A stretch of DNA of 64,000 nucleotides from Candidatus Cloacimonadota bacterium. GTDB lineage: Bacteria; Cloacimonadota; Cloacimonadia; Cloacimonadales; JAIOQZ01. The position numbers were made by a program, and so were the translations under genes. How positions within the stretch are numbered: the stretch's first letter is position 1; each line of letters starts with the position of its first letter. The stretch lies in contig JAIOQZ010000039.1 of assembly GCA_021108395.1 (NCBI GenBank), forward strand, positions 62,001 through 126,000, read 5' to 3'. This document shows, one piece after another, positions 1 to 64,000 of this stretch. Under the pieces are notes generated by a model. The model was not told where the DNA came from, did no database searches, and was given only the letters and a program-made list of their open reading frames with translations.

Positions 1-1
1 G

Positions 2-181
2 TTGTATCGCGCTGTGGTGTCGCCGTTTCTGTCGCCCTCGTGCCGCTTCACGCCAACCTGCAGCGTCTATGCTGCGCAGGCCTTTCAGAAGTATGGCTTC
101 TTCAAGGCCCTTAAACTGAGTCTTTTTCGGATCATGCGCTGCCACCCCTGGCATCCCGGGGGACATGATCCACTGCCCTGA
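2..181 (+). CDS. yidD: Membrane protein insertion efficiency factor YidD (5' end outside window)
   Basis: Frame 2 is open from the window edge and encodes 59 residues ending in [12 protein letters not shown]. It contains the YidD signatures [14 protein letters not shown] and RCHPWHPGG. YidD is a small membrane-associated protein that assists YidC in inserting inner-membrane proteins. Full-length YidD has about 70-80 residues, so only the first 15 or so are missing. It lies 11 bases upstream of yidC, the classical order (rpmH-rnpA-yidD-yidC) found next to the replication origin of many bacteria. The identification is confident; the partial state is due only to the window boundary. Confidence 0.9.
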
Positions 182-192
182 ACGGAGGAAGC

Positions 193-1821
193 TTGGATAA
201 ACGAACGATTGTCGCGTTTCTGCTGATATTCGTCATCTGGATCGTATTCTCGCAGTTCATATGGAACCCAAACAAACAACAAGCTGCGACCCAACCACGA
301 ACTGAAACCGCACAACCAGCCGTCATTCAACAGCAACAGGCGCCCATCGCCACCCAATTTCAAACACCCCCCGCCCCGCTGTCGCCGGACGAAGCGAGCC
401 TGAGCGAGAATCGCATCGAGCTGTCCAACGACCTGCTACGGCTCACCTTCTCCAACCGTGGCGGCGTCATCACGCAGGCGGTGCTGGCCGACTACACCAC
501 AGCAGACCGCGAAACACCGATTGCTCTGTTGCCCGAAGACGCCTCGATTCTGGGAAGCAATCTCTACACCTCCACAGGGCTGCTTTTGCTACAGGACAGG
601 CTGTGGCGCGATTCCGTATTCACGACTGCCGAGGGCGAGGCTGTTGAATTCAGTATGTGTCTGGCCGACGGACGAACATTGCGCAAGCGTTACACGCTGG
701 GAAGCTCATACAATGTCCGGCTCGACATCACCAGCGATCCGTTCCCCGGTATAAACGGCTATAGTCTGCTCATGCGCAGCGGTATCAACGACACCGAGGA
801 ATACGACAAGTACAAGTCACGCGACTGGAAGGTCAGAGCCCTGGTGAACGGCAAGGTCGAAACGATTGTGCTGCAACAGCTCGAAAAGCTGGGAACAGGC
901 CGCGCCTATCCCATGAGTGGCGATATAAGCTGGGCGGGTGTGCGCTCGAAGTATTTCGGTATTATCGTCGTCCCGGACATCTCGGCCGATATCACCCACG
1001 TCGAGTTCGACGAGCGCAATGGCGGCCCCGCTATGTACATGCTGGCCGCCAACAACCGCACCGACCTGGCGCATACCTATGATGTCTTCTTCGGGCCGCT
1101 GCGCTATAAGCTCATCGAGGAACTTTATCCGTCCACTGGAGCCGACGAAATGGCCGAGGTGGGCGCGAAGATGCTTCGACCCATCAGCAAGTTCTTCTTG
1201 TTTCTATTGAGCAATATCAACAAGGTGATGGGCAATTTTGGAGTGAGCATTATTATCTTTGCGCTGATGCTGAAAATATTGCTCTATCCGCTCACCCACA
1301 AGAGCTTTGAATCTGCCTCGAAAATGCAGAAGATTCAACCGCAGGTGCAGGAAATCCAGCGGAAGTACCGCAAGGATCCTCGCGTGCTTAACGTCGAACT
1401 GAACAAGCTTTACAAAGAAGAAGGGGTCAACCCGATGGGCGGCTGCCTGCCATTGCTGCTTCAGATGCCGTTCCTCTTCGCCCTCTACCCCATTCTGCGC
1501 TACTCCATCGACCTGCGCCAGGAACCGCTCTTCTTCTGGCTCCAGGATCTCTCGGAGCCGGATCCATACTACATTCTGCCAATTCTCATGGGACTGGCCA
1601 TGTTCCTGCAACAGCAGTTCATGACACCCAAGCCCAGCACAGAAAACATGGACGAAAAACAGCGTGCGCAGATTCAAAGTACACGCATGATGGGCTACAT
1701 CATGCCCGTCCTCATGTTCGTCATTTTCATGAATTATCCATCGGGACTGGTGCTCTACTGGTTCGTTTATAACCTGCTGTCCATCGGCCAGCAGCTCATC
1801 ATCCGGCGCAAGCTCGGTTGA
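193..1821 (+). CDS. yidC: Membrane protein insertase YidC
   Basis: This 542-residue inner-membrane insertase/foldase acts alone or with SecYEG to place proteins such as the ATP synthase a and c subunits in the membrane. The start is a TTG with GGAGG about 5 bases upstream; no ATG fits better. An N-terminal membrane anchor (about residues 5-22) is followed by a Q/P-rich linker, then the large periplasmic beta-sandwich domain of Gram-negative YidC (about 60-330), then the conserved core of five membrane helices (about 335-540) with the hydrophilic hairpin SASKMQKIQPQVQEIQRKY and the GGCLPLLLQMP segment. Length matches the Gram-negative type (E. coli 548). The tail is short and basic. It is probably co-transcribed with yidD and jag. 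Confidence 0.96.
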   Translation: MDKRTIVAFLLIFVIWIVFSQFIWNPNKQQAATQPRTETAQPAVIQQQQAPIATQFQTPPAPLSPDEASLSENRIELSNDLLRLTFSNRGGVITQAVLADYTTADRETPIALLPEDASILGSNLYTSTGLLLLQDRLWRDSVFTTAEGEAVEFSMCLADGRTLRKRYTLGSSYNVRLDITSDPFPGINGYSLLMRSGINDTEEYDKYKSRDWKVRALVNGKVETIVLQQLEKLGTGRAYPMSGDISWAGVRSKYFGIIVVPDISADITHVEFDERNGGPAMYMLAANNRTDLAHTYDVFFGPLRYKLIEELYPSTGADEMAEVGAKMLRPISKFFLFLLSNINKVMGNFGVSIIIFALMLKILLYPLTHKSFESASKMQKIQPQVQEIQRKYRKDPRVLNVELNKLYKEEGVNPMGGCLPLLLQMPFLFALYPILRYSIDLRQEPLFFWLQDLSEPDPYYILPILMGLAMFLQQQFMTPKPSTENMDEKQRAQIQSTRMMGYIMPVLMFVIFMNYPSGLVLYWFVYNLLSIGQQLIIRRKLG

Positions 1822-1854
1822 CCAGACCCCTAACGCAAGACGAGGTATATTACG

Positions 1855-2571
1855 ATGAAAGAGATAAAACGCGAAGGCCGCTCCGAATACGAAGTGGTGA
1901 CCGATTTCCGCAAAGAGTACAAGATCGATCAGGTTGACAAGCTCGAGTATGAAATCATCGAGAAGGGTTCCAATGGTTTTTTCAGCCTGTTCGGTACCCG
2001 TCCAACCGTCATCAAATTCTTCCTGCCGGGCGACGGCAGCGAGGGTGTCAGTGGCGTGGCCGACTACATCGAGGGCATCCTCAAGCTCATGGGCGTAAAA
2101 TACACAGACGTCCAGGTGAAAACATCGGGCCGCGAGACCCGCATAAAGATTACCGGCGTGCGCGACAAGGGCTATCTCATTGGCCGCGAGGGCCGCTTGC
2201 TCAACTCGCTGCAACACCTCACCCACCGCATGCTGCTGCAACAGAAGGCCGAGAATCCCAAGGTCGTCATCGATGTGGATAACTATCGCACCAAGCAGCG
2301 CGACAGCTTTCAGAGCCGCATAGAGAAAATCTCCAAAAATGTCCTTGATAGCGGCAGAAGCTTCACTCTCGATTCCATGAATCCGGCAGAGCGCCGCACG
2401 GTGCATCAGTACATCGAGACCCAGAGCAAACTGAAAACCACGACAATTGGCGACGGCCAGAACAAGCGTGTCGTCATCATGCTGGAAAGCGAAAAGGCCC
2501 CACCCGCAAATGCGAACCGTTCCCGTCGTGGCCGCCGAGGCGGTCGCTCTCGCAACAAACAACAGAGTTAA
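1855..2571 (+). CDS. khpB: RNA-binding protein KhpB/Jag (Jag-N, KH, R3H domains)
   Basis: A 238-residue RNA-binding protein of the Jag/SpoIIIJ-associated family, the usual downstream partner of yidC. The N-terminal Jag domain (about 1-50) contains the GFFSLFGTRP motif. A KH domain follows (about 75-150, with GYLIGREGRLLNSLQHL as the nucleic-acid-binding GxxG-like loop), then an R3H domain (about 155-220, with NPAERRTVHQYIE and RRVV-like strand KRVVIMLE). The tail is rich in Arg and Gly (RRGRRGGRSR), suggesting extra RNA contacts. In other bacteria the protein binds many transcripts and affects cell elongation and division. It starts 33 bases after yidC, and a GAGG lies 9 bases before the ATG. 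Confidence 0.93.
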   Translation: MKEIKREGRSEYEVVTDFRKEYKIDQVDKLEYEIIEKGSNGFFSLFGTRPTVIKFFLPGDGSEGVSGVADYIEGILKLMGVKYTDVQVKTSGRETRIKITGVRDKGYLIGREGRLLNSLQHLTHRMLLQQKAENPKVVIDVDNYRTKQRDSFQSRIEKISKNVLDSGRSFTLDSMNPAERRTVHQYIETQSKLKTTTIGDGQNKRVVIMLESEKAPPANANRSRRGRRGGRSRNKQQS

Positions 2572-3346
2572 GCCTCTCAGCGCCGGTTCGTTCCGCACCG
2601 ATGGCGGCGCCACCATGGGCGTGCTGCCGCGAGCGCTGTGGCAGCGGCAATACGATACCGACGCCAGGCACCGGATCGAACTCGAGTTGCGGTTACTGCT
2701 CATCCACAGCGAGGGGCGCAATATCCTCGTTGACACCGGACTGGGCAATCGGCTGGATGACAAAGCGCACAAGATTTATTCGCCCAGCCCCTGGAGTTTG
2801 CTCGACAACTTGAAATCCCTGGGCCTGGGCCGCGATGACATCGACACCGTCGTCCTCACCCACCTGCATCACGATCACGCCGGAGGCATCGTTTCCGACT
2901 TCGGCGACGGTGACGAACTCACCTTCCCGAATGCCGAGCATATTATCCAGCGGCGAGAGTGGAAGATTGCCCGCAACCCAGACACCGTCAATCGCACCGC
3001 TTACAATTACGACCATCACCTGAAACTGCTCGAAGAACGGGGCAACATTCGTTTGCTCAACGGCGACTGCGATCTCACCAGCGAAGTGCGCCTGGTGTTG
3101 TTTGCCGGTCACAGCGAGGGCTTCCAGGCCGTACGCGTTCAGCTCGACGATCTTCTTCTGTGGTATCCAGCCGATCTGCTCGCAAACGCGGCGCACATGC
3201 ACACGGCTGTCGCCTCGGCCTACGATGTTTGCCGACGCGACACCGTGGCCGCCAAGCTGAGTATCCTGACCGAGCTACAGAAAAACGGGGGTTGGCTGAT
3301 CTTCAACCACGACCCCCGTGAAATCGGCGTACGCTATGCACTATAG
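2510..3346 (+). CDS. Metallo-beta-lactamase-fold hydrolase
   Basis: An MBL-fold metal hydrolase with the metal-binding motif HLHHDHAGG, a later GHSEGFQ histidine and the DLL..AHMHTAV segment. The best match by eye is the lactonase/glyoxalase-II-like MBL subfamily whose members begin with a phrase like 'GRFRLDGGAMFGVVPKPLW'; here SAGSFRTDGGATMGVLPRALW. The substrate cannot be told from sequence. The start is uncertain. The conserved domain begins near 2,570, but no ATG lies there, so candidates are ATG 2510 (used here), GTG 2528 or an earlier ATG at 2447. All overlap the Arg/Gly-rich end of jag in another frame, and none has a clear Shine-Dalgarno. Translation is probably coupled to jag. Confidence 0.85.
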   Translation: MRTVPVVAAEAVALATNNRVKPLSAGSFRTDGGATMGVLPRALWQRQYDTDARHRIELELRLLLIHSEGRNILVDTGLGNRLDDKAHKIYSPSPWSLLDNLKSLGLGRDDIDTVVLTHLHHDHAGGIVSDFGDGDELTFPNAEHIIQRREWKIARNPDTVNRTAYNYDHHLKLLEERGNIRLLNGDCDLTSEVRLVLFAGHSEGFQAVRVQLDDLLLWYPADLLANAAHMHTAVASAYDVCRRDTVAAKLSILTELQKNGGWLIFNHDPREIGVRYAL

Positions 3347-3352
3347 CTGTTG

Positions 3353-3471
3353 TTCGCATCCTATGTACAATAGATATTCTTGCGACACAAGGATACGCAG
3401 TATCCGTTAAAGCTTTTTGGTCTTACCTTTTTCTCGAAAAAGGTAAGCGGGGGTAGGAGCAGCGCCCCATC
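3353..3471. repeat. Hairpin-rich intergenic repeat, copy R1
   Basis: First of four related intergenic elements (others at 14183-14304, 20608-20794, 28509-28713). It fills the gap between the convergent metallo-hydrolase and trxB genes. Two perfect hairpins are visible: GGATAC-GCA-GTATCC at 3391-3405 and a 10-bp stem TTACCTTTTT / AAAAAGGTAA with loop CTCG at 3423-3446. Read on the minus strand, 3391-3446 is identical over 56 bases to 20633-20688 in copy R3. The right-hand end (3447-3471) is a decayed version of the terminal arm seen in R3. Function is unknown; placed between convergent genes it could stop transcription from both sides. Confidence 0.8.
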
Positions 3472-4467
3472 TTAGAGCTGCTCCGCGTTCTCCTCGATCC
3501 ATTTCTCGGCAGAAAAGGCCGCGGTAGCGCCGTCGGCCACGGCTGTAACCACCTGCCGTAGCACCTTGTGAACGATGTCTCCGGCGGCATAGATGCCGGG
3601 TGTCTTTGTATGACAGCTCAAGTCGGTGTGAACGAACCCCTGCTCGTCCAGCTCGACGAGTGACTTGACCAGGCCGTTGTTGGGAATGATGCCGACATAG
3701 ATGAACACGCCGTCCACCGCCAGATCAAAGGATTCTTCTTTCACGCGGTTGAACAGACGCAGGTTCTCCACGCGCTCATCGCCCTGTATTTCATGCGGGA
3801 TGGTGTTCCACACGATCTCGATCTTCTCGTTGGCAAAGGCGCGCTGCTGCACCGCGTGCACGGCGCGAAGCTGGTCTCGCCGGTGGATGATGTAAACTTT
3901 TTTGGCGAATTTCGTGAGGAACACCGCTTCCTCGACCGCCGAGTCGCCGCCGCCGATGACCGCCACCACCTTGTCACGATAGAGAGCGCCGTCGCAGGTG
4001 GCGCAGTATGAAACGCCGCGCCCCGTAAGACGCTGCTCGCCGGGCACGTCAAGCTTGCGCGGATGAGCGCCGGCGGCATAGATAATCGCTTTGCAGCAAT
4101 ACCTGCCTTCGTCGGTCTTCACAATCTTGCCCAAGCCATCCAGCTCGATAGATAGCACGTCCTCCTCGCGGAACTCTGTACCGAAACGAGTGGCCTGCTT
4201 CTTCATCAGGTCAATGAGGTCGAAGCCGCTGAGCGCCTCTGGGAAGCCAGGGTAGTTCTCGACCTCGGTCGTCAGCACAATCTGCCCGCCAAACAACGCC
4301 TTCTCGAAAACAACGGTCTTCAGTCCGCCACGCGCCGCGTAGATGGCTGCGCCCAGCCCAGCCGACCCGCCGCCGATGATGACCAGATCATATCGCAGAC
4401 ACTCTTCAGTGTTTGCCGCCACTACTTCGCGGGCCTCTGTTTCTATCGCTTTCACCGGAATCTTCAT
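3472..4467 (-). CDS. trxB: Thioredoxin-disulfide reductase
   Basis: A 331-residue FAD/NADPH flavoprotein that reduces thioredoxin. Visible motifs are the FAD-binding GGGSAG (residues 32-37), the redox-active CATC (Cys155 and Cys158), the NADPH-binding IGGGDSAVEE (171-180) and the C-terminal FAD motif GIYAAGDI. The ATG at 4467 was chosen because GGAGG sits 4 bases upstream; an in-frame upstream start at 4527 has no such site. Compared with short TrxBs it carries about 25 extra residues before the Rossmann fold (MKIPVKAIETEAREVV...), of unknown role. It ends inside the edge of repeat R1. Cytidine deaminase lies upstream on the same strand. Confidence 0.93.
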   Translation of the reverse strand: MKIPVKAIETEAREVVAANTEECLRYDLVIIGGGSAGLGAAIYAARGGLKTVVFEKALFGGQIVLTTEVENYPGFPEALSGFDLIDLMKKQATRFGTEFREEDVLSIELDGLGKIVKTDEGRYCCKAIIYAAGAHPRKLDVPGEQRLTGRGVSYCATCDGALYRDKVVAVIGGGDSAVEEAVFLTKFAKKVYIIHRRDQLRAVHAVQQRAFANEKIEIVWNTIPHEIQGDERVENLRLFNRVKEESFDLAVDGVFIYVGIIPNNGLVKSLVELDEQGFVHTDLSCHTKTPGIYAAGDIVHKVLRQVVTAVADGATAAFSAEKWIEENAEQL

Positions 4468-4559
4468 GCGTCCTCCACAAAACATATTCACGACAGGATA
4501 ATCAATATGGCCAGGTTTGTCCAGCATTATTACATAGCATCAACTTTTGCCCTGCGCTA

Positions 4560-4937
4560 CTACATCTCGAAGCGCAGGGGAAGAAGCTCGGCCAGGGTGG
4601 TCTCGATCTGCTCGGTGGGCGAGGCGATGACCACCTGCATGTCGGCGGCGAACTCGGCCAGCACCTGCCTGCAAGCGCCGCACGGCGAAAACAGCGTCTT
4701 CCCGTCAGCCCACACAGCGAGTCGGCGAAAGCGTGTGTGACCGGCGGCCACAGCCGCAAAGACCGCGTTACGTTCGGCGCAGATGGTAAGCGAGTACGAT
4801 GCGTTCTCGACATTGCAGCCAGTGAACACCTCGCCGGTGTCGGTTTCGAGGGCGGCGCCCACGTGTATTCCTGAATAGGGCGCATAGGCGCGCTCGGCTG
4901 CCTTGCGAGCTTGCTCGACGAGTAGGTTTTTCTCCAT
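4560..4937 (-). CDS. cdd: Cytidine deaminase
   Basis: A 125-residue homotetramer-type enzyme that deaminates cytidine and deoxycytidine to uridine and deoxyuridine in pyrimidine salvage. The zinc and catalytic motif CAERNAV (Cys ligand, Glu proton shuttle) and the second zinc motif PCGACRQ are intact, as are the substrate-binding GCNVENASY residues. The ATG at 4937 is preceded by GAGAGG at a good distance; a TTG four codons upstream is less likely. Length fits the small tetrameric family. It lies 92 bases upstream of trxB on the same strand. Confidence 0.95.
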   Translation of the reverse strand: MEKNLLVEQARKAAERAYAPYSGIHVGAALETDTGEVFTGCNVENASYSLTICAERNAVFAAVAAGHTRFRRLAVWADGKTLFSPCGACRQVLAEFAADMQVVIASPTEQIETTLAELLPLRFEM

Positions 4938-4989
4938 GATACCTCTCAATATTGTTACAGCTTGCTATCACTCAGAGTGATGACAGACC

Positions 4990-5125
4990 TGTTTCAGGAC
5001 GGGACACCCCATCCCCGGCCCTTCCCCTGCATAAGGGAAGGGAGAAAGACATGTCGGCGCAGCATCTTACCCTCCCCTATGTAGGGGAGGGTGGACGCGA
5101 AGCGGCCGGGTGGGGTTCTGAAACA
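4990..5125. repeat. Intergenic inverted-repeat element (R5, unlike R1-R4)
   Basis: A 136-bp palindromic element between cdd and rlmH. Its ends are the inverted pair TGTTTCAG (4990-4997) and CTGAAACA (5118-5125), with further matching arms inside (ACACCCC..CCGGCC against GGCCGGGTGGGG). It contains two strong internal hairpins: CCCTTCCC / GGGAAGGG at 5019-5042 and a perfect 11-bp stem ACCCTCCCCTA / TAGGGGAGGGT with a 2-base loop at 5069-5092. No coding potential is evident. It looks like a non-autonomous palindromic repeat (REP or MITE type). No second copy was seen in the window. Confidence 0.7.
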
Positions 5126-5132
5126 TGTCGCC

Positions 5133-5585
5133 TCAATAGTGATAATGTTTACCATTTATAATACACAATCCCCGATAAATCTGCTCGGCCAGCGCCAGTC
5201 GCACGAGCTGGTGGGTCATGGTGAGGCGCGACAGGCTGATGACCCGTCCGGCACGCTTGCGCAAGCTGTCGTCTACCCCATACACCCCGCCGATAACAAA
5301 CCGTAACTTGGGCGACTGTCGCAGCAACTCGGCAAAAGCGAGGCTGTCTGGCGTGTCGCCGCGCTCGTCCAGCAAGATGGTTTCGACGTCGTTGAAGCAG
5401 CTATCGAGGATGGCGGCCTCGCGCCGCTTCACTTCGTCAATGCTGCCGGCCAGACGCAGGCTCACGTCCTTGCGCTCGATGATGCACAGTGGCCGCCAGC
5501 GACGGATGCGCTTGGCGTATTCTTCTATTCCAGCGATAATAAACTGCTGTTTCGTCTTGCCCAGGCAGACTATCTCGATGGCCAT
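5133..5585 (-). CDS. rlmH: 23S rRNA (pseudouridine1915-N3)-methyltransferase RlmH
   Basis: A 150-residue SPOUT-class methyltransferase that methylates N3 of pseudouridine 1915 in helix 69 of 23S rRNA. The family pattern is complete: LDERGDTPDSLAFAELL, the SAM-binding knot residues FVIGGVYGVDDSLRKRA, and the terminal block LTMTHQLVRLALAEQIYRG...GKHYHY. Length matches the family (about 155). Its ATG directly follows the ptb stop codon, so the two genes are surely co-transcribed. It is the last gene of the minus-strand run before element R5. Confidence 0.96.
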   Translation of the reverse strand: MAIEIVCLGKTKQQFIIAGIEEYAKRIRRWRPLCIIERKDVSLRLAGSIDEVKRREAAILDSCFNDVETILLDERGDTPDSLAFAELLRQSPKLRFVIGGVYGVDDSLRKRAGRVISLSRLTMTHQLVRLALAEQIYRGLCIINGKHYHY

Positions 5586-6482
5586 CTATGCGCAGAGAAT
5601 GCCCAGCAGCATGGACAGCAACTTGGTTTCGGCGGCGTCGGCGCGTGAGGGGATGAGGATGGGCACACGGGCGCCCATAACGACATGCGCCACCCGCCAC
5701 TTACAATAGTAGGTAAGCGCCTTGCCAAAGATGTTGCCGCTCTCGATGTTGGGCACGATGAGGATGTCGGCGCAACCCGCCACCTCGCTCTGTATGCCCT
5801 TGATGCGCGCCGCTTCGGGCGAGATAGCGTTATCGAATGCCAGGGGGCCGTCAACCACGCACCCGCGAATCTGGCCGCGCTGGTTCATCTGCGCCAGCAG
5901 CGCCGCGTCCATCGTGCACTGCATCTTGGGGTTCACCAGTTCCACCGCCGCCAGCAGCGCCACTTTGGGGCATGGATTGTTCATTTTGTGCGCTACGGCC
6001 ACAGCGTTGTTGACAATTGACGCCATGTCTTTTATCTCAGGATAGAGGTTGATGCCGCCGTCACTCATGAGCATGAGCCTGTCGGGCGTTTCATAGACCA
6101 GCACATCGCTGAGCACGTTACCGGTGCGCAGTCCCTTTTCCTTGTCGAGCACGGCGCGCAGGAGGTCGGCTGTGCCGCCCTTGCCCTTGAGAATGAGGTC
6201 GGCGTCGCCGGCGCACACCAGCGCCACGGCTTTGGCGCAGGCGGCACATATGTCGTCGCCGGTGTCGTGGATGGCGAAAGCGTCGGTGAGATCGGGAGCG
6301 TTGTCGCCCAACCAGGCGCGGATGGCGGCTTCGTCGCCGGTGAGCACACAGTCGGCAAAGCTCTCGCGGCGCATCATGACGACGGCTTCGAGAGTTGCGG
6401 GCGACTGCGCCGCGGCCACGGCAACGCGCTTGTTGTCCATATCCTTCACAGCCTGCTTGAGCTGGTCGAACCGAGAAAGCAT
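5586..6482 (-). CDS. ptb: Phosphate butyryltransferase (Ptb family)
   Basis: A 298-residue phosphate acyltransferase of the Ptb/Pta superfamily, which interconverts acyl-CoA and acyl phosphate. The family core is present: ADLILKGKGGTADLLRAVL, GVLSDVLVYETP-like (GNVLSDVLVYETPD), DGGINLYPEI and the IVPNIESGNIFGKAL block typical of Ptb. Ptb normally works with a butyrate kinase to make ATP from acyl-CoA; no kinase is in this window. By sequence alone a preference for butyryl over acetyl or branched acyl groups is an inference. AGGGGG lies 7 bases before the ATG. The sigma factor gene is 14 bases upstream. Confidence 0.88.
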   Translation of the reverse strand: MLSRFDQLKQAVKDMDNKRVAVAAAQSPATLEAVVMMRRESFADCVLTGDEAAIRAWLGDNAPDLTDAFAIHDTGDDICAACAKAVALVCAGDADLILKGKGGTADLLRAVLDKEKGLRTGNVLSDVLVYETPDRLMLMSDGGINLYPEIKDMASIVNNAVAVAHKMNNPCPKVALLAAVELVNPKMQCTMDAALLAQMNQRGQIRGCVVDGPLAFDNAISPEAARIKGIQSEVAGCADILIVPNIESGNIFGKALTYYCKWRVAHVVMGARVPILIPSRADAAETKLLSMLLGILCA

Positions 6483-6496
6483 ACGAAGCCCCCTTG

Positions 6497-7363
6497 CTAC
6501 AAATTTGTATTGATCAGTTGATCGATGTCCTGTTTGTACTCGTCGTAGGTCTCGCTCATGATCTGGCGCAGGGCCTGCTTCTGAATCTGCCGCACACGTT
6601 CACGAGAGAGGCCCAGCTTCTCTGCAATCTCGGCGAAGTTGCAGCCTTCCTCGCCGCTGAGGCCGAAATAGGAGCGAATGATGTAGGCGTCGCGGTCATC
6701 AAGCTGAGTAATCGACTCATCTATCTTGGTCTTCAGCTTATCGCGGAAGTACAGCCGCTTGGGATCGTGCGCGTCTGGATCCTCGATGAACTCGTGGAAT
6801 CGCACCACATCGCTCTTGCTGGTGTAGCTGATGTCGTCGAGCGAAAGCGTGTCGAGCCTTGTGCTCTCGATGTTGTCTATCTCACGGTTCACCAGCTTGG
6901 TCTCACCGGCGATGTCATCGATCGTGGCGCGGTTGCCTGTGCGGTTGAAGATGCGCTCTTTGGCGGCTTTAATCTTGTTGGCGGTGTTTGTCTTGCCCAG
7001 CGGCATACGGATGAGCGAGGTTTTCTCGGCCAGGGCGAACAGGATGCGCTGCTTGATCCACCACACGGCATACGAGATAAGCTTGATGCCCTTGTCGGGG
7101 TCGAACTTCTCGATTGCCTTGATGAGCCCCATGTTGCCCTCGCTGATGAGCTCGGAGAGGGTGAGGCCACGATTCTGGTAGTGCGCCGCGATCTTGACGA
7201 CGAACTTGAGGTTCGAGCGGATAAGCTTCTCGACAGCGGCTTCGTCGCCCTGTTTGGTGCGCACGGCCAGATCATGCTCTTCCTCGCGGGTGAGCGTCTG
7301 GATGCCGGCTATCTCGTTCAGGTATTTCTGTAATGCTTTGTCTTCAAATACGTTTTCGGCCAT
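6497..7363 (-). CDS. RNA polymerase sigma-70 factor, short principal type
   Basis: A 288-residue sigma factor with regions 1.2 (ALQKYLNEIAGIQTLTREEE), 2 (SNLKFVVKIA, ISEGNMGLIKAIEKFDPDKG, SYAVWWIKQRI), 3 and 4 (ITQLDDRDAYIIRSYFGL and the helix-turn-helix FAEIAEKLGLSRERVRQIQKQALRQI). Region 1.1 and the large non-conserved insert of E. coli RpoD are absent. This compact form resembles the primary sigma factor of Bacteroidota (about 287 residues), so it may be the housekeeping factor here, though an RpoS/SigA-paralog role cannot be excluded. It sits between a MerR regulator gene and ptb in one transcription unit. Confidence 0.9.
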   Translation of the reverse strand: MAENVFEDKALQKYLNEIAGIQTLTREEEHDLAVRTKQGDEAAVEKLIRSNLKFVVKIAAHYQNRGLTLSELISEGNMGLIKAIEKFDPDKGIKLISYAVWWIKQRILFALAEKTSLIRMPLGKTNTANKIKAAKERIFNRTGNRATIDDIAGETKLVNREIDNIESTRLDTLSLDDISYTSKSDVVRFHEFIEDPDAHDPKRLYFRDKLKTKIDESITQLDDRDAYIIRSYFGLSGEEGCNFAEIAEKLGLSRERVRQIQKQALRQIMSETYDEYKQDIDQLINTNL

Positions 7364-7386
7364 TTTCGTTCCGTTTCAAAGCCGCG

Positions 7387-7671
7387 TTAACCGCGGTGAT
7401 CCTCGATAAAATCGAGTAGTTCGTCCGGTTGCATATACAGCCGCCTGGCAAGTTCGAGCACCAGGCGCACCCCCGGAAAGTTCATCCCCATCTCCTGGGT
7501 GAGGGTGATGATGAGAATGATGCGTTTCAAATCGGCGTCGTTGAAACGCCGTATATTATGTTCGTTGCGGCGTGGATGCAGCAACCCCACGCGTTCGTAG
7601 GTGCGAATCGTCTGATCGTGAATGCCCACCTTTTTGGCGATTTCTCCAATCGAATATTGCACTTTCTTCAT
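7387..7671 (-). CDS. MerR-family regulator (HspR-like)
   Basis: A 94-residue DNA-binding protein with the MerR winged-helix signature: YSIGEIAKKVGIHDQTIRTYERVGLLHPRR, then NIRRFNDADLKRIILI and a short helix LTQEMGMNFPGVRLVLEL. The IHDQTIRTYERVGL phrase and the short C-terminus resemble HspR-type heat-shock repressors. There is no effector domain or cysteine metal site. The gene begins two bases after the upstream M23 gene and ends 23 bases before the sigma factor gene. An HspR-like role in stress control is suggested by family resemblance only. Confidence 0.85.
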   Translation of the reverse strand: MKKVQYSIGEIAKKVGIHDQTIRTYERVGLLHPRRNEHNIRRFNDADLKRIILIITLTQEMGMNFPGVRLVLELARRLYMQPDELLDFIEDHRG

Positions 7672-7673
7672 GT

Positions 7674-8753
7674 CTATTCCAGCGGCGGCAAAACCTGCTC
7701 AGGGTCAAGCGCCTTGCCCCGCACACGATATTCGAAGTGCAGGTGCGGCCCGGTGCTGTTGCCGGTATTGCCCACTGTGGCGATTGGCTGTCCCCGCGTC
7801 ACGCTGTCGCCCAGACGCGCCAGGTTTGAATCATTGTGAGCGTAAACGGTCATCACGAAATCGTCATGCTCGATTACAATCACATTGCCATAACCTCTCT
7901 GCTGGCCGGAAAACACAACCTTCCCGTCGAGCACAGCGTAAACAGGTTCACCAATTGGCAGGTGGATGTCAATCCCTTTATGAGGTTTTCCGTTCCGCAG
8001 TCCAAACCGTGACGTAATGACGCCGCCGTCTGTGGGACGATGCAGCCCCGGACCGCCGTGAGAGGGCGGCGAAACCGGCCCCGTTGGCCTCGATGGAACT
8101 GTGGCGTCTTCGTTCAGGCGCAGCTTCTGCCCCACATAGATTGTATTGCCGCTGAGATTGTTGAGCGCTTTCAGCTCGTCCACTTTCATGCCGGTGGCGC
8201 GGGCGATGGAATAGAGCGTCTCGCCGCGACTGACGATGTGCGTAGGGGCAGCGCCGGAGGGTGGCGGCGTGTCTGCCGAAGGCGGTGTGACATCGGCAGG
8301 CGCTACCGGCGTGTCTGCGACATGGCCAGGTTCGAGCCAGATTTTCTGGTCCACCTGGATGTCGAATGTGACGAGGCCATTGTACTCCATTATGTCAAAA
8401 ATTGCGAGGTCGTAGTACTTGCTTATGCGATAGACGGTTTCGCCCTTCAGCACAAGGTGAAATCCACCGGCGGGGAGGTCGCGCCGCGTGACGAACTCGC
8501 TGTGTGGTTGCGGGTTGGGGATAAGATAAATCTTTTGGCCGACGAAGATACGGTCGCCACTGAGGTTGTTGTAGAGCTTCAGTTTCTCCACCGGCACGCC
8601 GGCGGCCTGGCTGATTGAGTAGAGCGTCTCGCCGCGCTGGACGATGTGATAGCGGTCTGAGGGCGTGATGTAGGAGGGGTTCACTTGAGCGCAACCGCCT
8701 GCCATGACCTGGAAAAGCAACAGCCAGAAAATGAAGCGTGGCTTAGTAGGCAA
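7674..8753 (-). CDS. LysM-M23 peptidase lipoprotein (NlpD/EnvC-like)
   Basis: An exported cell-wall protein of 359 residues. The TTG at 8753 was chosen because AAGGGG precedes it and because it gives a clean signal peptide ([20 protein letters not shown]) with a possible lipobox cysteine; the lipobox is imperfect (AGGC). Three LysM peptidoglycan-binding repeats follow ([45 protein letters not shown]), then a Pro-rich linker and an M23 domain with [11 protein letters not shown] and HLHFEYR, so the zinc ligands (HxxxD and HxH) look intact and the peptidase may be active. NlpD/EnvC homologs activate or perform septal peptidoglycan cleavage. The gene overlaps the end of acyP by 11 bases. Confidence 0.9.
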
Positions 8754-9015
8754 TGCGAAACCCCTTGTGTGTGGGCGCTGCGGCCCGTTCCTGCTTGTTG
8801 AACTCTGTGATGTGCGCATGGCCGGGGCCCTGGCGCAGTGCGTTCAGGAAATCGCCCAGAGCCAACTCGTGGGCACAGGCCACCACCTCGACGCGACCAT
8901 CCGGGAGGTTGCGAACGTGGCCATGTATGCCGTAGCGCTCCGCCTGCTCTTTGACGAACCAGCGAAAGCCGACGCCCTGCACACGGCCTGAGATATTCAC
9001 CTCACAGCACTTCAT
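8743..9015 (-). CDS. acyP: Acylphosphatase
   Basis: A 90-residue enzyme hydrolysing acyl phosphates. The catalytic loop [11 protein letters not shown] (with its Arg) and the NLPDGRVEV segment (with the conserved Asn) are intact, and GFRIAY closes the domain. The ATG at 9015 has AGGAGG seven bases upstream; the ATG two codons earlier would be too close to that site. It is the first gene of the minus-strand operon acyP-lysM/M23-merR-sigma-ptb-rlmH. Its product could act on acyl phosphates formed by the Ptb enzyme encoded in the same run, which is a speculation from neighbourhood. Confidence 0.95.
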
Positions 9016-9035
9016 GCTCATCCTCCTGCCGGTAC

Positions 9036-9063
9036 GCTATACAGTATGTGGTGTATTTGTCAA
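9036..9063 (-). promoter_or_regulatory. Putative sigma-70 promoter for the acyP operon
   Basis: On the minus strand a perfect -35 hexamer TTGACA (9063-9058) is followed after 16 bases by TATAGC (9041-9036), which matches the -10 consensus at four positions. The predicted start of transcription lies about 10-15 bases before the acyP Shine-Dalgarno. It sits in the 91-base gap between divergent acyP and rsmG. Sequence-based call only. Confidence 0.5.
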
Positions 9064-9106
9064 ATTTTTCGTTGACGGCGTAACGCTCAACCTGTGTCCT
9101 TCCTCT

Positions 9107-9751
9107 ATGACAATGCAAACCTGCCCGCAACGTGACGCCTTTTTCGCCTTTCTGCAAGAAGTGGCCGGCAACCGCGCCGAAGGCCTGCTGCCCCGCTTCG
9201 ACTGCCTGCTCGACAGCCTGCTCGCCGAAAACGACAAGGTGAACCTTGTCAGCAGGAGAACACCGCGAGAAACCTTCTGGACGGCACATCTGCTCGACAG
9301 CATCCTGCCTGCCCGCCTGTTTCCGCTCGACGGGCAGAACGTGCTCGACTTCGGCACTGGCGGCGGATTACCCGGCCTGCCCCTGAAACTGTTGTTCCCC
9401 TCCTGCCACATGACATTGCTCGATGGAACGGGCAAGAAAATCGCGGCAGTGAGAAATTTGCTGAAAATCCTTGACTTGAAAGCGTGCGAAGCGGTTTATT
9501 CCCGCGTGGAGGAGCTTCCCTTACAAACATGGGGGCAACGGTTTGACACTATCGTCTGCCGGTCGGTGAAGCTGGACGAGACAACGGCCACCGTGTTGCC
9601 CAGGCTGTTGCGCCCAAACGGCCACATCCTGCTCTACAAGGGGCGCGATTTTGAAGACACGCTGCTCTTTCCGCAACGACGGGTGCACGACATCTCTCAC
9701 CCGATGGTGGGTACCCGGAATCTCGTTGTATTCAAGAAGATGCCGATTTAA
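9107..9751 (+). CDS. rsmG: 16S rRNA (guanine527-N7)-methyltransferase RsmG (GidB)
   Basis: A 214-residue Rossmann-fold methyltransferase that modifies G527 of 16S rRNA, the site linked to streptomycin response. Diagnostic blocks are LLAENDKVNLVSRR, the SAM-binding motif VLDFGTGGGLPGLPLK, LLDGTGKKIAAVRNLL and the later FDTIVCRSV. ATG 9107 or ATG 9113 could be the start; neither has a strong Shine-Dalgarno, and the frame stays open upstream without any family similarity. It directly precedes parA, the conserved rsmG-parA-parB arrangement near oriC. Confidence 0.94.
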   Translation: MTMQTCPQRDAFFAFLQEVAGNRAEGLLPRFDCLLDSLLAENDKVNLVSRRTPRETFWTAHLLDSILPARLFPLDGQNVLDFGTGGGLPGLPLKLLFPSCHMTLLDGTGKKIAAVRNLLKILDLKACEAVYSRVEELPLQTWGQRFDTIVCRSVKLDETTATVLPRLLRPNGHILLYKGRDFEDTLLFPQRRVHDISHPMVGTRNLVVFKKMPI

Positions 9752-9769
9752 GGAATATACAAGGCTGAT

Positions 9770-10552
9770 ATGAAGAATATCATTACAATAGTGAACCAGA
9801 AAGGCGGCGTGGGCAAGACAACCACAGCCGTCAATCTCGCCATGGCGCTCGGCTTGTATGAAATCAAGACCCTGCTGGTGGACATGGACCCGCAGGGTAA
9901 CGCCAGCAGCGGCGTCGGCGTCGAGACTGCCTCGCTTGGCCAGCACGTCTATCACGCTCTCATCGGCAAGACAACCTTTCGCGACATCATCCAGCCCTCC
10001 ATCATTCCCAACCTCGAAGTGGCGCCGTCCAACATCGACCTCACCGGCGCCGAGATCGAGCTCGTCAAGGAATTCGCCCGCGAACACAAGCTGAAGGAAG
10101 CGCTCCGGCCCATCCACGACGATTACGATTTCATCATTATCGACTGCCCGCCCTCGCTGGGACTGCTCACGGTCAACTCGCTCACCTGCTGCACCGATGT
10201 GCTCATTCCCATCCAATGCGAATATTACGCGCTGGAAGGCGTGAGCCAACTCGTGAACACCGTGCGGCTCATCCAGAAGAATCTCAACCCCGAACTGCGC
10301 ATCCTGGGCGTATTGCTGACGATGTTCGACCGGCGGCTCAACCTGAGCAACCAGGTGGCCAAAGAGGTGCGGCGATTCTTCCGCGAGCAGGTGTTCGACA
10401 CCATCATTCACCGCAACGTGAAACTCAGCGAAGCGCCGAGTTTCGGCAAGTCCATATTTCACTACGACGTCAAATCATCCGGCGCGATGCACTACTTTCA
10501 GCTTGCACAAGAAGTTATCGCCCGTCAGCAGATGCAGGAGAACACTGCATGA
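9770..10552 (+). CDS. parA: Chromosome-partitioning ATPase ParA (Soj)
   Basis: A 260-residue deviant-Walker ATPase that forms nucleoid-bound dimers and moves ParB-parS complexes apart. The deviant Walker A motif KGGVGKTT is near residue 11, Walker A' DMDPQGNASSGVG follows, and Walker B is IIIDCPPSLGLLT. It lacks the N-terminal DNA-binding extension of plasmid ParAs, so it is the chromosomal type. Its stop overlaps the parB start (ATGA), indicating coupled translation. Confidence 0.96.
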   Translation: MKNIITIVNQKGGVGKTTTAVNLAMALGLYEIKTLLVDMDPQGNASSGVGVETASLGQHVYHALIGKTTFRDIIQPSIIPNLEVAPSNIDLTGAEIELVKEFAREHKLKEALRPIHDDYDFIIIDCPPSLGLLTVNSLTCCTDVLIPIQCEYYALEGVSQLVNTVRLIQKNLNPELRILGVLLTMFDRRLNLSNQVAKEVRRFFREQVFDTIIHRNVKLSEAPSFGKSIFHYDVKSSGAMHYFQLAQEVIARQQMQENTA

Positions 10553-11421
10553 GCAAACTTGGCCGCGGTCTCGACGCCTTGCTGAACACCGGTCCAGAAT
10601 CGACTGACAGCACTACCGGAATCACCACGGTGGGCGTCGAGTACATCTTTCCAAACAGCTATCAGCCGCGCAAACACTTCGATGCGGCCAAACTCGAAGA
10701 ACTGGCGCAGAGCCTGCGCGAGAACGGCATGATTCAGCCGATCATCGTCACCAGGAACGACAATTCGCGCTATGAGCTCATCGCCGGTGAACGTCGCCTC
10801 GAGGCCGCCAAACTGGCCGGCTTTGCCGAGGTACCCGTCATAGTGCGCAGTGTCTCGCGTCGGCAGCAACTTCAGTTCGCCATCATCGAAAACATCCAGC
10901 GCGAAGACCTCAACCCCGTCGAGGAAGCCCATGCATACCAGCAGCTTCACGAGGAGTTCAGTCTCACCCACGCCGAAATATCGGACATCGTGGGCAAAGA
11001 CCGCGCCACAGTTTCCAACAGCCTGCGACTGCTCAAGCTGCAACCTGCCGTGCTCGACATGCTCTTGCAGGGCGTCATCACGCCTGGCCACGCCCGTGCG
11101 GTCTTGCAGGCGCCGGAGACTGAGCGAGAAGCCTTTGCGCGACACATAGCAGCCCGTAGGCTTTCGGTGCGCAAAGCGGAACTGCTGGTCAAAAGCTGGG
11201 GGCCGGCGCAACCAGCGGACGAAGCCCCCAGAGCGCCGCTGGGCAAACAGCTTCTGGAGCAGCTCCAGAACACGCTGCACAACTGGTACAACGTCCGCGT
11301 GAACATCCAGGGGAAGCCCACAAAAGGGCGCATCACGTTTTACTATCAGAGCGAAGAAGAAAGGGTGGCTCTGCTCGAACGTCTGCAACATAGTCGCGAG
11401 GACAAGAGCGAGGTGACATGA
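10549..11421 (+). CDS. parB: Chromosome-partitioning protein ParB (Spo0J)
   Basis: A 290-residue CTP-dependent DNA clamp that loads at parS. The protein begins MSKLGRGLDALL, a typical ParB N-terminus for ParA contact. The CTP-binding region is present with QPRKHFD, QPIIVT and the GERR motif (LIAGERRLEAAKLAGF), followed by ENIQREDLNPVEEA and the helix-turn-helix LTHAEISDIVGKDRATVSNSLRLL that reads parS. A C-terminal dimerisation region ends the protein. The start overlaps parA by four bases (ATGA), and its own stop overlaps the next start in the same way. Two parS-like sites occur at 21312 and 40467. Confidence 0.96.
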   Translation: MSKLGRGLDALLNTGPESTDSTTGITTVGVEYIFPNSYQPRKHFDAAKLEELAQSLRENGMIQPIIVTRNDNSRYELIAGERRLEAAKLAGFAEVPVIVRSVSRRQQLQFAIIENIQREDLNPVEEAHAYQQLHEEFSLTHAEISDIVGKDRATVSNSLRLLKLQPAVLDMLLQGVITPGHARAVLQAPETEREAFARHIAARRLSVRKAELLVKSWGPAQPADEAPRAPLGKQLLEQLQNTLHNWYNVRVNIQGKPTKGRITFYYQSEEERVALLERLQHSREDKSEVT

Positions 11422-12158
11422 ACCGGAGACTGAGCGCCCTGTTACTGGCGATATTTCTGCTATCGATAGCCGCGGCAGTGTTCTTCGGTATCGAGTACGT
11501 CCGACTGACCGGCACCCAGAACCAGCCGACGCCGGCGCCTGTCAGCGATGGCAACAGTGGCGACAACAGGAGCGGCAACGATACCATCGCCCACAGCCTG
11601 CCTGCGCCCGACGATGTGGTCAACTGGGATATCGAGGACACGGCACAGCTAATGGAAAACTTTTTCAGCGAACGCCAGGCACAGCAGAGCGACCTTGAAA
11701 TCGTGGACGAAGAACTGCGGCAAGACCTGCAAAATCGCCACAAGAAAGAGCGCTTCATGGCACAGTTCGATCCAGACGTTCTGCCGGTGGGCAGAGACCG
11801 CTTTTGCACCCAACGCTATAGCGCCGAACACCCGGCCATCGATTTTGCCGCGCCACAGGGAGCCGAAGTCTATGCCGTCGCCTCTGGCGTGGTGCGGTTC
11901 AGCTACGCCGACCGCCACCTGGGCAATGTGCTCGTCATCGATCACCTGAACGGCTACGCCAGCCTATACGCCCATCTGTCGGACTGCCTGTTCGGTCCTG
12001 GCCGATTCGTGGAAAAGGGCGACACGGTGGCGCGTGTGGGCAACACAGGCAACAGTACAGCGCCACACCTGCATATCGAGCTGTGGTTCGAAGGCATCCG
12101 CATCGATCCGGCATTGCGGCTGCCAATTGAAGAAGCCAAACCAATGCTGCTTGAATAA
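11418..12158 (+). CDS. Membrane-anchored M23 metallopeptidase
   Basis: A 246-residue protein with an N-terminal membrane anchor or signal peptide (LSALLLAIFLLSIAAAVFFGIEYV), a low-complexity linker, a short coiled segment (about 75-110) and an M23 peptidase domain with HPAIDFAAPQG and HLHIELWF. Both zinc-ligand motifs look intact. The start overlaps the parB stop (ATGA), and the bactofilin gene follows after 50 bases. M23 peptidases encoded beside bactofilins are known partners in local peptidoglycan remodelling and cell shape, so this is a good candidate for that role. Substrate specificity cannot be read from sequence. Confidence 0.9.
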   Translation: MNRRLSALLLAIFLLSIAAAVFFGIEYVRLTGTQNQPTPAPVSDGNSGDNRSGNDTIAHSLPAPDDVVNWDIEDTAQLMENFFSERQAQQSDLEIVDEELRQDLQNRHKKERFMAQFDPDVLPVGRDRFCTQRYSAEHPAIDFAAPQGAEVYAVASGVVRFSYADRHLGNVLVIDHLNGYASLYAHLSDCLFGPGRFVEKGDTVARVGNTGNSTAPHLHIELWFEGIRIDPALRLPIEEAKPMLLE

Positions 12159-12208
12159 ACAGGAGAACAACACTGTAATAGGTTTGTCAACAGCCTGAAG
12201 AGGACAAC

Positions 12209-12619
12209 ATGGAAAAAAATCGCAAAGTCGAACTCTCGACCATTATCGGCAAAGGAAGCCGCATCAATGGTAAGCTCGTCATCAAAGGCGGCATCCGCAT
12301 CGACGGAGAAATCGAAGGCACTATCGAAACCGACGGCTTCGTGCTCATCGGCACGTCGGGAACGGCCAGGGCCAACCTGAAAGCCAAGGAATGTCTCATC
12401 CAGGGCAAGGTGGAGGGCGACCTCTACATCAAAGACCAGCTCGAGCTGGAGAAAACCGCCGTCGTAAACGGCAATATCGTCAGCCGGACATTGCGCATTC
12501 ACGGCGGCGCCAAGCTCAACGGCCGCTGCTCCATGTCCGACAGCCCCAAGATGCCGCAGGACAACGAATTCCAAAAACGCCCCGATGCGCCCGCAAAACC
12601 CGTTCCGACCTTCGAATAA
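12209..12619 (+). CDS. Bactofilin
   Basis: A 136-residue polymer-forming cytoskeletal protein. The core (about 8-110) is a run of short beta-helix turns (KLVIKGGIRIDGEIEGTI, TARANLKAKECLIQGKVEG, KTAVVNGNIVS, GAKLNGRCSM), flanked by disordered ends; the C-terminus is Pro-rich. Bactofilins assemble without nucleotide and scaffold wall enzymes or, in Myxococcus, ParA/ParB positioning. Here the gene follows parA-parB-M23 in the same direction. Its last 35 bases overlap the start of the next gene. Confidence 0.94.
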   Translation: MEKNRKVELSTIIGKGSRINGKLVIKGGIRIDGEIEGTIETDGFVLIGTSGTARANLKAKECLIQGKVEGDLYIKDQLELEKTAVVNGNIVSRTLRIHGGAKLNGRCSMSDSPKMPQDNEFQKRPDAPAKPVPTFE

Positions 12620-12845
12620 CAAGGTTCTGCGCTATCTGGGGCTTTGTGTGCAGCTCGGACTGACCATGGCTGTGAGCGTGCTGGTATGCTTTTACGCAGC
12701 CTGGTTGCTCGAACAGCGATTCTATACTGGCGGCATTCTGCCGGGACTGGGCATTCTGCTTGGTATCGCTGCCGGGGGATGGGCTGCATATCGCACGACA
12801 CTCAAGCTCCTTGCGCACCCAGATGACGACCCGCCGTCGCAGTGA
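12585..12845 (+). CDS. AtpZ/AtpI-like small membrane protein
   Basis: An 86-residue protein with two membrane helices (about 18-38 and 46-67) joined by a short loop containing GGILPGLGILLGIAAGGWAAYR. This pattern and position match the small AtpZ/AtpI family encoded at the head of F-type ATP synthase operons, thought to help c-ring assembly or magnesium/ion handling. The start lies inside the bactofilin gene, and the stop overlaps the next GTG start (GTGA). Family assignment rests on topology and context. Confidence 0.7.
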   Translation: MRPQNPFRPSNNKVLRYLGLCVQLGLTMAVSVLVCFYAAWLLEQRFYTGGILPGLGILLGIAAGGWAAYRTTLKLLAHPDDDPPSQ

Positions 12846-13255
12846 AAATGAGCGCCGCAATGACTACTATCTCACCAAAGACGCTCATCCGGCGTGTTCT
12901 GCTTATTATTTGCTTGACATTACTGCTTTCCGCACTACTTTTACCTCTATATTTCCAATCATCTCTGGGCTTCATGCTTGGGGCGGTTGGCAGTGCTGGA
13001 TGGTTCTTGTGGCTGGCACGTGATATCCGCCTCGGGCTCGGGTTGTCGCACAAAGCGGCGCGTAAACGGGCGCTGGCGGGGCACTATCTGCGTTTCGGGG
13101 CACTGGCGGCATATGGCATGCTGGTGGCATGGCTGGCTCGGCCCGATTTAATCGCGCTGGGCATCGGCCTGCTGATGGCGCAGGTGGCGATGCTCATTGT
13201 CGTATTGCACGACGCCGCTCGGCAAAACAAATACTTTCGAGGACAAGATGGCTAA
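12842..13255 (+). CDS. ATP synthase protein I-like membrane protein
   Basis: A 137-residue protein with four predicted membrane helices (about 18-38, 43-62, 84-102, 106-126), including GFMLGAVGSAGWFLWLARDI, the kind of sequence found in AtpI. AtpI acts as a chaperone for c-ring assembly in several bacteria. Two starts are possible: GTG 12842, overlapping the previous stop as GTGA, or ATG 12848. The stop overlaps the atpB start by 8 bases, so the block 12585-14165 is translationally coupled. Two AtpI/Z-like proteins before atpB may relate to the unusual pair of c subunits downstream (inference). Confidence 0.65.
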   Translation: MKMSAAMTTISPKTLIRRVLLIICLTLLLSALLLPLYFQSSLGFMLGAVGSAGWFLWLARDIRLGLGLSHKAARKRALAGHYLRFGALAAYGMLVAWLARPDLIALGIGLLMAQVAMLIVVLHDAARQNKYFRGQDG

Positions 13256-14165
13256 AGGCAAAGGCGGGATGCTCCGCATTTTCATCGTGTTCCTTATTAT
13301 CGAGGTTGCGCTCGTTATCCTTTCGGGCAACTTCTCACGCCAGATTCAGGTGGTCAACGAAGAGGGTCAGTTCGAGCTGACGCACGCGCCGGTGCACTTC
13401 GATCTTCAGGCCAAGATTTCCGAGGAATTTCAACACGACAAGTATGTCGCCGACGAAGGCCATCCTCTCGAAATCTACGGCAGTGAGGGGCTGTATAACT
13501 TCTTCGCAAAACTGAGCGAGAAATTCACCATCTTTGGCGACCCGACCCCGATAGGAACTTTCCGATTGCTGCGCATGCTGCTCATCGTCGATCTGGTACT
13601 ACTCACCATCGGCTTTCTCGTTTTTCGCGCTTTGAAGACCCGTCCCAGCCAGCCGCAGATTCTCTTCGAGCTTCTCTATTCGATGTTCGACGGCTTCGTC
13701 GAGGAATCGCTGGGGAAGAAGCTGATCAAATTCACGCCATACGTCTTCACCATCTTTCTCTTTCTCATTGTTTGCAACATGATTGGCATGATCCCGATCC
13801 CCGGCTTCATGGAGCCTACACGCAACCTGAACGTGCCGCTGGGGCTCGGCCTCATGGTGGTGTTCGTGGTGCACGTCACGGCCATCGCCGTGAAGGGCCC
13901 TGTGGGCTATCTGAAGGACTATATGACTCCGCTGATGCCGCTGGACGTCATTGGCGAGGCCGCCAAGGGCGTCTCGATCGCTTTCCGTCTCTTCGGCAAC
14001 ATTCTGGGCGGCGCCATCATCATACTCGTCGTCAGTTCACTGGTGAAGTTCGTGCTGTTGCCGATAGGCCTGAATCTCTTTTTCGGCATGTTCGTGGGTG
14101 CGGTGCAGGCATTTGTCTTCACCATGCTCGCTCTCTCATATATCAGCGTCGCTATATCGGACTAA
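13248..14165 (+). CDS. atpB: F-type ATP synthase subunit a
   Basis: The 305-residue stator subunit forming the two ion half-channels of Fo. The essential arginine is in GVSIAFRLFGN (Arg247), and the last helices carry GAVQAFVFTMLALSYISVAI. The ATG at 13248 (MAKGKGGMLRIF) is preceded by GAGGA; a longer reading would begin inside the upstream gene. The N-terminal part is unusually long: a first hydrophobic segment (about 9-27) is followed by some 75 mostly polar residues (about 28-105, EGQFELTHAPVHFDLQAK...FTIFGDPTP) before the conserved helices. E. coli subunit a has 271 residues. Confidence 0.93.
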   Translation: MAKGKGGMLRIFIVFLIIEVALVILSGNFSRQIQVVNEEGQFELTHAPVHFDLQAKISEEFQHDKYVADEGHPLEIYGSEGLYNFFAKLSEKFTIFGDPTPIGTFRLLRMLLIVDLVLLTIGFLVFRALKTRPSQPQILFELLYSMFDGFVEESLGKKLIKFTPYVFTIFLFLIVCNMIGMIPIPGFMEPTRNLNVPLGLGLMVVFVVHVTAIAVKGPVGYLKDYMTPLMPLDVIGEAAKGVSIAFRLFGNILGGAIIILVVSSLVKFVLLPIGLNLFFGMFVGAVQAFVFTMLALSYISVAISD

Positions 14166-14182
14166 TTGATAAGAAAGACAAG

Positions 14183-14304
14183 TTTACCTTTTTCGAGAAA
14201 AAGGTAAAACTAAAAAGCTTTAGCGGATGCTACGCATCCTTTGTGTCACAAGAATATATTTATACAATAGGAAACGCAGTTTCCGTTAAAAGTTTGGCGG
14301 AGTT
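14183..14304. repeat. Hairpin-rich intergenic repeat, copy R2, inside the atp operon
   Basis: This copy occupies the 144-base gap between atpB and the first atpE gene. It shows an 11-bp stem TTTACCTTTTT / AAAAAGGTAAA around CGAG (14183-14208), GGATGC-TAC-GCATCC (14225-14239) and GGAAAC-GCA-GTTTCC (14270-14284), ending in AAAAGTTTGGCGGAGTT, which also supplies the Shine-Dalgarno-like GGCGGAG of the next gene. The order of parts matches R3, but the outer CAGGGGC arms are missing. Because it lies within the operon it could lower, pause or process the transcript between atpB and atpE. Confidence 0.82.
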
Positions 14305-14309
14305 AACGT

Positions 14310-15065
14310 ATGACCATGACAGCGGAAATCATCCAGATTTGCTCGTTTCTGGGCGCGGGTATTGGTGTAGGTATCGCTTCGGTTACTTCTGGAGTGGGCA
14401 CCGGCATCATCGCCGACCAGGCCAATATCGCCCTCATGAAGCAGCCCAAGGCCTATGACAAGCTGTTCAGCACTATGCTCATCGGCCAAGCGGCCACGGG
14501 CACCGGCGGCATATTCTCGCTGGTGGTGGCGTTGCTGCTGCTGTTTGGCGGGTTCGAGCAGGGCGTGGTGCACATCCATCGCGCCGCTGCCATGCTCGCT
14601 GCCGGCCTGGCGGTGGGACTGGGCGCTGTGGGCCCTGCGCTGGGCGCGGGTTACTCTGGCGGCGAGGCCTGCCGCAGCATTGGCCGCATGCCCCGCCAGG
14701 GCAACATCATCATGGGCAACATGCTGATTGGCCAGGCGCTGTCGCAGTCAAGTTCCATCTTCGCGCTTGTGGTGTCGCTGCTGCTCATTTTCAGCACGCC
14801 AATGGCCATCGAAGACCCAACCGCAGCGCGGCTCATTCAGAAGTTCATCGCATACCTCGGCTCTGGACTGGCCATCGGGCTGGGCACTCTCGGCCCTGGC
14901 GCCGGCATCGGCTTCGTGGCCGGCAAGGCCAACGACGCCATTGGCCGCTTCCCCCGTGAACGCGCCAAGGTCATCCGCACAATGTTCCTGGGCGCCGCCG
15001 TCTCCGAATCGACCGCCATCTACGCGCTGGTGGTCTCGTTCCTGTTAATTTTTGCAGTAGGATAA
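14310..15065 (+). CDS. atpE: Triple-hairpin ATP synthase subunit c (only hairpin 3 has the ion-binding Glu)
   Basis: A 251-residue proteolipid made of three fused c-subunit hairpins, six membrane helices in all: about 8-80, 92-162 and 178-250. Each shows the GxGxG-rich first helix, a polar loop (MKQPKA, GRMPRQG, GRFPRER) and a second helix. The carboxylate position of helix 2 is Gly64 in hairpin 1 (QAATGTGGI), Gln146 in hairpin 2 (ALSQSSSI) and Glu233 in hairpin 3 (VSESTAIY). The matching helix-1 positions are Thr31, Ala113 and Ile200, none charged. One ion site per six helices is therefore expected. Multi-hairpin c subunits with fewer carboxylates are known from V/A-type enzymes and from Acetobacterium woodii (a double hairpin in an F-type rotor). 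The ATG at 14310 has GGCGGAG upstream; ATG 14316 is also possible. Confidence 0.92.
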   Translation: MTMTAEIIQICSFLGAGIGVGIASVTSGVGTGIIADQANIALMKQPKAYDKLFSTMLIGQAATGTGGIFSLVVALLLLFGGFEQGVVHIHRAAAMLAAGLAVGLGAVGPALGAGYSGGEACRSIGRMPRQGNIIMGNMLIGQALSQSSSIFALVVSLLLIFSTPMAIEDPTAARLIQKFIAYLGSGLAIGLGTLGPGAGIGFVAGKANDAIGRFPRERAKVIRTMFLGAAVSESTAIYALVVSFLLIFAVG

Positions 15066-15089
15066 CAATAACAACCTGTTGGAGGAACC

Positions 15090-15365
15090 ATGGAAACCAT
15101 TGACGCAACCGCAATGGAATTGCTGGCAAACGGAATTATGAAGGCTTCCGCCTTTCTCGGCGCCGGCATTTGTATGGGCATTGGCGCCCTCGGACCCGGC
15201 GTGGGTGAAGGATTCGTTGGCGGCAAGGCCTGCGAAGGAATCGCTCGCAGCCCCGAGAACCAGAGCCTGATTATGCGCACCATGCTGGTGGGCCAGGCCG
15301 TGTCGGAATCAACCGGTATCTATTCGCTCGTGATCGCGCTTCTGCTCATCTTCGCCACCGGCTAA
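15090..15365 (+). CDS. atpE: Single-hairpin ATP synthase subunit c with two-carboxylate site
   Basis: A 91-residue c subunit with two membrane helices. Helix 1 holds GPGVGEGFVGGKA with Glu40; helix 2 holds VSESTGIYSLV with Glu73. Compared with the sodium-binding ring of Ilyobacter (Gln32, Val63, Glu65, Ser66, Thr67, Tyr70), the equivalents here are Glu40, Val71, Glu73, Ser74, Thr75 and Tyr78, so all sodium ligands are kept except that Gln is replaced by Glu. A Glu pair 33 residues apart is the two-carboxylate arrangement described for Fusobacterium nucleatum. GGAGG stands before the ATG. It follows the triple-hairpin gene by 24 bases, so both c subunits probably enter the same ring. Confidence 0.94.
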   Translation: METIDATAMELLANGIMKASAFLGAGICMGIGALGPGVGEGFVGGKACEGIARSPENQSLIMRTMLVGQAVSESTGIYSLVIALLLIFATG

Positions 15366-15374
15366 GGAGTTCTT

Positions 15375-15857
15375 ATGATTGGCATTGACTATTCCCTGCT
15401 GATCGTTATCCTGAACTTCGTGGTCTTGTTGATTGTTCTCAACAAGATTCTCTACAAGCCCATAACGAAGTTCCTGCGGGAGCGACAGGCCAAGATCGCT
15501 GACGATATGGACCAGGCAGTCAAGTCTCGCGATGAGGCTGGGCAACTGGTCGAGCAACGCAAGCAGGATTTGAAGGCCTCGACTGAAGAGATGCGTCTGT
15601 TGATGAGTAAAACGAAGCACGAGGCCGAAGATCAGGCAGGCGATATCATCCGTCAGGCTCATGGCCAGCAAAAGAAGATTCTGGCCGAGACCGACGCTCT
15701 GCTCATCACCGAAAAGAAAAAGGCCATGCAAGAACTCGAGAGCCGCGTAGCCAGGCTCATCGCCGATGTCGCCGGCAAGATTATCGCCGACAAGATGGAC
15801 GAGGAAACCGATGCCGCTCTTATCGAGCAACTGTTGAAGGAGCGGGGTGTCTCGTGA
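15375..15857 (+). CDS. atpF: F-type ATP synthase subunit b
   Basis: The 160-residue peripheral-stalk subunit. One membrane helix near the N-terminus (about 6-25, YSLLIVILNFVVLLIVLNKI) is followed by a long, charged helix with the LYKPITKFLRERQAKIADDMDQA start typical of subunit b and a C-terminal delta-binding part. It lacks a paired b' gene, so the stalk should be a b homodimer. The stop overlaps the GTG start of atpH (GTGA). GGAG precedes its ATG. Confidence 0.93.
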   Translation: MIGIDYSLLIVILNFVVLLIVLNKILYKPITKFLRERQAKIADDMDQAVKSRDEAGQLVEQRKQDLKASTEEMRLLMSKTKHEAEDQAGDIIRQAHGQQKKILAETDALLITEKKKAMQELESRVARLIADVAGKIIADKMDEETDAALIEQLLKERGVS

Positions 15858-16390
15858 GAAACCACCTTCTGGCCCTACGTTACTCCAGAGCGTTTATGGA
15901 CTTGGTAAAGCGAGACGACCACCGCGGGCTGCTCGCTGACATCGAGACGGTGCGCCAGATACTGGCCGACAACCCCACCTTCATCAAGGCGGTCCACTCG
16001 GTGGTGCTGCCCAGGCCCAAGCGCCTTGAACTGGGGAGTATGCTTGACGATCATCTTGAATTCCAGCCGCTATGGAGCTCGCTTTTCGAGATTCTGGTGC
16101 ACAAGCACCGCTTCAACATCCTGCCAGCCGTGCTTGAATGCATCGAAGCCGCCATCCACGCCGAAAACGACGAGGTGAAGGTTGAGCTTGTGCTTGCACG
16201 AGACCACAGCGACAACGTCCTGGCTCAGATCAGCCGACTGCTACAGAACATCCTGAAGCACAAGGTGATATTGAGCGCCACCGTCGATCCTTCGCTGATT
16301 GGCGGTTTTACGGCGAGTACGCACTCGATGCTCGTAGATGCGTCGTTGCGCGACAATCTCGAACGGTTCGCCGGCCGAAAGACACAATAA
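15854..16390 (+). CDS. atpH: F-type ATP synthase subunit delta
   Basis: A 178-residue subunit that joins the b stalk to the alpha3beta3 head. The N-terminal helical domain (ALRYSRAFMDLVKRDD...) and the conserved C-terminal strand motif VDPSLIGGFTASTHSMLVDASLRDNLERF are both present. It starts with GTG in a GTGA overlap with atpF and ends 12 bases before atpA. Length matches the family (about 177). Confidence 0.93.
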   Translation: MRNHLLALRYSRAFMDLVKRDDHRGLLADIETVRQILADNPTFIKAVHSVVLPRPKRLELGSMLDDHLEFQPLWSSLFEILVHKHRFNILPAVLECIEAAIHAENDEVKVELVLARDHSDNVLAQISRLLQNILKHKVILSATVDPSLIGGFTASTHSMLVDASLRDNLERFAGRKTQ

Positions 16391-16402
16391 GAGGAATCCA
16401 GC

Positions 16403-17905
16403 ATGAAAATTCAACCGGATGAAATCAGCGCGATTATTCGCGACAAAATCAATCAATTCAAATTTGACATCGACATCGCCGAGACCGGCAAGGTGGTGCA
16501 GGTGGGTGACGGCATCGCCCGCATCTATGGCATGGATGAAGTCATGTCGGGCGAGATGGTGCTCTTTCCTGGCGACATCTATGGCATGGCGCTCAACCTT
16601 GATGAAGACAATGTCGGTTGCATCGTCTTTGGCGATACGCGCTACATTAAAGAAGGCGACGTTGTGCGCCGCACCAAGCGTATCCTCGAAATACCGGTGG
16701 GCGAGGCAATGCTGGGCCGCGTGGTGAACGCCCTGGGCCAGCCGCTGGACGGCAAGGGCGAGATCAAGGCCGAGAAGAACATGCCCATCGAGCGCAAGGC
16801 GCTGGGCGTCATCCAGCGGCAGCCCGTCAAGGAACCGCTGCAAACCGGCCTCAAAGCCATCGACTCGATGATTCCTATTGGCCGCGGCCAGCGCGAACTC
16901 ATCATTGGCGACCGCCAGACAGGCAAAACCGCCATCGCCGTCGATACTATTATCAACCAGAAGGGTAACGACGTTCTCTGCATCTATGTGGCCATCGGCC
17001 AGAAGAAATCGTCGGTTGCCAAGCTCGTGCAAACGCTCGAAGAGCACGGGGCGATGGAATACACCGTCATCGTCTCGGCCACTGCCGCCGAACCCGCCGC
17101 CCTGCAGTATCTGGCGCCATATGCCGGCTGCACCCTGGGCGAGTTCTTCCGCGACAATGGCAAGCATGCGCTCATCGTTTATGACGATCTTTCCAAGCAC
17201 GCTGTAAGCTATCGCCAGATTTCGCTGTTGCTGCGTCGTCCTCCAGGACGCGAAGCGTATCCCGGCGACGTGTTTTATTTGCATTCCCGCCTGCTGGAAC
17301 GCGCCAGCAAGCTCAATGACGAGCTCGGCGGCGGCTCGCTCACGGCGCTGCCCATCATCGAGACGCAGGCCGACGACATCACCGCATACATCCCCACCAA
17401 TGTAATCTCGATTACCGACGGCCAGATATTCTTGTCGAACAACCTGTTTTACAGCGGTGTTCGCCCGGCCATCAACGCCGGTATATCTGTTTCCCGCGTG
17501 GGCGGCAGCGCCCAGGTGAAAGCCATGCGCGGCGTGGTGGGGCAGCTCCGCCTCGACCTCGCGCAATACCGTGAGATGGAGGCCTTCGCCAAGTTCGGCT
17601 CCGACCTCGACAAGGTTACGCAGCAGCAGCTTCGTCGCGGCGAACGCCTGGTGGAAATCCTCAAGCAGGATCAATATTCTCCGCTGCCGGTGCACAAGCA
17701 GGTCTTCATTATCTTCATGGGCAACCAGGGCTATCTGGACGAAATCCCCGTCAACAAGGTGAAGGACGTCGAGCGCGACCTCTATGTGATGCTTGACACC
17801 GAGCACAAAGACTTCTGCCAGCAACTTGTGAAAGACAAGCTCACCGATGAAGCAAAAGAAAAGATGCACGAAATCTGCAAGAACGTCGTGGCCAAGTTCA
17901 CTTAA
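16403..17905 (+). CDS. atpA: F-type ATP synthase subunit alpha
   Basis: A 500-residue non-catalytic nucleotide-binding subunit of F1. The P-loop [11 protein letters not shown], the [20 protein letters not shown] block and the [15 protein letters not shown] signature (here [13 protein letters not shown]) are intact. The N-terminal delta-contact helix [16 protein letters not shown] is also present. AGAGGA lies 9 bases before the ATG. The order atpFHAGDC is canonical. A long open frame on the opposite strand over this gene is only a codon-bias shadow. Confidence 0.97.
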
Positions 17906-17919
17906 ACAGGCGGGATCGA

Positions 17920-18771
17920 ATGGCTATACGAGACATCAAGATACGCATCGACAGCGTCAAGAACACGCGGCAGATTACCAACGCCATGAAGATGGTGGCG
18001 GCCTCGCACCTGCGCCGTGCGCAGACGCGCATACTTGCCGCCAGGCCATACGCCAACCATTTGGACACTATGCTGCGCACATTGAAGAAAAAAAACGTGG
18101 CTTCCCGCCATATCCTGCTGGACGACACTCCCCGCAAAGGGAAAGAGCTTCTGGTGGTGGTCACCGCCGACCGTGGCCTGTGCGGCTCGTTCAACACCGG
18201 CATCATCCGCCGCGCTCTCAGCTTCATCCAGGAGAACCCGAATACCGACATCGTCTGTGTGGGGCGCAAAGGCTATGACTCACTGAGGAAACGCACCGAC
18301 CGCGTTATCGAACATTATGTCGGTATCTTCAACGATATGGAGTTCTTCCGTTCCCGCGATGTGGCCGACCACGTTCTCGACCTCTACCTGCACCACGACT
18401 ATGCAAGGATAAAGGTGCTGTACAACGAGTTCAAGTCGGCTATTCAGCAAAACATAATCATCAAAACCGTGCTGCCGGTGCAGCCTCTCGAATCGGACAT
18501 CGTCTCGTCCATCGATTACATCTACGAGCCGGACGAAGACACCGTTATCGAGGAGCTGGGCTGCAAGGTGATGCATGTGGACATGTGGCGCATCATGCTC
18601 GAAAGCTCGGCTGCCGAGCAGGGCGCCCGCATGACGGCGATGGACAGCGCCACAGACAACGCCACCGAGATGATTGGCGCGCTAACGCTTCAGTTCAACC
18701 GCGAGCGTCAGGCCGCCATCACCACGGAAATTATCGAGATCGCTTCCGGCGCAGACGCGATTAATCAATAG
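17920..18771 (+). CDS. atpG: F-type ATP synthase subunit gamma
   Basis: The 283-residue central rotor shaft. The N-terminal helix IRDIKIRIDSVKNTRQITNAMKMVAA and the C-terminal helix AEQGARMTAMDSATDNATEMIGALTLQFNRERQAAITTEI are the two conserved coiled-coil strands. The internal domain has TADRGLCGSFN. Length matches the family (about 287). No redox-regulatory insert of the chloroplast type is visible. Confidence 0.96.
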   Translation: MAIRDIKIRIDSVKNTRQITNAMKMVAASHLRRAQTRILAARPYANHLDTMLRTLKKKNVASRHILLDDTPRKGKELLVVVTADRGLCGSFNTGIIRRALSFIQENPNTDIVCVGRKGYDSLRKRTDRVIEHYVGIFNDMEFFRSRDVADHVLDLYLHHDYARIKVLYNEFKSAIQQNIIIKTVLPVQPLESDIVSSIDYIYEPDEDTVIEELGCKVMHVDMWRIMLESSAAEQGARMTAMDSATDNATEMIGALTLQFNRERQAAITTEIIEIASGADAINQ

Positions 18772-18776
18772 CATAA

Positions 18777-20194
<1,418 letters not shown>

Positions 20195-20195
<1 letters not shown>

Positions 20196-20605
20196 TGAGC
20201 AAAATCAAGCTGGAAGTGAGGAAGCCGGAGGGCCAGGTGGTCAAGGCCGAATTCGACCAGGTGATTGTGCCCGGTATCGAAGGTGACTTCGGCGTTTTAC
20301 CGGGCCACACGCCCTTCATAACACGGCTGCGGCCTGGCATCCTCACCTGCATCGACAACACAGTCGAGACACGCTGGGCCATCCACGACGGTTTTGTAAC
20401 GGTCGAAGCGGACATGGTGCTCATTGCCTGCGAGATTGCCGAGAAGTCTGACGACATCGATGCCGAACGCGCCCGCGAAGCACATAAACGCGCCGAAAAA
20501 CGCCTGCGCGTAAAGCAAGACGACACCGACTTCCGTCGCGCCGAGATGGCGCTGCACCGCGCTGTTGCCCGCCTCGGCTCCCTGAAAAGCGACTCTGAAT
20601 TATAA
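20195..20605 (+). CDS. atpC: F-type ATP synthase subunit epsilon
   Basis: A 136-residue central-stalk subunit. The N-terminal beta-sandwich (VRKPEGQVVKAEFDQVIVPGIEGDFGVLPGHTPFITRLRPG) is well conserved; the C-terminal part has the two-helix domain (DIDAERAREAHKRAEKRLRV...) that can inhibit rotation. The ATG at 20195 overlaps the atpD stop (TAATG). It is the last gene of the atp operon and is followed at once by repeat R3. Confidence 0.92.
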
Positions 20606-20607
20606 GA

Positions 20608-20794
20608 CAGGGGCATTGCCCCTGAACCCCACTTACCTTTTTCGAGAAAAAGGTAAGACCAAAAAGCTTTAACGGATACTGCGTATCCTGTGCACAAGAA
20701 TTTCCTTTTGTACATAGGAAACGAAGTTTCCGCAAGAGTTTTTGATCCAAACTTTTTGCAAAAAGTTTGGTGGAGTTCAGGGGCAAAGCCCCTG
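20608..20794. repeat. Hairpin-rich intergenic repeat, copy R3 (most complete copy)
   Basis: A 187-bp element between atpC (plus) and manC (minus). Its two ends are inverted repeats of about 25 bp, each itself a hairpin: CAGGGGC-ATT-GCCCCTG at 20608-20624 and CAGGGGC-AAA-GCCCCTG at 20778-20794. Inside are, in order, TTACCTTTTT / AAAAAGGTAA (20633-20656), GGATAC-TGC-GTATCC (20674-20688), GGAAAC-GAA-GTTTCC (20717-20731) and an 11-bp stem CCAAACTTTTT / AAAAAGTTTGG (20747-20770). The terminal inverted repeats suggest a small non-autonomous transposable element. The last 18 bases overlap the end of manC and encode its stop codon. Confidence 0.88.
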
Positions 20795-21814
20795 CTCTTT
20801 TGCTATTTCCTTCACGCGTTCGCTGTCACTGCGATTGCAAATAAGCAGCGCGTCGTCTGTCTCCACGATGACGAGATCGTGCACACCCACCAGTGCCACC
20901 GGTTTGTCGGCATGGACGTAACATCCAGAGGAATCCAGCGCCAGGCGCTCGGCGTTACCGGCGTTGTCGTGCTCGTCTTTGTCGGCGAGATCGTAGAGCG
21001 CCTGCCAGCCGCCCACGTCGCTCCAGACGATGTCGGCGGGGACGACGGCGCGTTTAGCGGCGCGTTCCATGACGCCGATGTCGATGGGCACACGCGGCAT
21101 GTTGCCGTAGATGTCGGCTATGTCGGCGTTCTGTCCCTGCTGCCGCCAGCGGTCGAGGATGAGGTCGAGCAGTGTGTGCACATCGGGCATGAGCGTTTGA
21201 AAAGCGTGCCTGATAGCGCCGAGCGACCACAGGAACATGCCACTGTTCCAGTAGAACCCGCCTTGTGCGAGAAACGTTTCGGCGGCATTGCGGTCGGGCT
21301 TTTCCTTGAATTGTTTCATGTGAAACATGTCGTTATCTATCAACTCACCCGACTCAATATAGCCATAGCCCGTAGCCGGATAATCGGGCACTATGCCGAA
21401 GGTGACGAGATAGCCATCTCGCGCCGCTGTTTCTGCCTTGCGCACGAGCGAGTGGAACAGCTCTACCTTGCCGATGACGTGGTCGGCAGGCACAACCAGC
21501 AGCGTTTCGTCGTCTGGGATACCGAGCGCATGCAGCCAGGCGACGCTCAACCCTATACAGGGGGCGGTGTTGCGCCCGAATGGCTCGATGATGATCTGCT
21601 CCGCATTCAGCTTCGGCAGTTGTTCCCTCACCAGATGTGCCTGATCGGCTGAAGTGACTACATAAATGCTGTTGACCAGTCCGCGCAGGCGGTCGGCGGT
21701 CATCTGGATCATCGAGCGCTCGGAAAGAATGGAGAGGAACTGCTTGGGCCGATCGGGCCTGCTGAGCGGCCAGAACCGTGTGCCGACGCCGCCGGCCATG
21801 ATGATGCCTATCAT
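20777..21814 (-). CDS. manC: Mannose-1-phosphate guanylyltransferase
   Basis: A 345-residue nucleotidyltransferase that makes GDP-mannose from mannose-1-phosphate and GTP for surface polysaccharides. The N-terminal signature GIIMAGGVGTRFWPLSRPDRPKQFL, the FGRNTAPCIGLS and FVVPADHVIG-like (LVVPADHVI) segments and FKEKPDRN...YWNSGMFLW are present. It is the short, single-function type: the cupin isomerase domain of bifunctional ManC (about 470 residues) is absent. The final residues (QGLCP and stop) are encoded by the arm of repeat R3, so the original C-terminus may have been replaced. A parS-like site lies inside the gene at 21312. Confidence 0.92.
   Translation of the reverse strand: MIGIIMAGGVGTRFWPLSRPDRPKQFLSILSERSMIQMTADRLRGLVNSIYVVTSADQAHLVREQLPKLNAEQIIIEPFGRNTAPCIGLSVAWLHALGIPDDETLLVVPADHVIGKVELFHSLVRKAETAARDGYLVTFGIVPDYPATGYGYIESGELIDNDMFHMKQFKEKPDRNAAETFLAQGGFYWNSGMFLWSLGAIRHAFQTLMPDVHTLLDLILDRWRQQGQNADIADIYGNMPRVPIDIGVMERAAKRAVVPADIVWSDVGGWQALYDLADKDEHDNAGNAERLALDSSGCYVHADKPVALVGVHDLVIVETDDALLICNRSDSERVKEIAKEQGLCP
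21312..21327. promoter_or_regulatory. parS-like ParB-binding site
   Basis: TGTTTCATGTGAAACA differs from the consensus palindrome TGTTTCACGTGAAACA at one central base. It lies within manC, as chromosomal parS sites commonly lie inside genes, and about 10 kb from parAB. The parB product has the usual helix-turn-helix, so the site could be functional. Confidence 0.65.
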
Positions 21815-21847
21815 GTGTATCTCCCTGCAACTAAATCAATAGCGAAA

Positions 21848-22471
21848 TCACTGCCTTGTGTCGAGGATGTCGCGGTCTTGCGGCAGCGCTATGTCAAAAA
21901 CGCTGTCCGCCAGTTGTGGATTGAATTCCTGCCGACTGAACCTGTACTCCACCTGATTGCCTTCGGCGTCCTCGTAGGAAAGCGCGTCAATGCGGCTGAG
22001 GGCATCGTTCCAGAAAACGCGCAATTGAAGCAGGTCTTTCTCTTCTGTGGGAACGATGCGCAGTACGCGCAGCCCTTCTTCCCGCTCGACGGACAATTGA
22101 GCGCCCTCGGCATAGTACTCGACGATGTCCACCGGACGCAGACGCCCGGCAAGCTCATCCGGCGCGAGAATTATCTCACGGTTGGCGTTCGGGTCCCACA
22201 TGTGAATCGAGCTCGGCAACGCCAGCAGAATATGCCCGCTGGGCTCGCTATAGCGCAAAAGTACCCGCTCTCTGTTGTATGAAAGCATACCTTCTGACAC
22301 CAGTGATTTTTCAAGCTCCGGCCAGTTGTTTGTTTGCACAAAACTCGCTTGAAACGACACCAAACTACCATAGGTTTGCAGAACGGTTTCCTTCAGCATC
22401 ATCGCCTCGTCTGACTGGCCATGTGCGGCGACCGTCAGCAGCAGCGCCAGCAATATCAGCAGATTACGCAT
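21848..22471 (-). CDS. lolA: LolA-like outer-membrane lipoprotein carrier protein
   Basis: A 207-residue periplasmic protein with a signal peptide (MRNLLILLALLLTVAAHGQ). The rest matches LolA: SFQASFVQTNN, the strand GMLSYNRERVLLRYSEPSGHILLALPSSIHMWDPNANREI, and the C-terminal FWNDALSRIDALSYEDAEGNQVEYRFS. LolA carries lipoproteins across the periplasm from the LolCDE transporter. The ATG overlaps the ftsK stop by eight bases (ATGCGTAA), and ftsK-lolA is a common gene order. The fold is also shared by DUF4292/LolB-like proteins, so LolA itself is likely but not certain. Confidence 0.85.
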   Translation of the reverse strand: MRNLLILLALLLTVAAHGQSDEAMMLKETVLQTYGSLVSFQASFVQTNNWPELEKSLVSEGMLSYNRERVLLRYSEPSGHILLALPSSIHMWDPNANREIILAPDELAGRLRPVDIVEYYAEGAQLSVEREEGLRVLRIVPTEEKDLLQLRVFWNDALSRIDALSYEDAEGNQVEYRFSRQEFNPQLADSVFDIALPQDRDILDTRQ

Positions 22472-24800
22472 CGTTGTTCAAGTCCTCCGGCGCCATCAGC
22501 ACCTCCCGTGATTTGCTGCCCACATGCGGGCCGATAACGCCGGCCTGCTCGAGCATATCGACCAGTCGCCCAGCGCGTGCATAGCCTATCTTGAAGTGGC
22601 GCTGCAACATGCTCACAGACGCCGTGCCCGCCGATACAATCGCCTGTGCCGCATCCATGAACAGCTCATCGTCACTCTCGAATCCCGCCAGGTCGCCGCT
22701 CTGCATCTCCTGTGCAAATTCGATTTCGAGATCGGGCTTGGGCATCTTGCGAAGATATTCCACCAACTCTTCAATCTCACGGTCGGCCACAAAAGCGCCG
22801 TGAATGCGCTCTACCATTGCCTTACCGGGCGGCAGGAAAAGCATGTCGCCACGACCCAGCAGCGTCTCGGCGCCGTTCTGGTCGAGAATGACTCGCGAAT
22901 CTATCTTGGTGCTCACGCGGAAGGCGATACGCGCCGGAAAGTTCGCCTTGATGAGGCCTGTTATTACTTTGGTGGATGGGCGTTGCGTCGCCAAAATCAG
23001 GTGAATGCCAATTGCCCGCGCCTTTTGCGCCAGACGGGCGATGGGCAGTTCAATGTCACGCCCTGCCGACATGATGAGGTCGGCGAACTCATCCACAATC
23101 ATGATGACGTGGGGCAGCGACTCGTCCTCCACCTCTTCCCCCTTGTCGCGCAGTTCCTGCAAGCGGCTGTTATAGCCACCGATGTCACGGGCTTTGTAGC
23201 GCAGGAGCATTTCATAGCGCCACTCCATCTCGCTCACGCCCCAATTCAGCACACTCAACGCCTCGTCGGGATCGGTAACGACATTCTGTATAAGATGCGG
23301 GATGCCCTCGTAGCCGGACAATTCGATCATCTTGGGGTCAATCATGATGAACCGCACCTCGTCGGGTGTTTGTCTCAGGAGTATCGAGTTGATCATTGTG
23401 TTGAGGCAAACGCTTTTGCCGGAGCCAGTTGCGCCGGCAATCAGCAGGTGTGGCATTCGAGCCAGATCGGTGACGACCGGGGTACCCGAGGTGTCCTTGC
23501 CCAGGGCGAGCGCCAGCGGCGAATCCAGGGCGGCCATCTCATCGGACAGCAGCACATCCTTGAGGTAGATGGTGTCACGATTGCTGTTGGGCACCTCGAT
23601 GCCGACCAATCCACGCCCCGGAATCGGGGCCTGCACACGGATGGTCTCGGCTTTGATAGCCAGCGCCAGGTCGTCGGCAAACGACTGGAACCGGCTCACC
23701 TTAACGCCGGGGGCTGGTTTCAGCTCATACTGCGTGATGATGGGGCCGATGTTGGCGTTGACCACCTGCGCCTCGATGCCGAATTCCGCCAGTTTGTCAC
23801 GCAGGATAGTACTCGTTCGCTTGATCTCCTCCTCCATTTCATGGCGATCGGCTTTGCCGCTTCGGGGAGGGCTTGTCAAAAATAGGTCGATGTCCGGCTT
23901 GATGTAATGGTCGAACTCCGCTTCATCTACTTTGGGCGGTCGCTTGCGGCGGGTGGGAACAGGCTTTGTCTCTGTTTCGTCATCGTCCTTATACGCATGG
24001 TCAAATATGTTGGGGTCTTCCTCTTCCCCATTGTCAGCCGCCACCTCGATGTCAGGCTTCACCGGAGTGCGTTTCTTCGGCCTGGGTTCACTCTTCGCTG
24101 ACTCCTTGTCGCGGAACGGAACAGCCAGCATCTGCGTGATGCCCTTGAACAACTTGTAGATAGCCATATAGATAACTTTGAATATGGCGAAAATGGCATT
24201 CCGCACAGACTCCGCGCCAAAGATTATCATCAGGCAGAGCAGGCAGATGGCCCCTGAGATGATGATGGCGCCGGTGGCGCGCACCAGTGACATCATCCAA
24301 TTATATACGCTGAGTGGAAATGTATCGAGGCTGGCCTGATAAAACGGCGTGTAATTGAGCAGGATAATCGTGGCGAAAAAGGCGAGGATGATGAACGCCA
24401 CCGCCTTGAACCTGGCGTCCTGATTGTCGGGGATAAAGATGATGCAGGCAGAGATGGCGGCAAGACCGACCAGAAGGCAAAGCGCGAAAAACTGGCCGAA
24501 TACTGTGAGAAAGAAATAGCCTGTGTAGGCGCCAACGGGGCCGAGGGGGTTATCGAGTGCGGGGAAGTCGAGCCGGATGACACGGGAGAAGGTCAGCTCG
24601 GCCGCCCGCAGGGACGCCATGTCGTCGCGAATGGTCTGCGGCCTGGCCAGCAGCGACACAAACAGCAACAGAACAACCACAAAGAGCATCGCTCCCCAGT
24701 AAACGTTCTGGTGCGCAAGCGGCTGTCGGGGCTTCTTCGTCTTATTCCTGTTCGCCGTATTTGTCGCTTTTTTCTTTCCCGCCGCCTTTTTCGCTGGCAT
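22464..24800 (-). CDS. ftsK: DNA translocase FtsK/SpoIIIE
   Basis: A 778-residue septal DNA pump. A basic N-terminus (PAKKAAGKKKATN) precedes four membrane helices (about 35-205), a charged linker (about 240-310), and the motor: alpha/beta domains with Walker A IAGATGSGKSVCLNTMI and Walker B PHVIMIVDEFADLIMSAG. The C-terminal gamma winged helix (DDELFMDAAQAIVSAGTASVSMLQRHFKIGYARAGRLVDMLEQAGVIG) reads polar KOPS sequences and activates XerCD. Length is in the usual range for the short-linker type. AGGGGG precedes the ATG. Confidence 0.96.
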   Translation of the reverse strand: MPAKKAAGKKKATNTANRNKTKKPRQPLAHQNVYWGAMLFVVVLLLFVSLLARPQTIRDDMASLRAAELTFSRVIRLDFPALDNPLGPVGAYTGYFFLTVFGQFFALCLLVGLAAISACIIFIPDNQDARFKAVAFIILAFFATIILLNYTPFYQASLDTFPLSVYNWMMSLVRATGAIIISGAICLLCLMIIFGAESVRNAIFAIFKVIYMAIYKLFKGITQMLAVPFRDKESAKSEPRPKKRTPVKPDIEVAADNGEEEDPNIFDHAYKDDDETETKPVPTRRKRPPKVDEAEFDHYIKPDIDLFLTSPPRSGKADRHEMEEEIKRTSTILRDKLAEFGIEAQVVNANIGPIITQYELKPAPGVKVSRFQSFADDLALAIKAETIRVQAPIPGRGLVGIEVPNSNRDTIYLKDVLLSDEMAALDSPLALALGKDTSGTPVVTDLARMPHLLIAGATGSGKSVCLNTMINSILLRQTPDEVRFIMIDPKMIELSGYEGIPHLIQNVVTDPDEALSVLNWGVSEMEWRYEMLLRYKARDIGGYNSRLQELRDKGEEVEDESLPHVIMIVDEFADLIMSAGRDIELPIARLAQKARAIGIHLILATQRPSTKVITGLIKANFPARIAFRVSTKIDSRVILDQNGAETLLGRGDMLFLPPGKAMVERIHGAFVADREIEELVEYLRKMPKPDLEIEFAQEMQSGDLAGFESDDELFMDAAQAIVSAGTASVSMLQRHFKIGYARAGRLVDMLEQAGVIGPHVGSKSREVLMAPEDLNNDA

Positions 24801-24834
24801 GTTTCCCCCTCATTTCTCGTTGTCTCGCAAACGA

Positions 24835-25914
24835 TTATACGTTGAACCTGACGTGCACAATCTCGCCGTCATTCACCAGATAGTCCCGGCTTTCGAGACG
24901 GAGCAATCCTTTCTCGCGCATGCCTTTCTCGGAACCACAGGTGCGCATGTCGTCATAGGCGAACACATCGGCGCGAATGAAGCCTCGCGCCAGGTCCGAG
25001 TGGATACGTCCGGCAGCTTCCAGCGCGGTGTCACCGCGGCGGATAGTCCAGGCGCGCACCTCGTCCTTTCCAACTGTGAAGAAGCTGATGTATCCCAGCA
25101 AGCGATAGGCCAGATGCGTCAGACGGTCACGAGCGGATTCCGTGATGCCCATGTCTTCCATAAACATCTGCGCTTCATCAGTTTCGAGCCGCGCCAGCTC
25201 CATCTCGAACTCACCGGCGAACTCCATCACCTGCCAGCGCTTCTGCAACTCGGTGACTGTCTCGGCGCAGTGGCCAAACTCGTCTTCGCCGGAGTTGAGC
25301 ACGACAAGTATGGGCTTGCGACTGAGGAACTGAAATCCTCGCAGGATTTTATCTTCTTCGCTATTTGTTTCAAAGTCCCGCAGCGAGTTGTCATCTTCGA
25401 GCCATGTATGCGCCCTTCGCAGCAGCTTTTCTTCCTGCTGAATCTCGTTGGTTTTCACGCCTCGCTTATAGCTCAACTCGATACGTTCCAAGCGCTTCTC
25501 GACGACAATCATATCCGACAGCTTCAGCTCGGTCTCAATGTGCTCCACCTCGGAAACCGGGTCGGGAACGCCCTGAGCCTGGTCGATGGTCGGCTCGTGG
25601 AAGTTGCGCACGATGAGCGCCAGCGCGTCCGCGGTTTTTATCAGCGCCATAGACTGCGGCGGAAACAGACCGCTGCGAGCCGCCCCCTCTGTGAGCCCGG
25701 CAAAGTCAACCAGCTCGATTTGGGCAAAGGTGGTTTTCTTGGGCTGATAGTAGCCTGACAGCCAGTCAACGCGCTCATCGGCTACATCGATAACCGCCAG
25801 ATGCGGCTCATCTTTCATCGAGGTGTAGGGGGCAGTTTCCACCTCTGCTCCACTTAATGCATTGAATATCGTGGATTTACCGCTATTGGCAAGCCCAATC
25901 ATTCCCATTTTCAT
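24835..25914 (-). CDS. ychF: Redox-regulated Obg-like ATPase YchF
   Basis: A 359-residue P-loop protein of the Obg family that prefers ATP and associates with ribosomes. It shows MGMIGLANSGKSTIFNALSG (G1), the G3 segment ELVDFAGL, an alpha-helical coiled insertion (about 130-200) and the C-terminal TGS-like domain (FFTVGKDEVRAWTIRRGDTALEAAGRIHSDLARGFIRADVFAYDD). ATG 25914 overlaps the stop of the upstream pseudouridine synthase gene (ATGA) and has AAGGA upstream, so longer forms are unlikely. In this protein the G4 motif reads VLNSGED instead of the usual VxNxxE, a conservative difference. Confidence 0.93.
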   Translation of the reverse strand: MKMGMIGLANSGKSTIFNALSGAEVETAPYTSMKDEPHLAVIDVADERVDWLSGYYQPKKTTFAQIELVDFAGLTEGAARSGLFPPQSMALIKTADALALIVRNFHEPTIDQAQGVPDPVSEVEHIETELKLSDMIVVEKRLERIELSYKRGVKTNEIQQEEKLLRRAHTWLEDDNSLRDFETNSEEDKILRGFQFLSRKPILVVLNSGEDEFGHCAETVTELQKRWQVMEFAGEFEMELARLETDEAQMFMEDMGITESARDRLTHLAYRLLGYISFFTVGKDEVRAWTIRRGDTALEAAGRIHSDLARGFIRADVFAYDDMRTCGSEKGMREKGLLRLESRDYLVNDGEIVHVRFNV

Positions 25915-26636
25915 AGACGGTCCTTTCTTGGCAGTAATTGCTCGATTTCGCGTGGCATGAGCGGACGCCACATTCCGGCCGGCAACCTACCCAGTTTGAG
26001 TGTGCCAACCTGTAGCCGCTTGAGCGAAGTGACGCTCGAGCCTATCGCTTCTATCATGCGGCGTATCTGTCGATTACGGCCTTCCCGAATAACCATGCGC
26101 AACACCGTTTTTGTCTCGCTGCGCTGCTTGATGAACACACGCGCCGGCAAGGTTTTACCATCGTCCAGCGCCACGCCGTTTCGTAGCGTTTCGATGTTCT
26201 CGCGGGTCAGCCGGCCAGTGCAGGTGACTTTGTAGGTCTTCTCCACCTTGTGCGAGGGGTGCAGCAGACGCTGTGAAAGATTGCCGTCGCTGGTGAGCAG
26301 CAGCAAGCCCTCGCTGTCTCTGTCCAGCCGTCCCACCGCGTGCACAGGCGCTGGGAACTGCGGCAACAGGTCGAACACGGTCTTGCGGCCAAATTCGTCG
26401 CGGGCGCTGACCACATAGCCAGGCGGTTTGTTGAGCATCACGCAGATACGCTCCCTTGTCGGGCGCACCTGCTTGCCATTCACACGAACCTCGTCCATAT
26501 CGGGTCGCACCTGTGTCGCCAGATCGGTGCACACAGCGCCGTTCACCGTCACCCGTCCACCAGTAACCAGCGACTCGACATGTCGGCGAGACCCAAGCCC
26601 CGACCTGGCCAGGAAGCTGTTGATACGCAAGCTCAT
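25911..26636 (-). CDS. RsuA/RluB-family rRNA pseudouridine synthase
   Basis: A 241-residue enzyme converting uridine to pseudouridine in rRNA. An S4 RNA-binding domain (about 2-60, RINSFLARSGLGSRRHVESLVTGGRVTVNG) precedes the catalytic domain with GRLDRDSEGLLLLT, whose Asp is the nucleophile, and the closing block REGRNRQIRRMIEAIGSSVTSLKRLQVG. It resembles RluB (23S U2605) more than RsuA, by the KPPGYVVSARDE and EGRNRQIRRM blocks, but the exact target is not certain. It begins one base after the lptE stop and overlaps the ychF start. Confidence 0.92.
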   Translation of the reverse strand: MSLRINSFLARSGLGSRRHVESLVTGGRVTVNGAVCTDLATQVRPDMDEVRVNGKQVRPTRERICVMLNKPPGYVVSARDEFGRKTVFDLLPQFPAPVHAVGRLDRDSEGLLLLTSDGNLSQRLLHPSHKVEKTYKVTCTGRLTRENIETLRNGVALDDGKTLPARVFIKQRSETKTVLRMVIREGRNRQIRRMIEAIGSSVTSLKRLQVGTLKLGRLPAGMWRPLMPREIEQLLPRKDRL

Positions 26637-26637
26637 A

Positions 26638-27135
26638 TTACCATGACTCGAATGTGTTTTTCATGATTTGCTCGTAGAGGTCATCATAGATTTCGGCTCG
26701 GGCCTCTTCCTCACTTTGCGGCAGGCTGGACTCGACAGACTGATCGGATTGCCACACCTGTTCCAGCAGCAACGATTCGCTGTGCCACATCTCTTCGTTT
26801 CTCACCAGGTCGGTCAGAGTGACGCTGAACAGCATCTTCACCTTGTAGCGGGTGACAACGTCGTTCTCATCGTAGTCGTACACGCTGTTCTGATAATCGA
26901 GGATTATGCCGTCAATAACACAGTCTGGCGCCATCTCGACCACCTTTATCCGGCCATCACGCTGAAACTCGCCGGACAGCGCCAGAAGGAGTTCTTCCTG
27001 CACGGCATACTGCGTGGAGCGGTTCTCGAAGGTGGTGACGCGGATTGATTCGAGGTGCGGGTATTGCGTCATATATACCGAATACGCGCAAGCGGTAAGC
27101 AAGAGCGCCGCCAACAGGGGAATAAATTTATTCAT
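26638..27135 (-). CDS. LPS-assembly lipoprotein LptE-like
   Basis: A 165-residue lipoprotein with signal MNKFIPLLAALLLTAC and lipobox LTAC. The following AYSVYMTQYPHLESIRVTTFENRSTQYAVQEELLLALSGEFQRDGRIKVVEMAPDCVIDGIILDY matches the LptE family pattern in Bacteroidota-like phyla (plug of the LptD LPS-export pore). Length is typical. No lptD is present in the window, so the assignment depends on this pattern. It is the first gene of the minus-strand run lptE-rluB-ychF-ftsK-lolA. Confidence 0.83.
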   Translation of the reverse strand: MNKFIPLLAALLLTACAYSVYMTQYPHLESIRVTTFENRSTQYAVQEELLLALSGEFQRDGRIKVVEMAPDCVIDGIILDYQNSVYDYDENDVVTRYKVKMLFSVTLTDLVRNEEMWHSESLLLEQVWQSDQSVESSLPQSEEEARAEIYDDLYEQIMKNTFESW

Positions 27136-27290
27136 ATAACCTGAATACAGCCACAGGGCGGCGTGTCAAGAAATAGATAGAATTGAAGTGTATTACTTGA
27201 CGGATTTTCGTTTATAAGTTAAGAAAGGTTTGTGGAGGTGTTGCTAATACTCGGCAACATCCTGTCGTGCAATCAAGAAGGAGGGTCGTG

Positions 27291-27974
27291 ATGGCGAGGA
27301 AGCTGATCACTCTGAGCGAAGCAGCCAAGTTCCTCAAGGTGAAAGAGAACATTGTCAAAGAGATGGTCAACTCTGACGTGTTTAATATGGTCAAGTCTGG
27401 CCGCACCATGAAGATAGACCGCTACGAAATAGAAGAATGGCTGGCCAATCTCAGCGAGAGCGAAGAAGAGCATCTCGCCCTTCGTCGCACCGTATGCCGC
27501 TTCGTCGATTACATCGATCCCGCGCTGGTTTACCTCAATTTCGAGGCGGAAAACAAGTATGAAGCCATTGCCGAGATGTCCAAGTTCGCCCGCGAACGTA
27601 AGATCGTGCGAGATCACCGCTGGCTCTATGAGGTGGTGGTGGCGCGTGAAGAACTCGTCAGCACGGCTGTGGGCAAGGGGGTGGCGCTGCTGCACCCACG
27701 TCACATGCACCCCACCAAGATCAAGCGCCCGTGCGTGCTGTTCGGTCGTTGCAAAGAGGGCGTTGACTTCGACGCTATCGACAACAAACCGGTAAATCTT
27801 TTCTTCATGCTGTTGCTGCACAATGACAAGCAGCACCTATTCTCGCTATCTTACCTCTCGCGGTTGATGCTCGCCGGCGCCAACATCGAGCGTCTGGCTC
27901 AGGCCACTGCCCCCGATGAAGTTATCGATGTGCTCACCACCCATGTGTGGGAGACCGGCAAAAAAAAGAAATAA
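27291..27974 (+). CDS. HTH-EIIA fusion: excisionase-type DNA-binding domain with PTS EIIA (fructose type)
   Basis: A 227-residue protein. Residues about 1-50 form a MerR/excisionase-type helix-turn-helix (LITLSEAAKFLKVKENIVKEMVNSDVFNMVKSGRTMKIDRYEIEEWLA). The remainder is a PTS EIIA type-2 (PtsN/FruA-like) domain; VGKGVALLHPRHM carries the histidine that would be phosphorylated, and LFFMLLLHNDKQHLFSLSYLSRLM follows. The combination suggests DNA binding controlled by phosphorylation, or an EIIA(Ntr)-like regulator. AAGGAGGG precedes the ATG. A clear terminator follows the gene, so it forms its own transcription unit. Confidence 0.85.
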   Translation: MARKLITLSEAAKFLKVKENIVKEMVNSDVFNMVKSGRTMKIDRYEIEEWLANLSESEEEHLALRRTVCRFVDYIDPALVYLNFEAENKYEAIAEMSKFARERKIVRDHRWLYEVVVAREELVSTAVGKGVALLHPRHMHPTKIKRPCVLFGRCKEGVDFDAIDNKPVNLFFMLLLHNDKQHLFSLSYLSRLMLAGANIERLAQATAPDEVIDVLTTHVWETGKKKK

Positions 27975-27994
27975 CCCATAGCAAACTATAGCTG

Positions 27995-28018
27995 CGCCCG
28001 TTGTATTCGGGCGTTTTT
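27995..28018 (+). terminator. Rho-independent terminator after the HTH-EIIA gene
   Basis: The stem CGCCCG (27995-28000) pairs with CGGGCG (28008-28013) across a seven-base loop and is followed by five T residues. It lies 20 bases after the stop codon. Confidence 0.85.
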
Positions 28019-28042
28019 GCTAAAAAAAAGCGAGGAGACTCA

Positions 28043-28495
28043 ATGCCCCGTGTACGCGTAATCCTGGGAAGTAAAACCGACCTGCCGCATGGCGAGAAAA
28101 TCCGCGAAACCCTCGCTTCGTTTGGCATTGACTACGATTTTCACGTCTCGTCAGCCCACCGCAAGCCCAAACAGACCGCAGCGCTGGCCGAAAACGCCGT
28201 CGCTGACGGGGTGATGGTCATCATCGCCGCGGCGGGAATGGCCGCACACCTGCCCGGAGTGCTTGCCGCGCACACCACGCTGCCGGTCATCGGCGTGCCG
28301 CTCACAGGCCCCACACTGAGCGGAGAAGACGCCCTGCTGTCGGTGGTGCAGATGCCCCCCGGCGTACCGGTGGCCACGGTGGCCATCAACGGCGCCAAGA
28401 ACGCCGCTATCCTGGCCGCGCAGATATTAGCCCTGTCGGACGAAGCTTTGAAGAACAAACTGGAGCAAATGAAGCAGGAGATGGCTACGGCCTGA
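28043..28495 (+). CDS. purE: N5-carboxyaminoimidazole ribonucleotide mutase / AIR carboxylase PurE
   Basis: A 150-residue purine-biosynthesis enzyme that forms 4-carboxy-AIR. Family motifs are [27 protein letters not shown] with the catalytic-loop histidine, and [27 protein letters not shown]. The ATG at 28043 has CGAGGAG upstream. Whether it uses N5-CAIR (class I) or AIR plus CO2 (class II) is not decided; no purK is present in the window. The terminator of the previous gene separates it from the HTH-EIIA gene. Confidence 0.94.
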
Positions 28496-28508
28496 AAGAT
28501 AAGACAAG

Positions 28509-28713
28509 CTCACTTTTTGTAAAAAGCGAGACCAAAAACTTCTGCGGAAACTTCGTTTCCTATGTACAATAATTTTTCTTTTGACATAAGGATGCGTTAG
28601 CATCCACCAAAAGTTTGGCGGGGTTCAGGGGTTTCTTGCTCCACTTTCGCCATGCCGCTTCGCGGCAAAGCTTTCGTTCGATGGTAACGCCGGAAGGCGT
28701 TACAGAGCCCCTG
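28509..28713. repeat. Hairpin-rich intergenic repeat, copy R4, with extra nested hairpins
   Basis: This copy fills the gap between convergent purE and the GH-like lipoprotein gene. It contains CTCACTTTTT / AAAAAGCGAG (28509-28530), GGAAAC-TTC-GTTTCC (28546-28560) and GGATGC-GTTA-GCATCC (28590-28605), then AAAAGTTTGGCGGGGTTCAGGGG as in R3 but as two blocks. The outer arm pair CAGGGG (28626-28631) and CCCCTG (28708-28713), separated by 3 bases in R3, here encloses about 75 bases with two more hairpins, GCCGC-TTC-GCGGC (28654-28666) and GTAACGCC-GGAA-GGCGTTAC (28684-28703). It looks like an insertion into the terminal arm. The right end encodes the last codons of the neighbouring gene. Confidence 0.85.
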
Positions 28714-29917
28714 ATTCTTTATATTCCTGCAGCCAGGGCAACAGCTTACTGTACCAGCTCGAGGAATGCCACATCAGATAGCCGTCGGCACCGGCGTGGC
28801 GTGCTGCCTGCACTTGTGCCAGTACATACTGCGACGAAAAATCCACTCCCCAGGTCATCGCCTGAAGGTATGGCATCACCAGGCAGTTGTCGTCGGTCAT
28901 TTCGCGGCAGCGGCTCACGCTGTCGAAGACAATCTGGTAAGGTTCGTTGGGCACATCGTTGCGATGGCTGAAATCGGGGGCGAAATGCGACGAATACAGC
29001 ATCGGGTGTACGCGGTGCAACCAGGGCGTCATCTGGCGTAAATCCTGCCCCGTTTTCTCGATATCGACCTCTCTGCCCCACAACACGATGGCGAACACAT
29101 CGGCGGACAGCTCGACGCCGTAGCGGTCGCATACCTCACGTGCCTGGCGCACGAACGCCGCAATCACGTCTGGCTTGCGCGGTACGCACAAATGGCCGTC
29201 GCTGCCCTCCACCAATTCATCCTCCCACTCGAAAGCGAACCAGGCGTCGTCGATGGCGCCCTGCGTGGGAAAGCGCACATAGTCGAGCTGAATCTCGTCC
29301 ACGCCGCTCCGCGCCACCACGTCTATAAGCGCCAGCAGGTCGCGCTGCACCTCTGGATGCGACGGGTCGAGCCAGGCGGGGGCTTTCCGCTCGTTTTCGC
29401 ACCAGGGCACACCGGGGCTGCTGTATGGGCGCAGGTCAGGGCGACGAGCAGCCAGCCAGGAGTCGTGGAACATCACCAGTCGCGCCACGGAACGCATGTC
29501 GTAGTCGTGCAGCGTGCGGGTGAGCCTGGACAGATTGTGAAGGCCACGGTCAGGATGCGGCAACAGGTCGTCGCGCTCGGGCAGGCGGATGGTGATATCG
29601 CCGCGCATGGTTTTCACGTCGAAGCAGACGATGTTCAGTCCGGCGGCACGGGCGCTGCGCAGCGCTGCATGCAGCCGCGCCGAATCGGCAGTAACGCCTG
29701 TATTCAGGTAGAGTCCCTCCTCCAGTCCTGGCCAGACGCTGTCGGCCGCTGTCACATAGGGCAAAACAAGGCTGTCTGGCAACACTGGCAGGTGAGTTGA
29801 ATCAGGCGGCAAATCGAGTGGTATGTCTGCCTGCGGCGGTGGCTTGCCGCAGGAGACCAGCAACAGAGCCAGCAGCGCCGCCAGCAGTCTATTCAAACTG
29901 CAAGCGGTAGAGGTCAT
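28700..29917 (-). CDS. Glycoside-hydrolase-like lipoprotein (DUF4015 family)
   Basis: A 405-residue exported protein with a lipoprotein signal (LLAALLALLLVSCGK, lipobox LVSC). The body is a TIM-barrel-like putative glycosyl hydrolase of the DUF4015 type: GLYLNTGVTADSARLHAALRSARAAGLNIVCFDVK, then the highly typical VDEIQLDYVRFPTQG, YGVELSADVFAIVLW and the final GADGYLMWHSS. Substrate is unknown. Start choice: ATG 29917 overlaps the upstream ABC gene by 29 bases; a TTG at 29896 is the alternative. The stop codon and last residues (SGAL) are encoded by repeat R4. Confidence 0.8.
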   Translation of the reverse strand: MTSTACSLNRLLAALLALLLVSCGKPPPQADIPLDLPPDSTHLPVLPDSLVLPYVTAADSVWPGLEEGLYLNTGVTADSARLHAALRSARAAGLNIVCFDVKTMRGDITIRLPERDDLLPHPDRGLHNLSRLTRTLHDYDMRSVARLVMFHDSWLAARRPDLRPYSSPGVPWCENERKAPAWLDPSHPEVQRDLLALIDVVARSGVDEIQLDYVRFPTQGAIDDAWFAFEWEDELVEGSDGHLCVPRKPDVIAAFVRQAREVCDRYGVELSADVFAIVLWGREVDIEKTGQDLRQMTPWLHRVHPMLYSSHFAPDFSHRNDVPNEPYQIVFDSVSRCREMTDDNCLVMPYLQAMTWGVDFSSQYVLAQVQAARHAGADGYLMWHSSSWYSKLLPWLQEYKESGAL

Positions 29918-32033
29918 AGTAAAGTCCGCGCTGGGCAATGAGCTCGTCGTGCGAGCCTTGTTCGACCAGTTCGCCCTTGTGCAACACGAGTATGCGGTCA
30001 ACATGCTTGATGGTGGAGAGCCTGTGCGCAATGATGATGGACGTGCGTCCCGCCATCACCTTGGAAAGAGCGTCCTGTATCTTTATCTCTGTCTCGGTGT
30101 CGATGTTCGAGGTGGCCTCGTCCAGCACGAAAATGGCGGGGTCATAGGCGAGAACGCGGGCGAAGGCGATGAGTTGCCTCTGCCCCACGCTAAAGGTTGC
30201 GCCACGCTCCATCACCGGCTCCTCGAAGCGGCCCGGCAGGCTGTCGATGAAGTCATAGACGTTGACGTGACGGCTGACCTCTTCCAGGCGGGCTTCGTCG
30301 ATGCTGTCGTCGCCAAGCGCGATGTTGTCGTGGATGGTGCCGGAAAAGAGAAAAACATCCTGCTGCACGATGCCGATGTCGTGGCGAAGATCGGAGAGAG
30401 CATAATCGTTCAGTGGCTTGCCATCGACCAGAATCTCGCCTTTCTGGTAGGCGTAGAGATCACCCAGCAGATTGATAATCGAGGTCTTGCCGGAGCCTGT
30501 GTGCCCCACCAGGGCAATCTTCTCACCTGGCTTCACCACAAAACTGATGTCTCGCAGAGCATATTCTTTGTTGTCGAGGTAACTGAGCCAGACATTGCGG
30601 AACTCGATGCCACCATCGAGCTTACACTCCAACTGCGCTGACTGCCGATAGTCCTGCGTATCGGTCTCGAAGAGGTCGAAGATGCGCTCGGCGCCGGCCA
30701 TTGCGCCCTGCAACACGTTGAACTTCTCGCTGATGCTGTTGATGGGGTCGAAGAAACGGTCGAGGTAGCGCATGAAAGCAAGCAGCAGGCCCAGCGTGAT
30801 TGTTCCCCGCAGAATCTGGCCGCCACCGTACCAGATGATGAGCGCCACAACGATATAGCGCATGCTGAAAATGATGGGCCGGAAGACAGCGAACAGGCGA
30901 ATCTGTTTGAATCCCGCCTCGAAGTAACCGCTGTTGATTGAGTTGAAGTGCCCCAGCTTGTTGCGATACTGGTTGAATAGCTGGATGATGCGGAAGCCCG
31001 ATATATCCTCTGAGAGCCGCGAGTTCAGCCCTGCCAGTTTGCGGCGCACCTCGCGGTAGATAACACGAGTCTTGTCCTTGAACACCTTCATATAAATGGC
31101 AACGAAGGGCATGATACAGAAGCAAACCAGCGCCATCCGGGTATCCAGAATCAACATCATGACGATGATGCCGGCCAGGGTGAGGATGTCTTGAACAAGT
31201 TGCAGCAATCCGGCGCTCAACACCTCGTCGAGGGCGCGGATGTCGTTGGTGACCCGCGTCACCAGCCGCCCCACCGGGTTACGGTCGAAGTACTGCTGCG
31301 GCATTTTGGACATGTGCAGAAAAAGGTCGCAACGCAGGTCGTACATAGCGTGCTGGGCAGCGTGGTTGATGAAATACACCTGAAAGAACTGAAAAACAAA
31401 TCGCCCCACAACCGCCGCCAGAAACAGGAGGCCCAGCCAGACGAGCGCCATGATGTCATTGTGGCGCAAAACGCCAAGTTCACTCGACGTGAGCTGCTGA
31501 CTGCCGGTGAATACGTCGATGACCTCCTGGCGCACCGCCAGTGTCTCGTCCGAAAGCGTGTAGTAGGCCGGATTGGTTTTCACCCTCGCCAGAATGGCGC
31601 GGTTCTCGGCGTTGTTCTGTACCAGAGCGAACCGCTCGTCGAAGAAGCGGCCCTCATCCTTCCAGAGTTCCCGGTCTTGCGAGCTGATGAAGCTGCGCTT
31701 CTTGGTGGGCAACACAATCCAGGTGGTGTCGCCATCCGCATATGTTTGCAGTCCATCGAGACGCGGGTATCGCTGGGCGAATTCATCGTAGGCCTCGGTG
31801 GTCTCGAAGCGCAGCAGCGAGCGGTCGGAGACGATGTAGTCGTCCACCGCGTACATGGTGATGAGCGGAATGAACAGCTCGATAGTGGTGACAATCAGCA
31901 ACAGAATGAGCGAGAACAGGGCATAGGCCCAGTAGGGCTTGAGGTAGCGCAGCAAAGACCCCAATAACCGGCGGTCGTAGAGCTTGGTCTTTATCTCGTC
32001 CGAATAGATGCCGTGTCCGCCCAGAGGTGGCAT
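29889..32033 (-). CDS. ABC exporter half, consensus-site Walker B subunit with large extracytoplasmic insert
   Basis: A 714-residue half-transporter (six membrane helices plus ATPase). The ATPase has GHTGSGKT, a degenerate signature FSVGQRQL instead of LSGGQ, and a normal Walker B IFVLDEATSNID with the catalytic Glu. An unusual feature is about 125 polar residues (about 66-190) between the first two membrane helices, which would lie outside the membrane. Its partner is the next gene upstream, with the reverse pattern (normal LSGGQ, Asp instead of Glu). Together they fit the asymmetric heterodimer plan of TM287/288 and LmrCD multidrug or lipid exporters. The ATG at 32033 is preceded by GGGAGC. 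Confidence 0.92.
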   Translation of the reverse strand: MPPLGGHGIYSDEIKTKLYDRRLLGSLLRYLKPYWAYALFSLILLLIVTTIELFIPLITMYAVDDYIVSDRSLLRFETTEAYDEFAQRYPRLDGLQTYADGDTTWIVLPTKKRSFISSQDRELWKDEGRFFDERFALVQNNAENRAILARVKTNPAYYTLSDETLAVRQEVIDVFTGSQQLTSSELGVLRHNDIMALVWLGLLFLAAVVGRFVFQFFQVYFINHAAQHAMYDLRCDLFLHMSKMPQQYFDRNPVGRLVTRVTNDIRALDEVLSAGLLQLVQDILTLAGIIVMMLILDTRMALVCFCIMPFVAIYMKVFKDKTRVIYREVRRKLAGLNSRLSEDISGFRIIQLFNQYRNKLGHFNSINSGYFEAGFKQIRLFAVFRPIIFSMRYIVVALIIWYGGGQILRGTITLGLLLAFMRYLDRFFDPINSISEKFNVLQGAMAGAERIFDLFETDTQDYRQSAQLECKLDGGIEFRNVWLSYLDNKEYALRDISFVVKPGEKIALVGHTGSGKTSIINLLGDLYAYQKGEILVDGKPLNDYALSDLRHDIGIVQQDVFLFSGTIHDNIALGDDSIDEARLEEVSRHVNVYDFIDSLPGRFEEPVMERGATFSVGQRQLIAFARVLAYDPAIFVLDEATSNIDTETEIKIQDALSKVMAGRTSIIIAHRLSTIKHVDRILVLHKGELVEQGSHDELIAQRGLYYDLYRLQFE

Positions 32034-32092
32034 GTCAGCTCCCTGCTGAACGCTCGGCGGCGTCTATTCGTGCGTTGCGGTTACTGCTCATC

Positions 32093-33841
32093 TCAGCGTT
32101 CCTTCAGCTTCTCTTCTATCTGCTGCTTTTCCCACAGATAGCTGTATATGCCTTTGCTTGCAATCAGTTCTGCATGTCCGCCCCGCTCAATCACCTTGCC
32201 GTTTTCCAGCACTATGGTTTGGTCGGCATGTTGGATGGAGCTGATGCGGTGAGCAATCATGATGGTGGTCTTGCCCTGGCGAACGCGCACAATCTGTTCG
32301 AGAATCTCCTTCTCGGTTTTGGTGTCCACCGCCGAAAGACTGTCGTCGAGCACGAGCACGCTGGGATCCATGAGAAAGGCGCGGGCCATGGCGATACGCT
32401 GTTTCTGTCCGCCGGAAAGCGTGACGCCCCTCTCACCCACAATCGTGTCATATCCTTTCTCGAAGTCGATTATATCGTCGTGAACGCGCGCCATCTTCGC
32501 CACCTTCTCGATGTCCTCGCGGCTGGCCTGCGGCATACCAAAGGCGATGTTGGCCGCCAGGGTGTCGCCGAACAGGAATATCTCCTGTGGCACCATCACC
32601 ACATAACGGCGGAGCACATCAAGCGGTATCTTGTAGATGTCGTGTCCATCGATGTAGAATGTGTCGCGGGGCGGGTTATACACCCGCGCCAGCAGATTCA
32701 CCAGGGTGGATTTGCCACAGCCGGTGCGCCCCACAATCGCCAGGGTGTGGCCGGCTTGCAGCGAAAAGTCTATGCCGTCGAAGATGACCGGCGTTTCTGG
32801 CCGATAACGGAACTCGAGGTTGCACACCTCGACCGCGCCCCTGATGCTTGTGATGGTTGCATCCACGTCCTCGTCCACAATCTCGGGCTCGATATTGAAT
32901 ATTTCGTTCAATCGCTTGAGCGACGCCGTGCCACGCTGATACATGTTCACGATCCAGCCGATGGCAATCATAGGCCAGGCGAGCAGACCAAGATAGCTCG
33001 AGAAGGCGACGTAGCCGCCAATGGAAATGTCGCCGCGAATGACGCTGCGCCCACCGAAAACCATCACGATGCCCATGCTGACACTTATTATCAGTATCAT
33101 AAAGGGGTGAAAGGTGGCGTGTAACCGCACCAGGGCAATGTTGCTCTTCACATAGGTATAAGCGTGGCGCGCCATGCTCTTCACAGAATTCTCTTCCTGC
33201 ACGAACGCCTTCACCACCCGTATGCCCGAAATGCTCTCCTGCACCTCGCCTGACATATCGGCGAAGGCTGTTTGCACCTCGCGGAAGCGCTTGTGCATCT
33301 TCTTGCCCATCACCATGATGAAAACTGTCATAATCGGCAGGGGGACAATGGCCAGCAAGGTAAGACGCAGGCTGATGTCGCCCATGAACAGCAGCGATGC
33401 AATCGACTGGAAGATCATGTCGGCACCAGCCACAAAGCCAAAGCCGAACATCATGCGCACAGCGGTGAGGTCGTTGGTGGCCAGGGCCATGAGGTCGCCG
33501 GTCTTGCGTTCGTTGTAGAAGTTCTGCCCCATACGCATGAGGTGAGCATAATATTTTGCGCGCAGATCGCGCTCGATTCCCCATGTATTGCCGATGAGCA
33601 GGATACGCCAGAAATACTTGAGCGCCACCACCGCCGCCACAATGCTGATTATGAGCAGCGCCCCGTGCAGCAGGTTCGTCTGGGTGAAGCCAGGCCGGCC
33701 CATGCCGTCCACCGCCCACTGGATGATTTTGGGAACAACGAGCTGCAAGGCATCACAGATGAGCAACAAAAACACGCCCAAACCAATGCGCGGCAAGCCT
33801 CGCCGCAGCAATGGCAATACGTGCTTGAATGTCTCTTTCAC
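32093..33841 (-). CDS. ABC exporter half, degenerate-site subunit (Walker B Asp)
   Basis: A 582-residue half-transporter with six membrane helices (about 15-310) and an ATPase domain: GRTGCGKSTLVNLLARVY, the canonical LSGGQKQRIAMARA and Walker B VLVLDDSLSAVD, where Asp replaces the catalytic Glu. In heterodimeric exporters this substitution marks the degenerate nucleotide site. The start is GTG (MKETFKHV) with no strong Shine-Dalgarno. The substrate is unknown; the partner is the downstream 714-residue protein, 59 bases away. The zinc-ribbon membrane protein gene precedes it. Confidence 0.93.
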   Translation of the reverse strand: MKETFKHVLPLLRRGLPRIGLGVFLLLICDALQLVVPKIIQWAVDGMGRPGFTQTNLLHGALLIISIVAAVVALKYFWRILLIGNTWGIERDLRAKYYAHLMRMGQNFYNERKTGDLMALATNDLTAVRMMFGFGFVAGADMIFQSIASLLFMGDISLRLTLLAIVPLPIMTVFIMVMGKKMHKRFREVQTAFADMSGEVQESISGIRVVKAFVQEENSVKSMARHAYTYVKSNIALVRLHATFHPFMILIISVSMGIVMVFGGRSVIRGDISIGGYVAFSSYLGLLAWPMIAIGWIVNMYQRGTASLKRLNEIFNIEPEIVDEDVDATITSIRGAVEVCNLEFRYRPETPVIFDGIDFSLQAGHTLAIVGRTGCGKSTLVNLLARVYNPPRDTFYIDGHDIYKIPLDVLRRYVVMVPQEIFLFGDTLAANIAFGMPQASREDIEKVAKMARVHDDIIDFEKGYDTIVGERGVTLSGGQKQRIAMARAFLMDPSVLVLDDSLSAVDTKTEKEILEQIVRVRQGKTTIMIAHRISSIQHADQTIVLENGKVIERGGHAELIASKGIYSYLWEKQQIEEKLKER

Positions 33842-33862
33842 GCGGGCAGGCTCACAGGCTCA

Positions 33863-34645
33863 TCAATCGTCGGCTGAAGGCAGCCAGTCGTTGAACACGT
33901 GCTGTTCGTTCTGAGCACGCACATAGTCGGACAGGACGTAGATGGTGAATGGGATGCTTATCAGCAGGCCGAGACCGAGCGGGATGGCCGCGACGGCGTT
34001 CCAGAAAACACAAATGACCAACAGAAAGAACTGTTGCCAGCGAGTATGCTTGCCGCCCCGCCAGGCCACATAAACAGCCCGAACAGGGGAGAGGCCGTGA
34101 AAGCTCATCAGCAGGGGCGCCGGCATGACAATGGCCAGCCAATACAGCACCATCACGAATCTGACGAGGTGCAGGATGGGGTCGTTGGCCGGCAGGCCAC
34201 TGCACACATATTTGAGTATGAAAAAGAAAACCAGGTTGATGAGCACAAACACGAACATGCGCGGATACCAGCGGAACGAACGCAGATAGTCACCGATGCT
34301 GAACCGGCCCTGCAGTACACGGCGCGCCTCGCCAAACGGCAACAGCGCCAACGGCGCCAGCGCCAGCATCACGGCGTTGTGCAACAGGTAGTTGGTGAAA
34401 GGACGGCCTGTCAGCTCGAGCATCGGCCCCCAGAACCCGGCCAGCAGCAACGGAGACAAAACGAGCAAGACATAAAACACCGCGAACCCGTAAAAACCGG
34501 AACGCACCCCCCTAAAACCAGCCCAGGCCTCGTGCAACGCATGTTTCGCCGAGAGCTTCTCGGCGAGCAATGGTGACTGGGCGCCGCACTTGGGGCAAAA
34601 GAAAACATAATTGCTGATGGATGATTTGCAGGATATACATTTCAT
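33863..34645 (-). CDS. Zinc-ribbon multi-pass membrane protein
   Basis: A 260-residue protein of unknown function. The N-terminus is a small zinc ribbon with CISCKSS and FFCPKCGAQSP (four cysteines in two CxxC pairs). Six or so membrane helices follow (for example GFAVFYVLLVLSPLLLAGFW, YLLHNAVMLALAPLALLP, VLINLVFFFILKYV), with a soluble tail rich in acidic residues. ATG 34645 has GGAGCG upstream; a longer start would add a low-complexity leader. It is the first gene of the minus-strand run with the ABC pair and the GH-like lipoprotein, so it might help the exporter. Confidence 0.7.
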   Translation of the reverse strand: MKCISCKSSISNYVFFCPKCGAQSPLLAEKLSAKHALHEAWAGFRGVRSGFYGFAVFYVLLVLSPLLLAGFWGPMLELTGRPFTNYLLHNAVMLALAPLALLPFGEARRVLQGRFSIGDYLRSFRWYPRMFVFVLINLVFFFILKYVCSGLPANDPILHLVRFVMVLYWLAIVMPAPLLMSFHGLSPVRAVYVAWRGGKHTRWQQFFLLVICVFWNAVAAIPLGLGLLISIPFTIYVLSDYVRAQNEQHVFNDWLPSADD

Positions 34646-34841
34646 ACTTGCGCTCCGTTGTTTGCTACCGTGTACAACACATATCCGGCCACATTTTGTC
34701 AACCCAAACTTGAGTGGCGCTTCACATTGTCGCTGAAAATGCTTTACAAAAAACTATCCCGCGCTCACATGACTGGTATGAATGGCGGTTCTGTAATCGT
34801 GGGATGCAAACTAATCCGGCATGGGCCGCCAAGGAGAAATC

Positions 34842-35213
34842 ATGTACCTGCTGAACGTGCGCTCGCACTTCTCGGCTGCACACCGTCTGGACGGCTATAA
34901 CGGCGCCTGCCGCAATTTGCACGGGCACAACTGGACAGTGCGCGTCTGCATAGCCTGCGAAACTACCGACGACATCGGCCTGGCCGTCGATTTCAAGGTG
35001 ATCAAGGCCAGCTTTCACGCCCTGCTCGATGAACTCGACCATACTCTGCTAAACGATCTGCCATACTTCGCCGACCGTAACCCGACCTCCGAAAACATCG
35101 CTCGCTATCTCTACGATGAAATGACCCATCGCTTCTCGCACGAAGGCTGCCACATCACCGAAATCGAGGTGTGGGAGTCGGAAAACAGCTCGGTCATCTA
35201 CCGCCGCCCATGA
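34842..35213 (+). CDS. queD: 6-carboxytetrahydropterin synthase QueD / 6-pyruvoyltetrahydropterin synthase family
   Basis: A 123-residue T-fold enzyme, probably the QueD step of queuosine/7-deazaguanine biosynthesis from dihydroneopterin triphosphate. The zinc-binding histidines are in FSAAHRL and NLHGHNW, the catalytic cysteine in GACRNLHGHN, and the C-terminal ITEIEVWESENS contains the conserved Glu. AAGGAGA lies before the ATG. No queC/E/F is nearby, so a biopterin-synthase function cannot be excluded. Its stop overlaps the engB start (ATGA). Confidence 0.9.
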   Translation: MYLLNVRSHFSAAHRLDGYNGACRNLHGHNWTVRVCIACETTDDIGLAVDFKVIKASFHALLDELDHTLLNDLPYFADRNPTSENIARYLYDEMTHRFSHEGCHITEIEVWESENSSVIYRRP

Positions 35214-35830
35214 TCCGTATTGTCGAGTCGAGCTTCATCATCAGCGCGGTCAAACCCGCCGGCTACCCCGCCAGTCCCTGGTGCGACATCGCCTTCGCCG
35301 GTCGCTCGAACGTGGGTAAAAGCTCGTTCGTGAACGCCCTGCTGGGTCGCAAACTGCTGGCCAAGATCAGCTCGAAACCCGGCAAGACACGGCTCATCAA
35401 TTTCTTCGAGGTGCGGTTCAAGCGAATGATGGAGAGCGGGGAAGAGGTGGACGGCTTCATGAACTTTGTCGATCTGCCCGGCTATGGCTATGCCAAAGTG
35501 AGTAAAACCGACCGTGCAGCGTGGCGCCGCATGATGCGGGCATACTTCGAGCAACGCCTGTCACTGCGCGGCGTGATTGTTCTGGTGGACATCCGCCACC
35601 CGGCTGACGAAAAAGACCGCCTGATGATTGAGATGCTGCGCCAGACCGGGCATCCGTTTCTAGTGGCGGCCACCAAGCGCGACAAGATCGCCCCCACCAA
35701 AGTGCAGCCGGCGCTCGATGCGTTGCGTGTCGGGCTCGGCCTTGCCGATGAACCACTGCTGGCGGTCAGTTCGCCAAAAAAACAGAACCTCGACAAAGCT
35801 GTGGCCTGGATCGAAGACAGGCTGATGTAA
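35210..35830 (+). CDS. engB: Ribosome-biogenesis GTPase EngB (YsxC/YihA)
   Basis: A 206-residue GTPase for large ribosomal subunit assembly. Motifs: G1 GRSNVGKSS, switch PGKTRLINFFEV, G3 DLPGYGYAKVS, and G4 ATKRDKI. The arrangement CDIAFAGRSNVGKSSFVNALL and the basic C-terminal segment match the family (about 200 residues). Translationally coupled to queD by ATGA overlap and followed by dxs after 10 bases. Confidence 0.94.
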   Translation: MIRIVESSFIISAVKPAGYPASPWCDIAFAGRSNVGKSSFVNALLGRKLLAKISSKPGKTRLINFFEVRFKRMMESGEEVDGFMNFVDLPGYGYAKVSKTDRAAWRRMMRAYFEQRLSLRGVIVLVDIRHPADEKDRLMIEMLRQTGHPFLVAATKRDKIAPTKVQPALDALRVGLGLADEPLLAVSSPKKQNLDKAVAWIEDRLM

Positions 35831-35840
35831 GGAGATTCAT

Positions 35841-37751
35841 GTGATATTTATGACAACTAAAAGCGACGAGTATAAGCTGCTGGATACAATAAAGAAACCT
35901 GCGGATGTGCGCAATCTCCGTTTCTCGCAGTTACGTGATTTGGCCATGGAAGTGCGTCACCGCATCATCGAAGTGACCTCCAAAAACGGCGGACATGTCG
36001 CGCCAAGCCTCGGCGCCACCGACATCGCCGTTGCCCTCCTGAAAGTGTTCGACCCATTGAAAGACCGCATCGTGTGGGACGTGGGACACCAGTCCTATGC
36101 CTACAAAATCCTCACCGGCCGCAACGACCGTTTTGACACTTTGCGGCAATTTGGCGGAATCAGCGGGTTCAACAACATCTTCGAGAGCAAGGCAGACGCC
36201 TTTGGCGTGGGGCACAGCAGCACGTCAATCTCGGCAGCGCTGGGCATCAGGGTGGCCGATGAGCTTATGCAGCGTGACAACCGCGCCATCGCTGTCATTG
36301 GCGACGGGGCGCTCACGGGCGGTATGTCCTTCGAGGCCATCAATCACGCCGGGCATCTGGGCAAGAACATCATCGTCGTGCTAAACGACAACGCTTACTC
36401 GATTTCGCCCAATGTGGGCGCATTGCAGAATTACATGGCCAGCATGCTTGTCTCAAAGAGTTACAACACGCTCAAAGAAAAGATATGGGACCTCTCGAAG
36501 AACCTCCCCACCAAAGCCAGGCGAACTTTCATTACCGGAGTGCAAAAGATTGAAGAAAGCATGATGAACATCCTGGTTCCCAACATCTTTTTTGAAGACC
36601 TCGGCTTCAAATATGTCGGCCCCATCGACGGCCACGACATTGCCCGCATGGTGCGCATTTTCAACAAGGTGAGGCATAACGTGGTCGGCCCTGTGCTCAT
36701 TCACGTCGTCACCCAAAAGGGTAAGGGTTACAGGATCGCCGAAAACGACGCCCGCCACTTTCATGGCGTTGGGCCGTTCGACGAGAAAACCGGCCACAGC
36801 CTTGGCCACAAAGGAGTCAGTTATTCCAAGGTTTTCGGCGACACTGTCTGCCGATTAGCCGAAAAGAATGAGCGCGTCGTCGCCATCACCGCAGCCATGA
36901 CCGACGGTACCGGGCTTACAGAGTTTGCAGGGCGCTTCCCGAACCGCTTCTTTGATGTCGGCATCGCCGAGCAGCACGCCGTCACCTTTGCCGCCGGGCT
37001 TGCCGTTCGCGGCGCAAAGCCTTTCCTGGCTATCTATTCCACCTTCATGCAGCGGGCGCTCGACCAGGTCATTCACGACGTCGCCCTGCAAAAACTGCCT
37101 GTCGTTTTCTGTCTCGACCGCGGGGGTCTTGTGGGCGACGATGGCGCTACTCACCATGGCGCTTTCGACCTTTCATTCATGCGCCTCATACCTGGACTCA
37201 TTGTCATTGCCCCGCGTTGTTCCGAGGAGCTTGTGGCCGCACTCGAATGGGCCGCAGGCTACACCGAAGGCCCTGTTGTCATTCGCTATCCACGCGGCCT
37301 GGCTCTGCACTCGAAAACGCCGATTCCACCGATTGTGCCGGGCAAGAGCGAAGTGGTGCGTCCAGGCAAGGGCATTGCCTTCATCGGTGCCGGCAAGGCA
37401 TTCGGTGACGCCGAAGCCGTTTGCGACCTGCTGCTTGCAGCCGCGCCCGACCTCGATCCGTGCCTCGTCAATGCCCGCTTCATCAAGCCACTCGACACAG
37501 ACCTGCTGGAGAAGCTGGCACAGACGTGCGAGCATATCGTCACCATCGAAGACAACGCCCTGCCGGGTGGATTTGGCGAGAGCGTGAGCGCCTACCTGGC
37601 CAACACCAGCGCCAGCGTTCATTGCTTCGGCCTGCCCGACGAATTCGTGCCGCATGGTACCATCGATGAACTCAAGGGCATGTTAGGCATATTGCCGGCC
37701 GATATCTTCTCGAAGCTGCAACCGATGCTGCTACCCGACACGACCCCGTGA
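35841..37751 (+). CDS. dxs: 1-deoxy-D-xylulose-5-phosphate synthase
   Basis: A 636-residue TPP enzyme that condenses pyruvate and glyceraldehyde-3-phosphate, the first step of the MEP isoprenoid pathway. The TPP/Mg motif GDGALTGGMSFEAINHAG, the HSSTSIS segment and the conserved VGIAEQHAVTFAAGLA and DRGGLVGDDGATHHGAFDLSFMR blocks are all present. The start is GTG with AAGGAG six bases upstream; the ATG four codons later is an alternative. It ends in a GTGA overlap with mnmE. Confidence 0.96.
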   Translation: MIFMTTKSDEYKLLDTIKKPADVRNLRFSQLRDLAMEVRHRIIEVTSKNGGHVAPSLGATDIAVALLKVFDPLKDRIVWDVGHQSYAYKILTGRNDRFDTLRQFGGISGFNNIFESKADAFGVGHSSTSISAALGIRVADELMQRDNRAIAVIGDGALTGGMSFEAINHAGHLGKNIIVVLNDNAYSISPNVGALQNYMASMLVSKSYNTLKEKIWDLSKNLPTKARRTFITGVQKIEESMMNILVPNIFFEDLGFKYVGPIDGHDIARMVRIFNKVRHNVVGPVLIHVVTQKGKGYRIAENDARHFHGVGPFDEKTGHSLGHKGVSYSKVFGDTVCRLAEKNERVVAITAAMTDGTGLTEFAGRFPNRFFDVGIAEQHAVTFAAGLAVRGAKPFLAIYSTFMQRALDQVIHDVALQKLPVVFCLDRGGLVGDDGATHHGAFDLSFMRLIPGLIVIAPRCSEELVAALEWAAGYTEGPVVIRYPRGLALHSKTPIPPIVPGKSEVVRPGKGIAFIGAGKAFGDAEAVCDLLLAAAPDLDPCLVNARFIKPLDTDLLEKLAQTCEHIVTIEDNALPGGFGESVSAYLANTSASVHCFGLPDEFVPHGTIDELKGMLGILPADIFSKLQPMLLPDTTP

Positions 37752-39097
37752 ACAAAACCGCCTTCCTCGGTGATACCATCGTGGCCATCATTACACCGCA
37801 AGGCAGCGGCGCCATCGGCGTCATCCGCCTCAGCGGCCCCGACGCCATAGACATAGCCGCACACTATGTGCGCACCCGTCCATCACTGAAGCGCATTGCC
37901 GACCGCACAGCCACATTTGCTCGTGTCGAGGACAACGGCCATCTGCTCGACGAGGCGCTGGTCACTGTGTTCCACTCCCCAGGAAGCTACACCGGTGAGG
38001 ATGTGGTCGAGCTGTCGTGTCACGGCAATCCCTTTCTGCTGCAACAGGTTGTGGCGCTATTCCTACGTCATGCCCGTGCCGCCGGCCCGGGCGAGTTCAC
38101 GCAGCGTGCCTTCCTCAACGACCGCATGGACCTCACCCGCGCCGAAGCCGTGGGCGACCTGCTGGCGGCACGCACACGCCACATGCTCGATGCCGCCGCC
38201 GAACAGCTCGAAGGCCGCTTGTTGCACCGCATCGTGGGATTGCTCGATCGTCTCACCCAGCGCCGAATCCAGCTCGAACTGGAAATCGATTTCGTCGAGC
38301 AGGACACGCCGGCGCTTGACCATGCCGTGCTGGCATCGCAGCTGCGCTCCCTTGCCGACGACCTTGCCGGCCTCAGCGCCACTGGTGAAGAAGGGATGAT
38401 CTTGCGCGACGGCCTGCGCGTCGTCCTCGTGGGGCCGCCCAATGTTGGTAAATCGAGTATTTTCAACGCATTCCTGCAAACAGAGCGCGCCATTGTCACC
38501 CCAGAGCCGGGCACCACGCGAGACTGGCTCGAAGAGGCTGTGGCCCTTGACGGTTATCTCGTCCGCCTGTTCGACACCGCCGGACTGCGCCGCCCCGCCG
38601 ATGCCGCCGAGCGAGCTGGAATCGAGCGTTCGCGCCAGATCGTGGAGCAAGCGCACAGTGTACTGCTGGTGAGCGATGGGGAAGAGGTGACGCCACCGGA
38701 ATATGTTGCGCCGGAACGTGTTATCCGTGTGCTGAACAAAACCGACAGCCTGCCGCCGGAGACGGTGGCGGAGTTTGGCGATAAGGGCTGGGTACCGTGC
38801 TCGGCTGTGGCGCCTGGCGGCCTCGACGCGCTCAAGCACCGCCTGCTGGCAGACATCGTTGTGGACGACGACGAATTGCGCTCAGGGTTGCTCACCAATG
38901 CCAGGCAAGTGGCGGCTGTTCACAAAGCCTGCGTTGCATTAGACAAAGCGTTGCGCTCGTTCGATGAAGGTCTGGGTTACGAGTTCACCGCGTTCGATTT
39001 GAAAGAGGCCAGCCATGCGCTCGAAGAAGTGACTGGGCACGTCACCACCGACGATATATTGCGACAGATTTTCACCAACTACTGCATAGGAAAGTAG
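37748..39097 (+). CDS. mnmE: tRNA modification GTPase MnmE
   Basis: A 449-residue potassium-dependent GTPase that, with MnmG, puts the (carboxy/amino)methyl group on wobble U34 of tRNA. N-terminal formyl-THF-binding domain (DTIVAIITPQGSGAIGVIRLSG), a helical domain, the embedded G domain with GPPNVGKSSIFNAFL, the switch TPEPGTTRDWLEEAV, DTAGLRR and G4 NKTDS, and the invariant C-terminal CIGK with its catalytic-site Cys. GTG start inside the dxs stop. No mnmG lies in this window, although mnmE usually sits near yidC-jag; here it is 35 kb away. Confidence 0.96.
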   Translation: MNKTAFLGDTIVAIITPQGSGAIGVIRLSGPDAIDIAAHYVRTRPSLKRIADRTATFARVEDNGHLLDEALVTVFHSPGSYTGEDVVELSCHGNPFLLQQVVALFLRHARAAGPGEFTQRAFLNDRMDLTRAEAVGDLLAARTRHMLDAAAEQLEGRLLHRIVGLLDRLTQRRIQLELEIDFVEQDTPALDHAVLASQLRSLADDLAGLSATGEEGMILRDGLRVVLVGPPNVGKSSIFNAFLQTERAIVTPEPGTTRDWLEEAVALDGYLVRLFDTAGLRRPADAAERAGIERSRQIVEQAHSVLLVSDGEEVTPPEYVAPERVIRVLNKTDSLPPETVAEFGDKGWVPCSAVAPGGLDALKHRLLADIVVDDDELRSGLLTNARQVAAVHKACVALDKALRSFDEGLGYEFTAFDLKEASHALEEVTGHVTTDDILRQIFTNYCIGK

Positions 39098-39098
39098 T

Positions 39099-39914
39099 AT
39101 GCTGCCATTAACCTCCGACCCGCTGGTGCGCCACTGCATCGTCAACCTGGAAGACTTGTTCGACACGCTGGTGGCAACACCGGAGAAGATCGGCGACACT
39201 TGTGAGCACTACCGCCATCTGCGCACCCCCGGCCCGGAAGGTGTCTGGCCCAACCGCGTCTATGGGCTTGTGTCCCCGCCGCAAGACACGGTTGCCATCG
39301 CCAACGAGATTGCGACAGGCATGCGTGACCGCCTGCTGCCACGCGAGTTATGTGTGGAGCAAGTGGATGATATGCACCGTTGGAACGAGCCGCTCGAAGC
39401 TGCCGGTGTAACGCTGCGGTGGGATTTCCCCTCGATGGCGCTGGCGGTGGAAAACTGCCGTCACGACCGCGCCGCCGTTTGCGACCTCAACCCAGTGATA
39501 ACACCGGTTCGCAACGAGGACGACCTGCGGGAGTGGGCACGGCTCATCGCGCTGGGCTGGTGGCAGGGCAAAGACGTTCATGCCCGTCTGCTCGCAGACC
39601 TCTATCGTCCGTTCCTGCAAGGTGATTCGCAGCCGTCTCTGTGGCTTGTGAGAGCGGCGGGGGCACCTGTGGCCACCGGTATGCTGCACATCACGGGAGA
39701 CGTGGCCGGCGTTTACCTCGTGTATGTTGACACGGCGTTTCGCAACCGAGGCCTGGGTGGGTATGTCTCAGCGCAGATGGTGAGGAAAGGTGAGGAGAGA
39801 GGCTGCCGCTGGGCGATATTGCAGGCCACGCCCGAGGGCGAACCGGTTTATCGGCGGTTGGGGTTCGAGGTGGTGTTTCGCAACCGCATCTACTGGTTAC
39901 CCGCCAACGACTAA
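39099..39914 (+). CDS. GNAT-family acetyltransferase
   Basis: A 271-residue protein with an N-terminal region of unknown type (about 1-140, VWPNRVYGLVSP... MRDRLLPRELCVEQVDDM) and a C-terminal GNAT domain. The acetyl-CoA-binding R/QxxGxG/A motif reads RNRGLGGYVSAQMVRKGEERGC, preceded by VAGVYLVYVDTAF and followed by YRRLGFEVVFRNRIYW. Substrate unknown. It starts one base after mnmE and is the last gene of that operon, convergent with the next, A+T-rich gene. Confidence 0.82.
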   Translation: MLPLTSDPLVRHCIVNLEDLFDTLVATPEKIGDTCEHYRHLRTPGPEGVWPNRVYGLVSPPQDTVAIANEIATGMRDRLLPRELCVEQVDDMHRWNEPLEAAGVTLRWDFPSMALAVENCRHDRAAVCDLNPVITPVRNEDDLREWARLIALGWWQGKDVHARLLADLYRPFLQGDSQPSLWLVRAAGAPVATGMLHITGDVAGVYLVYVDTAFRNRGLGGYVSAQMVRKGEERGCRWAILQATPEGEPVYRRLGFEVVFRNRIYWLPAND

Positions 39915-39920
39915 ATTATC

Positions 39921-40433
39921 TTAAAATAAATGGCCGTTACATTTGTTCCTATGTTGCTCAACTTCAACAACTGTACTGTCTTCAAAACAAATGGCCAATA
40001 CATCTGGCTCTATTACAAAAACTCCAGGAAGATAACCCAAATTGTAGCTCATTATATTCTCTTCGTAAGTCAAATACTTGTCTCCCAGGATTTCAATAAC
40101 TTCTTCTTCACTTTTTCCGATCAGTAAATCACTATCAATAATGCTTTTTGACATTGTATAACGCTCTTCAATATCTGAATCCCATAAATCCCTGTTGAAG
40201 TCTTGCCGAGGGTAATATTCTATACGAGCTATACATAGTAGAATAATGCCGACATAAAGCAAAAGACTCAGAACAAGAGTGGGAACAATTGCGATATATT
40301 TTCTATTCTGTTTTTTTCCTATTCCAAATTTCTTGAGTATCCATTTGACGATAAAGAACATAGGAACAGCAACCAACAAGAAAGTGCCCGCTATCACAAA
40401 TAGATGTGAATAGTTCAGCATAAAATTTTCCAT
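39921..40433 (-). CDS. Hypothetical two-helix membrane protein with SmpA/OmlA-like tail
   Basis: A 170-residue protein not recognised with certainty. Two membrane helices (about 8-32 and 46-68) flank a basic cytoplasmic loop GIGKKQNRK. The C-terminal part (about 95-165) reads LLIGKSEEEVIEILGDKYLTYEEN...GYLPGVFVIEPDVLAICFED, the pattern of the SmpA/OmlA (BamE-like) small domain used in peptidoglycan/outer-membrane proteins. The gene is strikingly A+T rich in a G+C-rich neighbourhood, which suggests recent acquisition. Convergent with the GNAT gene, 6 bases apart. Confidence 0.65.
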   Translation of the reverse strand: MENFMLNYSHLFVIAGTFLLVAVPMFFIVKWILKKFGIGKKQNRKYIAIVPTLVLSLLLYVGIILLCIARIEYYPRQDFNRDLWDSDIEERYTMSKSIIDSDLLIGKSEEEVIEILGDKYLTYEENIMSYNLGYLPGVFVIEPDVLAICFEDSTVVEVEQHRNKCNGHLF

Positions 40434-40466
40434 GCTTATATCCGACTTGTTGCCATAAACGCCCCA

Positions 40467-40482
40467 TGTGCCACGTGAAACA
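40467..40482. promoter_or_regulatory. parS-like ParB-binding site
   Basis: TGTGCCACGTGAAACA matches the parS consensus TGTTnCACGTGAAACA except for one base (G for T at position 4). It lies in the 49-base gap between the small membrane-protein gene and the EFR1 gene. Together with the site at 21312 it supports an origin-proximal position for this window. Confidence 0.6.
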
Positions 40483-41265
40483 TCACTTCAGCGCTATCAG
40501 GTCGTTCGCGCTCACCTCGGCGTGATGATAGCGGGTCTTGCCGAGGGTTTTCGGGCCGAAATCGATGGCCTCCGGCGGACAAAAATGCAGGCAGGCGAGG
40601 CATTCCTCGCAATGATGCAGCCAGCGCGGTTTACCATCGACGAGCTTGATGTTGTCCACTGGGCACACCTGGGCGCACAACCCGCACGACGTGCAGGCGT
40701 CGCTCACGGTGAATTTCCTGTCAGCGGCACGGACGTGCCGTTTCCATATTGGATGCGTGATAAGCCCAGGGATGCGCACCGGCCAGGATGTTGTTTCCAC
40801 CGAATGCAAGCGATCTCGCACCTGTTTTGCGGCTGTTTTCAGCTTCTGGTCTGCTTGGGCGAAGATGTGCTTTTGCTCGTCCAACGGCGGTATCTTGAAA
40901 AGAGCGATGTAATTGTTCACAACCTTGAGCCGGAACCCTGATGCCAGCCACTCGCCCTTGGATTTCAACAGCTTGCGCAAGTCGGTCATGGCGCGGCTGA
41001 GGACTGGACCGCTGGTCATCACGGCGAAGACATACTCGACATCAGAAAGATCGAGCCTGGCGATGAATTCTTCCACCAGCAGCGGCAACCCCATGACGTA
41101 GAGCGGAAAAAACAGACCGACGACAAGAGAGTCGGGCTTCACCACTTTTGCATCGCGGTAGTGCGCCATCCCTTCGATGCGGCCTTCCCCAAGATGATGA
41201 GCCATGCGCCGCGCCGCCCACAGGCTGTTGCCAGTGCCGGAAAACACATAGAAAGCAGGTTGCAT
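40483..41265 (-). CDS. EFR1-family ferrodoxin (flavodoxin plus two [4Fe-4S] clusters)
   Basis: A 260-residue redox protein. The N-terminal half is a flavodoxin-like domain (YVFSGTGNSLWAARRMAHHLGE, with the phosphate-binding GTGNS). The C-terminal third has two ferredoxin motifs, CTSCGLCAQVCPVDNI and CEECLACLHFCPPEAI, each with four cysteines in the CxxCxxCxxxCP order. This is the EFR1 architecture, common in strict anaerobes; the exact electron partner is unknown. It is transcribed away from a TetR regulator that probably controls it. Confidence 0.88.
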   Translation of the reverse strand: MQPAFYVFSGTGNSLWAARRMAHHLGEGRIEGMAHYRDAKVVKPDSLVVGLFFPLYVMGLPLLVEEFIARLDLSDVEYVFAVMTSGPVLSRAMTDLRKLLKSKGEWLASGFRLKVVNNYIALFKIPPLDEQKHIFAQADQKLKTAAKQVRDRLHSVETTSWPVRIPGLITHPIWKRHVRAADRKFTVSDACTSCGLCAQVCPVDNIKLVDGKPRWLHHCEECLACLHFCPPEAIDFGPKTLGKTRYHHAEVSANDLIALK

Positions 41266-41285
41266 AGGTTTCTCCTCTTGATATT

Positions 41286-41314
41286 AATTATCTCAATCTT
41301 TATTCACCTGTCAA
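41286..41314 (-). promoter_or_regulatory. Putative sigma-70 promoter of the EFR1 gene
   Basis: On the minus strand, -35 TTGACA (41314-41309) and -10 ATAATT (41291-41286) are separated by 17 bases. The start codon lies about 20 bases beyond. A second TTGACA on the plus strand at 41355-41360 faces the TetR gene but has no good -10. Confidence 0.6.
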
Positions 41315-41397
41315 GTGCTTCTTCATGATTATTACTGAACGTGTTTATTATTACTTGACAAAATATGCCTCGCGCATGCTCTGTTGTTGCGGGGGTA

Positions 41398-41994
41398 ATG
41401 ATGCAGGTGAAGAAACCGCAGATGGAATCGGCAATCATGGATGTGGCGCGCAAGCTTTTCCTCGAACAGGGGTTCGAGGGCGTCACCATGCGTGCGCTGT
41501 CCGGCGCTGTCGGCATCACGCCGGGCAACCTCTATGTCTATTTCCGCGGTAAGGACGACCTCTACTTCGCTGTGTTCATCGAGCGGAACGCCGTGCGTCT
41601 GGAGCGCATCTTCTCCGAGATGGAAAAGGGCGGCACGGCGCGAGAGCGCATCGAACGCTATGCCCGCGCCTACATCGAGTGGGCGCATGATAATCCGCGT
41701 GAAATGCGGTTTGAACTGCACTACCAGCACAAGGGGATGGGGGAGGAGAACCTGTCTCCGTCGCTGGCCGAGCGGTTCGATCTACAGCGTGAACCGTATC
41801 ACCGCCGCTTCTGTGAGGTGTTCGAGCAGGGATTGGCAAATGGTGAGTTCAACTACGACATGCCGACCGGCCGCGTTATCAGCTACTTCACCTTCACATT
41901 GCGCACAATGCTCAACGAGGTGGTTGTGCTGAAATATTACGACGATGACTTCTATTTCAACTGGGTACACTTCTTTCTCGACGCGATTACATAA
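41398..41994 (+). CDS. TetR-family transcriptional regulator
   Basis: A 198-residue regulator. The N-terminal helix-turn-helix (IMDVARKLFLEQGFEGVTMRALSGAVGITPGNLYVYFRGKDDLYFAVF) is textbook TetR. The C-terminal ligand domain (about 60-198) is divergent and unassigned. ATG 41398 (MMQVKKP) is used; GGGGG just upstream is a weak Shine-Dalgarno. It is divergent from the EFR1 gene across a 132-base gap, the usual arrangement of a TetR repressor and its target. Confidence 0.88.
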   Translation: MMQVKKPQMESAIMDVARKLFLEQGFEGVTMRALSGAVGITPGNLYVYFRGKDDLYFAVFIERNAVRLERIFSEMEKGGTARERIERYARAYIEWAHDNPREMRFELHYQHKGMGEENLSPSLAERFDLQREPYHRRFCEVFEQGLANGEFNYDMPTGRVISYFTFTLRTMLNEVVVLKYYDDDFYFNWVHFFLDAIT

Positions 41995-42015
41995 CAACAT
42001 GCTTCTGGGGGAAAC

Positions 42016-43116
42016 ATGAAACACCTGCTGCTTCTCGTAATACTGCTGCTGTGCCTGTCGAGGGTGAGCGCGCAGAATCTGCTGAACGGTCCCGAAGGCG
42101 TGGTGCGAGACGCCGACAACCTGCGCTGGCTTGTGGCCTGCTACTATGGACAGAACATCATCGCCATCGATGACGAGGGCAATCACACTGTCTTCGCCGA
42201 AAACCTGCCGGGGGCGTTGGGGCTGCACCTGTGCAACGATGTGCTGTACTGCACCGGCCACGAACCGCACATGCTCATCGGACTCGACATCGAGTCGGGC
42301 GAGCGCGTTTTCGAGATGCCGTTTGGCGCCAACACGTCAGGTTCAGGGATAGCCTCGGACGACGAGGGACACCTGTGGGTTGGCAACCAGATGGGACAAA
42401 TCCTGTCGGTGAACACCGCCGACACCACCTATACCGTGCTGGCCTCGGGCATCAACGCCGGTCCGCAGGGGCTGGTGTACAAAGCCTCCACTAATCAGCT
42501 TCTCGTCGCCTGTTACCAGTTGAATTCACCCATCTATAGCGTCGAGATCGCTACGGGTGACGTGAACAGCTGGATGCCCACCAGCCTGGGCAATTTCATC
42601 GCTATGAGCGGCGCTCCCGATGGCCGCCTGTTTCTCAGCTCCTGGCGTGACAACACAGTCCGCCTGCTACAGCCAGGTGGCACTGAGCTGGTGGCCGTTG
42701 CCACCGAACTGGATCAACCGGCTGGAAGCGCTATACACGAAACCGATAACGTGATCGGCGTGGCCGAGTTCGGCGGCAATGCGCTCACACTGGTGCAGTT
42801 GTGGGGCACCGGCATTAACGAGCCAGACTCGCCCGCGGCGAATGTGTGCAGCGTTACGGCCAGTCCCAACCCATTCAATCCCACCACGCGAGTGGCGTTC
42901 GAGCTGGATGCACCCGGCCACGTTTCGGTGGACATCCATGATGTTCGTGGCCGTTTGGTGCGACGCCTGCTGAAGGCAACGCTTCCCGTTGGCATTCATG
43001 GCGTTGTGTGGAATGGAGAAGACGAGAAGGGACGAGCGGTTTCTTCCGGCTGCTATGTTTGCACCGTTCACTCTGGGGGGTATCGTCGGCTTGTGAAGCT
43101 GACGTTACTGAAGTGA
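42016..43116 (+). CDS. Secreted beta-propeller (SMP-30-like) with T9SS-type C-terminal domain
   Basis: A 366-residue exported protein: signal peptide (MKHLLLLVILLLCLSRVSAQ), then about 250 residues of repeated propeller-like blades (GPEGVVRDADNLRWLVACYYGQNIIAID, GSGIASDDEGHLWVGNQMGQIL, GPQGLVYKASTNQLLVACY). The last 80 residues form an FlgD/Fn3-like sorting domain: ASPNPFNPTTRVAF, DIHDVRGRLVRRL, GIHGVVWNGEDEKGRAVSSGCYVC and KLTLLK. That domain is the hallmark of secreted proteins in Cloacimonadota- and KSB1-like phyla. GGGGGA precedes the ATG. A strong terminator follows. Confidence 0.85.
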   Translation: MKHLLLLVILLLCLSRVSAQNLLNGPEGVVRDADNLRWLVACYYGQNIIAIDDEGNHTVFAENLPGALGLHLCNDVLYCTGHEPHMLIGLDIESGERVFEMPFGANTSGSGIASDDEGHLWVGNQMGQILSVNTADTTYTVLASGINAGPQGLVYKASTNQLLVACYQLNSPIYSVEIATGDVNSWMPTSLGNFIAMSGAPDGRLFLSSWRDNTVRLLQPGGTELVAVATELDQPAGSAIHETDNVIGVAEFGGNALTLVQLWGTGINEPDSPAANVCSVTASPNPFNPTTRVAFELDAPGHVSVDIHDVRGRLVRRLLKATLPVGIHGVVWNGEDEKGRAVSSGCYVCTVHSGGYRRLVKLTLLK

Positions 43117-43137
43117 CAGCATAGCGGTCTGGAGACT

Positions 43138-43166
43138 ACCCGCCGAGCATGGCGGGTTTTCTTTTT
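43138..43166 (+). terminator. Rho-independent terminator after the propeller gene
   Basis: The seven-bp stem ACCCGCC / GGCGGGT (43138-43157) with loop GAGCAT is followed by a T-rich tract (TTTCTTTTT). Confidence 0.85.
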
Positions 43167-43204
43167 GCGGTGTGTATCACGCCGACGGACAATGAAATGA
43201 ATGC

Positions 43205-43259
43205 TTGACGGGGCGTAGAGCGAGTGGAATCTGTCTTTTTGCGGGTTACGAAGACCCGC
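43205..43259 (+). promoter_or_regulatory. Possible smpB promoter and 5'-leader hairpin
   Basis: A TTGACG -35-like hexamer lies at 43205-43210; the position 17 bases on (AATCTG) is a weak -10. Downstream, GCGGGT / ACCCGC pairs at 43241-43259 with a seven-base loop, just before the GAGAGG Shine-Dalgarno of smpB, so the leader might be structured. Weak evidence. Confidence 0.3.
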
Positions 43260-43272
43260 GAGAGGTAACGCC

Positions 43273-43722
43273 ATGAGCCAGATACGCATCGTCAACCGCA
43301 AAGCCCGCCATGATTACATGTTCCTGGACGAGCTGGAAGCCGGCATTGTATTGAAAGGCACCGAGATCAAATCGATTCGGGCCGGCAATGTCAGCTTCAA
43401 GGACAGCCATGCCCGCATGGTGGACGGCGAGATGTGGCTCTATAGCCTGCATATCAGCCCCTATGAAATGGGCAACCAATTCAATCACGAGCCAGAGCGT
43501 CGTCGTAAGCTGTTGCTCAACCGCCGCGAGATGAGGCGGTTGCAGGCAAAGATGGACGAGCGTGGACTCACGCTCATCCCCCGTGCCATTTACATCAACA
43601 AGCGCGGACTGGCCAAAGTAAGCCTGGCGCTGGCTCGTGGCAAGCACAACTACGACAAGCGCGAAGCTTTGCAAAAACGTGACCAGGAACGCGACCTGCA
43701 ACGTCGGCTAAAAGACTACTAA
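43273..43722 (+). CDS. smpB: SsrA-binding protein SmpB
   Basis: A 149-residue tmRNA-binding protein for trans-translation ribosome rescue. The beta-barrel motifs VNRKARHDYMFLDELEAGIVLKGTEIKSIRAGNVSFKDSHARMVDGEMWLYSLHISPY and the basic C-terminal tail that becomes helical in the ribosome (KHNYDKREALQKRDQERDLQRRLKDY) are complete. GAGAGG lies before the ATG. No tmRNA gene was recognised in the window. Confidence 0.96.
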   Translation: MSQIRIVNRKARHDYMFLDELEAGIVLKGTEIKSIRAGNVSFKDSHARMVDGEMWLYSLHISPYEMGNQFNHEPERRRKLLLNRREMRRLQAKMDERGLTLIPRAIYINKRGLAKVSLALARGKHNYDKREALQKRDQERDLQRRLKDY

Positions 43723-43725
43723 GCC

Positions 43726-44115
43726 CTACCAGTTAACTTCTTGCAGCGCTTCGGTGATTGCTCCTGCGAAGGCGGCTGCCATTACCGCATAGAACAAAGC
43801 TGTCAGCACAAAAATAATCGCCGCCCACAACAGAGTGGCTTTGGCCCAGTTGGCCTTGCTCGGTTTTGTGTCACCGCTGAAAGCCCACACGAAAAGCAGG
43901 ATGAGACCGACAAGCGGCAAGCTGGTCAGCACTATCGTAATCATCCAATCGCCCATCGAAACCGGCTCTTCGGTCGGGGTTTGCAACGGAGCGGACGGCT
44001 GTTGCGTGTGCCTGTGGCTCGGTGGCTGGGGCATCTGGTCGGGACTGGTCACATAGCGTTGAGGTTGTTGCGGCTCATGCGGTTCTTGCGGAGTGTTGTC
44101 ATTGTGATCTTGCAT
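43726..44115 (-). CDS. Hypothetical Pro/Gln-rich protein with two membrane helices
   Basis: A 129-residue protein with a disordered N-terminus rich in Pro, Gln and His (NTPQEPHEPQQPQRY, SHRHTQQPSAPL) and two membrane helices (about 57-80 and 95-118, ITIVLTSLPLVGLILLFVWAF and LLWAAIIFVLTALFYAVMAAAFAGAI). The layout resembles small membrane proteins that anchor or interact in the envelope (CD225/DUF4190-like), but no family is claimed. ATG 44115 has GGAG six bases upstream. Convergent with smpB, 3 bases apart. Confidence 0.6.
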   Translation of the reverse strand: MQDHNDNTPQEPHEPQQPQRYVTSPDQMPQPPSHRHTQQPSAPLQTPTEEPVSMGDWMITIVLTSLPLVGLILLFVWAFSGDTKPSKANWAKATLLWAAIIFVLTALFYAVMAAAFAGAITEALQEVNW

Positions 44116-44218
44116 TGTATCTCCTTCATTCAAGGTATCCAAGTTCTCTCCCATGAAAGCTGGAAGTCAAGTAAAAAACCAGTTGCATCTCACCGTGAAT
44201 ACCCTTTGTGAAGTGTGA

Positions 44219-44517
44219 AGTATCACTGTGAAGTATCACCCCTAATGGCAAGAAGTATCACTTTTCGTGGCAAATAGTATCACCAAGTTGGCAAATGAAG
44301 CGGATCCGGAGCGAAATACGGGGATTTTTCCTTGCCATGTTGGTGATACCGAAATGGACAGTTTTTGCCCTTATCCTTTTAACCAGTAGAAGATTGGCTA
44401 TGAGTATCACTATTTTGGCAAATCCTTGCCATTTTCGTGATACTGAAATGGACAGAAAGTGCTCGTTATTATCTGCTGTGTCGCTGGTTAACTATGAGTA
44501 TCACTATTTTGGCAAAT
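44219..44517. repeat. Array of AGTATCAC-N5/6-TGGCAA units, probable transposon-end remnant
   Basis: Eight units lie in 300 bases. AGTATCAC followed after 5-6 bases by TGGCA occurs on the plus strand at 44232, 44254, 44276, 44403 and 44497; the first (44219) lacks the second half. Inverted copies occur at 44332-44349 and 44426-44444, and each is followed by GAAATGGACA (44351-44360; 44445-44454), so that the ends read TGTCCATTTC on the minus strand. Also, 26 bases at 44398-44423 recur at 44492-44517. Multiple short transposase-binding repeats next to a TGTC terminus are typical of IS21-family elements; no transposase gene is left. An open frame on the plus strand here is not credible as a gene. 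Confidence 0.65.
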
Positions 44518-44588
44518 TTCCTCGATTCTGGCGAAAAAAACCTGCTTCAGGGTCGAAAGCAGGCTCCAGATTGTAGCTGATTTCAGGC

Positions 44589-44762
44589 TTATTTCGCACC
44601 CTTCCACACGTAGAGCACTCTCTCGAACGTGATGAGTTCTCCGATGATGCCATCGAGTGGAAGCTCTTCCACCTCCTCGATGATGTCAGTTGATTCGAGG
44701 ATAATATCACGATTCAATGCGATGCCGCTATGAAATGGCTCCGGGTGAAGTACTAAATCCAT
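44589..44762 (-). CDS. Possible small gene, 57 residues
   Basis: An open frame from ATG 44762 to TAA 44589 encodes a protein rich in acidic residues: LHPEPFHSGIALNRDIILES, TDIIEEVEELPLDGIIGELI, then TFERVLYVWKGAK. The composition is protein-like, but there is no Shine-Dalgarno and no recognised family. It could be a fragment of a larger, lost gene at the island edge. Confidence 0.3.
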   Translation of the reverse strand: MDLVLHPEPFHSGIALNRDIILESTDIIEEVEELPLDGIIGELITFERVLYVWKGAK

Positions 44763-44922
44763 GAGCTTGAATTACAGATTAAAGCTGACACCGCATCATC
44801 TTTCATCAGCTTATTTCGGAATCAAACACTTGACATCACAGTAGTCATGTCTTTACTGAGATATATCTTTTCGTAATTTACTGTGATCTACTTACTTTCT
44901 TGTGCTATAGTTAGGAGGTACA

Positions 44923-47900
44923 GTGCCTGAAATCGTTGATGTTAATTGGAACGCATTTGCATGCAAATTCGATGGTCGCGAACACCAGCAGTTTGAACTA
45001 CTGAGCTATCTTCTGTTTTGCCATGAGCATGAAAAGGAGCATGGTCTCTTCCGTTACTTCAATCAGGCTGGCATCGAAACTGAGCCTGTGGAAGTGAATG
45101 ACAAATGCATCGGCTTTCAGGCTAAGTATTTGAATACCTCGATTAGCTCGAACAAGATAAAGATTAAGAACGGTCTTTCAAAAGCAAAAGAGAGAAATCC
45201 TCAACTCAATGTTATATACTACTACTTGAACAGAGAATTTTCTGAGAGCCGCAAAGCAGGGCAAAAGAGACCCCAATATCAAATCGTGATTGAAACACAT
45301 GCTAATAACCTGGGCATCGAGATTGTGTGGCGGGTTCGCAGTCACTTCGAAAAGCGATTGATGGAGGAGAAAAACCGCTACATCGCTCAATACTTCTTCC
45401 AGATTCAACCAAGTGCCATCGACTCGATTCTCCAATTCCGGAAACAGGGACAGTGTCTCCTCGAGCCCATACATACATCGATTGGTGCTGATAAATATGA
45501 TATCCACCTTGATCGGTCGAAGGTAATCAAGGAAATAGAAGAAGCGGTTCTCCAAGAGCAGGTTGTTCTTGTGAGTGGCGATGCCGGAGTTGGCAAGACA
45601 GCGTTAATAAAGGAGTATTTTGCCGAGCAGAGCGATGATGTACACGTATACATCGTGAAGACAAGTCGTTTGAGCGTCAATTGTGTGAACGAGGTGTTCG
45701 GTACGGACGACACGTTAAGATTGGATGACTTCATCGAAGTACATCAAACAGAGGCGCGCAAGGTGTTTGTGTTCGACTCAGCAGAAGCACTCTCCGATAT
45801 AGAGGACATCGATCCTTTTCGCGAGTTACTGTCAGCACTGATCCATAACGAATGGAGTGTAATCTTCACGGTTCGACCTCGGTACATCGAAGAACTCAAG
45901 ACCATCGTGTTAGATAGATTCGCCTGTAAAATGCATGAAATCCCGATTCAACGAATCCCAGTTCATGAACTGGAAAGACTCTCCGTTGACTACTCATTCC
46001 AGCTTCCAGAGAATCACAGACTTCTGGACGTAATCCGTACGCCCTATTACCTGAATGAGTACCTTTCTCAGACAAATAAGGATACCCAGCGTGTTGATCG
46101 TACGGTTTTTATAAATCGTATATGGGAAAACCGGATTATGAATACCAGCTTCCAGAAAGATGGAATTCACCGTAGCCGCTCAGAATGCTTCATGGCTATT
46201 GCCTTAGAAAAATGTAGAGATGGTAAATTTTACATCGAAGGTCGTCAATATAATCCAAAAGCCCTTCACAAGCTTGTAGAGGATGAAATACTGGAATACG
46301 ATACGTCAACAAAAAGCTATTTCATCACGCATGACATCTTTGAAGAAATAGCTCTGGAGAGACACATAAGCACGCAGTACAACCGCAATCGTGATATGCA
46401 TCATCTTCTCGGTGAAATCGGCAAAGCACTGCCGATGCGCAGAGCCTTCAGAGCTTGGCTGTTTGAGATGATGGAATCCGATTCAACCGACATGAAACAA
46501 GGTTTGTCCGAGTTATTGATAGACACCGAATTCTCAAAGTACTGGAAAGACGAGATTCTTTTATCGATCCTGACCTCCTCTAAGGCTGCCGATTACCTTT
46601 CATCGTTTCATCAAACCCTTGCCAACGAGAATTACACGAATTTGAAGTGGTTAATGGCTCTGCTCAGAACAGCCTGCAAGGAGTTCGATGTACCAGACAT
46701 CATGAAGGGCGTACAGCACACAGAGGATATTGCTTACTTGAAGTCTCTATTCACCAAACCCAAGGGTTCTGGCTGGGAGTACGTCATCCACTATCTCTTC
46801 GACAAGGTTACAGATGATAACATCCTTCGAGAAAGCCTGCCTTTGCTAGTGGACTGGACAAAGAAGAACGAGACTGGCTTGGCAACGAGTCAAGCCGGCC
46901 GTATCGTGTTGAAGCTGTACACGACTCATTTGGAGTCAAATCCATACTATGGAAGACAAAAGAGTGCTATCGAGAAAGCAATGGTTGATGTGATTCACTT
47001 CAGTTCCCATGAGATTGCTGATGATCTCGTGTCTTTCTACGATACACTTCTGCCACAAGACCATTCAAGGATTGACGCTCTTTCTCGCACAATCCTCACG
47101 TCTATGGAGGACAGCTTCAGGTTCATTCAAGCGCTCCCTGATCTCACGGTGAGGATAGCCAACGCTTTTTGGTGGGGAAATGAGGAATCGGACGACTACG
47201 AGCGAAGGCACTTCATACATGAAGCAGAAGTTTCGTTCGGGCTGTCCACTTACTGCCAACAGATGTACTTCCCTGCAAGTGCCTATCAGACACCGACATG
47301 GTTGCTACTTGTTATTCATCCCGAAATAGGGCTCAAATTCATCATCGACACAGTCAATCGAGCGGTGGAAGTCTATGCGGCCAGCGACAGGGGAGATCAT
47401 CTGGAGACAATCGAACTGGTGGTTGATGGGAAAACGGTAACTCAGCATATCGATGATCGCCTGTGGAAGATGTATCGCGGCCTCAGCAATGGACCGAGTG
47501 TTCTGGACTCGATGCACATGGCTCTGGAGAAGTGGTTATTGAATAATGCTAAGACCACCTCAGATGAGTTTCTCGATACGGTATGCAAGTTCCTGCTGCA
47601 GACATCGAAGTCCGCATCTATCACTGCTGTTGTCACCAGCGTCGTTCAGGCTTATCCTGAAAAGCTCTTTAAGATCGCCGCCATTTTGCTTCGATGCAAG
47701 ACGCTGTACCTATATGACATGCATCGTTTCATGTACGACATGCACAAGGCCAAGAATCTATATTCTATCGGCTTAGGCTTGAAATACGATAGCAAAGACA
47801 ATTACCGGAAAGAAAGAATCCGGACGTGTGACGACTCATTCAGAAGCAAGCGTCTGGAAACTCTGGCTCTGGATTACCTGTTGAATGTAATGGAAATAAG

Positions 47901-49638
47901 TTCGGAGGAATTCGACCAAAGACGGGAGACGATATGGAAAATTCTGGATCGCCACTACGCTGAACTGCCGGAGAAAGCCGGTCTGACCAAGGATGATGTG
48001 ACCTGGAAGATATTCTTGGCGCGAATGGACACCCGGAAGATGAACCTTGAACATGATCGTGTTGAAAATGGCAAAACCTACTACAAGCTTGTGCCAGAAA
48101 TCGATGATGAAGTCAAGGAGCAAGTGGATATAGCATCGCAAGTGCAGGCTGAGTTTGAGAAGAGCACAAGTATCATGATATGGGCGCAGGTTAGCTTTGA
48201 AAGAAACCAGAATAAGTACTCCGTCAACCAACGATTCAATGAGAATCCCCAGGAAGTCATAGGGATTGTAAAGGGCCTGATGAACGAGCTATCGACTAAC
48301 AGTGATTCTCAGTTCCAGCTCTTTACTAAAAACGTACCCGCGTATGCTTGCGCTGTCTTACTGAGGGACTACTGGGCCAAGATCGACGCAGATGATCGTG
48401 CTTATTGTGCCGATGTGCTACTGCAATATGCAAGCGTTCTTCTGAGCGATGAATACAATGAACAGGCGGGTGACTTTTCGCAGCCCACGGTATCATCGCT
48501 ACCCCTAATCATTCAGCGGTTCTCCATGAGAAAGAACGAGGCTAAAGCGCTTCTTCTAAAAATTATGCTGTTGAATTCCTTTCACTCCAAGATGTATCGA
48601 ACCTACTTTCGGGAGAACATGTGGAGCGCTTCCAATGAAGATGGCTGGTCGATTTTTCTGGGTTATCTCGCGCTGGCGCCAGGATATGACGAGTTTCGTC
48701 AATCCGCCCGAGATAAGAATGCTGAAAGGGGAGTGTATGGCGTGTTGAGGTCTGACCTCGACGGTTTTATAAAAGTAAATACAACGTTAGTTGAATCAGT
48801 AATGAATAAAAATGAGGATTCTAACAGGATTTCGCTTGTGGATTGTGGTCTCGAACACCTCGTCCCCGCACTCGAAATGCTACCTTCCGAACTGCCCCGG
48901 AAAGAGATGAGACAAGTGTTTGCTGCAATCACGAAGCAAATGGTAATAATTCTAAGTCTGAATCAGCGTGATCATGATTCAACGTTGGCTGCTGGCTTCA
49001 GAGAACACTTCACGAGGATATTGCTGCATTTTGAAAACGAGTTTATCGAAGAGTATGTTAAACTGATTGATGGTATCCTTGGTGCCAATGAACACACTGA
49101 GTCGATACTGAGATTCTTTATACTCCATACAGATCAACTCAGAAAGAGTGATGCTTTCTGGCGTATCTGGGATGCGTTGTACACCAAAATGATGGAGATC
49201 AACTCGTTGAGCGACAAACACTACTATCGCGATAGGGTGATGACAGAATATCTCATAGTATCTCAGATCTGGAAAGATAATACAAGAGAATGGCATACGC
49301 TCAGAGAGCAGGATTTGCCATTTTACGATAAGGTAGTCGATGAAATGGGTGGCAATCCCATTGTGCTTTATAGCATAGGGAGTGTGTTATTCAGGATCGG
49401 AAGCCGTTTTATGCTCCCAGGCATTACTTGGCTGAGCACCTTGATATCACAACACCGATACGATTCCCTCAAGCAGGATACAGTTTTCTTCATAGAGTCA
49501 TTCATGAGAAGATTCTGGATTAACTGTAGAAAGGAAGTCAAAAGGGACGAATCTACTCGAGAAAAAGCACAGACAGTACTGGATTTCCTATTCGAACAAG
49601 GCTCATCCATTGGGCATTTGTTGAGGGAGCAACTCTGA
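44923..49638 (+). CDS. Avs-like defence protein: N-terminal nuclease-like domain, STAND NTPase, helical-repeat sensor
   Basis: A 1,571-residue protein. Residues about 1-160 resemble a restriction-endonuclease fold: HQQFELLSYLLFCHEHEKEHGLFRYFNQAG then EVNDKCIGFQAKYL with QxK (Gln66, Lys68) typical of Mrr-like nucleases. Residues 217-226 hold the P-loop SGDAGVGKT, and 280-290 Walker B KVFVFDSAEAL; FTVRPRY matches a STAND/AP-ATPase sensor. From about 500 on, the protein is a long series of alpha-helical segments with no recognised family, as in Avs (antiviral STAND) sensors. The architecture and size recall Avs4 (about 1,590 residues, Mrr-like nuclease), but relation is not proven. GTG start with AGGAGG upstream. 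A+T content is higher than in the flanking core genes. Confidence 0.8.
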   Translation: MPEIVDVNWNAFACKFDGREHQQFELLSYLLFCHEHEKEHGLFRYFNQAGIETEPVEVNDKCIGFQAKYLNTSISSNKIKIKNGLSKAKERNPQLNVIYYYLNREFSESRKAGQKRPQYQIVIETHANNLGIEIVWRVRSHFEKRLMEEKNRYIAQYFFQIQPSAIDSILQFRKQGQCLLEPIHTSIGADKYDIHLDRSKVIKEIEEAVLQEQVVLVSGDAGVGKTALIKEYFAEQSDDVHVYIVKTSRLSVNCVNEVFGTDDTLRLDDFIEVHQTEARKVFVFDSAEALSDIEDIDPFRELLSALIHNEWSVIFTVRPRYIEELKTIVLDRFACKMHEIPIQRIPVHELERLSVDYSFQLPENHRLLDVIRTPYYLNEYLSQTNKDTQRVDRTVFINRIWENRIMNTSFQKDGIHRSRSECFMAIALEKCRDGKFYIEGRQYNPKALHKLVEDEILEYDTSTKSYFITHDIFEEIALERHISTQYNRNRDMHHLLGEIGKALPMRRAFRAWLFEMMESDSTDMKQGLSELLIDTEFSKYWKDEILLSILTSSKAADYLSSFHQTLANENYTNLKWLMALLRTACKEFDVPDIMKGVQHTEDIAYLKSLFTKPKGSGWEYVIHYLFDKVTDDNILRESLPLLVDWTKKNETGLATSQAGRIVLKLYTTHLESNPYYGRQKSAIEKAMVDVIHFSSHEIADDLVSFYDTLLPQDHSRIDALSRTILTSMEDSFRFIQALPDLTVRIANAFWWGNEESDDYERRHFIHEAEVSFGLSTYCQQMYFPASAYQTPTWLLLVIHPEIGLKFIIDTVNRAVEVYAASDRGDHLETIELVVDGKTVTQHIDDRLWKMYRGLSNGPSVLDSMHMALEKWLLNNAKTTSDEFLDTVCKFLLQTSKSASITAVVTSVVQAYPEKLFKIAAILLRCKTLYLYDMHRFMYDMHKAKNLYSIGLGLKYDSKDNYRKERIRTCDDSFRSKRLETLALDYLLNVMEISSEEFDQRRETIWKILDRHYAELPEKAGLTKDDVTWKIFLARMDTRKMNLEHDRVENGKTYYKLVPEIDDEVKEQVDIASQVQAEFEKSTSIMIWAQVSFERNQNKYSVNQRFNENPQEVIGIVKGLMNELSTNSDSQFQLFTKNVPAYACAVLLRDYWAKIDADDRAYCADVLLQYASVLLSDEYNEQAGDFSQPTVSSLPLIIQRFSMRKNEAKALLLKIMLLNSFHSKMYRTYFRENMWSASNEDGWSIFLGYLALAPGYDEFRQSARDKNAERGVYGVLRSDLDGFIKVNTTLVESVMNKNEDSNRISLVDCGLEHLVPALEMLPSELPRKEMRQVFAAITKQMVIILSLNQRDHDSTLAAGFREHFTRILLHFENEFIEEYVKLIDGILGANEHTESILRFFILHTDQLRKSDAFWRIWDALYTKMMEINSLSDKHYYRDRVMTEYLIVSQIWKDNTREWHTLREQDLPFYDKVVDEMGGNPIVLYSIGSVLFRIGSRFMLPGITWLSTLISQHRYDSLKQDTVFFIESFMRRFWINCRKEVKRDESTREKAQTVLDFLFEQGSSIGHLLREQL

Positions 49639-49695
49639 CTGATGTGATTGTCAGCCGCAGACCTTAGCAGGCACGTTAGACACGGTATTCCGTAG

Positions 49696-49760
49696 ACATC
49701 CATCATCGCTCCGAAAGGAGGATAGATGGACGTTGAAAGTATTTCTTCCCAGACGTCCAT
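49696..49760 (+). promoter_or_regulatory. Leader with two mutually exclusive hairpins over a Shine-Dalgarno
   Basis: The central block GATGGACGT (49725-49733) can pair either with ACATCCATC (49696-49704) upstream or with ACGTCCAT (49753-49760) downstream (perfect over 8 bases). The upstream pairing extends inward (ATCGCTCC / GGAGGATA) to a stem capped by a GAAA tetraloop and would bury the Shine-Dalgarno AAAGGAGG that precedes ATG 49726. The downstream pairing would leave it free but cover the ATG. Such competing structures are typical of translation-controlled leaders. Evidence is from complementarity only. Confidence 0.5.
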
Positions 49761-49833
49761 TTCTCGTGTTCAAACTATCGCAATTCGGACACCTTTTACT
49801 TTATACTCAAGATACGGGGATATCCGACTGTAA
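49726..49833 (+). CDS. Possible 35-codon leader peptide or small protein
   Basis: ATG 49726 follows AAAGGAGGATAG, the best Shine-Dalgarno in this part of the window. The frame runs 35 codons (MDVESISSQTSISRVQTIAI, then RTPFTLYSRYGDIRL) to TAA. It has no similarity that can be recognised. It ends 186 bases before the helicase gene; the stretch 49834-50019 holds nothing else that can be named. Confidence 0.35.
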   Translation: MDVESISSQTSISRVQTIAIRTPFTLYSRYGDIRL

Positions 49834-50019
49834 CTCTCGCTATCAATCAACTTTAAGGCTCCTCCCAGCCACAGTAAGGTTAACGCTCCCCGAATTGCAT
49901 TTTCTGCTTGACATGGAGTATGCATGATGCCGTAAGTAGTGTTAGATAATCAGTAAAGTGATTTTAAGTGAAACAAGATTGAAGCTTACACTCACCAATG
50001 TCTGTTGGAGAGAAACAAC

Positions 50020-53000
50020 ATGATACAATCGACAGTGACCGTGCATAATGAAAAAGCCGTTCGGCTAATTGACTATCTATTGAAACTTGCCTTATTGCGA
50101 TCAAAGTCGGTTAGAACCATTGACACATATGAAAAGACACTCTGGATTAAAGATATCCCTCTAGAGAACGAGTGCTTCACCCAGGCATGGGATCAAAAGG
50201 AAGATTATAATCCTGATATATGGATTGAGGTTCAGAATCGAAAAGAGCCTGAATTACCACGCATTCCTGAAATTTGCGCAGGTTGGATCGACGAGTCATC
50301 TCTACGAAACAAGAACGAACTATCTGATCTATTTCCAGAAATCACCAAACAGGTGGAGAATCCTGATTGGCGTGAGGGATCAGACGAACCGGAGTTTCTC
50401 TCGCTAATCATACAGCTTGAGGATCATCAAGAAGTTCAACAGACGTGGGAAAAATACTTGGAGAAACGCTGGTTACCATGGACAGAAGCGCACAATATTT
50501 GGGAAAGCATTCATCATGTTTACACTACGCTTTTTACAATCTATCAAGAACAACTTCGACTTGGCGAAGAATTCGAACTAGTACTTGGGCTGGGACTTCT
50601 TTCGTGGCAGACTCCAGGAGGTTATAGCGTTCGTCGTCATTTAATAGTAGCCAATGCTTCACTGAAATTCAACGCTCAGCAGGGCAAATTCACTGTTTGT
50701 GCAAGTCCAGATGGCGCGAACCTTCGTCCCGAACTAGATATGTTAGACATTCAGGAACAACCGTCTGGAGCAGTGACAGACGCGAAAAAGACATTGGCCA
50801 CATCCGCAGATGATCCGTGGGAAAATGACTGCGTCACTGTTGTACTTCAAGCCCTTGTGCATTCGATTAGCCCTGATGGCGAATATGAGTCTTCCTTGGA
50901 AGCGAAGAAACAGAGGGTATCTGAGAAACCGCTTGTCGAATACGCTCCAACCCTTATCCTCCGAAAACGATCCACCAAGGGTCTTACAGATACGTTGGAG
51001 CGAATAAAAGATAATATCGAAAACGGTGGGTTGATTCCAAGTGAGTTTGGGGGTTTGACTGAAACTCCCCCAACCAGCGGTGACAATGACAATGTTGATC
51101 CTGGCGACACAAACTGTGAGTTGGTAAGTGAATTGTATTTCCCAAAGCCTTCGAATGATGAACAACGGCGTATTGTAGAAAAAATCAGCACTTCAAGTGG
51201 CGTTCTTGTGCAAGGACATCCCGGCACTGGGAAATCTCATACCATTGCAAATCTTATCAGTCACCTGCTCGCTACCGGACAAAGGACTTTAATCACTGCT
51301 CAAACGCCGCGTGCCCTTCAAGTTCTCAAAGATCTTGTGCCAGAAGAATTGCGCCCGTTGTGTATAAATCTTCTTGGCAGTGGTCTAGAGGAAAAGCGAT
51401 CTTTAGAGTCAAGCATTGGTGGGATACTCCGCAAGAATGAGGAATGGAACGAAGAACAAGCAAGGCAAAAAAGAGATGAGCTTGAACTGAAGCTTCATGA
51501 TTTACGTCAGGAGAAAGTAAGTCTCATTCGAAGACTTCAGGACATCAGGGAATCTGAGACTCACGCACAATCGATTGCAGAGGGTAATTACAAGGGAACC
51601 GCTGCCCAAATCGCAAAGGCAGTTCATCAGAAGGAGAGCTCATACAAATGGTTCACAGACACACCTACTTTGAATAAAACCTGTCCAGTCTCAGAAAGCG
51701 ATTTGCGCCCTATTCTTGATGCTTTGCGGCATTTTGTGCCTGATAAACGGCATGAGTTGAGCCTGATTTGCCCAGACAGCTTGCAACCTGTAGATGGATT
51801 TGCCAGTCTTGTTAATGCCGAGCAAAAAGCAATCGAAGAAGAAGTTCGATCGGGGAAAGGAGCGGACGAGCAAATTGCCGAGTATTTAACAAGAGTTGAA
51901 AATGACACTATTGAGTCACTTCGTGATTCCCTGGAATTATTCCAAAGCAAGCTTCGAAGTCTTCCAATAGCAACACATCCCTGGGTTAGTAGGGCTCTTA
52001 GTGATGTTTTAAATCGCAATCCAGCATTGTGGAAGAAGCTTCATCAAGTAACGAGTCAAAGTATCAGTACAATTGAGTCTCTGGTCTCATTGGCAGATAA
52101 TACCAATATCACTTTACCAGATAACATCCAGCTCAAGAAAGTGATTGAAGATATCTCCAAGCTTATCGAGCACATGAAAAGCGGTGGTAAGCTGGGTTGG
52201 GGTCTGTTTCGGCCTAAGCTTGTAAAGGAAAGAATGTACATACTCAAGACTGTTCGAGTGAACGGAAGATTATGTGCCAGTCTAGAGCAGTTGTTTGTTC
52301 TTAGTGACGCGTTGAAGGTTCGTTTAGAGTGCGAAAGAGCCTGGGGATTCTGGGCTGGTCATTGTGAAAAGACTAAAGGACATTTTGTCATGCAATTTGC
52401 TGCACTCGAGGCACTGTACGAAGCACTTGGCAAGGTTCTGTCTATTGAAATTCTAATTGTCGAATGTCGCAAGAAAATACAGCAACATTCTGCCATAATC
52501 GAGCCGGTGTGGGCTGAGGAATCACAGGTTGAGCAGTTGATAGCATCTTGTACGCTGGCGATGGCTCGACAAGTCAAAGATAAGGCAGTAATGGAAATCA
52601 GCGGACTGGAAGTTCCTTTAGTACTTCTCATGGCAAAGAACTCTGTCCATCCGGTTGTGAGTGAATTGATCAATGCAATTCGCAATCGTAATATTGAAGC
52701 ATATGCACATGCCGTTGGAAGAAACCATGAAATGGTGCAAGAGCGTGAACGCCTTCGGAAGATAGATAGCAAAATTTCAGAAATAAAACAAGTTATGCCA
52801 AATATGATTGAAGATATAACTCAAACTTACAATGAGTCTTACTGGGAAAACCAAATTGCATCAATCAAGGAAGCTTGGCATTGGGCTCAAGCAAAACAGT
52901 GGATTGATGTGTACATACGCAAAGAAGACTCTCCAGCCCTTGCTCAACGCGTGAAGCAGATTGAGAGCGAAATAAGCTCCATCATTTCGAGGTTGGCTTC

Positions 53001-54846
53001 ATTGCTTGCTTGGTCATTCTGTTTCGCTCGCCTGCAGGATACACATCGCCAACACATGGAAGCTTGGCAGCAATCTATGAAGCGGATTGGTAAAGGAACA
53101 GGAAAACATGCGCCACACCATCGACGCGAGGCTCAGAAACACCTCAACCAGTGTCGTGAGGCAGTACCGGGGTGGGTTATGCCACTGCATCGAGTCTGGG
53201 ACACAATAGAGCCCTCACCGGAGATGTTTGATGTTATCATTGTTGATGAAGCATCTCAGTGTGGTGTAGAAGCACTTCCGCTCTTGTATCTGGGCAAGAA
53301 AGTATTGATCGTTGGTGACGACAAACAAATAAGTCCTGCTGCTGTGGGGATTCCTCGCAATGATGTGTATCGACTGATGAAGGATTTTTTGTTCGATTAC
53401 GATTATCAATCGACCTTCGACGTAGAGAGCAGCCTTTTTGAACATGGTAAGCGCCTGTATTCACGCCGACAGATTACATTGCGAGAACACTTCCGCTGTA
53501 TGCCGGAAATAATCCGCTTTAGCAACGATCTTTGTTATACCGATACACCGTTAATACCATTAAGGCAATTTGGCTCAGACCGTTTAACACCGCTGGAACG
53601 TGTATTTGTTGATAGTGGCTATCGTGAAGGGAAGGCTAATCGCGTTATCAATAGACCTGAATCTCAGGAAGTTGTGGCCAAGATTGTCGAATTATGTTGT
53701 GATGAACGATATGAAGCCAAGACAATGGGTGTTATTGTTCTGCAGGGAGATGCTCAAGCAAGTTTGATTGAACAAGAATTGCTGAATCAAATAGGAGCAG
53801 AAGAAATCGAGAAACGGCGTATCGTTTGTGGTAATCCGTATAGTTTTCAGGGTGATGAACGAGACGTAATTTTCTTGTCGATGGTCGCGGCACCGAATAC
53901 AAGAATAGGTGCTTTGACAAAACCAGAGGCTGAAAGACGATTCAATGTTGCAGCGAGTCGCGCTCGAGACCAGATGTGGCTATTTCATTCTGTGACAATC
54001 GATGATCTTAGCAAAGATTGCTTGCGACGCAAGTTACTCGAATTCTTCGAGAATTCTAAACCACTTGAGATTGCTGGAATTGATCTTGAGGAACTGGAGC
54101 GCAGAGCATATCAGGACAACCGAAGTACTATCAAACCACCCAAGCCATACGATAGTTGGTTCGAGCTCAATGTTGCCTTAGAACTGGCAAGAAAAGGATA
54201 TATTGTTATTCCACAGTATGAATTTGGAGGAAAATGGATTGATCTTGTTGTTCAGCACGGTTCACGGCAATTAGCGATTGAATGTGATGGTGATAATTGG
54301 CACGGTGCTGATCGTTATGAGGCAGATATGCAACGTCAGCGGCAACTTGAGCGTTGTGGATGGGAGTTTTTCCGAGTAAGAGAGTCGGCCTTCTACTCAA
54401 ATAAAGCAGAAGCATTGAAAGATCTCTGGTTACGGCTACAAGACCGAGGTATCTTCCCAGGTTATGCAAATAAGCCTGAGAGCGACAATGATGATAACCG
54501 TAGTGCAAGTAATAACAGAGGTGGTGAATCTGAAAGGAATGTGAAGTCAAGCTCTCCATTTACTGAGGCAGCAGTCACTTCGACACCACAACCAAGTCAT
54601 CCATTAACTGAAATTCCCACTCAACAAATCCGGAATGCAATCTTGGCTGCATTATCCAAATGTCCAAACAACTCATGTACAGAGGACTCGATAACGAAGA
54701 GGGTTCTGAAAGAGCTTGATATCATTACTCGAGGTCAACCTCGCAAGGCATTCGAGCAAAGAATCAAGAAGAGTGTTAACGAACTAGTGGTTGAAGACTT
54801 GATCGAGAAATATCGAGCAAAAAACAAGCGACTCAGACTGATATAG
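50020..54846 (+). CDS. SF1 helicase (Upf1/Dna2-like) fused to a Vsr/MTES-1575-type nuclease
   Basis: A protein of about 1,608 residues with probable defence function. N-terminal 370 residues are of no known type. Then comes an SF1 helicase: Walker A VLVQGHPGTGKSHTI (near residue 400), a long coiled insertion (about 460-1000), Walker B DVIIVDEASQCG (Asp1076-Glu1077), GDDKQISP, and late motifs SFQGDERDVI and RRFNVAASRARDQMW. A Vsr/DUF559-like nuclease (about 1,375-1,475) has SWFELNVALELARKGY (Glu1382), WIDLVV (Asp1408) and IECDGDNWHG (Glu1421, Asp1423). A disordered linker and a winged-helix-like end follow. ATG 50020 has GGAG nine bases upstream; a TTG at 50005 is less likely. Its neighbour is the STAND protein, 381 bases upstream. 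Confidence 0.85.
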   Translation: MIQSTVTVHNEKAVRLIDYLLKLALLRSKSVRTIDTYEKTLWIKDIPLENECFTQAWDQKEDYNPDIWIEVQNRKEPELPRIPEICAGWIDESSLRNKNELSDLFPEITKQVENPDWREGSDEPEFLSLIIQLEDHQEVQQTWEKYLEKRWLPWTEAHNIWESIHHVYTTLFTIYQEQLRLGEEFELVLGLGLLSWQTPGGYSVRRHLIVANASLKFNAQQGKFTVCASPDGANLRPELDMLDIQEQPSGAVTDAKKTLATSADDPWENDCVTVVLQALVHSISPDGEYESSLEAKKQRVSEKPLVEYAPTLILRKRSTKGLTDTLERIKDNIENGGLIPSEFGGLTETPPTSGDNDNVDPGDTNCELVSELYFPKPSNDEQRRIVEKISTSSGVLVQGHPGTGKSHTIANLISHLLATGQRTLITAQTPRALQVLKDLVPEELRPLCINLLGSGLEEKRSLESSIGGILRKNEEWNEEQARQKRDELELKLHDLRQEKVSLIRRLQDIRESETHAQSIAEGNYKGTAAQIAKAVHQKESSYKWFTDTPTLNKTCPVSESDLRPILDALRHFVPDKRHELSLICPDSLQPVDGFASLVNAEQKAIEEEVRSGKGADEQIAEYLTRVENDTIESLRDSLELFQSKLRSLPIATHPWVSRALSDVLNRNPALWKKLHQVTSQSISTIESLVSLADNTNITLPDNIQLKKVIEDISKLIEHMKSGGKLGWGLFRPKLVKERMYILKTVRVNGRLCASLEQLFVLSDALKVRLECERAWGFWAGHCEKTKGHFVMQFAALEALYEALGKVLSIEILIVECRKKIQQHSAIIEPVWAEESQVEQLIASCTLAMARQVKDKAVMEISGLEVPLVLLMAKNSVHPVVSELINAIRNRNIEAYAHAVGRNHEMVQERERLRKIDSKISEIKQVMPNMIEDITQTYNESYWENQIASIKEAWHWAQAKQWIDVYIRKEDSPALAQRVKQIESEISSIISRLASLLAWSFCFARLQDTHRQHMEAWQQSMKRIGKGTGKHAPHHRREAQKHLNQCREAVPGWVMPLHRVWDTIEPSPEMFDVIIVDEASQCGVEALPLLYLGKKVLIVGDDKQISPAAVGIPRNDVYRLMKDFLFDYDYQSTFDVESSLFEHGKRLYSRRQITLREHFRCMPEIIRFSNDLCYTDTPLIPLRQFGSDRLTPLERVFVDSGYREGKANRVINRPESQEVVAKIVELCCDERYEAKTMGVIVLQGDAQASLIEQELLNQIGAEEIEKRRIVCGNPYSFQGDERDVIFLSMVAAPNTRIGALTKPEAERRFNVAASRARDQMWLFHSVTIDDLSKDCLRRKLLEFFENSKPLEIAGIDLEELERRAYQDNRSTIKPPKPYDSWFELNVALELARKGYIVIPQYEFGGKWIDLVVQHGSRQLAIECDGDNWHGADRYEADMQRQRQLERCGWEFFRVRESAFYSNKAEALKDLWLRLQDRGIFPGYANKPESDNDDNRSASNNRGGESERNVKSSSPFTEAAVTSTPQPSHPLTEIPTQQIRNAILAALSKCPNNSCTEDSITKRVLKELDIITRGQPRKAFEQRIKKSVNELVVEDLIEKYRAKNKRLRLI

Positions 54847-54929
54847 AGAATATCCAAGAAGCCCCCTATTCAATATCATAGAAGGAATGTTAACTCAATT
54901 CTGCGACTATAATCCTGTGGCATAATTGA

Positions 54930-54946
54930 TGCCAAGCGGCTTGGCA
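54930..54946. other. Small intergenic hairpin between convergent giant genes
   Basis: TGCCAAG / CTTGGCA (54930-54946) forms a seven-bp stem with a CGG loop. No T tract follows, so it is not a classical terminator. The rest of the 220-base gap shows nothing. Confidence 0.3.
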
Positions 54947-55066
54947 ATGAGTCGGAACTGGGTCGCCATTAAATCCGCCACAAAGAACTGGCGCAAACAA
55001 CTAATACACAAAAGCACTGACTGACAAAAATGACGAGTAACCATGCTTTCCTGATAATCGGAATTT

Positions 55067-58000
55067 CTACTTCAGAAGCAGCATCTTATGGATAATCGAT
55101 TTACCACCCACCTGGAGACGATAGAAGTACACACCCGAGGCGCATGGCATATTCTGAGTGTCTCTACCACTCCAGATAACCTCATGAGGGCCTGCATTCC
55201 GGGAGTCATTTACAAGGCGAGTCACAAGCTGACCCCTGATATTGTAAACGCTCAGTCTGACATGCTCTTCGGTGGGGATGCTGTATCGTATCGTCGTGGT
55301 CGGGTTGAAGGGATTGGGGAAGTTCTGTGTTAGGGTTATATGGTCATGAATGGGTGGAACCTGAGCGTCGCAATCGGTGACAAGCTGGAATATCAAAGCT
55401 TCACGTTTGTCGAAGTACTCTGTGTATGAGTTGGGGCGATATTCGGGATAACGCCCTGTGTATCCACTGTATCTGGTTGAACCCTCCATCAACAGATATG
55501 TATAGCCGATGTCGATTGTGGCATAAATGGAATCGACTTCGCTGGGAGGATTCTCGATGATCGACTCGAACCACTCAATTGCCGCGGGGTAATCGCCAAT
55601 CTTGATGTTGCACACATTAGCAAGGTAGTCCGCTAAAGCTTCAACTTCGTTATCAAAGTGAAGATTGGGCTCATTGAGATAGTATTGCTGCAACTCAGTA
55701 TAATCCGATTGAGTCACAGTGCAGATGGTTAGCAGCAGTTGGGCAGCTCTGGCAGCTTCATTGGAACCAGGATAATCTTCGATTACTTGCTCAAGTTGAG
55801 TTTCTGCAAGAAGGAAATTAGTGAGATCCATGTTGTACTCGGCAGCGATCAGCAATTCCAACGCAGGATTGTAGCCCGTATTCACGCTATCGCCAGGTTC
55901 CCAAACTGGCGTGTGAGAAAGGTATTCATACGGGTACAGATGAGTCTCGGCATCGAAGTTCTCACTCCAATAGTTGTTTCTGACCGTGTATGTTTCATGT
56001 CCAGCATGATGTACGCACCGGAAGTAGTGATCTTCCTCATGTAAATCATCGAAAATCAAGTTCCTTTCAAACGTTAATGGAATGCTGTCTTCATCGAAAA
56101 CAACTTCAACATTGTAGTTGTTGTGTATTGACTGGTATGGATAGTATTGTGAGCCTTGGACATCAATCACTGATTTACGCAGGGCCGCAAGACCAATGTA
56201 ATTGTTGTGAATGACGTTGCGCTCGCTGATGTCCGCAGTCGTGTGATAGAGCTCTATACCGTAACCGTATTGGTTGTTATAGATGAGGTTATCGGTTATC
56301 TCGTGTGTATTCCCGAAGCCAGATTCATTGATCCACAATGCAGTCATGTAATTCTGCATAGTGTTGTTGTTGATATCGAAGTTTGGGTATGAACTTATCG
56401 ATATCAGATTGGTGTAGTAGCTGAAGAAGAACTCGCAATGTTCTATCGTGACGATATCAGTTGAAATGGGTTCACAATTCATGTATGCATTGATGTGAGT
56501 AGTGTCAAACTCGCAGTAGCTGACTGTAAGGTCAGCATTGACGTGCTCGATGTAGGAGTCCGTGAAAACGCAATCTTCAATAACAATAGCTGAATTTGTC
56601 GACATGATTCTGGTGTTAGTGAAGGATGCATCATCAATCGTGATTTCTTCATCTGTGTCGAAATAGAGCCCCGCTGAAGACAGTGTATCGCTGCCAGTAA
56701 AATGGACATCGTTTTCGATAATCAGGACCGCATCATCAAACTGGATTTTCCTATTGTTCAGGAAAATTACAGATGCGTCATCATCAATCGTGAGAGTGAC
56801 ATCAGGCATGACAACGTAATGTGTTTCAACATGAACAGAACCTGTCCAAGTTGTATCCTGACTGATATACTGTGTATCGTCAAGTCCACATGCTTGAATT
56901 CGCACTTCTATATCAGAATACACAGATGAATCAAGAATGATGATGATTGGGTCATCAAATATCCCATCATCCTGGGGGATGAAATCGATCTGGATAATGG
57001 CCTGCTCAAATGCATCAAGCCACAAAGGGAAATCACTTCTGGTCAGGGTTGTTTCCTCCCTGGAAACATCAAGTATCTCTATAGAATTCTCAAATTCGGG
57101 ATTTGCATGATCATTGACTGCTCGTGCTGAGTAATCAGGTACTCTCGAACGAATTCTTGTAAGGTCGAGCCCTTCACCGCCTCCCCTTGAAACAGGAGAC
57201 ATAATGCTGCACTGGAAGTGCTCAGACGGAAGTTCAAGACCTTCGATGTATACCTGAGGAGAGGTTCCGCGATTTCTGATACTGAACGTAAGTGACTGGA
57301 TATCTCCAATGTATGTGTCCTCAAACTCCAAGTAAGTAGGATGTACTTCAATGCCAGGAGGATCGGGATATTCATAACAGCCGACATCACGCTTAAATCC
57401 TGAGAATTGATTTGGGAATGCGTCTTCATGAAGTGAGTAATCGAAGTAGTATAGATAGTGCGGTGTTGGAGCGCCATTATCAATGCAAAATGAATAGAAA
57501 TTCAAATGATAATCAGCATTATCTGGGTCGGCAAATTCAGGAATTTCATCAATAAGTGCATTGTGCATACCAATAAATAATGGATTATCTTGAACTTCAA
57601 TAACCATCTCCTGAATATTGCAGTAACCCATGTGAATCTCTTGTTCATTCGGAGTGATTTGCGAAGGATTTGTACCGGCACGTGTATTGTACCACAGGAT
57701 TGTATTCACCGTAGCGTTTCGCAAAACTTCGGCGTTTGGATCGAAATAAATTCCACCGCCACTGATGGCTGCATCGTTATTGCAGATTGTCGAGTTTATA
57801 CAGATAATGTCCCCATCATACTGATAAATCGCCCCGCCATACTGACTTTCGTTTGCATACATCAAGTTATTCTGGAGTAGTACTGAATCTTTTGAAAAAA
57901 GAACACCTCCAAAGCCCGTGTTGACAGCTTCATTATCGTGGAACACGCAATCTCTGACTACCAATGTGTCATTAGCGCTATTGTACAATACGCCACCGTT

Positions 58001-61000
58001 AGTTGCCTCATTGTCATAGAATTCGGAGTTGTAAATGCGTACAGATCCGCCATCTGTATGAATACACCCCCCATTCTGCCCTTGGTTTGAGAAAAAGACG
58101 CAATCAGTTACAATTACGTTACATGAATCTTGTGTCGCGATAACGCTTCCATTAGTTCCAACAGTATTTGACAAAGCAGCTCGAGTAATATTCAGGATAC
58201 CATAATCAATCACATGGAATCCATTCCAGTCATTTACGCCATCGAATGTGCTCAGAATCACTCGATCATCATGTGGGCCTGCAAGTGTGAAAACACCTTC
58301 AACTTGGACATATACATCCTCGTCGAATAGCATGCAGGAAACGAGGGAGTCGACTGATACATGAACACTGTCAGGGATGATAAGATTAGAGGTTACGTGA
58401 ACAGTATCAGCAAACAACACCAGATCCTTTTCGAGAGTACCACCAATTGTCAGCATTCCAATATGTTGCTTTTCTCTTGCACCAATATCATAGAAATGTT
58501 CAATTGGAGGATAACCGATTATGAGTTCATCCAGAACAGGCAATAACGAAGACGCCCAATCCTCTGGAGTTCCAGCGTTAATACATTCTGAATACATCGA
58601 CAGGTCATAATTTTCACCCTCAAACTGAGGGTCGGCGTCAATCACCGAGCTGAAAAAACCCAAGTAACTTGCGGTACGGGTTCCACTTGTGGATTGATAA
58701 TTTGGTCTTGAATTGCTGGATCGAGAGGAATCAGGATTCTCAACATGAATACCATTAATCCCACCCATGATATCACAATAGAAGAATCCAGTATCATCAA
58801 AGTCTGAACCAGAATTCAAATTCTCATAGTCATAAAAGAACGCTTGATTACCATAATCTGCAGAATTTGAATAGAGAATGGAATTTACCACATAGGGAAG
58901 TGCGGTTGAGCCATTGCAGTACAGAGCTCCACCTAGTTCAGCATCGTTGGATAGCAAATCACAATTTAATATTTGGGGGGCACTCAGACTATCAATATAT
59001 ATCGCCCCACCTTGTTCGGCGGAATTCCCGTCAATAATACTCCCTATCAACTGAAAATCGGATTCCTTTGCATAGATTGCCCCACCCATGGTGGCTTGAC
59101 AATCCTTGAATGTGCAGTTTTGGAACACCGGAGACGAATTATTCAGTTGAAGCGCGCCACCTTGATACAGGCTGTCAGGATTTGTGAATCTGCAATTAGT
59201 GAAAGTTGTCTCAAGATGATTGTTGAGCACTACTTGAACCCCGTGGGTCGTTCGACTGCGCGGGGGAGTAGTTGAGTTGAATTGACAGTATGTAAAATAG
59301 GAGTATAATTCATTATCTCGTTGATTGGAAGCATGCCGATCAAGGTTGTGGTCGCAGTTATTACTGCGCAGAAATGGAGTCTCGCCAGAAATAATCAATG
59401 ATGAGCCTGTCGTAACCAGTTCGTCAGTCAGAAATTGGATTGGTTCATCATCTGTACCCAGTGCTGTGATAATGCCTTCAACATATACATCACAGGTGTC
59501 GTCCATGATGACGGTTACATCAGGCAAGATTGTCAGGTTAATCTCCGGAAGCACATGAACGTCACCAACTACTCTCACGGTGTCGGCAGACCAGAATGTA
59601 TCAATCTGAATGTCACCAGATACTTGAACCGTGCCAGCAGTTTGTGGAAACTCATACGAACCAATGTCGATAACTGACTCATCGATTCGTGGATTACCTG
59701 CGATATCATACAATGGCATTGTAACACCTTGTATTGGAAGCAACCCGGCATTCACGCAAGGTGAGTTTCTTTCAATGAAGTAACCTAAGTTGTAATGATA
59801 CACAAATCCCGGGTCAGTCTCAACTATATCCGAATAGGTTCCACTGAAGGGGTCACCTTCGAAAGATGCTTGCCCATCAGGAATCGCGCAGTTCCAGAAA
59901 TCAGGTGCAGATGATGATTCCAGATAAACCGTACATAAGGTTTGACTCTCTGGTTCAGTATACAAAATTGTGTTGTAGAAATCTGGTGACGAGGCTTCAA
60001 GATGAATGGTGCTTTCAGAGCTACTGTCAAGTCCATGCCGGTAGGTCTCATTCACAATGAGCGGATTACTGTTGTCACAATACAGCGCAGAGCCCTCAGT
60101 GGCGCAATTATTCCAGTAGTGATTCCCAATCAGTGTCGGCGAGCTGTCCTCCAAATGGATCGCTCCGCCCGCGGTAGCTTGATTGCCGCGGAAAACACAG
60201 TTGGTAATCTCTATGTCGGCATCTTGAAGAGAGATTGCACCACCATAACCTGAAGAACAGTTTATGAATGTGCAGTTCTCGAAAGAGACATTGTCATTGC
60301 CGATAATCTCGATAGCGCCATATACTGGCGTGCGTTCATCATCACGAGAGCCTAACGATTCGAACTTGGTAAAACGTAAAGTGCTCACATTAGTACCAAT
60401 AAATTTGAGACGCCCACTCTCTATATAACCACCATGCATTCTGCGAAATGTGATTGGGGTTGATACAGTTCCATTGGTGGTTAAGCGGCCTTCAACATTG
60501 AAATCGTAATCCCCTTGAAACATGATAACGGTCCCTGCCTGCATCGTAACAACAGCACCATTAGCAATTCTAACATCATAGGGGATGATGTAATTACCTG
60601 ACCATGTCTCGTTTGAGGTGATGACACTGTCTGGTATGGTAGAGCCGTTCATAACCGTGAACCGAAGAGTATCAACTGCGATGTTGCCTTCGATATCCTC
60701 AGCTTGAACAGTAATGCGGTGAGGACCATTGGCAAACATTTCTGTACGGAGTAGGCTATTGCCAGTTCTTCTATTGGTAACTACATACTCGAACACGTGT
60801 CGATCTAAAGTAAGATCATTCCAGTGGCTGTTGTAGGAAAAAAGGGCTTCCGCAGCACCATCAGAAAATTTCGTGTCAAATTGCCAATGGGCTCTGTAAC
60901 CAAGTTCGTTAACGAGAACAACTGGGAAATTCCCTAATCGCTCAAGCTTGTAGCCAATTCTGTAGACGCCTTTTGCGCCATCGTTTCCCCAATAACCTTG

Positions 61001-63262
61001 GGGTACGCCCATTTGGTCAGATGCATCAGCAATCACATCTATTCCATCCGTAGTGACATCATCCATATCCACAACGGTGTTTTGTGTTTCGGAACTTGCC
61101 AGAGGCAGAATTGTAGGTGATGCGTAATTGTCGCGATTAGCATGATCCTCAATCAGATAGAAACTGTGAATTAATGGTGGTTCACCATCAATTGGTTTTC
61201 TACCATGCAACCCCATGCCGTCTTGCCGTAGCGCGTTTTCTTTACCTCCAGCAATCTCAGTGATGTAATCATTGAAGTGAAGGTGTCCCCATCCATGTGC
61301 TGGATGGTTGGATTTTACGACAAAAGAGACAGGGAAGCCTGAATTGACTTTTCGATGCTGAAAGATAGACCTGTGTGGATTAGGAGAGATATCCTGACTG
61401 TGGTAATAACAAAAAGTTGCTTCTGAGTAATCGACCGGTAGGTCATCCTCAGGATTGCTTGGCGCAGCATGTTCATTGGTTCCTTCGAGTGTTGTTGTTT
61501 TAGTGTATGAATCTCGCAATAAGCCAGAAACATCATAATACCACAACTTACCAGCACTGATTGTGAAGACTAATACTTCATCAGTATTGTTCATGTTACT
61601 TAAAAGGTCAATCCCATCGTGAAAACGCAAATCACTCGTTGCAATCAATGCGGATGTACTTCTCCATGGTCGCATCTCATCCAATGTAGCATTGACGATA
61701 ATGTCCTGATTATTCCACAAATCGAGATCGGCTGGGTTGTTGTAAGTGGGAACATTGGCTACAAACGGAAAGCCATAGTAGTCTTCCTTCTCATCCTCAA
61801 GAAAGTAAATTTCTATTGGCTCGGTTTCATCGGTGTATTGATTTCCATCAGACATATACCGAATATGCAAACTCACAGTCCAGTTGCTCGATTCATAAAC
61901 CGGACTGCGAATGTAATCCTGTCCATAACTGTAAATCTGTCGGAATTTATGTGCGCTCAATGTAACATCAACATCGCGGCCGGGAGCAATGATGGGAATA
62001 TTTCTCCAGTGCGTACTGTCTTCCACCCCGGGGGAGCAGGAATAGTGATCGCTGTATTCAAGAGGCACCCATTGAAAAGTAACAGGCTCAAACAATTTCC
62101 TTTTGTAGACTTCAAAGCGATATTGAACATTTCTTGCCGTGAACTGGCTATCGTTTTTAAGATTATATGTAATGGGGACATAAGTATTCGCCGGCAAGTA
62201 CACTACAATTGAATCGCCATGTGCGTTAAGGCCGTTTTGAAAGGCGGTTGCTTCATTAGACCATGCAGGACCGCTGAGGTCGAACTCCAGATTCTTGTTA
62301 TTCAGAACGTCACCTATATTCCACCTGATTGGGTATGTGACGGAATTGTTTTCGACATCCTCGTGATAAAACGGGAACAGATGGTCTGAGTGTACATGTC
62401 TGGGATCATCAAAAAGTGGGGGTATCCATTTGGGCGTTAGTTGCATACAAAAAGTACCATTCAAATGCGAGAGATCAACTGAGTCTGGAATAGAGAATGA
62501 TCGTATATTTATAACAGATGTTGTTGTGAGCGGTCCGATATCATTTCTGCTGGTAGAGTCACTCACAACAGCGTGTGTAATGGCGGGATCATGTTGATAT
62601 GTCCATCTGATACCAACAAAAGGGATGTTTATATCCCCTGAGTTCCTTAATACTACCTTAACTATCTCTGGCTGGCAGGTGAGTTCAGTTTCATCTATTA
62701 AAAATTCACCAGGCTCAAATCCAAGGCTGTCTATTTCTATGTCATACCACCGAGACAATGTGGAAGGTACTAAATTAAGGTCTAGTTGGGTGCTGATCAA
62801 ACCTGGACATTCAAGTGTAATTGAATAGTCAAGGTTGTCACTGGCGGATGAATAAATATTCCAATCTGTTGTCCGATACTTCGCGATGTAGAGAAAACCT
62901 CTTGGACCCCAGGTGGAAGCCATTGCGGGAAGCCTATACTCAACGGTTCCCCAGCCACCCTCATTGTAAACAGCTTTGTGGTCACAATATGACATTCGAT
63001 ATGGATCACTCCAACTGCCATATGCAATAAAAAAGTAAATTCCTTGATGAACAGTATCAGTTGAATGATCGATACTAAATTTCACCGAGTCACTCAGATC
63101 AACTGTATCATAAAACCAGTAGTCATCAGGATCCGAAAATACAGAATCTGGTGTCACAAGCCAGTCATCCCAGAAGATGCCCCATTCGTCTTCCCGTTGC
63201 GTCTCTCCGAACAAGCTTGATACTGCGATGATAGTTGCTATTATCAACAAACACTTTTTCAT
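55067..63262 (-). CDS. Giant secreted beta-helix protein with T9SS-type sorting domain
   Basis: A 2,731-residue exported protein: signal peptide (KKCLLIIATIIAVSSLFG), a 900-residue N-terminal part with beta-rich segments, then two or more stretches of right-handed parallel beta-helix. Typical turns read FENCTFINCSSGYGGAISL, ITNCVFRGNQATAGGAIHLE, FQNCTFKDCQATMGGAIYA and VFHDNEAVNTGFGGVLFS; NxxF/CxF and GGAIY recur. A PapD/HYDIN-like domain (IEVHPTYLEFEDTYIGDIQSLTFSIRNRGTS) and a TPR-like helical stretch (AARAAQLLLTICT...AAIEWFESIIENPPS) come near the end. The last 80 residues are the sorting domain (NFPNPFNPTTTIRYS, YNIRGQLVTRLV, GVYFYRLQVGG, KMLLLK). Probably a surface adhesin or a carbohydrate-interacting protein. 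Confidence 0.85.
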   Translation of the reverse strand: MKKCLLIIATIIAVSSLFGETQREDEWGIFWDDWLVTPDSVFSDPDDYWFYDTVDLSDSVKFSIDHSTDTVHQGIYFFIAYGSWSDPYRMSYCDHKAVYNEGGWGTVEYRLPAMASTWGPRGFLYIAKYRTTDWNIYSSASDNLDYSITLECPGLISTQLDLNLVPSTLSRWYDIEIDSLGFEPGEFLIDETELTCQPEIVKVVLRNSGDINIPFVGIRWTYQHDPAITHAVVSDSTSRNDIGPLTTTSVINIRSFSIPDSVDLSHLNGTFCMQLTPKWIPPLFDDPRHVHSDHLFPFYHEDVENNSVTYPIRWNIGDVLNNKNLEFDLSGPAWSNEATAFQNGLNAHGDSIVVYLPANTYVPITYNLKNDSQFTARNVQYRFEVYKRKLFEPVTFQWVPLEYSDHYSCSPGVEDSTHWRNIPIIAPGRDVDVTLSAHKFRQIYSYGQDYIRSPVYESSNWTVSLHIRYMSDGNQYTDETEPIEIYFLEDEKEDYYGFPFVANVPTYNNPADLDLWNNQDIIVNATLDEMRPWRSTSALIATSDLRFHDGIDLLSNMNNTDEVLVFTISAGKLWYYDVSGLLRDSYTKTTTLEGTNEHAAPSNPEDDLPVDYSEATFCYYHSQDISPNPHRSIFQHRKVNSGFPVSFVVKSNHPAHGWGHLHFNDYITEIAGGKENALRQDGMGLHGRKPIDGEPPLIHSFYLIEDHANRDNYASPTILPLASSETQNTVVDMDDVTTDGIDVIADASDQMGVPQGYWGNDGAKGVYRIGYKLERLGNFPVVLVNELGYRAHWQFDTKFSDGAAEALFSYNSHWNDLTLDRHVFEYVVTNRRTGNSLLRTEMFANGPHRITVQAEDIEGNIAVDTLRFTVMNGSTIPDSVITSNETWSGNYIIPYDVRIANGAVVTMQAGTVIMFQGDYDFNVEGRLTTNGTVSTPITFRRMHGGYIESGRLKFIGTNVSTLRFTKFESLGSRDDERTPVYGAIEIIGNDNVSFENCTFINCSSGYGGAISLQDADIEITNCVFRGNQATAGGAIHLEDSSPTLIGNHYWNNCATEGSALYCDNSNPLIVNETYRHGLDSSSESTIHLEASSPDFYNTILYTEPESQTLCTVYLESSSAPDFWNCAIPDGQASFEGDPFSGTYSDIVETDPGFVYHYNLGYFIERNSPCVNAGLLPIQGVTMPLYDIAGNPRIDESVIDIGSYEFPQTAGTVQVSGDIQIDTFWSADTVRVVGDVHVLPEINLTILPDVTVIMDDTCDVYVEGIITALGTDDEPIQFLTDELVTTGSSLIISGETPFLRSNNCDHNLDRHASNQRDNELYSYFTYCQFNSTTPPRSRTTHGVQVVLNNHLETTFTNCRFTNPDSLYQGGALQLNNSSPVFQNCTFKDCQATMGGAIYAKESDFQLIGSIIDGNSAEQGGAIYIDSLSAPQILNCDLLSNDAELGGALYCNGSTALPYVVNSILYSNSADYGNQAFFYDYENLNSGSDFDDTGFFYCDIMGGINGIHVENPDSSRSSNSRPNYQSTSGTRTASYLGFFSSVIDADPQFEGENYDLSMYSECINAGTPEDWASSLLPVLDELIIGYPPIEHFYDIGAREKQHIGMLTIGGTLEKDLVLFADTVHVTSNLIIPDSVHVSVDSLVSCMLFDEDVYVQVEGVFTLAGPHDDRVILSTFDGVNDWNGFHVIDYGILNITRAALSNTVGTNGSVIATQDSCNVIVTDCVFFSNQGQNGGCIHTDGGSVRIYNSEFYDNEATNGGVLYNSANDTLVVRDCVFHDNEAVNTGFGGVLFSKDSVLLQNNLMYANESQYGGAIYQYDGDIICINSTICNNDAAISGGGIYFDPNAEVLRNATVNTILWYNTRAGTNPSQITPNEQEIHMGYCNIQEMVIEVQDNPLFIGMHNALIDEIPEFADPDNADYHLNFYSFCIDNGAPTPHYLYYFDYSLHEDAFPNQFSGFKRDVGCYEYPDPPGIEVHPTYLEFEDTYIGDIQSLTFSIRNRGTSPQVYIEGLELPSEHFQCSIMSPVSRGGGEGLDLTRIRSRVPDYSARAVNDHANPEFENSIEILDVSREETTLTRSDFPLWLDAFEQAIIQIDFIPQDDGIFDDPIIIILDSSVYSDIEVRIQACGLDDTQYISQDTTWTGSVHVETHYVVMPDVTLTIDDDASVIFLNNRKIQFDDAVLIIENDVHFTGSDTLSSAGLYFDTDEEITIDDASFTNTRIMSTNSAIVIEDCVFTDSYIEHVNADLTVSYCEFDTTHINAYMNCEPISTDIVTIEHCEFFFSYYTNLISISSYPNFDINNNTMQNYMTALWINESGFGNTHEITDNLIYNNQYGYGIELYHTTADISERNVIHNNYIGLAALRKSVIDVQGSQYYPYQSIHNNYNVEVVFDEDSIPLTFERNLIFDDLHEEDHYFRCVHHAGHETYTVRNNYWSENFDAETHLYPYEYLSHTPVWEPGDSVNTGYNPALELLIAAEYNMDLTNFLLAETQLEQVIEDYPGSNEAARAAQLLLTICTVTQSDYTELQQYYLNEPNLHFDNEVEALADYLANVCNIKIGDYPAAIEWFESIIENPPSEVDSIYATIDIGYTYLLMEGSTRYSGYTGRYPEYRPNSYTEYFDKREALIFQLVTDCDAQVPPIHDHITLTQNFPNPFNPTTTIRYSIPTEEHVRLSVYNIRGQLVTRLVNDSRNAGPHEVIWSGRDTQNMPCASGVYFYRLQVGGKSIIHKMLLLK

Positions 63263-63271
63263 GATAAGCTC

Positions 63272-64000
63272 CTATTTCCTTTTAAACCGGTAGACTCTTC
63301 TTGATTCCGCATTCAGAATATGAGCAAAGTACTTACCATTTCCTGAAAACTGCATCAAGGATCCACTACCAGGAAGGCGAGCGATGGGTACTCCATTGAT
63401 ATAGTCAACGATGACAATATCACGTCGAAGACCTCTTACAGCAACCCAACCTACTTCCAGATCTGTAAGCCCAAATCCACCTGATCCCCCTTCATCGATG
63501 CCGGTGATTTTCGCAATAATCTCACCGGTTTCCAAGTCCACGATCATATTGTCAGGCCTGCTAATCATTGCCACATCCTCGGAAGGGGAGAAATCGATAA
63601 GCTGATACGCATATCCCGGCCTGCTGAAAACAATACCTCTGTCCATAGAAAGAATGTATCTTCCCTTGTCTGCAAGTATCCACATGTACTGGCCGGAAGG
63701 GCTGAAATAAGCAGTATTGATTGAACCCGCATCGAGTTCTCGTTCGGAAAGCCTGTTGCCGTAAGGATCGAAAACGATAATTCCCGATTGGCTGGGAAAG
63801 TGTGATTCCACCGGATAACGGAAGTCGCTTCCGTAAGTGTTATCGTCATCATGTTCGAGAAACTCATATGGGCTTGGATCGGGTGCTTCGAAAATAGCCC
63901 AATAACCATCAGTCCCAAAGGTGAAGACCCGCGATATACCGGGGCTGAGTGGGAAGCGGGCAGAGATTTTGTGGTCTGGAGTAATCCATTCATAGTAACG
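63272..64000 (-). CDS. Propeller-like protein, 5' end outside window
   Basis: The frame is open from the window edge to TAA 63272 and gives 242 residues. It reads like WD40/YVTN-type propeller blades: GIIVFDPYGNRLSERELDAG, TAYFSPSGQYMWILADKGRYILSMD, YQLIDFSPSEDVAMISRPDNMIVDLETGEIIAKITG and a final FSGNGKYFAHILNAESRRVYRFKRK. No signal peptide can be seen, because the start is missing. It lies 9 bases before the giant beta-helix gene on the same strand, so the two are probably co-transcribed. Confidence 0.7.
   Translation of the reverse strand, partial: RYYEWITPDHKISARFPLSPGISRVFTFGTDGYWAIFEAPDPSPYEFLEHDDDNTYGSDFRYPVESHFPSQSGIIVFDPYGNRLSERELDAGSINTAYFSPSGQYMWILADKGRYILSMDRGIVFSRPGYAYQLIDFSPSEDVAMISRPDNMIVDLETGEIIAKITGIDEGGSGGFGLTDLEVGWVAVRGLRRDIVIVDYINGVPIARLPGSGSLMQFSGNGKYFAHILNAESRRVYRFKRK

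What the first reader, a model, noticed from the sequence alone, without database searches (positions are those of the whole stretch)
14310..15065. Three c-subunit hairpins fused in one F-type ATP synthase proteolipid, with a single ion-binding carboxylate
Seen: six membrane helices in three repeats; the carboxylate position is Gly64, Gln146 and Glu233. Established: multi-hairpin c subunits with missing carboxylates occur in V- and A-type enzymes, and a double-hairpin one occurs in the F-type rotor of Acetobacterium woodii. Inference: a triple hairpin with only one site would make a rotor segment that moves one ion per six helices, changing the ion-to-ATP ratio. I know of no described F-type case with exactly this form.
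Basis: partly seen in the sequence, partly recalled or inferred. Interest (0 to 1): 0.9.

Follow-up and report, generated by a model that had tools for sequence, protein, structure and literature searches.

The report
Triple-hairpin rotor subunit in Cloacimonadota ATP synthase
Bacteria of the phylum Cloacimonadota encode, for the spinning ring of their ATP-making enzyme, an ordinary small subunit plus a second, three-times-fused one that has lost some or all of its ion-binding sites, so related species may run the same motor with different numbers of ions per turn.

Summary
Window 14310-15065 is one intact 251-residue ORF with three ATP-synthase c hairpins; the carboxylate positions are Gly64, Gln146 and Glu233. 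It lies in a complete, single F-type operon (I-I-a-TRIPLE-c-b-delta-alpha-gamma-beta-epsilon), directly before an ordinary one-hairpin c carrying the two-carboxylate Na+ motif. It is not an assembly error. The fusion and its place next to c occur throughout Candidatus Cloacimonadota, including a sister order; only family f10 lacks it, using a V/A-type double hairpin.

Across 60 distinct triples the sites read EQE 22, QQE 21, GQE 2 (window lineage), EQQ 6, EEE 6, QQQ 2, plus one doubtful. The number of sites thus runs from 0 to 3 on one architecture, while the single c keeps its full site in 76 of 76. The one-site, hairpin-3 form is a clade in which hairpin 1 lost its site once. Every hairpin is under strong purifying selection. 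The fusion arose independently of Acetobacterium woodii c1 (p-AU 0.013).

Best reading: a hybrid F-type Na+ rotor, with about one triple per ring among many single c, lowering ions per turn. Ring incorporation and copy number are inferred. I found no published description of an F-type triple.

The parts
14310..15065 (+). Triple-hairpin c subunit (251 aa): hairpin 1 about residues 8-80, hairpin 2 about 90-162, hairpin 3 about 177-249
   Evidence: ORF; PF00137 in three stretches; AF2 pLDDT 93; order-wide conservation
14499..14501 (+). Carboxylate position of hairpin 1: Gly64 (in 59 aligned copies Glu 34, Gln 23, Gly 2)
   Evidence: sequence; alignment
14745..14747 (+). Carboxylate position of hairpin 2: Gln146 (Gln in 53 of 59, Glu in 6)
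   Evidence: sequence
15006..15008 (+). Carboxylate position of hairpin 3: Glu233 (Glu in 51 of 59, Gln in 8), with Ser234, Thr235, Tyr238 invariant
   Evidence: sequence
15090..15365 (+). Ordinary one-hairpin c subunit (91 aa) with two-carboxylate Na+ motif (Glu40, Glu73, Ser74, Thr75, Tyr78); strong Shine-Dalgarno
12585..12845 (+). AtpZ-like small membrane protein (PF09527)
12842..13255 (+). AtpI-like protein (weak PF03899 match, below its cut-off)
13248..14165 (+). Subunit a (PF00119)
   Evidence: conserved gene order
14184..14295 (+). Copy of a dispersed structured repeat inserted between a and the triple (the gap is 144 bp here, median 4 in relatives)
15375..15857 (+). Subunit b (PF00430)
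15854..16390 (+). Subunit delta (PF00213)
16403..17905 (+). Subunit alpha
   Evidence: PF00006 at this place
17920..18771 (+). Subunit gamma
   Evidence: identified by reading the sequence and by its conserved place; no profile search run on it
18801..20195 (+). Subunit beta
   Evidence: PF00006 at this place
20195..20605 (+). Subunit epsilon (PF02823 + PF00401)

Best explanation
[quoted passage not shown] Most likely about one triple is built into each ring. Hairpins that lost their carboxylate carry a neutral Gln or Gly, so they pass the stator without carrying an ion. In the window species, two of the three positions of the arc are dead and one (Glu233) carries an ion, so the enzyme moves fewer ions per turn than its number of hairpins. 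SHOWN by sequence: the fusion, the operon context, its antiquity, independent origin from A. woodii c1, selection on all hairpins, and variable site number. INFERRED: ring incorporation, low copy number, Na+ as coupling ion, lowered ion/ATP ratio.
For: Only rotary enzyme: all four PF00137 matches in the 98%-complete genome lie in this operon. Order a-triple-c-b is kept in almost all loci, and the triple goes missing together with the F-type enzyme in family f10. All hairpins are conserved with dN/dS mostly 0.01-0.1 even where the carboxylate is lost. The cytoplasmic-loop motifs are kept: QP in hairpin 1 (59/59), RxP in hairpin 2 (59/59), [RK]xP in most copies of hairpin 3. Coherent site loss: in hairpin 1 the Glu32-type and Glu65-type residues go together (EE 28, SQ 24, TG 2, with VE 6 as a likely intermediate). 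Neighbour signal: hairpin 3 keeps Ser234/Thr235/Tyr238 in 59/59 rows, including the 8 that lost Glu233 in about 5 separate events. In known Na+ rings (I. tartaricus, E. hirae; PMC2359735) the Ser/Thr ligand serves a neighbouring hairpin's site, so this fits hairpin 3 abutting a single c. Translation signal: median Shine-Dalgarno duplex energy is -9.3 kcal/mol for c, against -6.1 triple, -5.6 a and -6.4 b; the triple starts a median 4 nt after a in relatives. Single c has Glu65/Ser66/Thr67/Tyr70 in 76/76 and Glu32 in 72/76, the F. nucleatum Na+ motif (PMC3692424). Precedent: A. woodii c-ring structure with a fused c1 (9 c2 chains, 1 c1 chain in 4BEM).
Against: No protein or mass data exist. Copy number rests on weak proxies (Shine-Dalgarno strength, closeness to a). 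Hairpin 3 lacks the Gln/Glu32 ligand (Ile200), so its site may bind Na+ poorly, differently, or a proton. Retained Ser/Thr/Tyr in hairpin 3 could partly reflect recent losses, although L028 and L089 have long branches. A run of two, and in QQQ species three, dead hairpins facing the stator has, as far as I know, no characterised precedent and could stall or leak.
Confidence: 0.78

Rival explanations
1. The triple alone forms the ring (for example four triples, 12 hairpins), and the single c is minor or used under other conditions; one ion per six helices would then hold for the whole rotor.
For: Homomeric multi-hairpin rings exist in V/A-type enzymes; 12 hairpins from four triples is a plausible ring size.
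Against: Two lineages have no carboxylate in the triple at all (QQQ: L023/L081, L041), which would give a ring with no ion sites. The single c is encoded with an invariant site and the strongest Shine-Dalgarno of the four genes tested. Four ions per three ATP would need a gradient of several hundred mV (my estimate).
Confidence: 0.06
2. The triple is not a rotor part but an assembly or ring-sizing factor, a scaffold that templates c oligomerisation and is then left out or kept as an inert seam.
For: Ion sites are dispensable (0-3) while the fold is under strong selection; the gene starts very close to the end of subunit a's gene in relatives; AtpI-like proteins, which assist ring assembly elsewhere, sit in the operon.
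Against: Glycine-rich inner helices and loop motifs are kept as in ring subunits, 51 of 59 keep a hairpin-3 carboxylate, and the fold matches a known ring member, A. woodii c1. An inert seam inside the ring is compatible with the main explanation.
Confidence: 0.12
3. The triple is a decaying paralogue with no function.
For: Repeated loss of carboxylates.
Against: dN/dS mostly 0.01-0.1 in every hairpin, open frame of stable length in practically all copies, conserved position.
Confidence: 0.02
4. Artefact: misassembly of tandem c genes into one frame.
For: None found.
Against: The same fused frame occurs in independent assemblies across the F-type-bearing families of the phylum; each hairpin is orthologous across species.
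Confidence: 0.01

Closest known systems
Acetobacterium woodii / Clostridium aceticum F-type hybrid rotor (c1 double hairpin + c2/c3 single hairpin)
   Same: F-type operon; a fused c next to ordinary c; a carboxylate replaced by Gln in one hairpin; closest solved sequence and fold; Na+ enzyme of an anaerobe (PMC7911925)
   Different: Three hairpins, not two; up to two or three dead positions in a row; independent origin (common clade with c1 rejected, p-AU 0.0127); the surviving site in the window's clade is in the last hairpin and lacks Gln32, whereas in c1 it is in the first, with Gln; phylum-wide and ancestral here
Methanocaldococcus jannaschii triple-hairpin K/c subunit (A/V-type)
   Same: Three hairpins in one proteolipid (PMC2359735)
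   Different: A/V-type enzyme of an archaeon; the copies here sit in an F-type operon and group with the adjacent F-type c (100/100*, 98/98*)
V/A-type K subunit (Enterococcus hirae NtpK, eukaryotic c)
   Same: One ion per several hairpins after carboxylate loss; Leu and Thr at the donor positions in the dead neighbour (Leu144, Thr/Ser147 here) resemble E. hirae Leu61/Thr64 (E. hirae residues: PMC2359735 and own knowledge)
   Different: Not F-type; homomeric ring; the tree puts V-type hairpins far outside
Fusobacterium nucleatum two-carboxylate Na+ c ring
   Same: The adjacent single c has the same Glu32/Glu65/Ser66/Thr67/Tyr70 set (PMC3692424); hairpin 1 of about half of the triples has Glu32/Glu65 too
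   Different: F. nucleatum has a homomeric c11 ring (PMC3692424)

Membership tests
F-type ATP synthase subunit c (PF00137, F branch) | Matches the c-subunit profile in each hairpin | tested here: met
   three stretches, 140 bits in all
F-type ATP synthase subunit c (PF00137, F branch) | Encoded inside an F-type operon with a, b, delta, alpha, gamma, beta, epsilon | tested here: met
F-type ATP synthase subunit c (PF00137, F branch) | Phylogenetically F-type, not V/A-type | tested here: met
   all Cloacimonadota triple and single hairpins form one clade apart from V-type hairpins and from other F-type c
F-type ATP synthase subunit c (PF00137, F branch) | Physically part of the rotor ring | not testable with these tools
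   needs a purified ring
A. woodii-type F/V hybrid rotor | Multi-hairpin c with a lost carboxylate encoded beside a normal c | tested here: met
A. woodii-type F/V hybrid rotor | Double hairpin (four helices) | tested here: not met
   three hairpins
A. woodii-type F/V hybrid rotor | Common descent of the fused subunit with A. woodii c1 | tested here: not met
   p-AU 0.0127 against; A. woodii c1a, c1b, c2 form their own clade 95/83*
A. woodii-type F/V hybrid rotor | Fixed heteromeric ring (9 c2 : 1 c1 chains in 4BEM) | not testable with these tools
   only indirect: Shine-Dalgarno strengths and hairpin-3 ligand retention
Two-carboxylate Na+ c ring (F. nucleatum type) | Glu32 + Glu65 + Ser66 + Thr67 + Tyr70 | tested here: met
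   for the single c: Glu32 72/76, the others 76/76
Two-carboxylate Na+ c ring (F. nucleatum type) | Same set in the triple's hairpin 3 | tested here: not met
   position 32 is Ile in 56 of 59, Val in 3
Two-carboxylate Na+ c ring (F. nucleatum type) | Na+ is the coupling ion | not testable with these tools
   motif only; an NqrB/RnfD-family protein is in the genome

The most novel reading that the evidence does not exclude
An F-type rotor ring with an obligatory, phylum-wide heterogeneous arc of three fused hairpins, in which two (window) or all three (QQQ species) consecutive positions are dead. The motor would have to turn about 98-131 degrees (in an 11-hairpin ring) between ion sites, and evolution would have tuned ions per turn by switching sites of one subunit on and off without changing ring size.
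Probability: 0.5. Interest if true: 0.85.

Novelty: new variant of a known kind. Interest (0 to 1): 0.68.

Why it matters
Ion-to-ATP ratio is normally changed by ring size. Cross and Taiz (1990, cited in PMC2359735) proposed that duplicated c subunits alter it instead, and the known F-type examples I found are the double-hairpin c1 of A. woodii and C. aceticum. Here a whole bacterial phylum did this independently, with three hairpins, and its living species form a natural series with 0, 1, 2 and 3 sites in one architecture. That makes the gear-ratio hypothesis testable by comparison, and it asks how a rotor crosses a stretch without ion sites.

Tried and rejected
Assembly error, pseudogene, second rotary ATPase: rejected. 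Common ancestry with A. woodii c1: rejected. First genome-contig scan with one sequence found nothing; the scan with an alignment of hairpins 2-3 found 58 Cloacimonadota-type loci, and outside them only ordinary c. A formal independent-pairs test of the hairpin-1 Glu32/Glu65 co-loss has no power because the site was lost once on the tree. Full-text searches for a described F-type triple c found none. The 2015 review on hybrid rotors and the 2014 A. woodii structure paper are not held, so an earlier mention there cannot be excluded. ProAD (PMC11738941) groups c subunits by hairpin number but its main text does not mention Cloacimonadota. Structure of the triple with subunit a or with single c was not modelled.

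Full report
WHAT IS THERE. The window lies on contig 3 of a 2.89-Mb, 98% complete genome whose relatives are named Candidatus Cloacimonadota (for instance the only other member of its family, L029, is identical to L059 from a Cloacimonadota MAG). ORF 14310-15065 encodes 251 residues. It contains three c-subunit hairpins in register with the one-hairpin c at 15090-15365; Pfam finds ATP-synt_C three times. Around it is a complete F-type operon: AtpZ-like, AtpI-like, a, TRIPLE, c, b, delta, alpha, gamma, beta, epsilon. The genome has no other c-type subunit.

NOT AN ARTEFACT. Among 40 relatives of the same order, the families with an F-type enzyme show a frame of about 240-281 residues with three matches plus a short c. 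The exception is family f10 (Cloacimonadaceae-like), which has only a double hairpin of about 160-183 residues, whose sequence is V/A-type. The wider phylum search adds sister lineages of the same class (f12, f13) with the same fusion. The genome-contig scan found 58 loci with it (one labelled Armatimonadetes, which groups inside Cloacimonadota) and no fused relative elsewhere; that scan depends on two short peptide patterns, so distant triples could be missed. Gene order I-a-triple-c-b-delta-alpha-gamma-beta is kept in almost every locus long enough to show it; one family (f12) has triple followed by alpha, with c on another contig.

SITES VARY, FOLD DOES NOT. In 60 distinct triples the three positions read EQE 22, QQE 21, GQE 2, EQQ 6, EEE 6, QQQ 2 and QQS 1, the last from a locus whose frame looks damaged. 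The single c has Glu65, Ser66, Thr67 and Tyr70 in 76 of 76 copies (some genomes counted twice) and Glu32 in 72, Gln in 4, which is the two-carboxylate Na+ motif of Fusobacterium nucleatum (PMC3692424). In hairpin 1 both carboxylates disappear together: Glu/Glu 28, Ser/Gln 24, Thr/Gly 2; six copies with Val/Glu look like an intermediate. On a tree of the triples built without the site columns, hairpin 1 lost its carboxylate once, in a clade of 25 rows that holds the window, whereas hairpin 3 changed five times (quick tree, moderate support at depth). dN/dS between close pairs is mostly 0.01-0.1 for each hairpin separately, including dead ones.

ORIGIN. Trees of separated hairpins put h1, h2 and h3 each in one group and join them with the neighbouring c in one clade (100/100*; 98/98*), apart from V-type and other F-type c. 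So the fusion was made from the lineage's own F-type c before the phylum radiated. A. woodii c1a, c1b and c2 form their own clade, and forcing c1 together with the triple is rejected (p-AU 0.0127). These trees have only 73 columns and few outgroups. A. woodii, F. nucleatum and I. tartaricus sequences were taken from the PDB alignments.

HOW IT PROBABLY WORKS. In Na+ rings the ion is held by Gln32 and Glu65 of one hairpin and by Ser66 (plus the Val63 carbonyl) of a neighbour; in E. hirae the donor is the preceding hairpin (PMC2359735; assignment of direction partly from own knowledge). If the triple sits in the ring, the outer helix of hairpin 3 should serve the next c even when its own Glu is gone. 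That is the pattern seen: Ser234, Thr235 and Tyr238 are invariant in 59/59 rows, including the 8 without Glu233, and position 231 is Val in 58/59. Hairpin 2, next to the hairpin-3 site, has Leu144 and mostly Thr147, similar to the E. hirae donors. Ile at position 200 means that the hairpin-3 site lacks the usual Gln/Glu; Gln146 of hairpin 2 may replace it (speculation). Copy number: c has by far the strongest Shine-Dalgarno (median -9.3 kcal/mol against -6.1 triple, -5.6 a, -6.4 b), and the triple starts a median 4 nt after a in relatives. This fits one triple and many c per enzyme. With an 11-hairpin ring, as in the Na+ F-type rings characterised by 2013 (PMC3692424), one triple and eight c would give 9 ions per turn in the window species, 10 in EQE, 11 in EEE and 8 in QQQ species, so ion/ATP 3.0, 3.3, 3.7 and 2.7. 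These numbers are illustrations, not results.

WHAT IS KNOWN. Double-hairpin c1 in F-type rotors: A. woodii and C. [quoted passage not shown] Triple hairpin in M. jannaschii and 13 hairpins in M. kandleri, both A/V-type (PMC2359735). A Na+-dependent F-type enzyme was assumed for Antarctic Cloacimonadota without comment on its c subunits (PMC8542988). I found no description of an F-type triple c; two likely places to find one were not readable. I therefore file it as a new variant of the hybrid F-type rotor: it works like A. woodii's but is not descended from it and has a different form.

LIMITS. No biochemical data. Ion specificity, ring incorporation and stoichiometry remain inferences.

Noticed in passing
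window 14184-14295; also 20633-20741 (+) and 3359-3446 (-): A dispersed, strongly folding repeat of about 115 bp (z -3.8) with dozens of places at about 70-96% identity in this genome, REP/MITE-like. One copy separates a from the triple, where relatives have a median gap of 4 nt, so coupling of the triple to a may be altered in this species.
   Followed up: partly
L030-L033 and family f10 genomes: Family f10 (Cloacimonadaceae-like) lacks the F-type triple and carries a V/A-type double-hairpin K subunit instead: a replacement of the rotary enzyme inside the phylum.
   Followed up: partly
L141 (G071, family f10): Gene order beta ... a-c-b-alpha with a single c resembles an N-type ATPase cluster, an extra rotary enzyme in that genome.
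   Followed up: no
L023/L081 and L041: Two lineages whose triple has no carboxylate in any hairpin (QQQ), yet the gene stays intact: the most extreme form for testing the role of the triple.
   Followed up: partly
L075: Contig labelled Armatimonadetes carries a Cloacimonadota-type operon with the triple; probably a wrong label or bin.
   Followed up: no
L140/L089 (family f12): Triple followed directly by alpha; the single c lies at the end of another contig (L138), so c-b-delta may have moved away in this family.
   Followed up: partly

Follow-up and report, generated by a model that had tools for sequence, protein, structure and literature searches.

An avs4 gene and a neighbouring helicase-nuclease gene with scattered relatives in a Candidatus Cloacimonadota genome

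The analyzed stretch of DNA (the window, 64,000 nucleotides) corresponds to positions 62001-126000 of a 137,370-base contig in a draft genome of 2.89 Mb. An earlier sequence-only reading described two giant adjacent genes in the same direction, each encoding a nuclease-like domain and a P-loop motor, within a low-G+C stretch with transposon-end remnants. Our analysis agreed with this description: both reading frames are open (1,571 and about 1,608 amino acids), the relevant motifs or domains were located in both products, and the G+C content drops at 44 kb, with multi-copy repeats at the left edge. Both are also credible anti-phage genes, in line with that reading: gene 1 is Avs4 itself, and gene 2 combines a helicase with a nuclease of the Vsr type. 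The features are as follows.

44207-44600, no strand: multi-copy transposon-end remnant with direct repeats D1 and D3 (GTATCAC...TGGCAAAT)
44923-49638, plus strand: gene 1, avs4, 1,571 amino acids, GTG start; N-terminal PD-(D/E)xK-type nuclease, STAND NTPase and long C-terminal sensor region
49639-50019, no strand: intergenic gap of 381 bp between genes 1 and 2
50020-54846, plus strand: gene 2, helicase-nuclease, about 1,608 amino acids (reading frame and 17-member family alignment)
50020-51129, plus strand: N-terminal region of gene 2, conserved in the family, with no named domain
51130-54009, plus strand: SF1B helicase of gene 2 (PF13086, PF13087)
about 51442-53124, plus strand: helical insertion of gene 2, about 560 residues between helicase motifs I and II (predicted model)
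54160-54438, plus strand: MTES_1575 (Vsr-type) nuclease of gene 2 (PF18741, E 1.3e-27)
54592-54843, plus strand: C-terminal module of gene 2, winged-helix-like by sequence pattern, common to most relatives and replaced in others

The sequence AGGAGG lies four bases ahead of the GTG start of gene 1 (44923). The gene 1 product matched the NCBIfam Avs4 model with 1506.7 bits (cut-off 1500) over model positions 1-1578 of 1579 and the PADLOC Avs4 model with 1433.5 bits, and its residues 5-1570 align to the solved Avs4 chain (PDB 8dgf). The nuclease motif E...QxK (E52, Q66 and K68) and the P-loop NTPase motif GDAGVGKT are present; E52, Q66, K68, GxxGxGKT and DSAE are retained relative to the Avs4 encoded on an E. 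coli plasmid, and E...QxK, Walker A and DSAE also in the comparison with a partial Avs4 relative from the same phylum (40% identity). Judged from its sequence, gene 1 is an ordinary full-length Avs4, resembling the known AVAST type 4 protein from end to end, although its identity to the E. coli plasmid member is only 33%. Strong Avs4 matches elsewhere in the phylum, for which 125 genomes were scanned, were confined to two other genomes, and both are partial. Avs1-Avs4 reportedly cleave phage and host DNA once they have recognised a phage protein such as terminase or portal (PMC12931631). By analogy with what is reported for the family, the gene 1 protein would recognise a conserved phage packaging protein, assemble through its STAND NTPase and then cut DNA.

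The longest reading frame of gene 2 begins at TTG 50005 (1,613 amino acids), with ATG 50020, which is preceded by GGAGAG, as the likelier start. Pfam searches detected AAA_11 and AAA_12 for the helicase, and MTES_1575 for the nuclease. The N-terminal 370 residues gave no Pfam match and no significant fold match in the PDB, the model having middling confidence there (pLDDT 73); for the whole protein, pTM was 0.43, so that the predicted domain arrangement is unsure. Both sequence and fold searches identified Sen1, senataxin, Upf1, Ighmbp2 and Dna2 as solved relatives of the helicase. The helicase and nuclease motifs are retained in the 17 aligned members, among which D1413 and E1426-C-D1428 of the nuclease are invariant. 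The C-terminal module looks like a winged helix, with no Pfam hit. The published description of MTES_1575 classes it as a Vsr-type nuclease and places it in a protein with additional HEPN, winged-helix and SF1 helicase domains (PMC3710099).

Comparison with named defence families placed gene 2 near several of them. The PADLOC candidate PDC-S37 has the same helicase-nuclease order, and its model matched gene 2 residues 386-1588 with 197.6 bits (model positions 297-1441 of 1550); all 17 members tested matched. However, this score is set against a model of 1,550 positions, and the N-terminal region of gene 2 is unmatched. ProA (NCBIfam NF058533) is similar in the C-terminal half of the helicase and in the nuclease, but gene 2 falls below its whole-protein cut-off (202.8 against 1500 bits). 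The same regions are shared with Hhe, a DUF4011 helicase-nuclease with a nuclease of the MTES_1575 type, but here too the cut-off is not reached (119.6 against 2000 bits), and no Pfam match to DUF4011, the N-terminal domain of Hhe, was obtained for gene 2 at E values up to 1. The similarity to MkoA and MkoC of Mokosh (101 and 112 bits) is limited to stretches of the SF1 helicase, and the nuclease of gene 2 is MTES_1575. PDC-S37 was mentioned in no paper that we found, and the literature search returned nothing useful on ProA. These profile scores indicate that gene 2 is related to PDC-S37, ProA and Hhe, yet lies far under the cut-offs of the latter two, and that current defence libraries cover its family poorly, matching it only weakly.

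Relatives of gene 2 were found at 23 loci (one genome per species was scanned) by exact short peptides, a method that favours close relatives, and most are 55-60% identical to gene 2 over long stretches. The hosts belong to Nitrospirota, Acidobacteriota, Planctomycetota, Myxococcota, Pseudomonadota, Synergistota, Hydrogenedentota, Thermodesulfobacteriota and other groups, and include an archaeon. Viral contigs added 10 relatives, 8 of them strong, and annotated phage records yielded only distant helicase matches. The catalytic motifs are invariant among the relatives, whereas the C-terminal tail differs. It is winged-helix-like in most of them; L007 (PF01272) and, judged by sequence, L013, L015, L022 and L092 carry a GreA/GreB-like C-terminal domain instead, L021 carries an Lsr2 DNA-binding domain (PF23359), and the tail is small or missing in L010 and L016. 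GreA/GreB is a transcription factor that binds RNA polymerase. The relative in L007 is about 100% identical to that in L092 at the start of the gene, 86-97% identical to that in L091 through most of it, and 92-100% identical to that in L092 again at its end, where the L091 tail differs. It looks like a recombinant in which the core has been swapped between fixed ends, or, since L007 is a 5.8-kb contig from a draft genome, the mosaic may be an assembly chimera.

The neighbours of the relatives are varied. In L011 (3-17666), the relative is part of a BREX operon that also encodes BrxC, PglX and BrxA; it is placed between BrxHI and PglZ and shares four bases with the PglZ gene. That in L093 is near SspC and a ParB-N/methylase protein; a type I methyltransferase is encoded just downstream in L096, and a type I restriction enzyme upstream in L095. 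In L091 and L092 (about 5.2-15.2 kb), the relative is on the opposite strand within the head cluster of a Mu-like, contractile-tailed phage, which encodes MuF, portal and sheath proteins as well as a divergently oriented D12 adenine methyltransferase, and parts of these surroundings are retained in L007, L015, L002 and L005. A small HTH_17 gene is directly upstream of the relative in L007, L091 and L092, with a four-base overlap, and a similar sequence is found upstream in L002, L005, L009 and L024, making seven loci altogether; in the window, no HTH_17 gene was found upstream of gene 2. No neighbour was found to be kept across the genome loci in general. Ten large neighbours in seven loci matched none of the defence models, indicating that the defence association of the relatives is not universal.

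We tentatively suggest that gene 2 represents a hitherto undescribed family of single-protein defences, in which a fixed helicase-nuclease core would be aimed by exchangeable C-terminal modules (winged-helix-like, GreA/GreB-like or Lsr2-like), and which would be carried by, and traded between, chromosomes, BREX operons and Mu-like phages; this proposal has a somewhat less than even chance of being correct. From its domains, the gene 2 protein would most likely load on invader DNA (phage or plasmid) exposed as ends, forks or gaps, both substrate and trigger being guesses; the SF1B motor would then translocate and the Vsr-type nuclease would cut. When or where the protein is recruited would depend on its N-terminal region, which is conserved, and on its C-terminal module, which varies. 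If so, the interchangeable tails, one of them GreA/GreB-like, could reveal how such nucleases get aimed at foreign DNA.

The proximity of several relatives to PglX, to D12, N6/N4 or type I methyltransferases, or to SspC could also mean that gene 2 provides the nuclease of modification-dependent systems, cutting unmarked DNA but sparing DNA that an adjacent methyltransferase or phosphorothioate system has marked. However, the type of modification gene changes every time, many loci are without a recognised one, and no such gene was noticed around gene 2, whether within the window or in the following 11 kb, and we consider this explanation unlikely. It is also rather improbable that gene 2 encodes a non-defence helicase-nuclease of repair or linked to transcription. 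Its nearest solved relatives are indeed cellular helicases and some members have the GreA/GreB-like tail, but the spread is patchy (strong matches in 10 of 392 sampled genomes of Planctomycetota, the phylum of L008, with that of L008 itself included), relatives are placed in BREX and phage modules, and the nearest named families are anti-phage proteins.

The sequence-only reading had left open whether the two genes form a combined system or are just neighbours in an island; its refuting condition, that the two never co-occur elsewhere, speaks here against a joint system. Avs4 was sought by tblastn in the collected loci, which included those with gene-2 relatives from other genomes (23 loci), from 10 viral contigs and from nine further sampled genomes. 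Outside the window's own genome, matches were obtained at L050 and L051 only, neither of which carries a gene-2 relative, and there were 0 cases of Avs4 beside a relative among these loci, of which about 15 from genomes and most of those from viral contigs had 5-10 kb of flank on at least one side, with short flanks in several. A search of the 23 whole genomes that hold relatives gave no Avs4, in a run whose controls were silent and with a model that did match in the scan of the phylum; nor did a scan of the viral contigs with patterns drawn from this one Avs4 protein. No leader common to the two genes was found: local similarity between the regions upstream of genes 1 and 2 was no better than that of shuffled sequences, the gap between the genes contains neither an HTH_17 gene nor sequence similar to the region upstream of gene 1. 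Promoter and terminator scans gave no higher yield than shuffles. The G+C content at third codon positions (0.524 in gene 1 and 0.393 in gene 2) suggests that the two genes had separate histories.

Genes 1 and 2 are thus probably separate defence genes that are neighbours by chance, gene 2 being a self-contained helicase-nuclease. A joint system, with Avs4 as the phage sensor and the helicase-nuclease completing the destruction of the DNA, is suggested by adjacent, co-directional, intact genes of defence type, but was rejected as very improbable in view of the absence of a second linked case among the collected loci, the failure to find Avs4 in the genomes with relatives, the 381-bp gap, the lack of a common leader and the unlike third-codon composition. 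Since the pair is known from one genome only, a recent functional pairing may still be conceivable. We regard the supposed two-gene giant system as a false lead that has been removed; the better lead, and the interest of the locus, is gene 2 with its relatives and their defence and phage associations, rather than the pair.

At 44 kb, the G+C content drops from about 0.57 to about 0.44; it then remains low for about 11 kb beyond the window, as far as a cluster at the end of the contig that contains a Mu-type transposase. Other contigs of the same genome also hold stretches of 0.44-0.50 G+C, and composition alone is therefore weak evidence for an island. Eight further sites in the genome carry copies of parts of the remnant at 44207-44600, the copy at one of these sites being just 22 bases long, and no transposase of its own was found nearby. 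The possibility that the island is cargo of the Mu-type transposon at the right end of the contig was rejected: in the genome, the GTTACTATCGG... end repeats sit beside that transposase alone and are absent from the window, and the remnant represents another type of end, whose right-hand copy is in the same orientation and not inverted.

To the left, smpB is found at 43273-43722 of the window, 1.2 kb from avs4, and no tmRNA gene was found within the window. Directly after gene 2, on the minus strand (55067-63262), is a gene for a 2,731-amino-acid protein that contains repeats and ends in a type IX secretion sorting tail. Past the window come a gene for a 388-amino-acid protein, a three-gene cluster and the Mu-type transposase with a TniB-like ATPase; at the contig end (L077, 11135-15370), these two and an HTH protein lie beside the GTTACTATCGG repeats, which are unique in the genome. 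The three-gene cluster (L077, 5058-10885; C3:127058-132885), to the right of the window, encodes a 1,146-amino-acid HD-domain protein with an N-terminus that appears SIR2-like by eye, a 406-amino-acid unknown protein and a 398-amino-acid protein with an M78/CapP-like peptidase domain, and is possibly a further defence operon.
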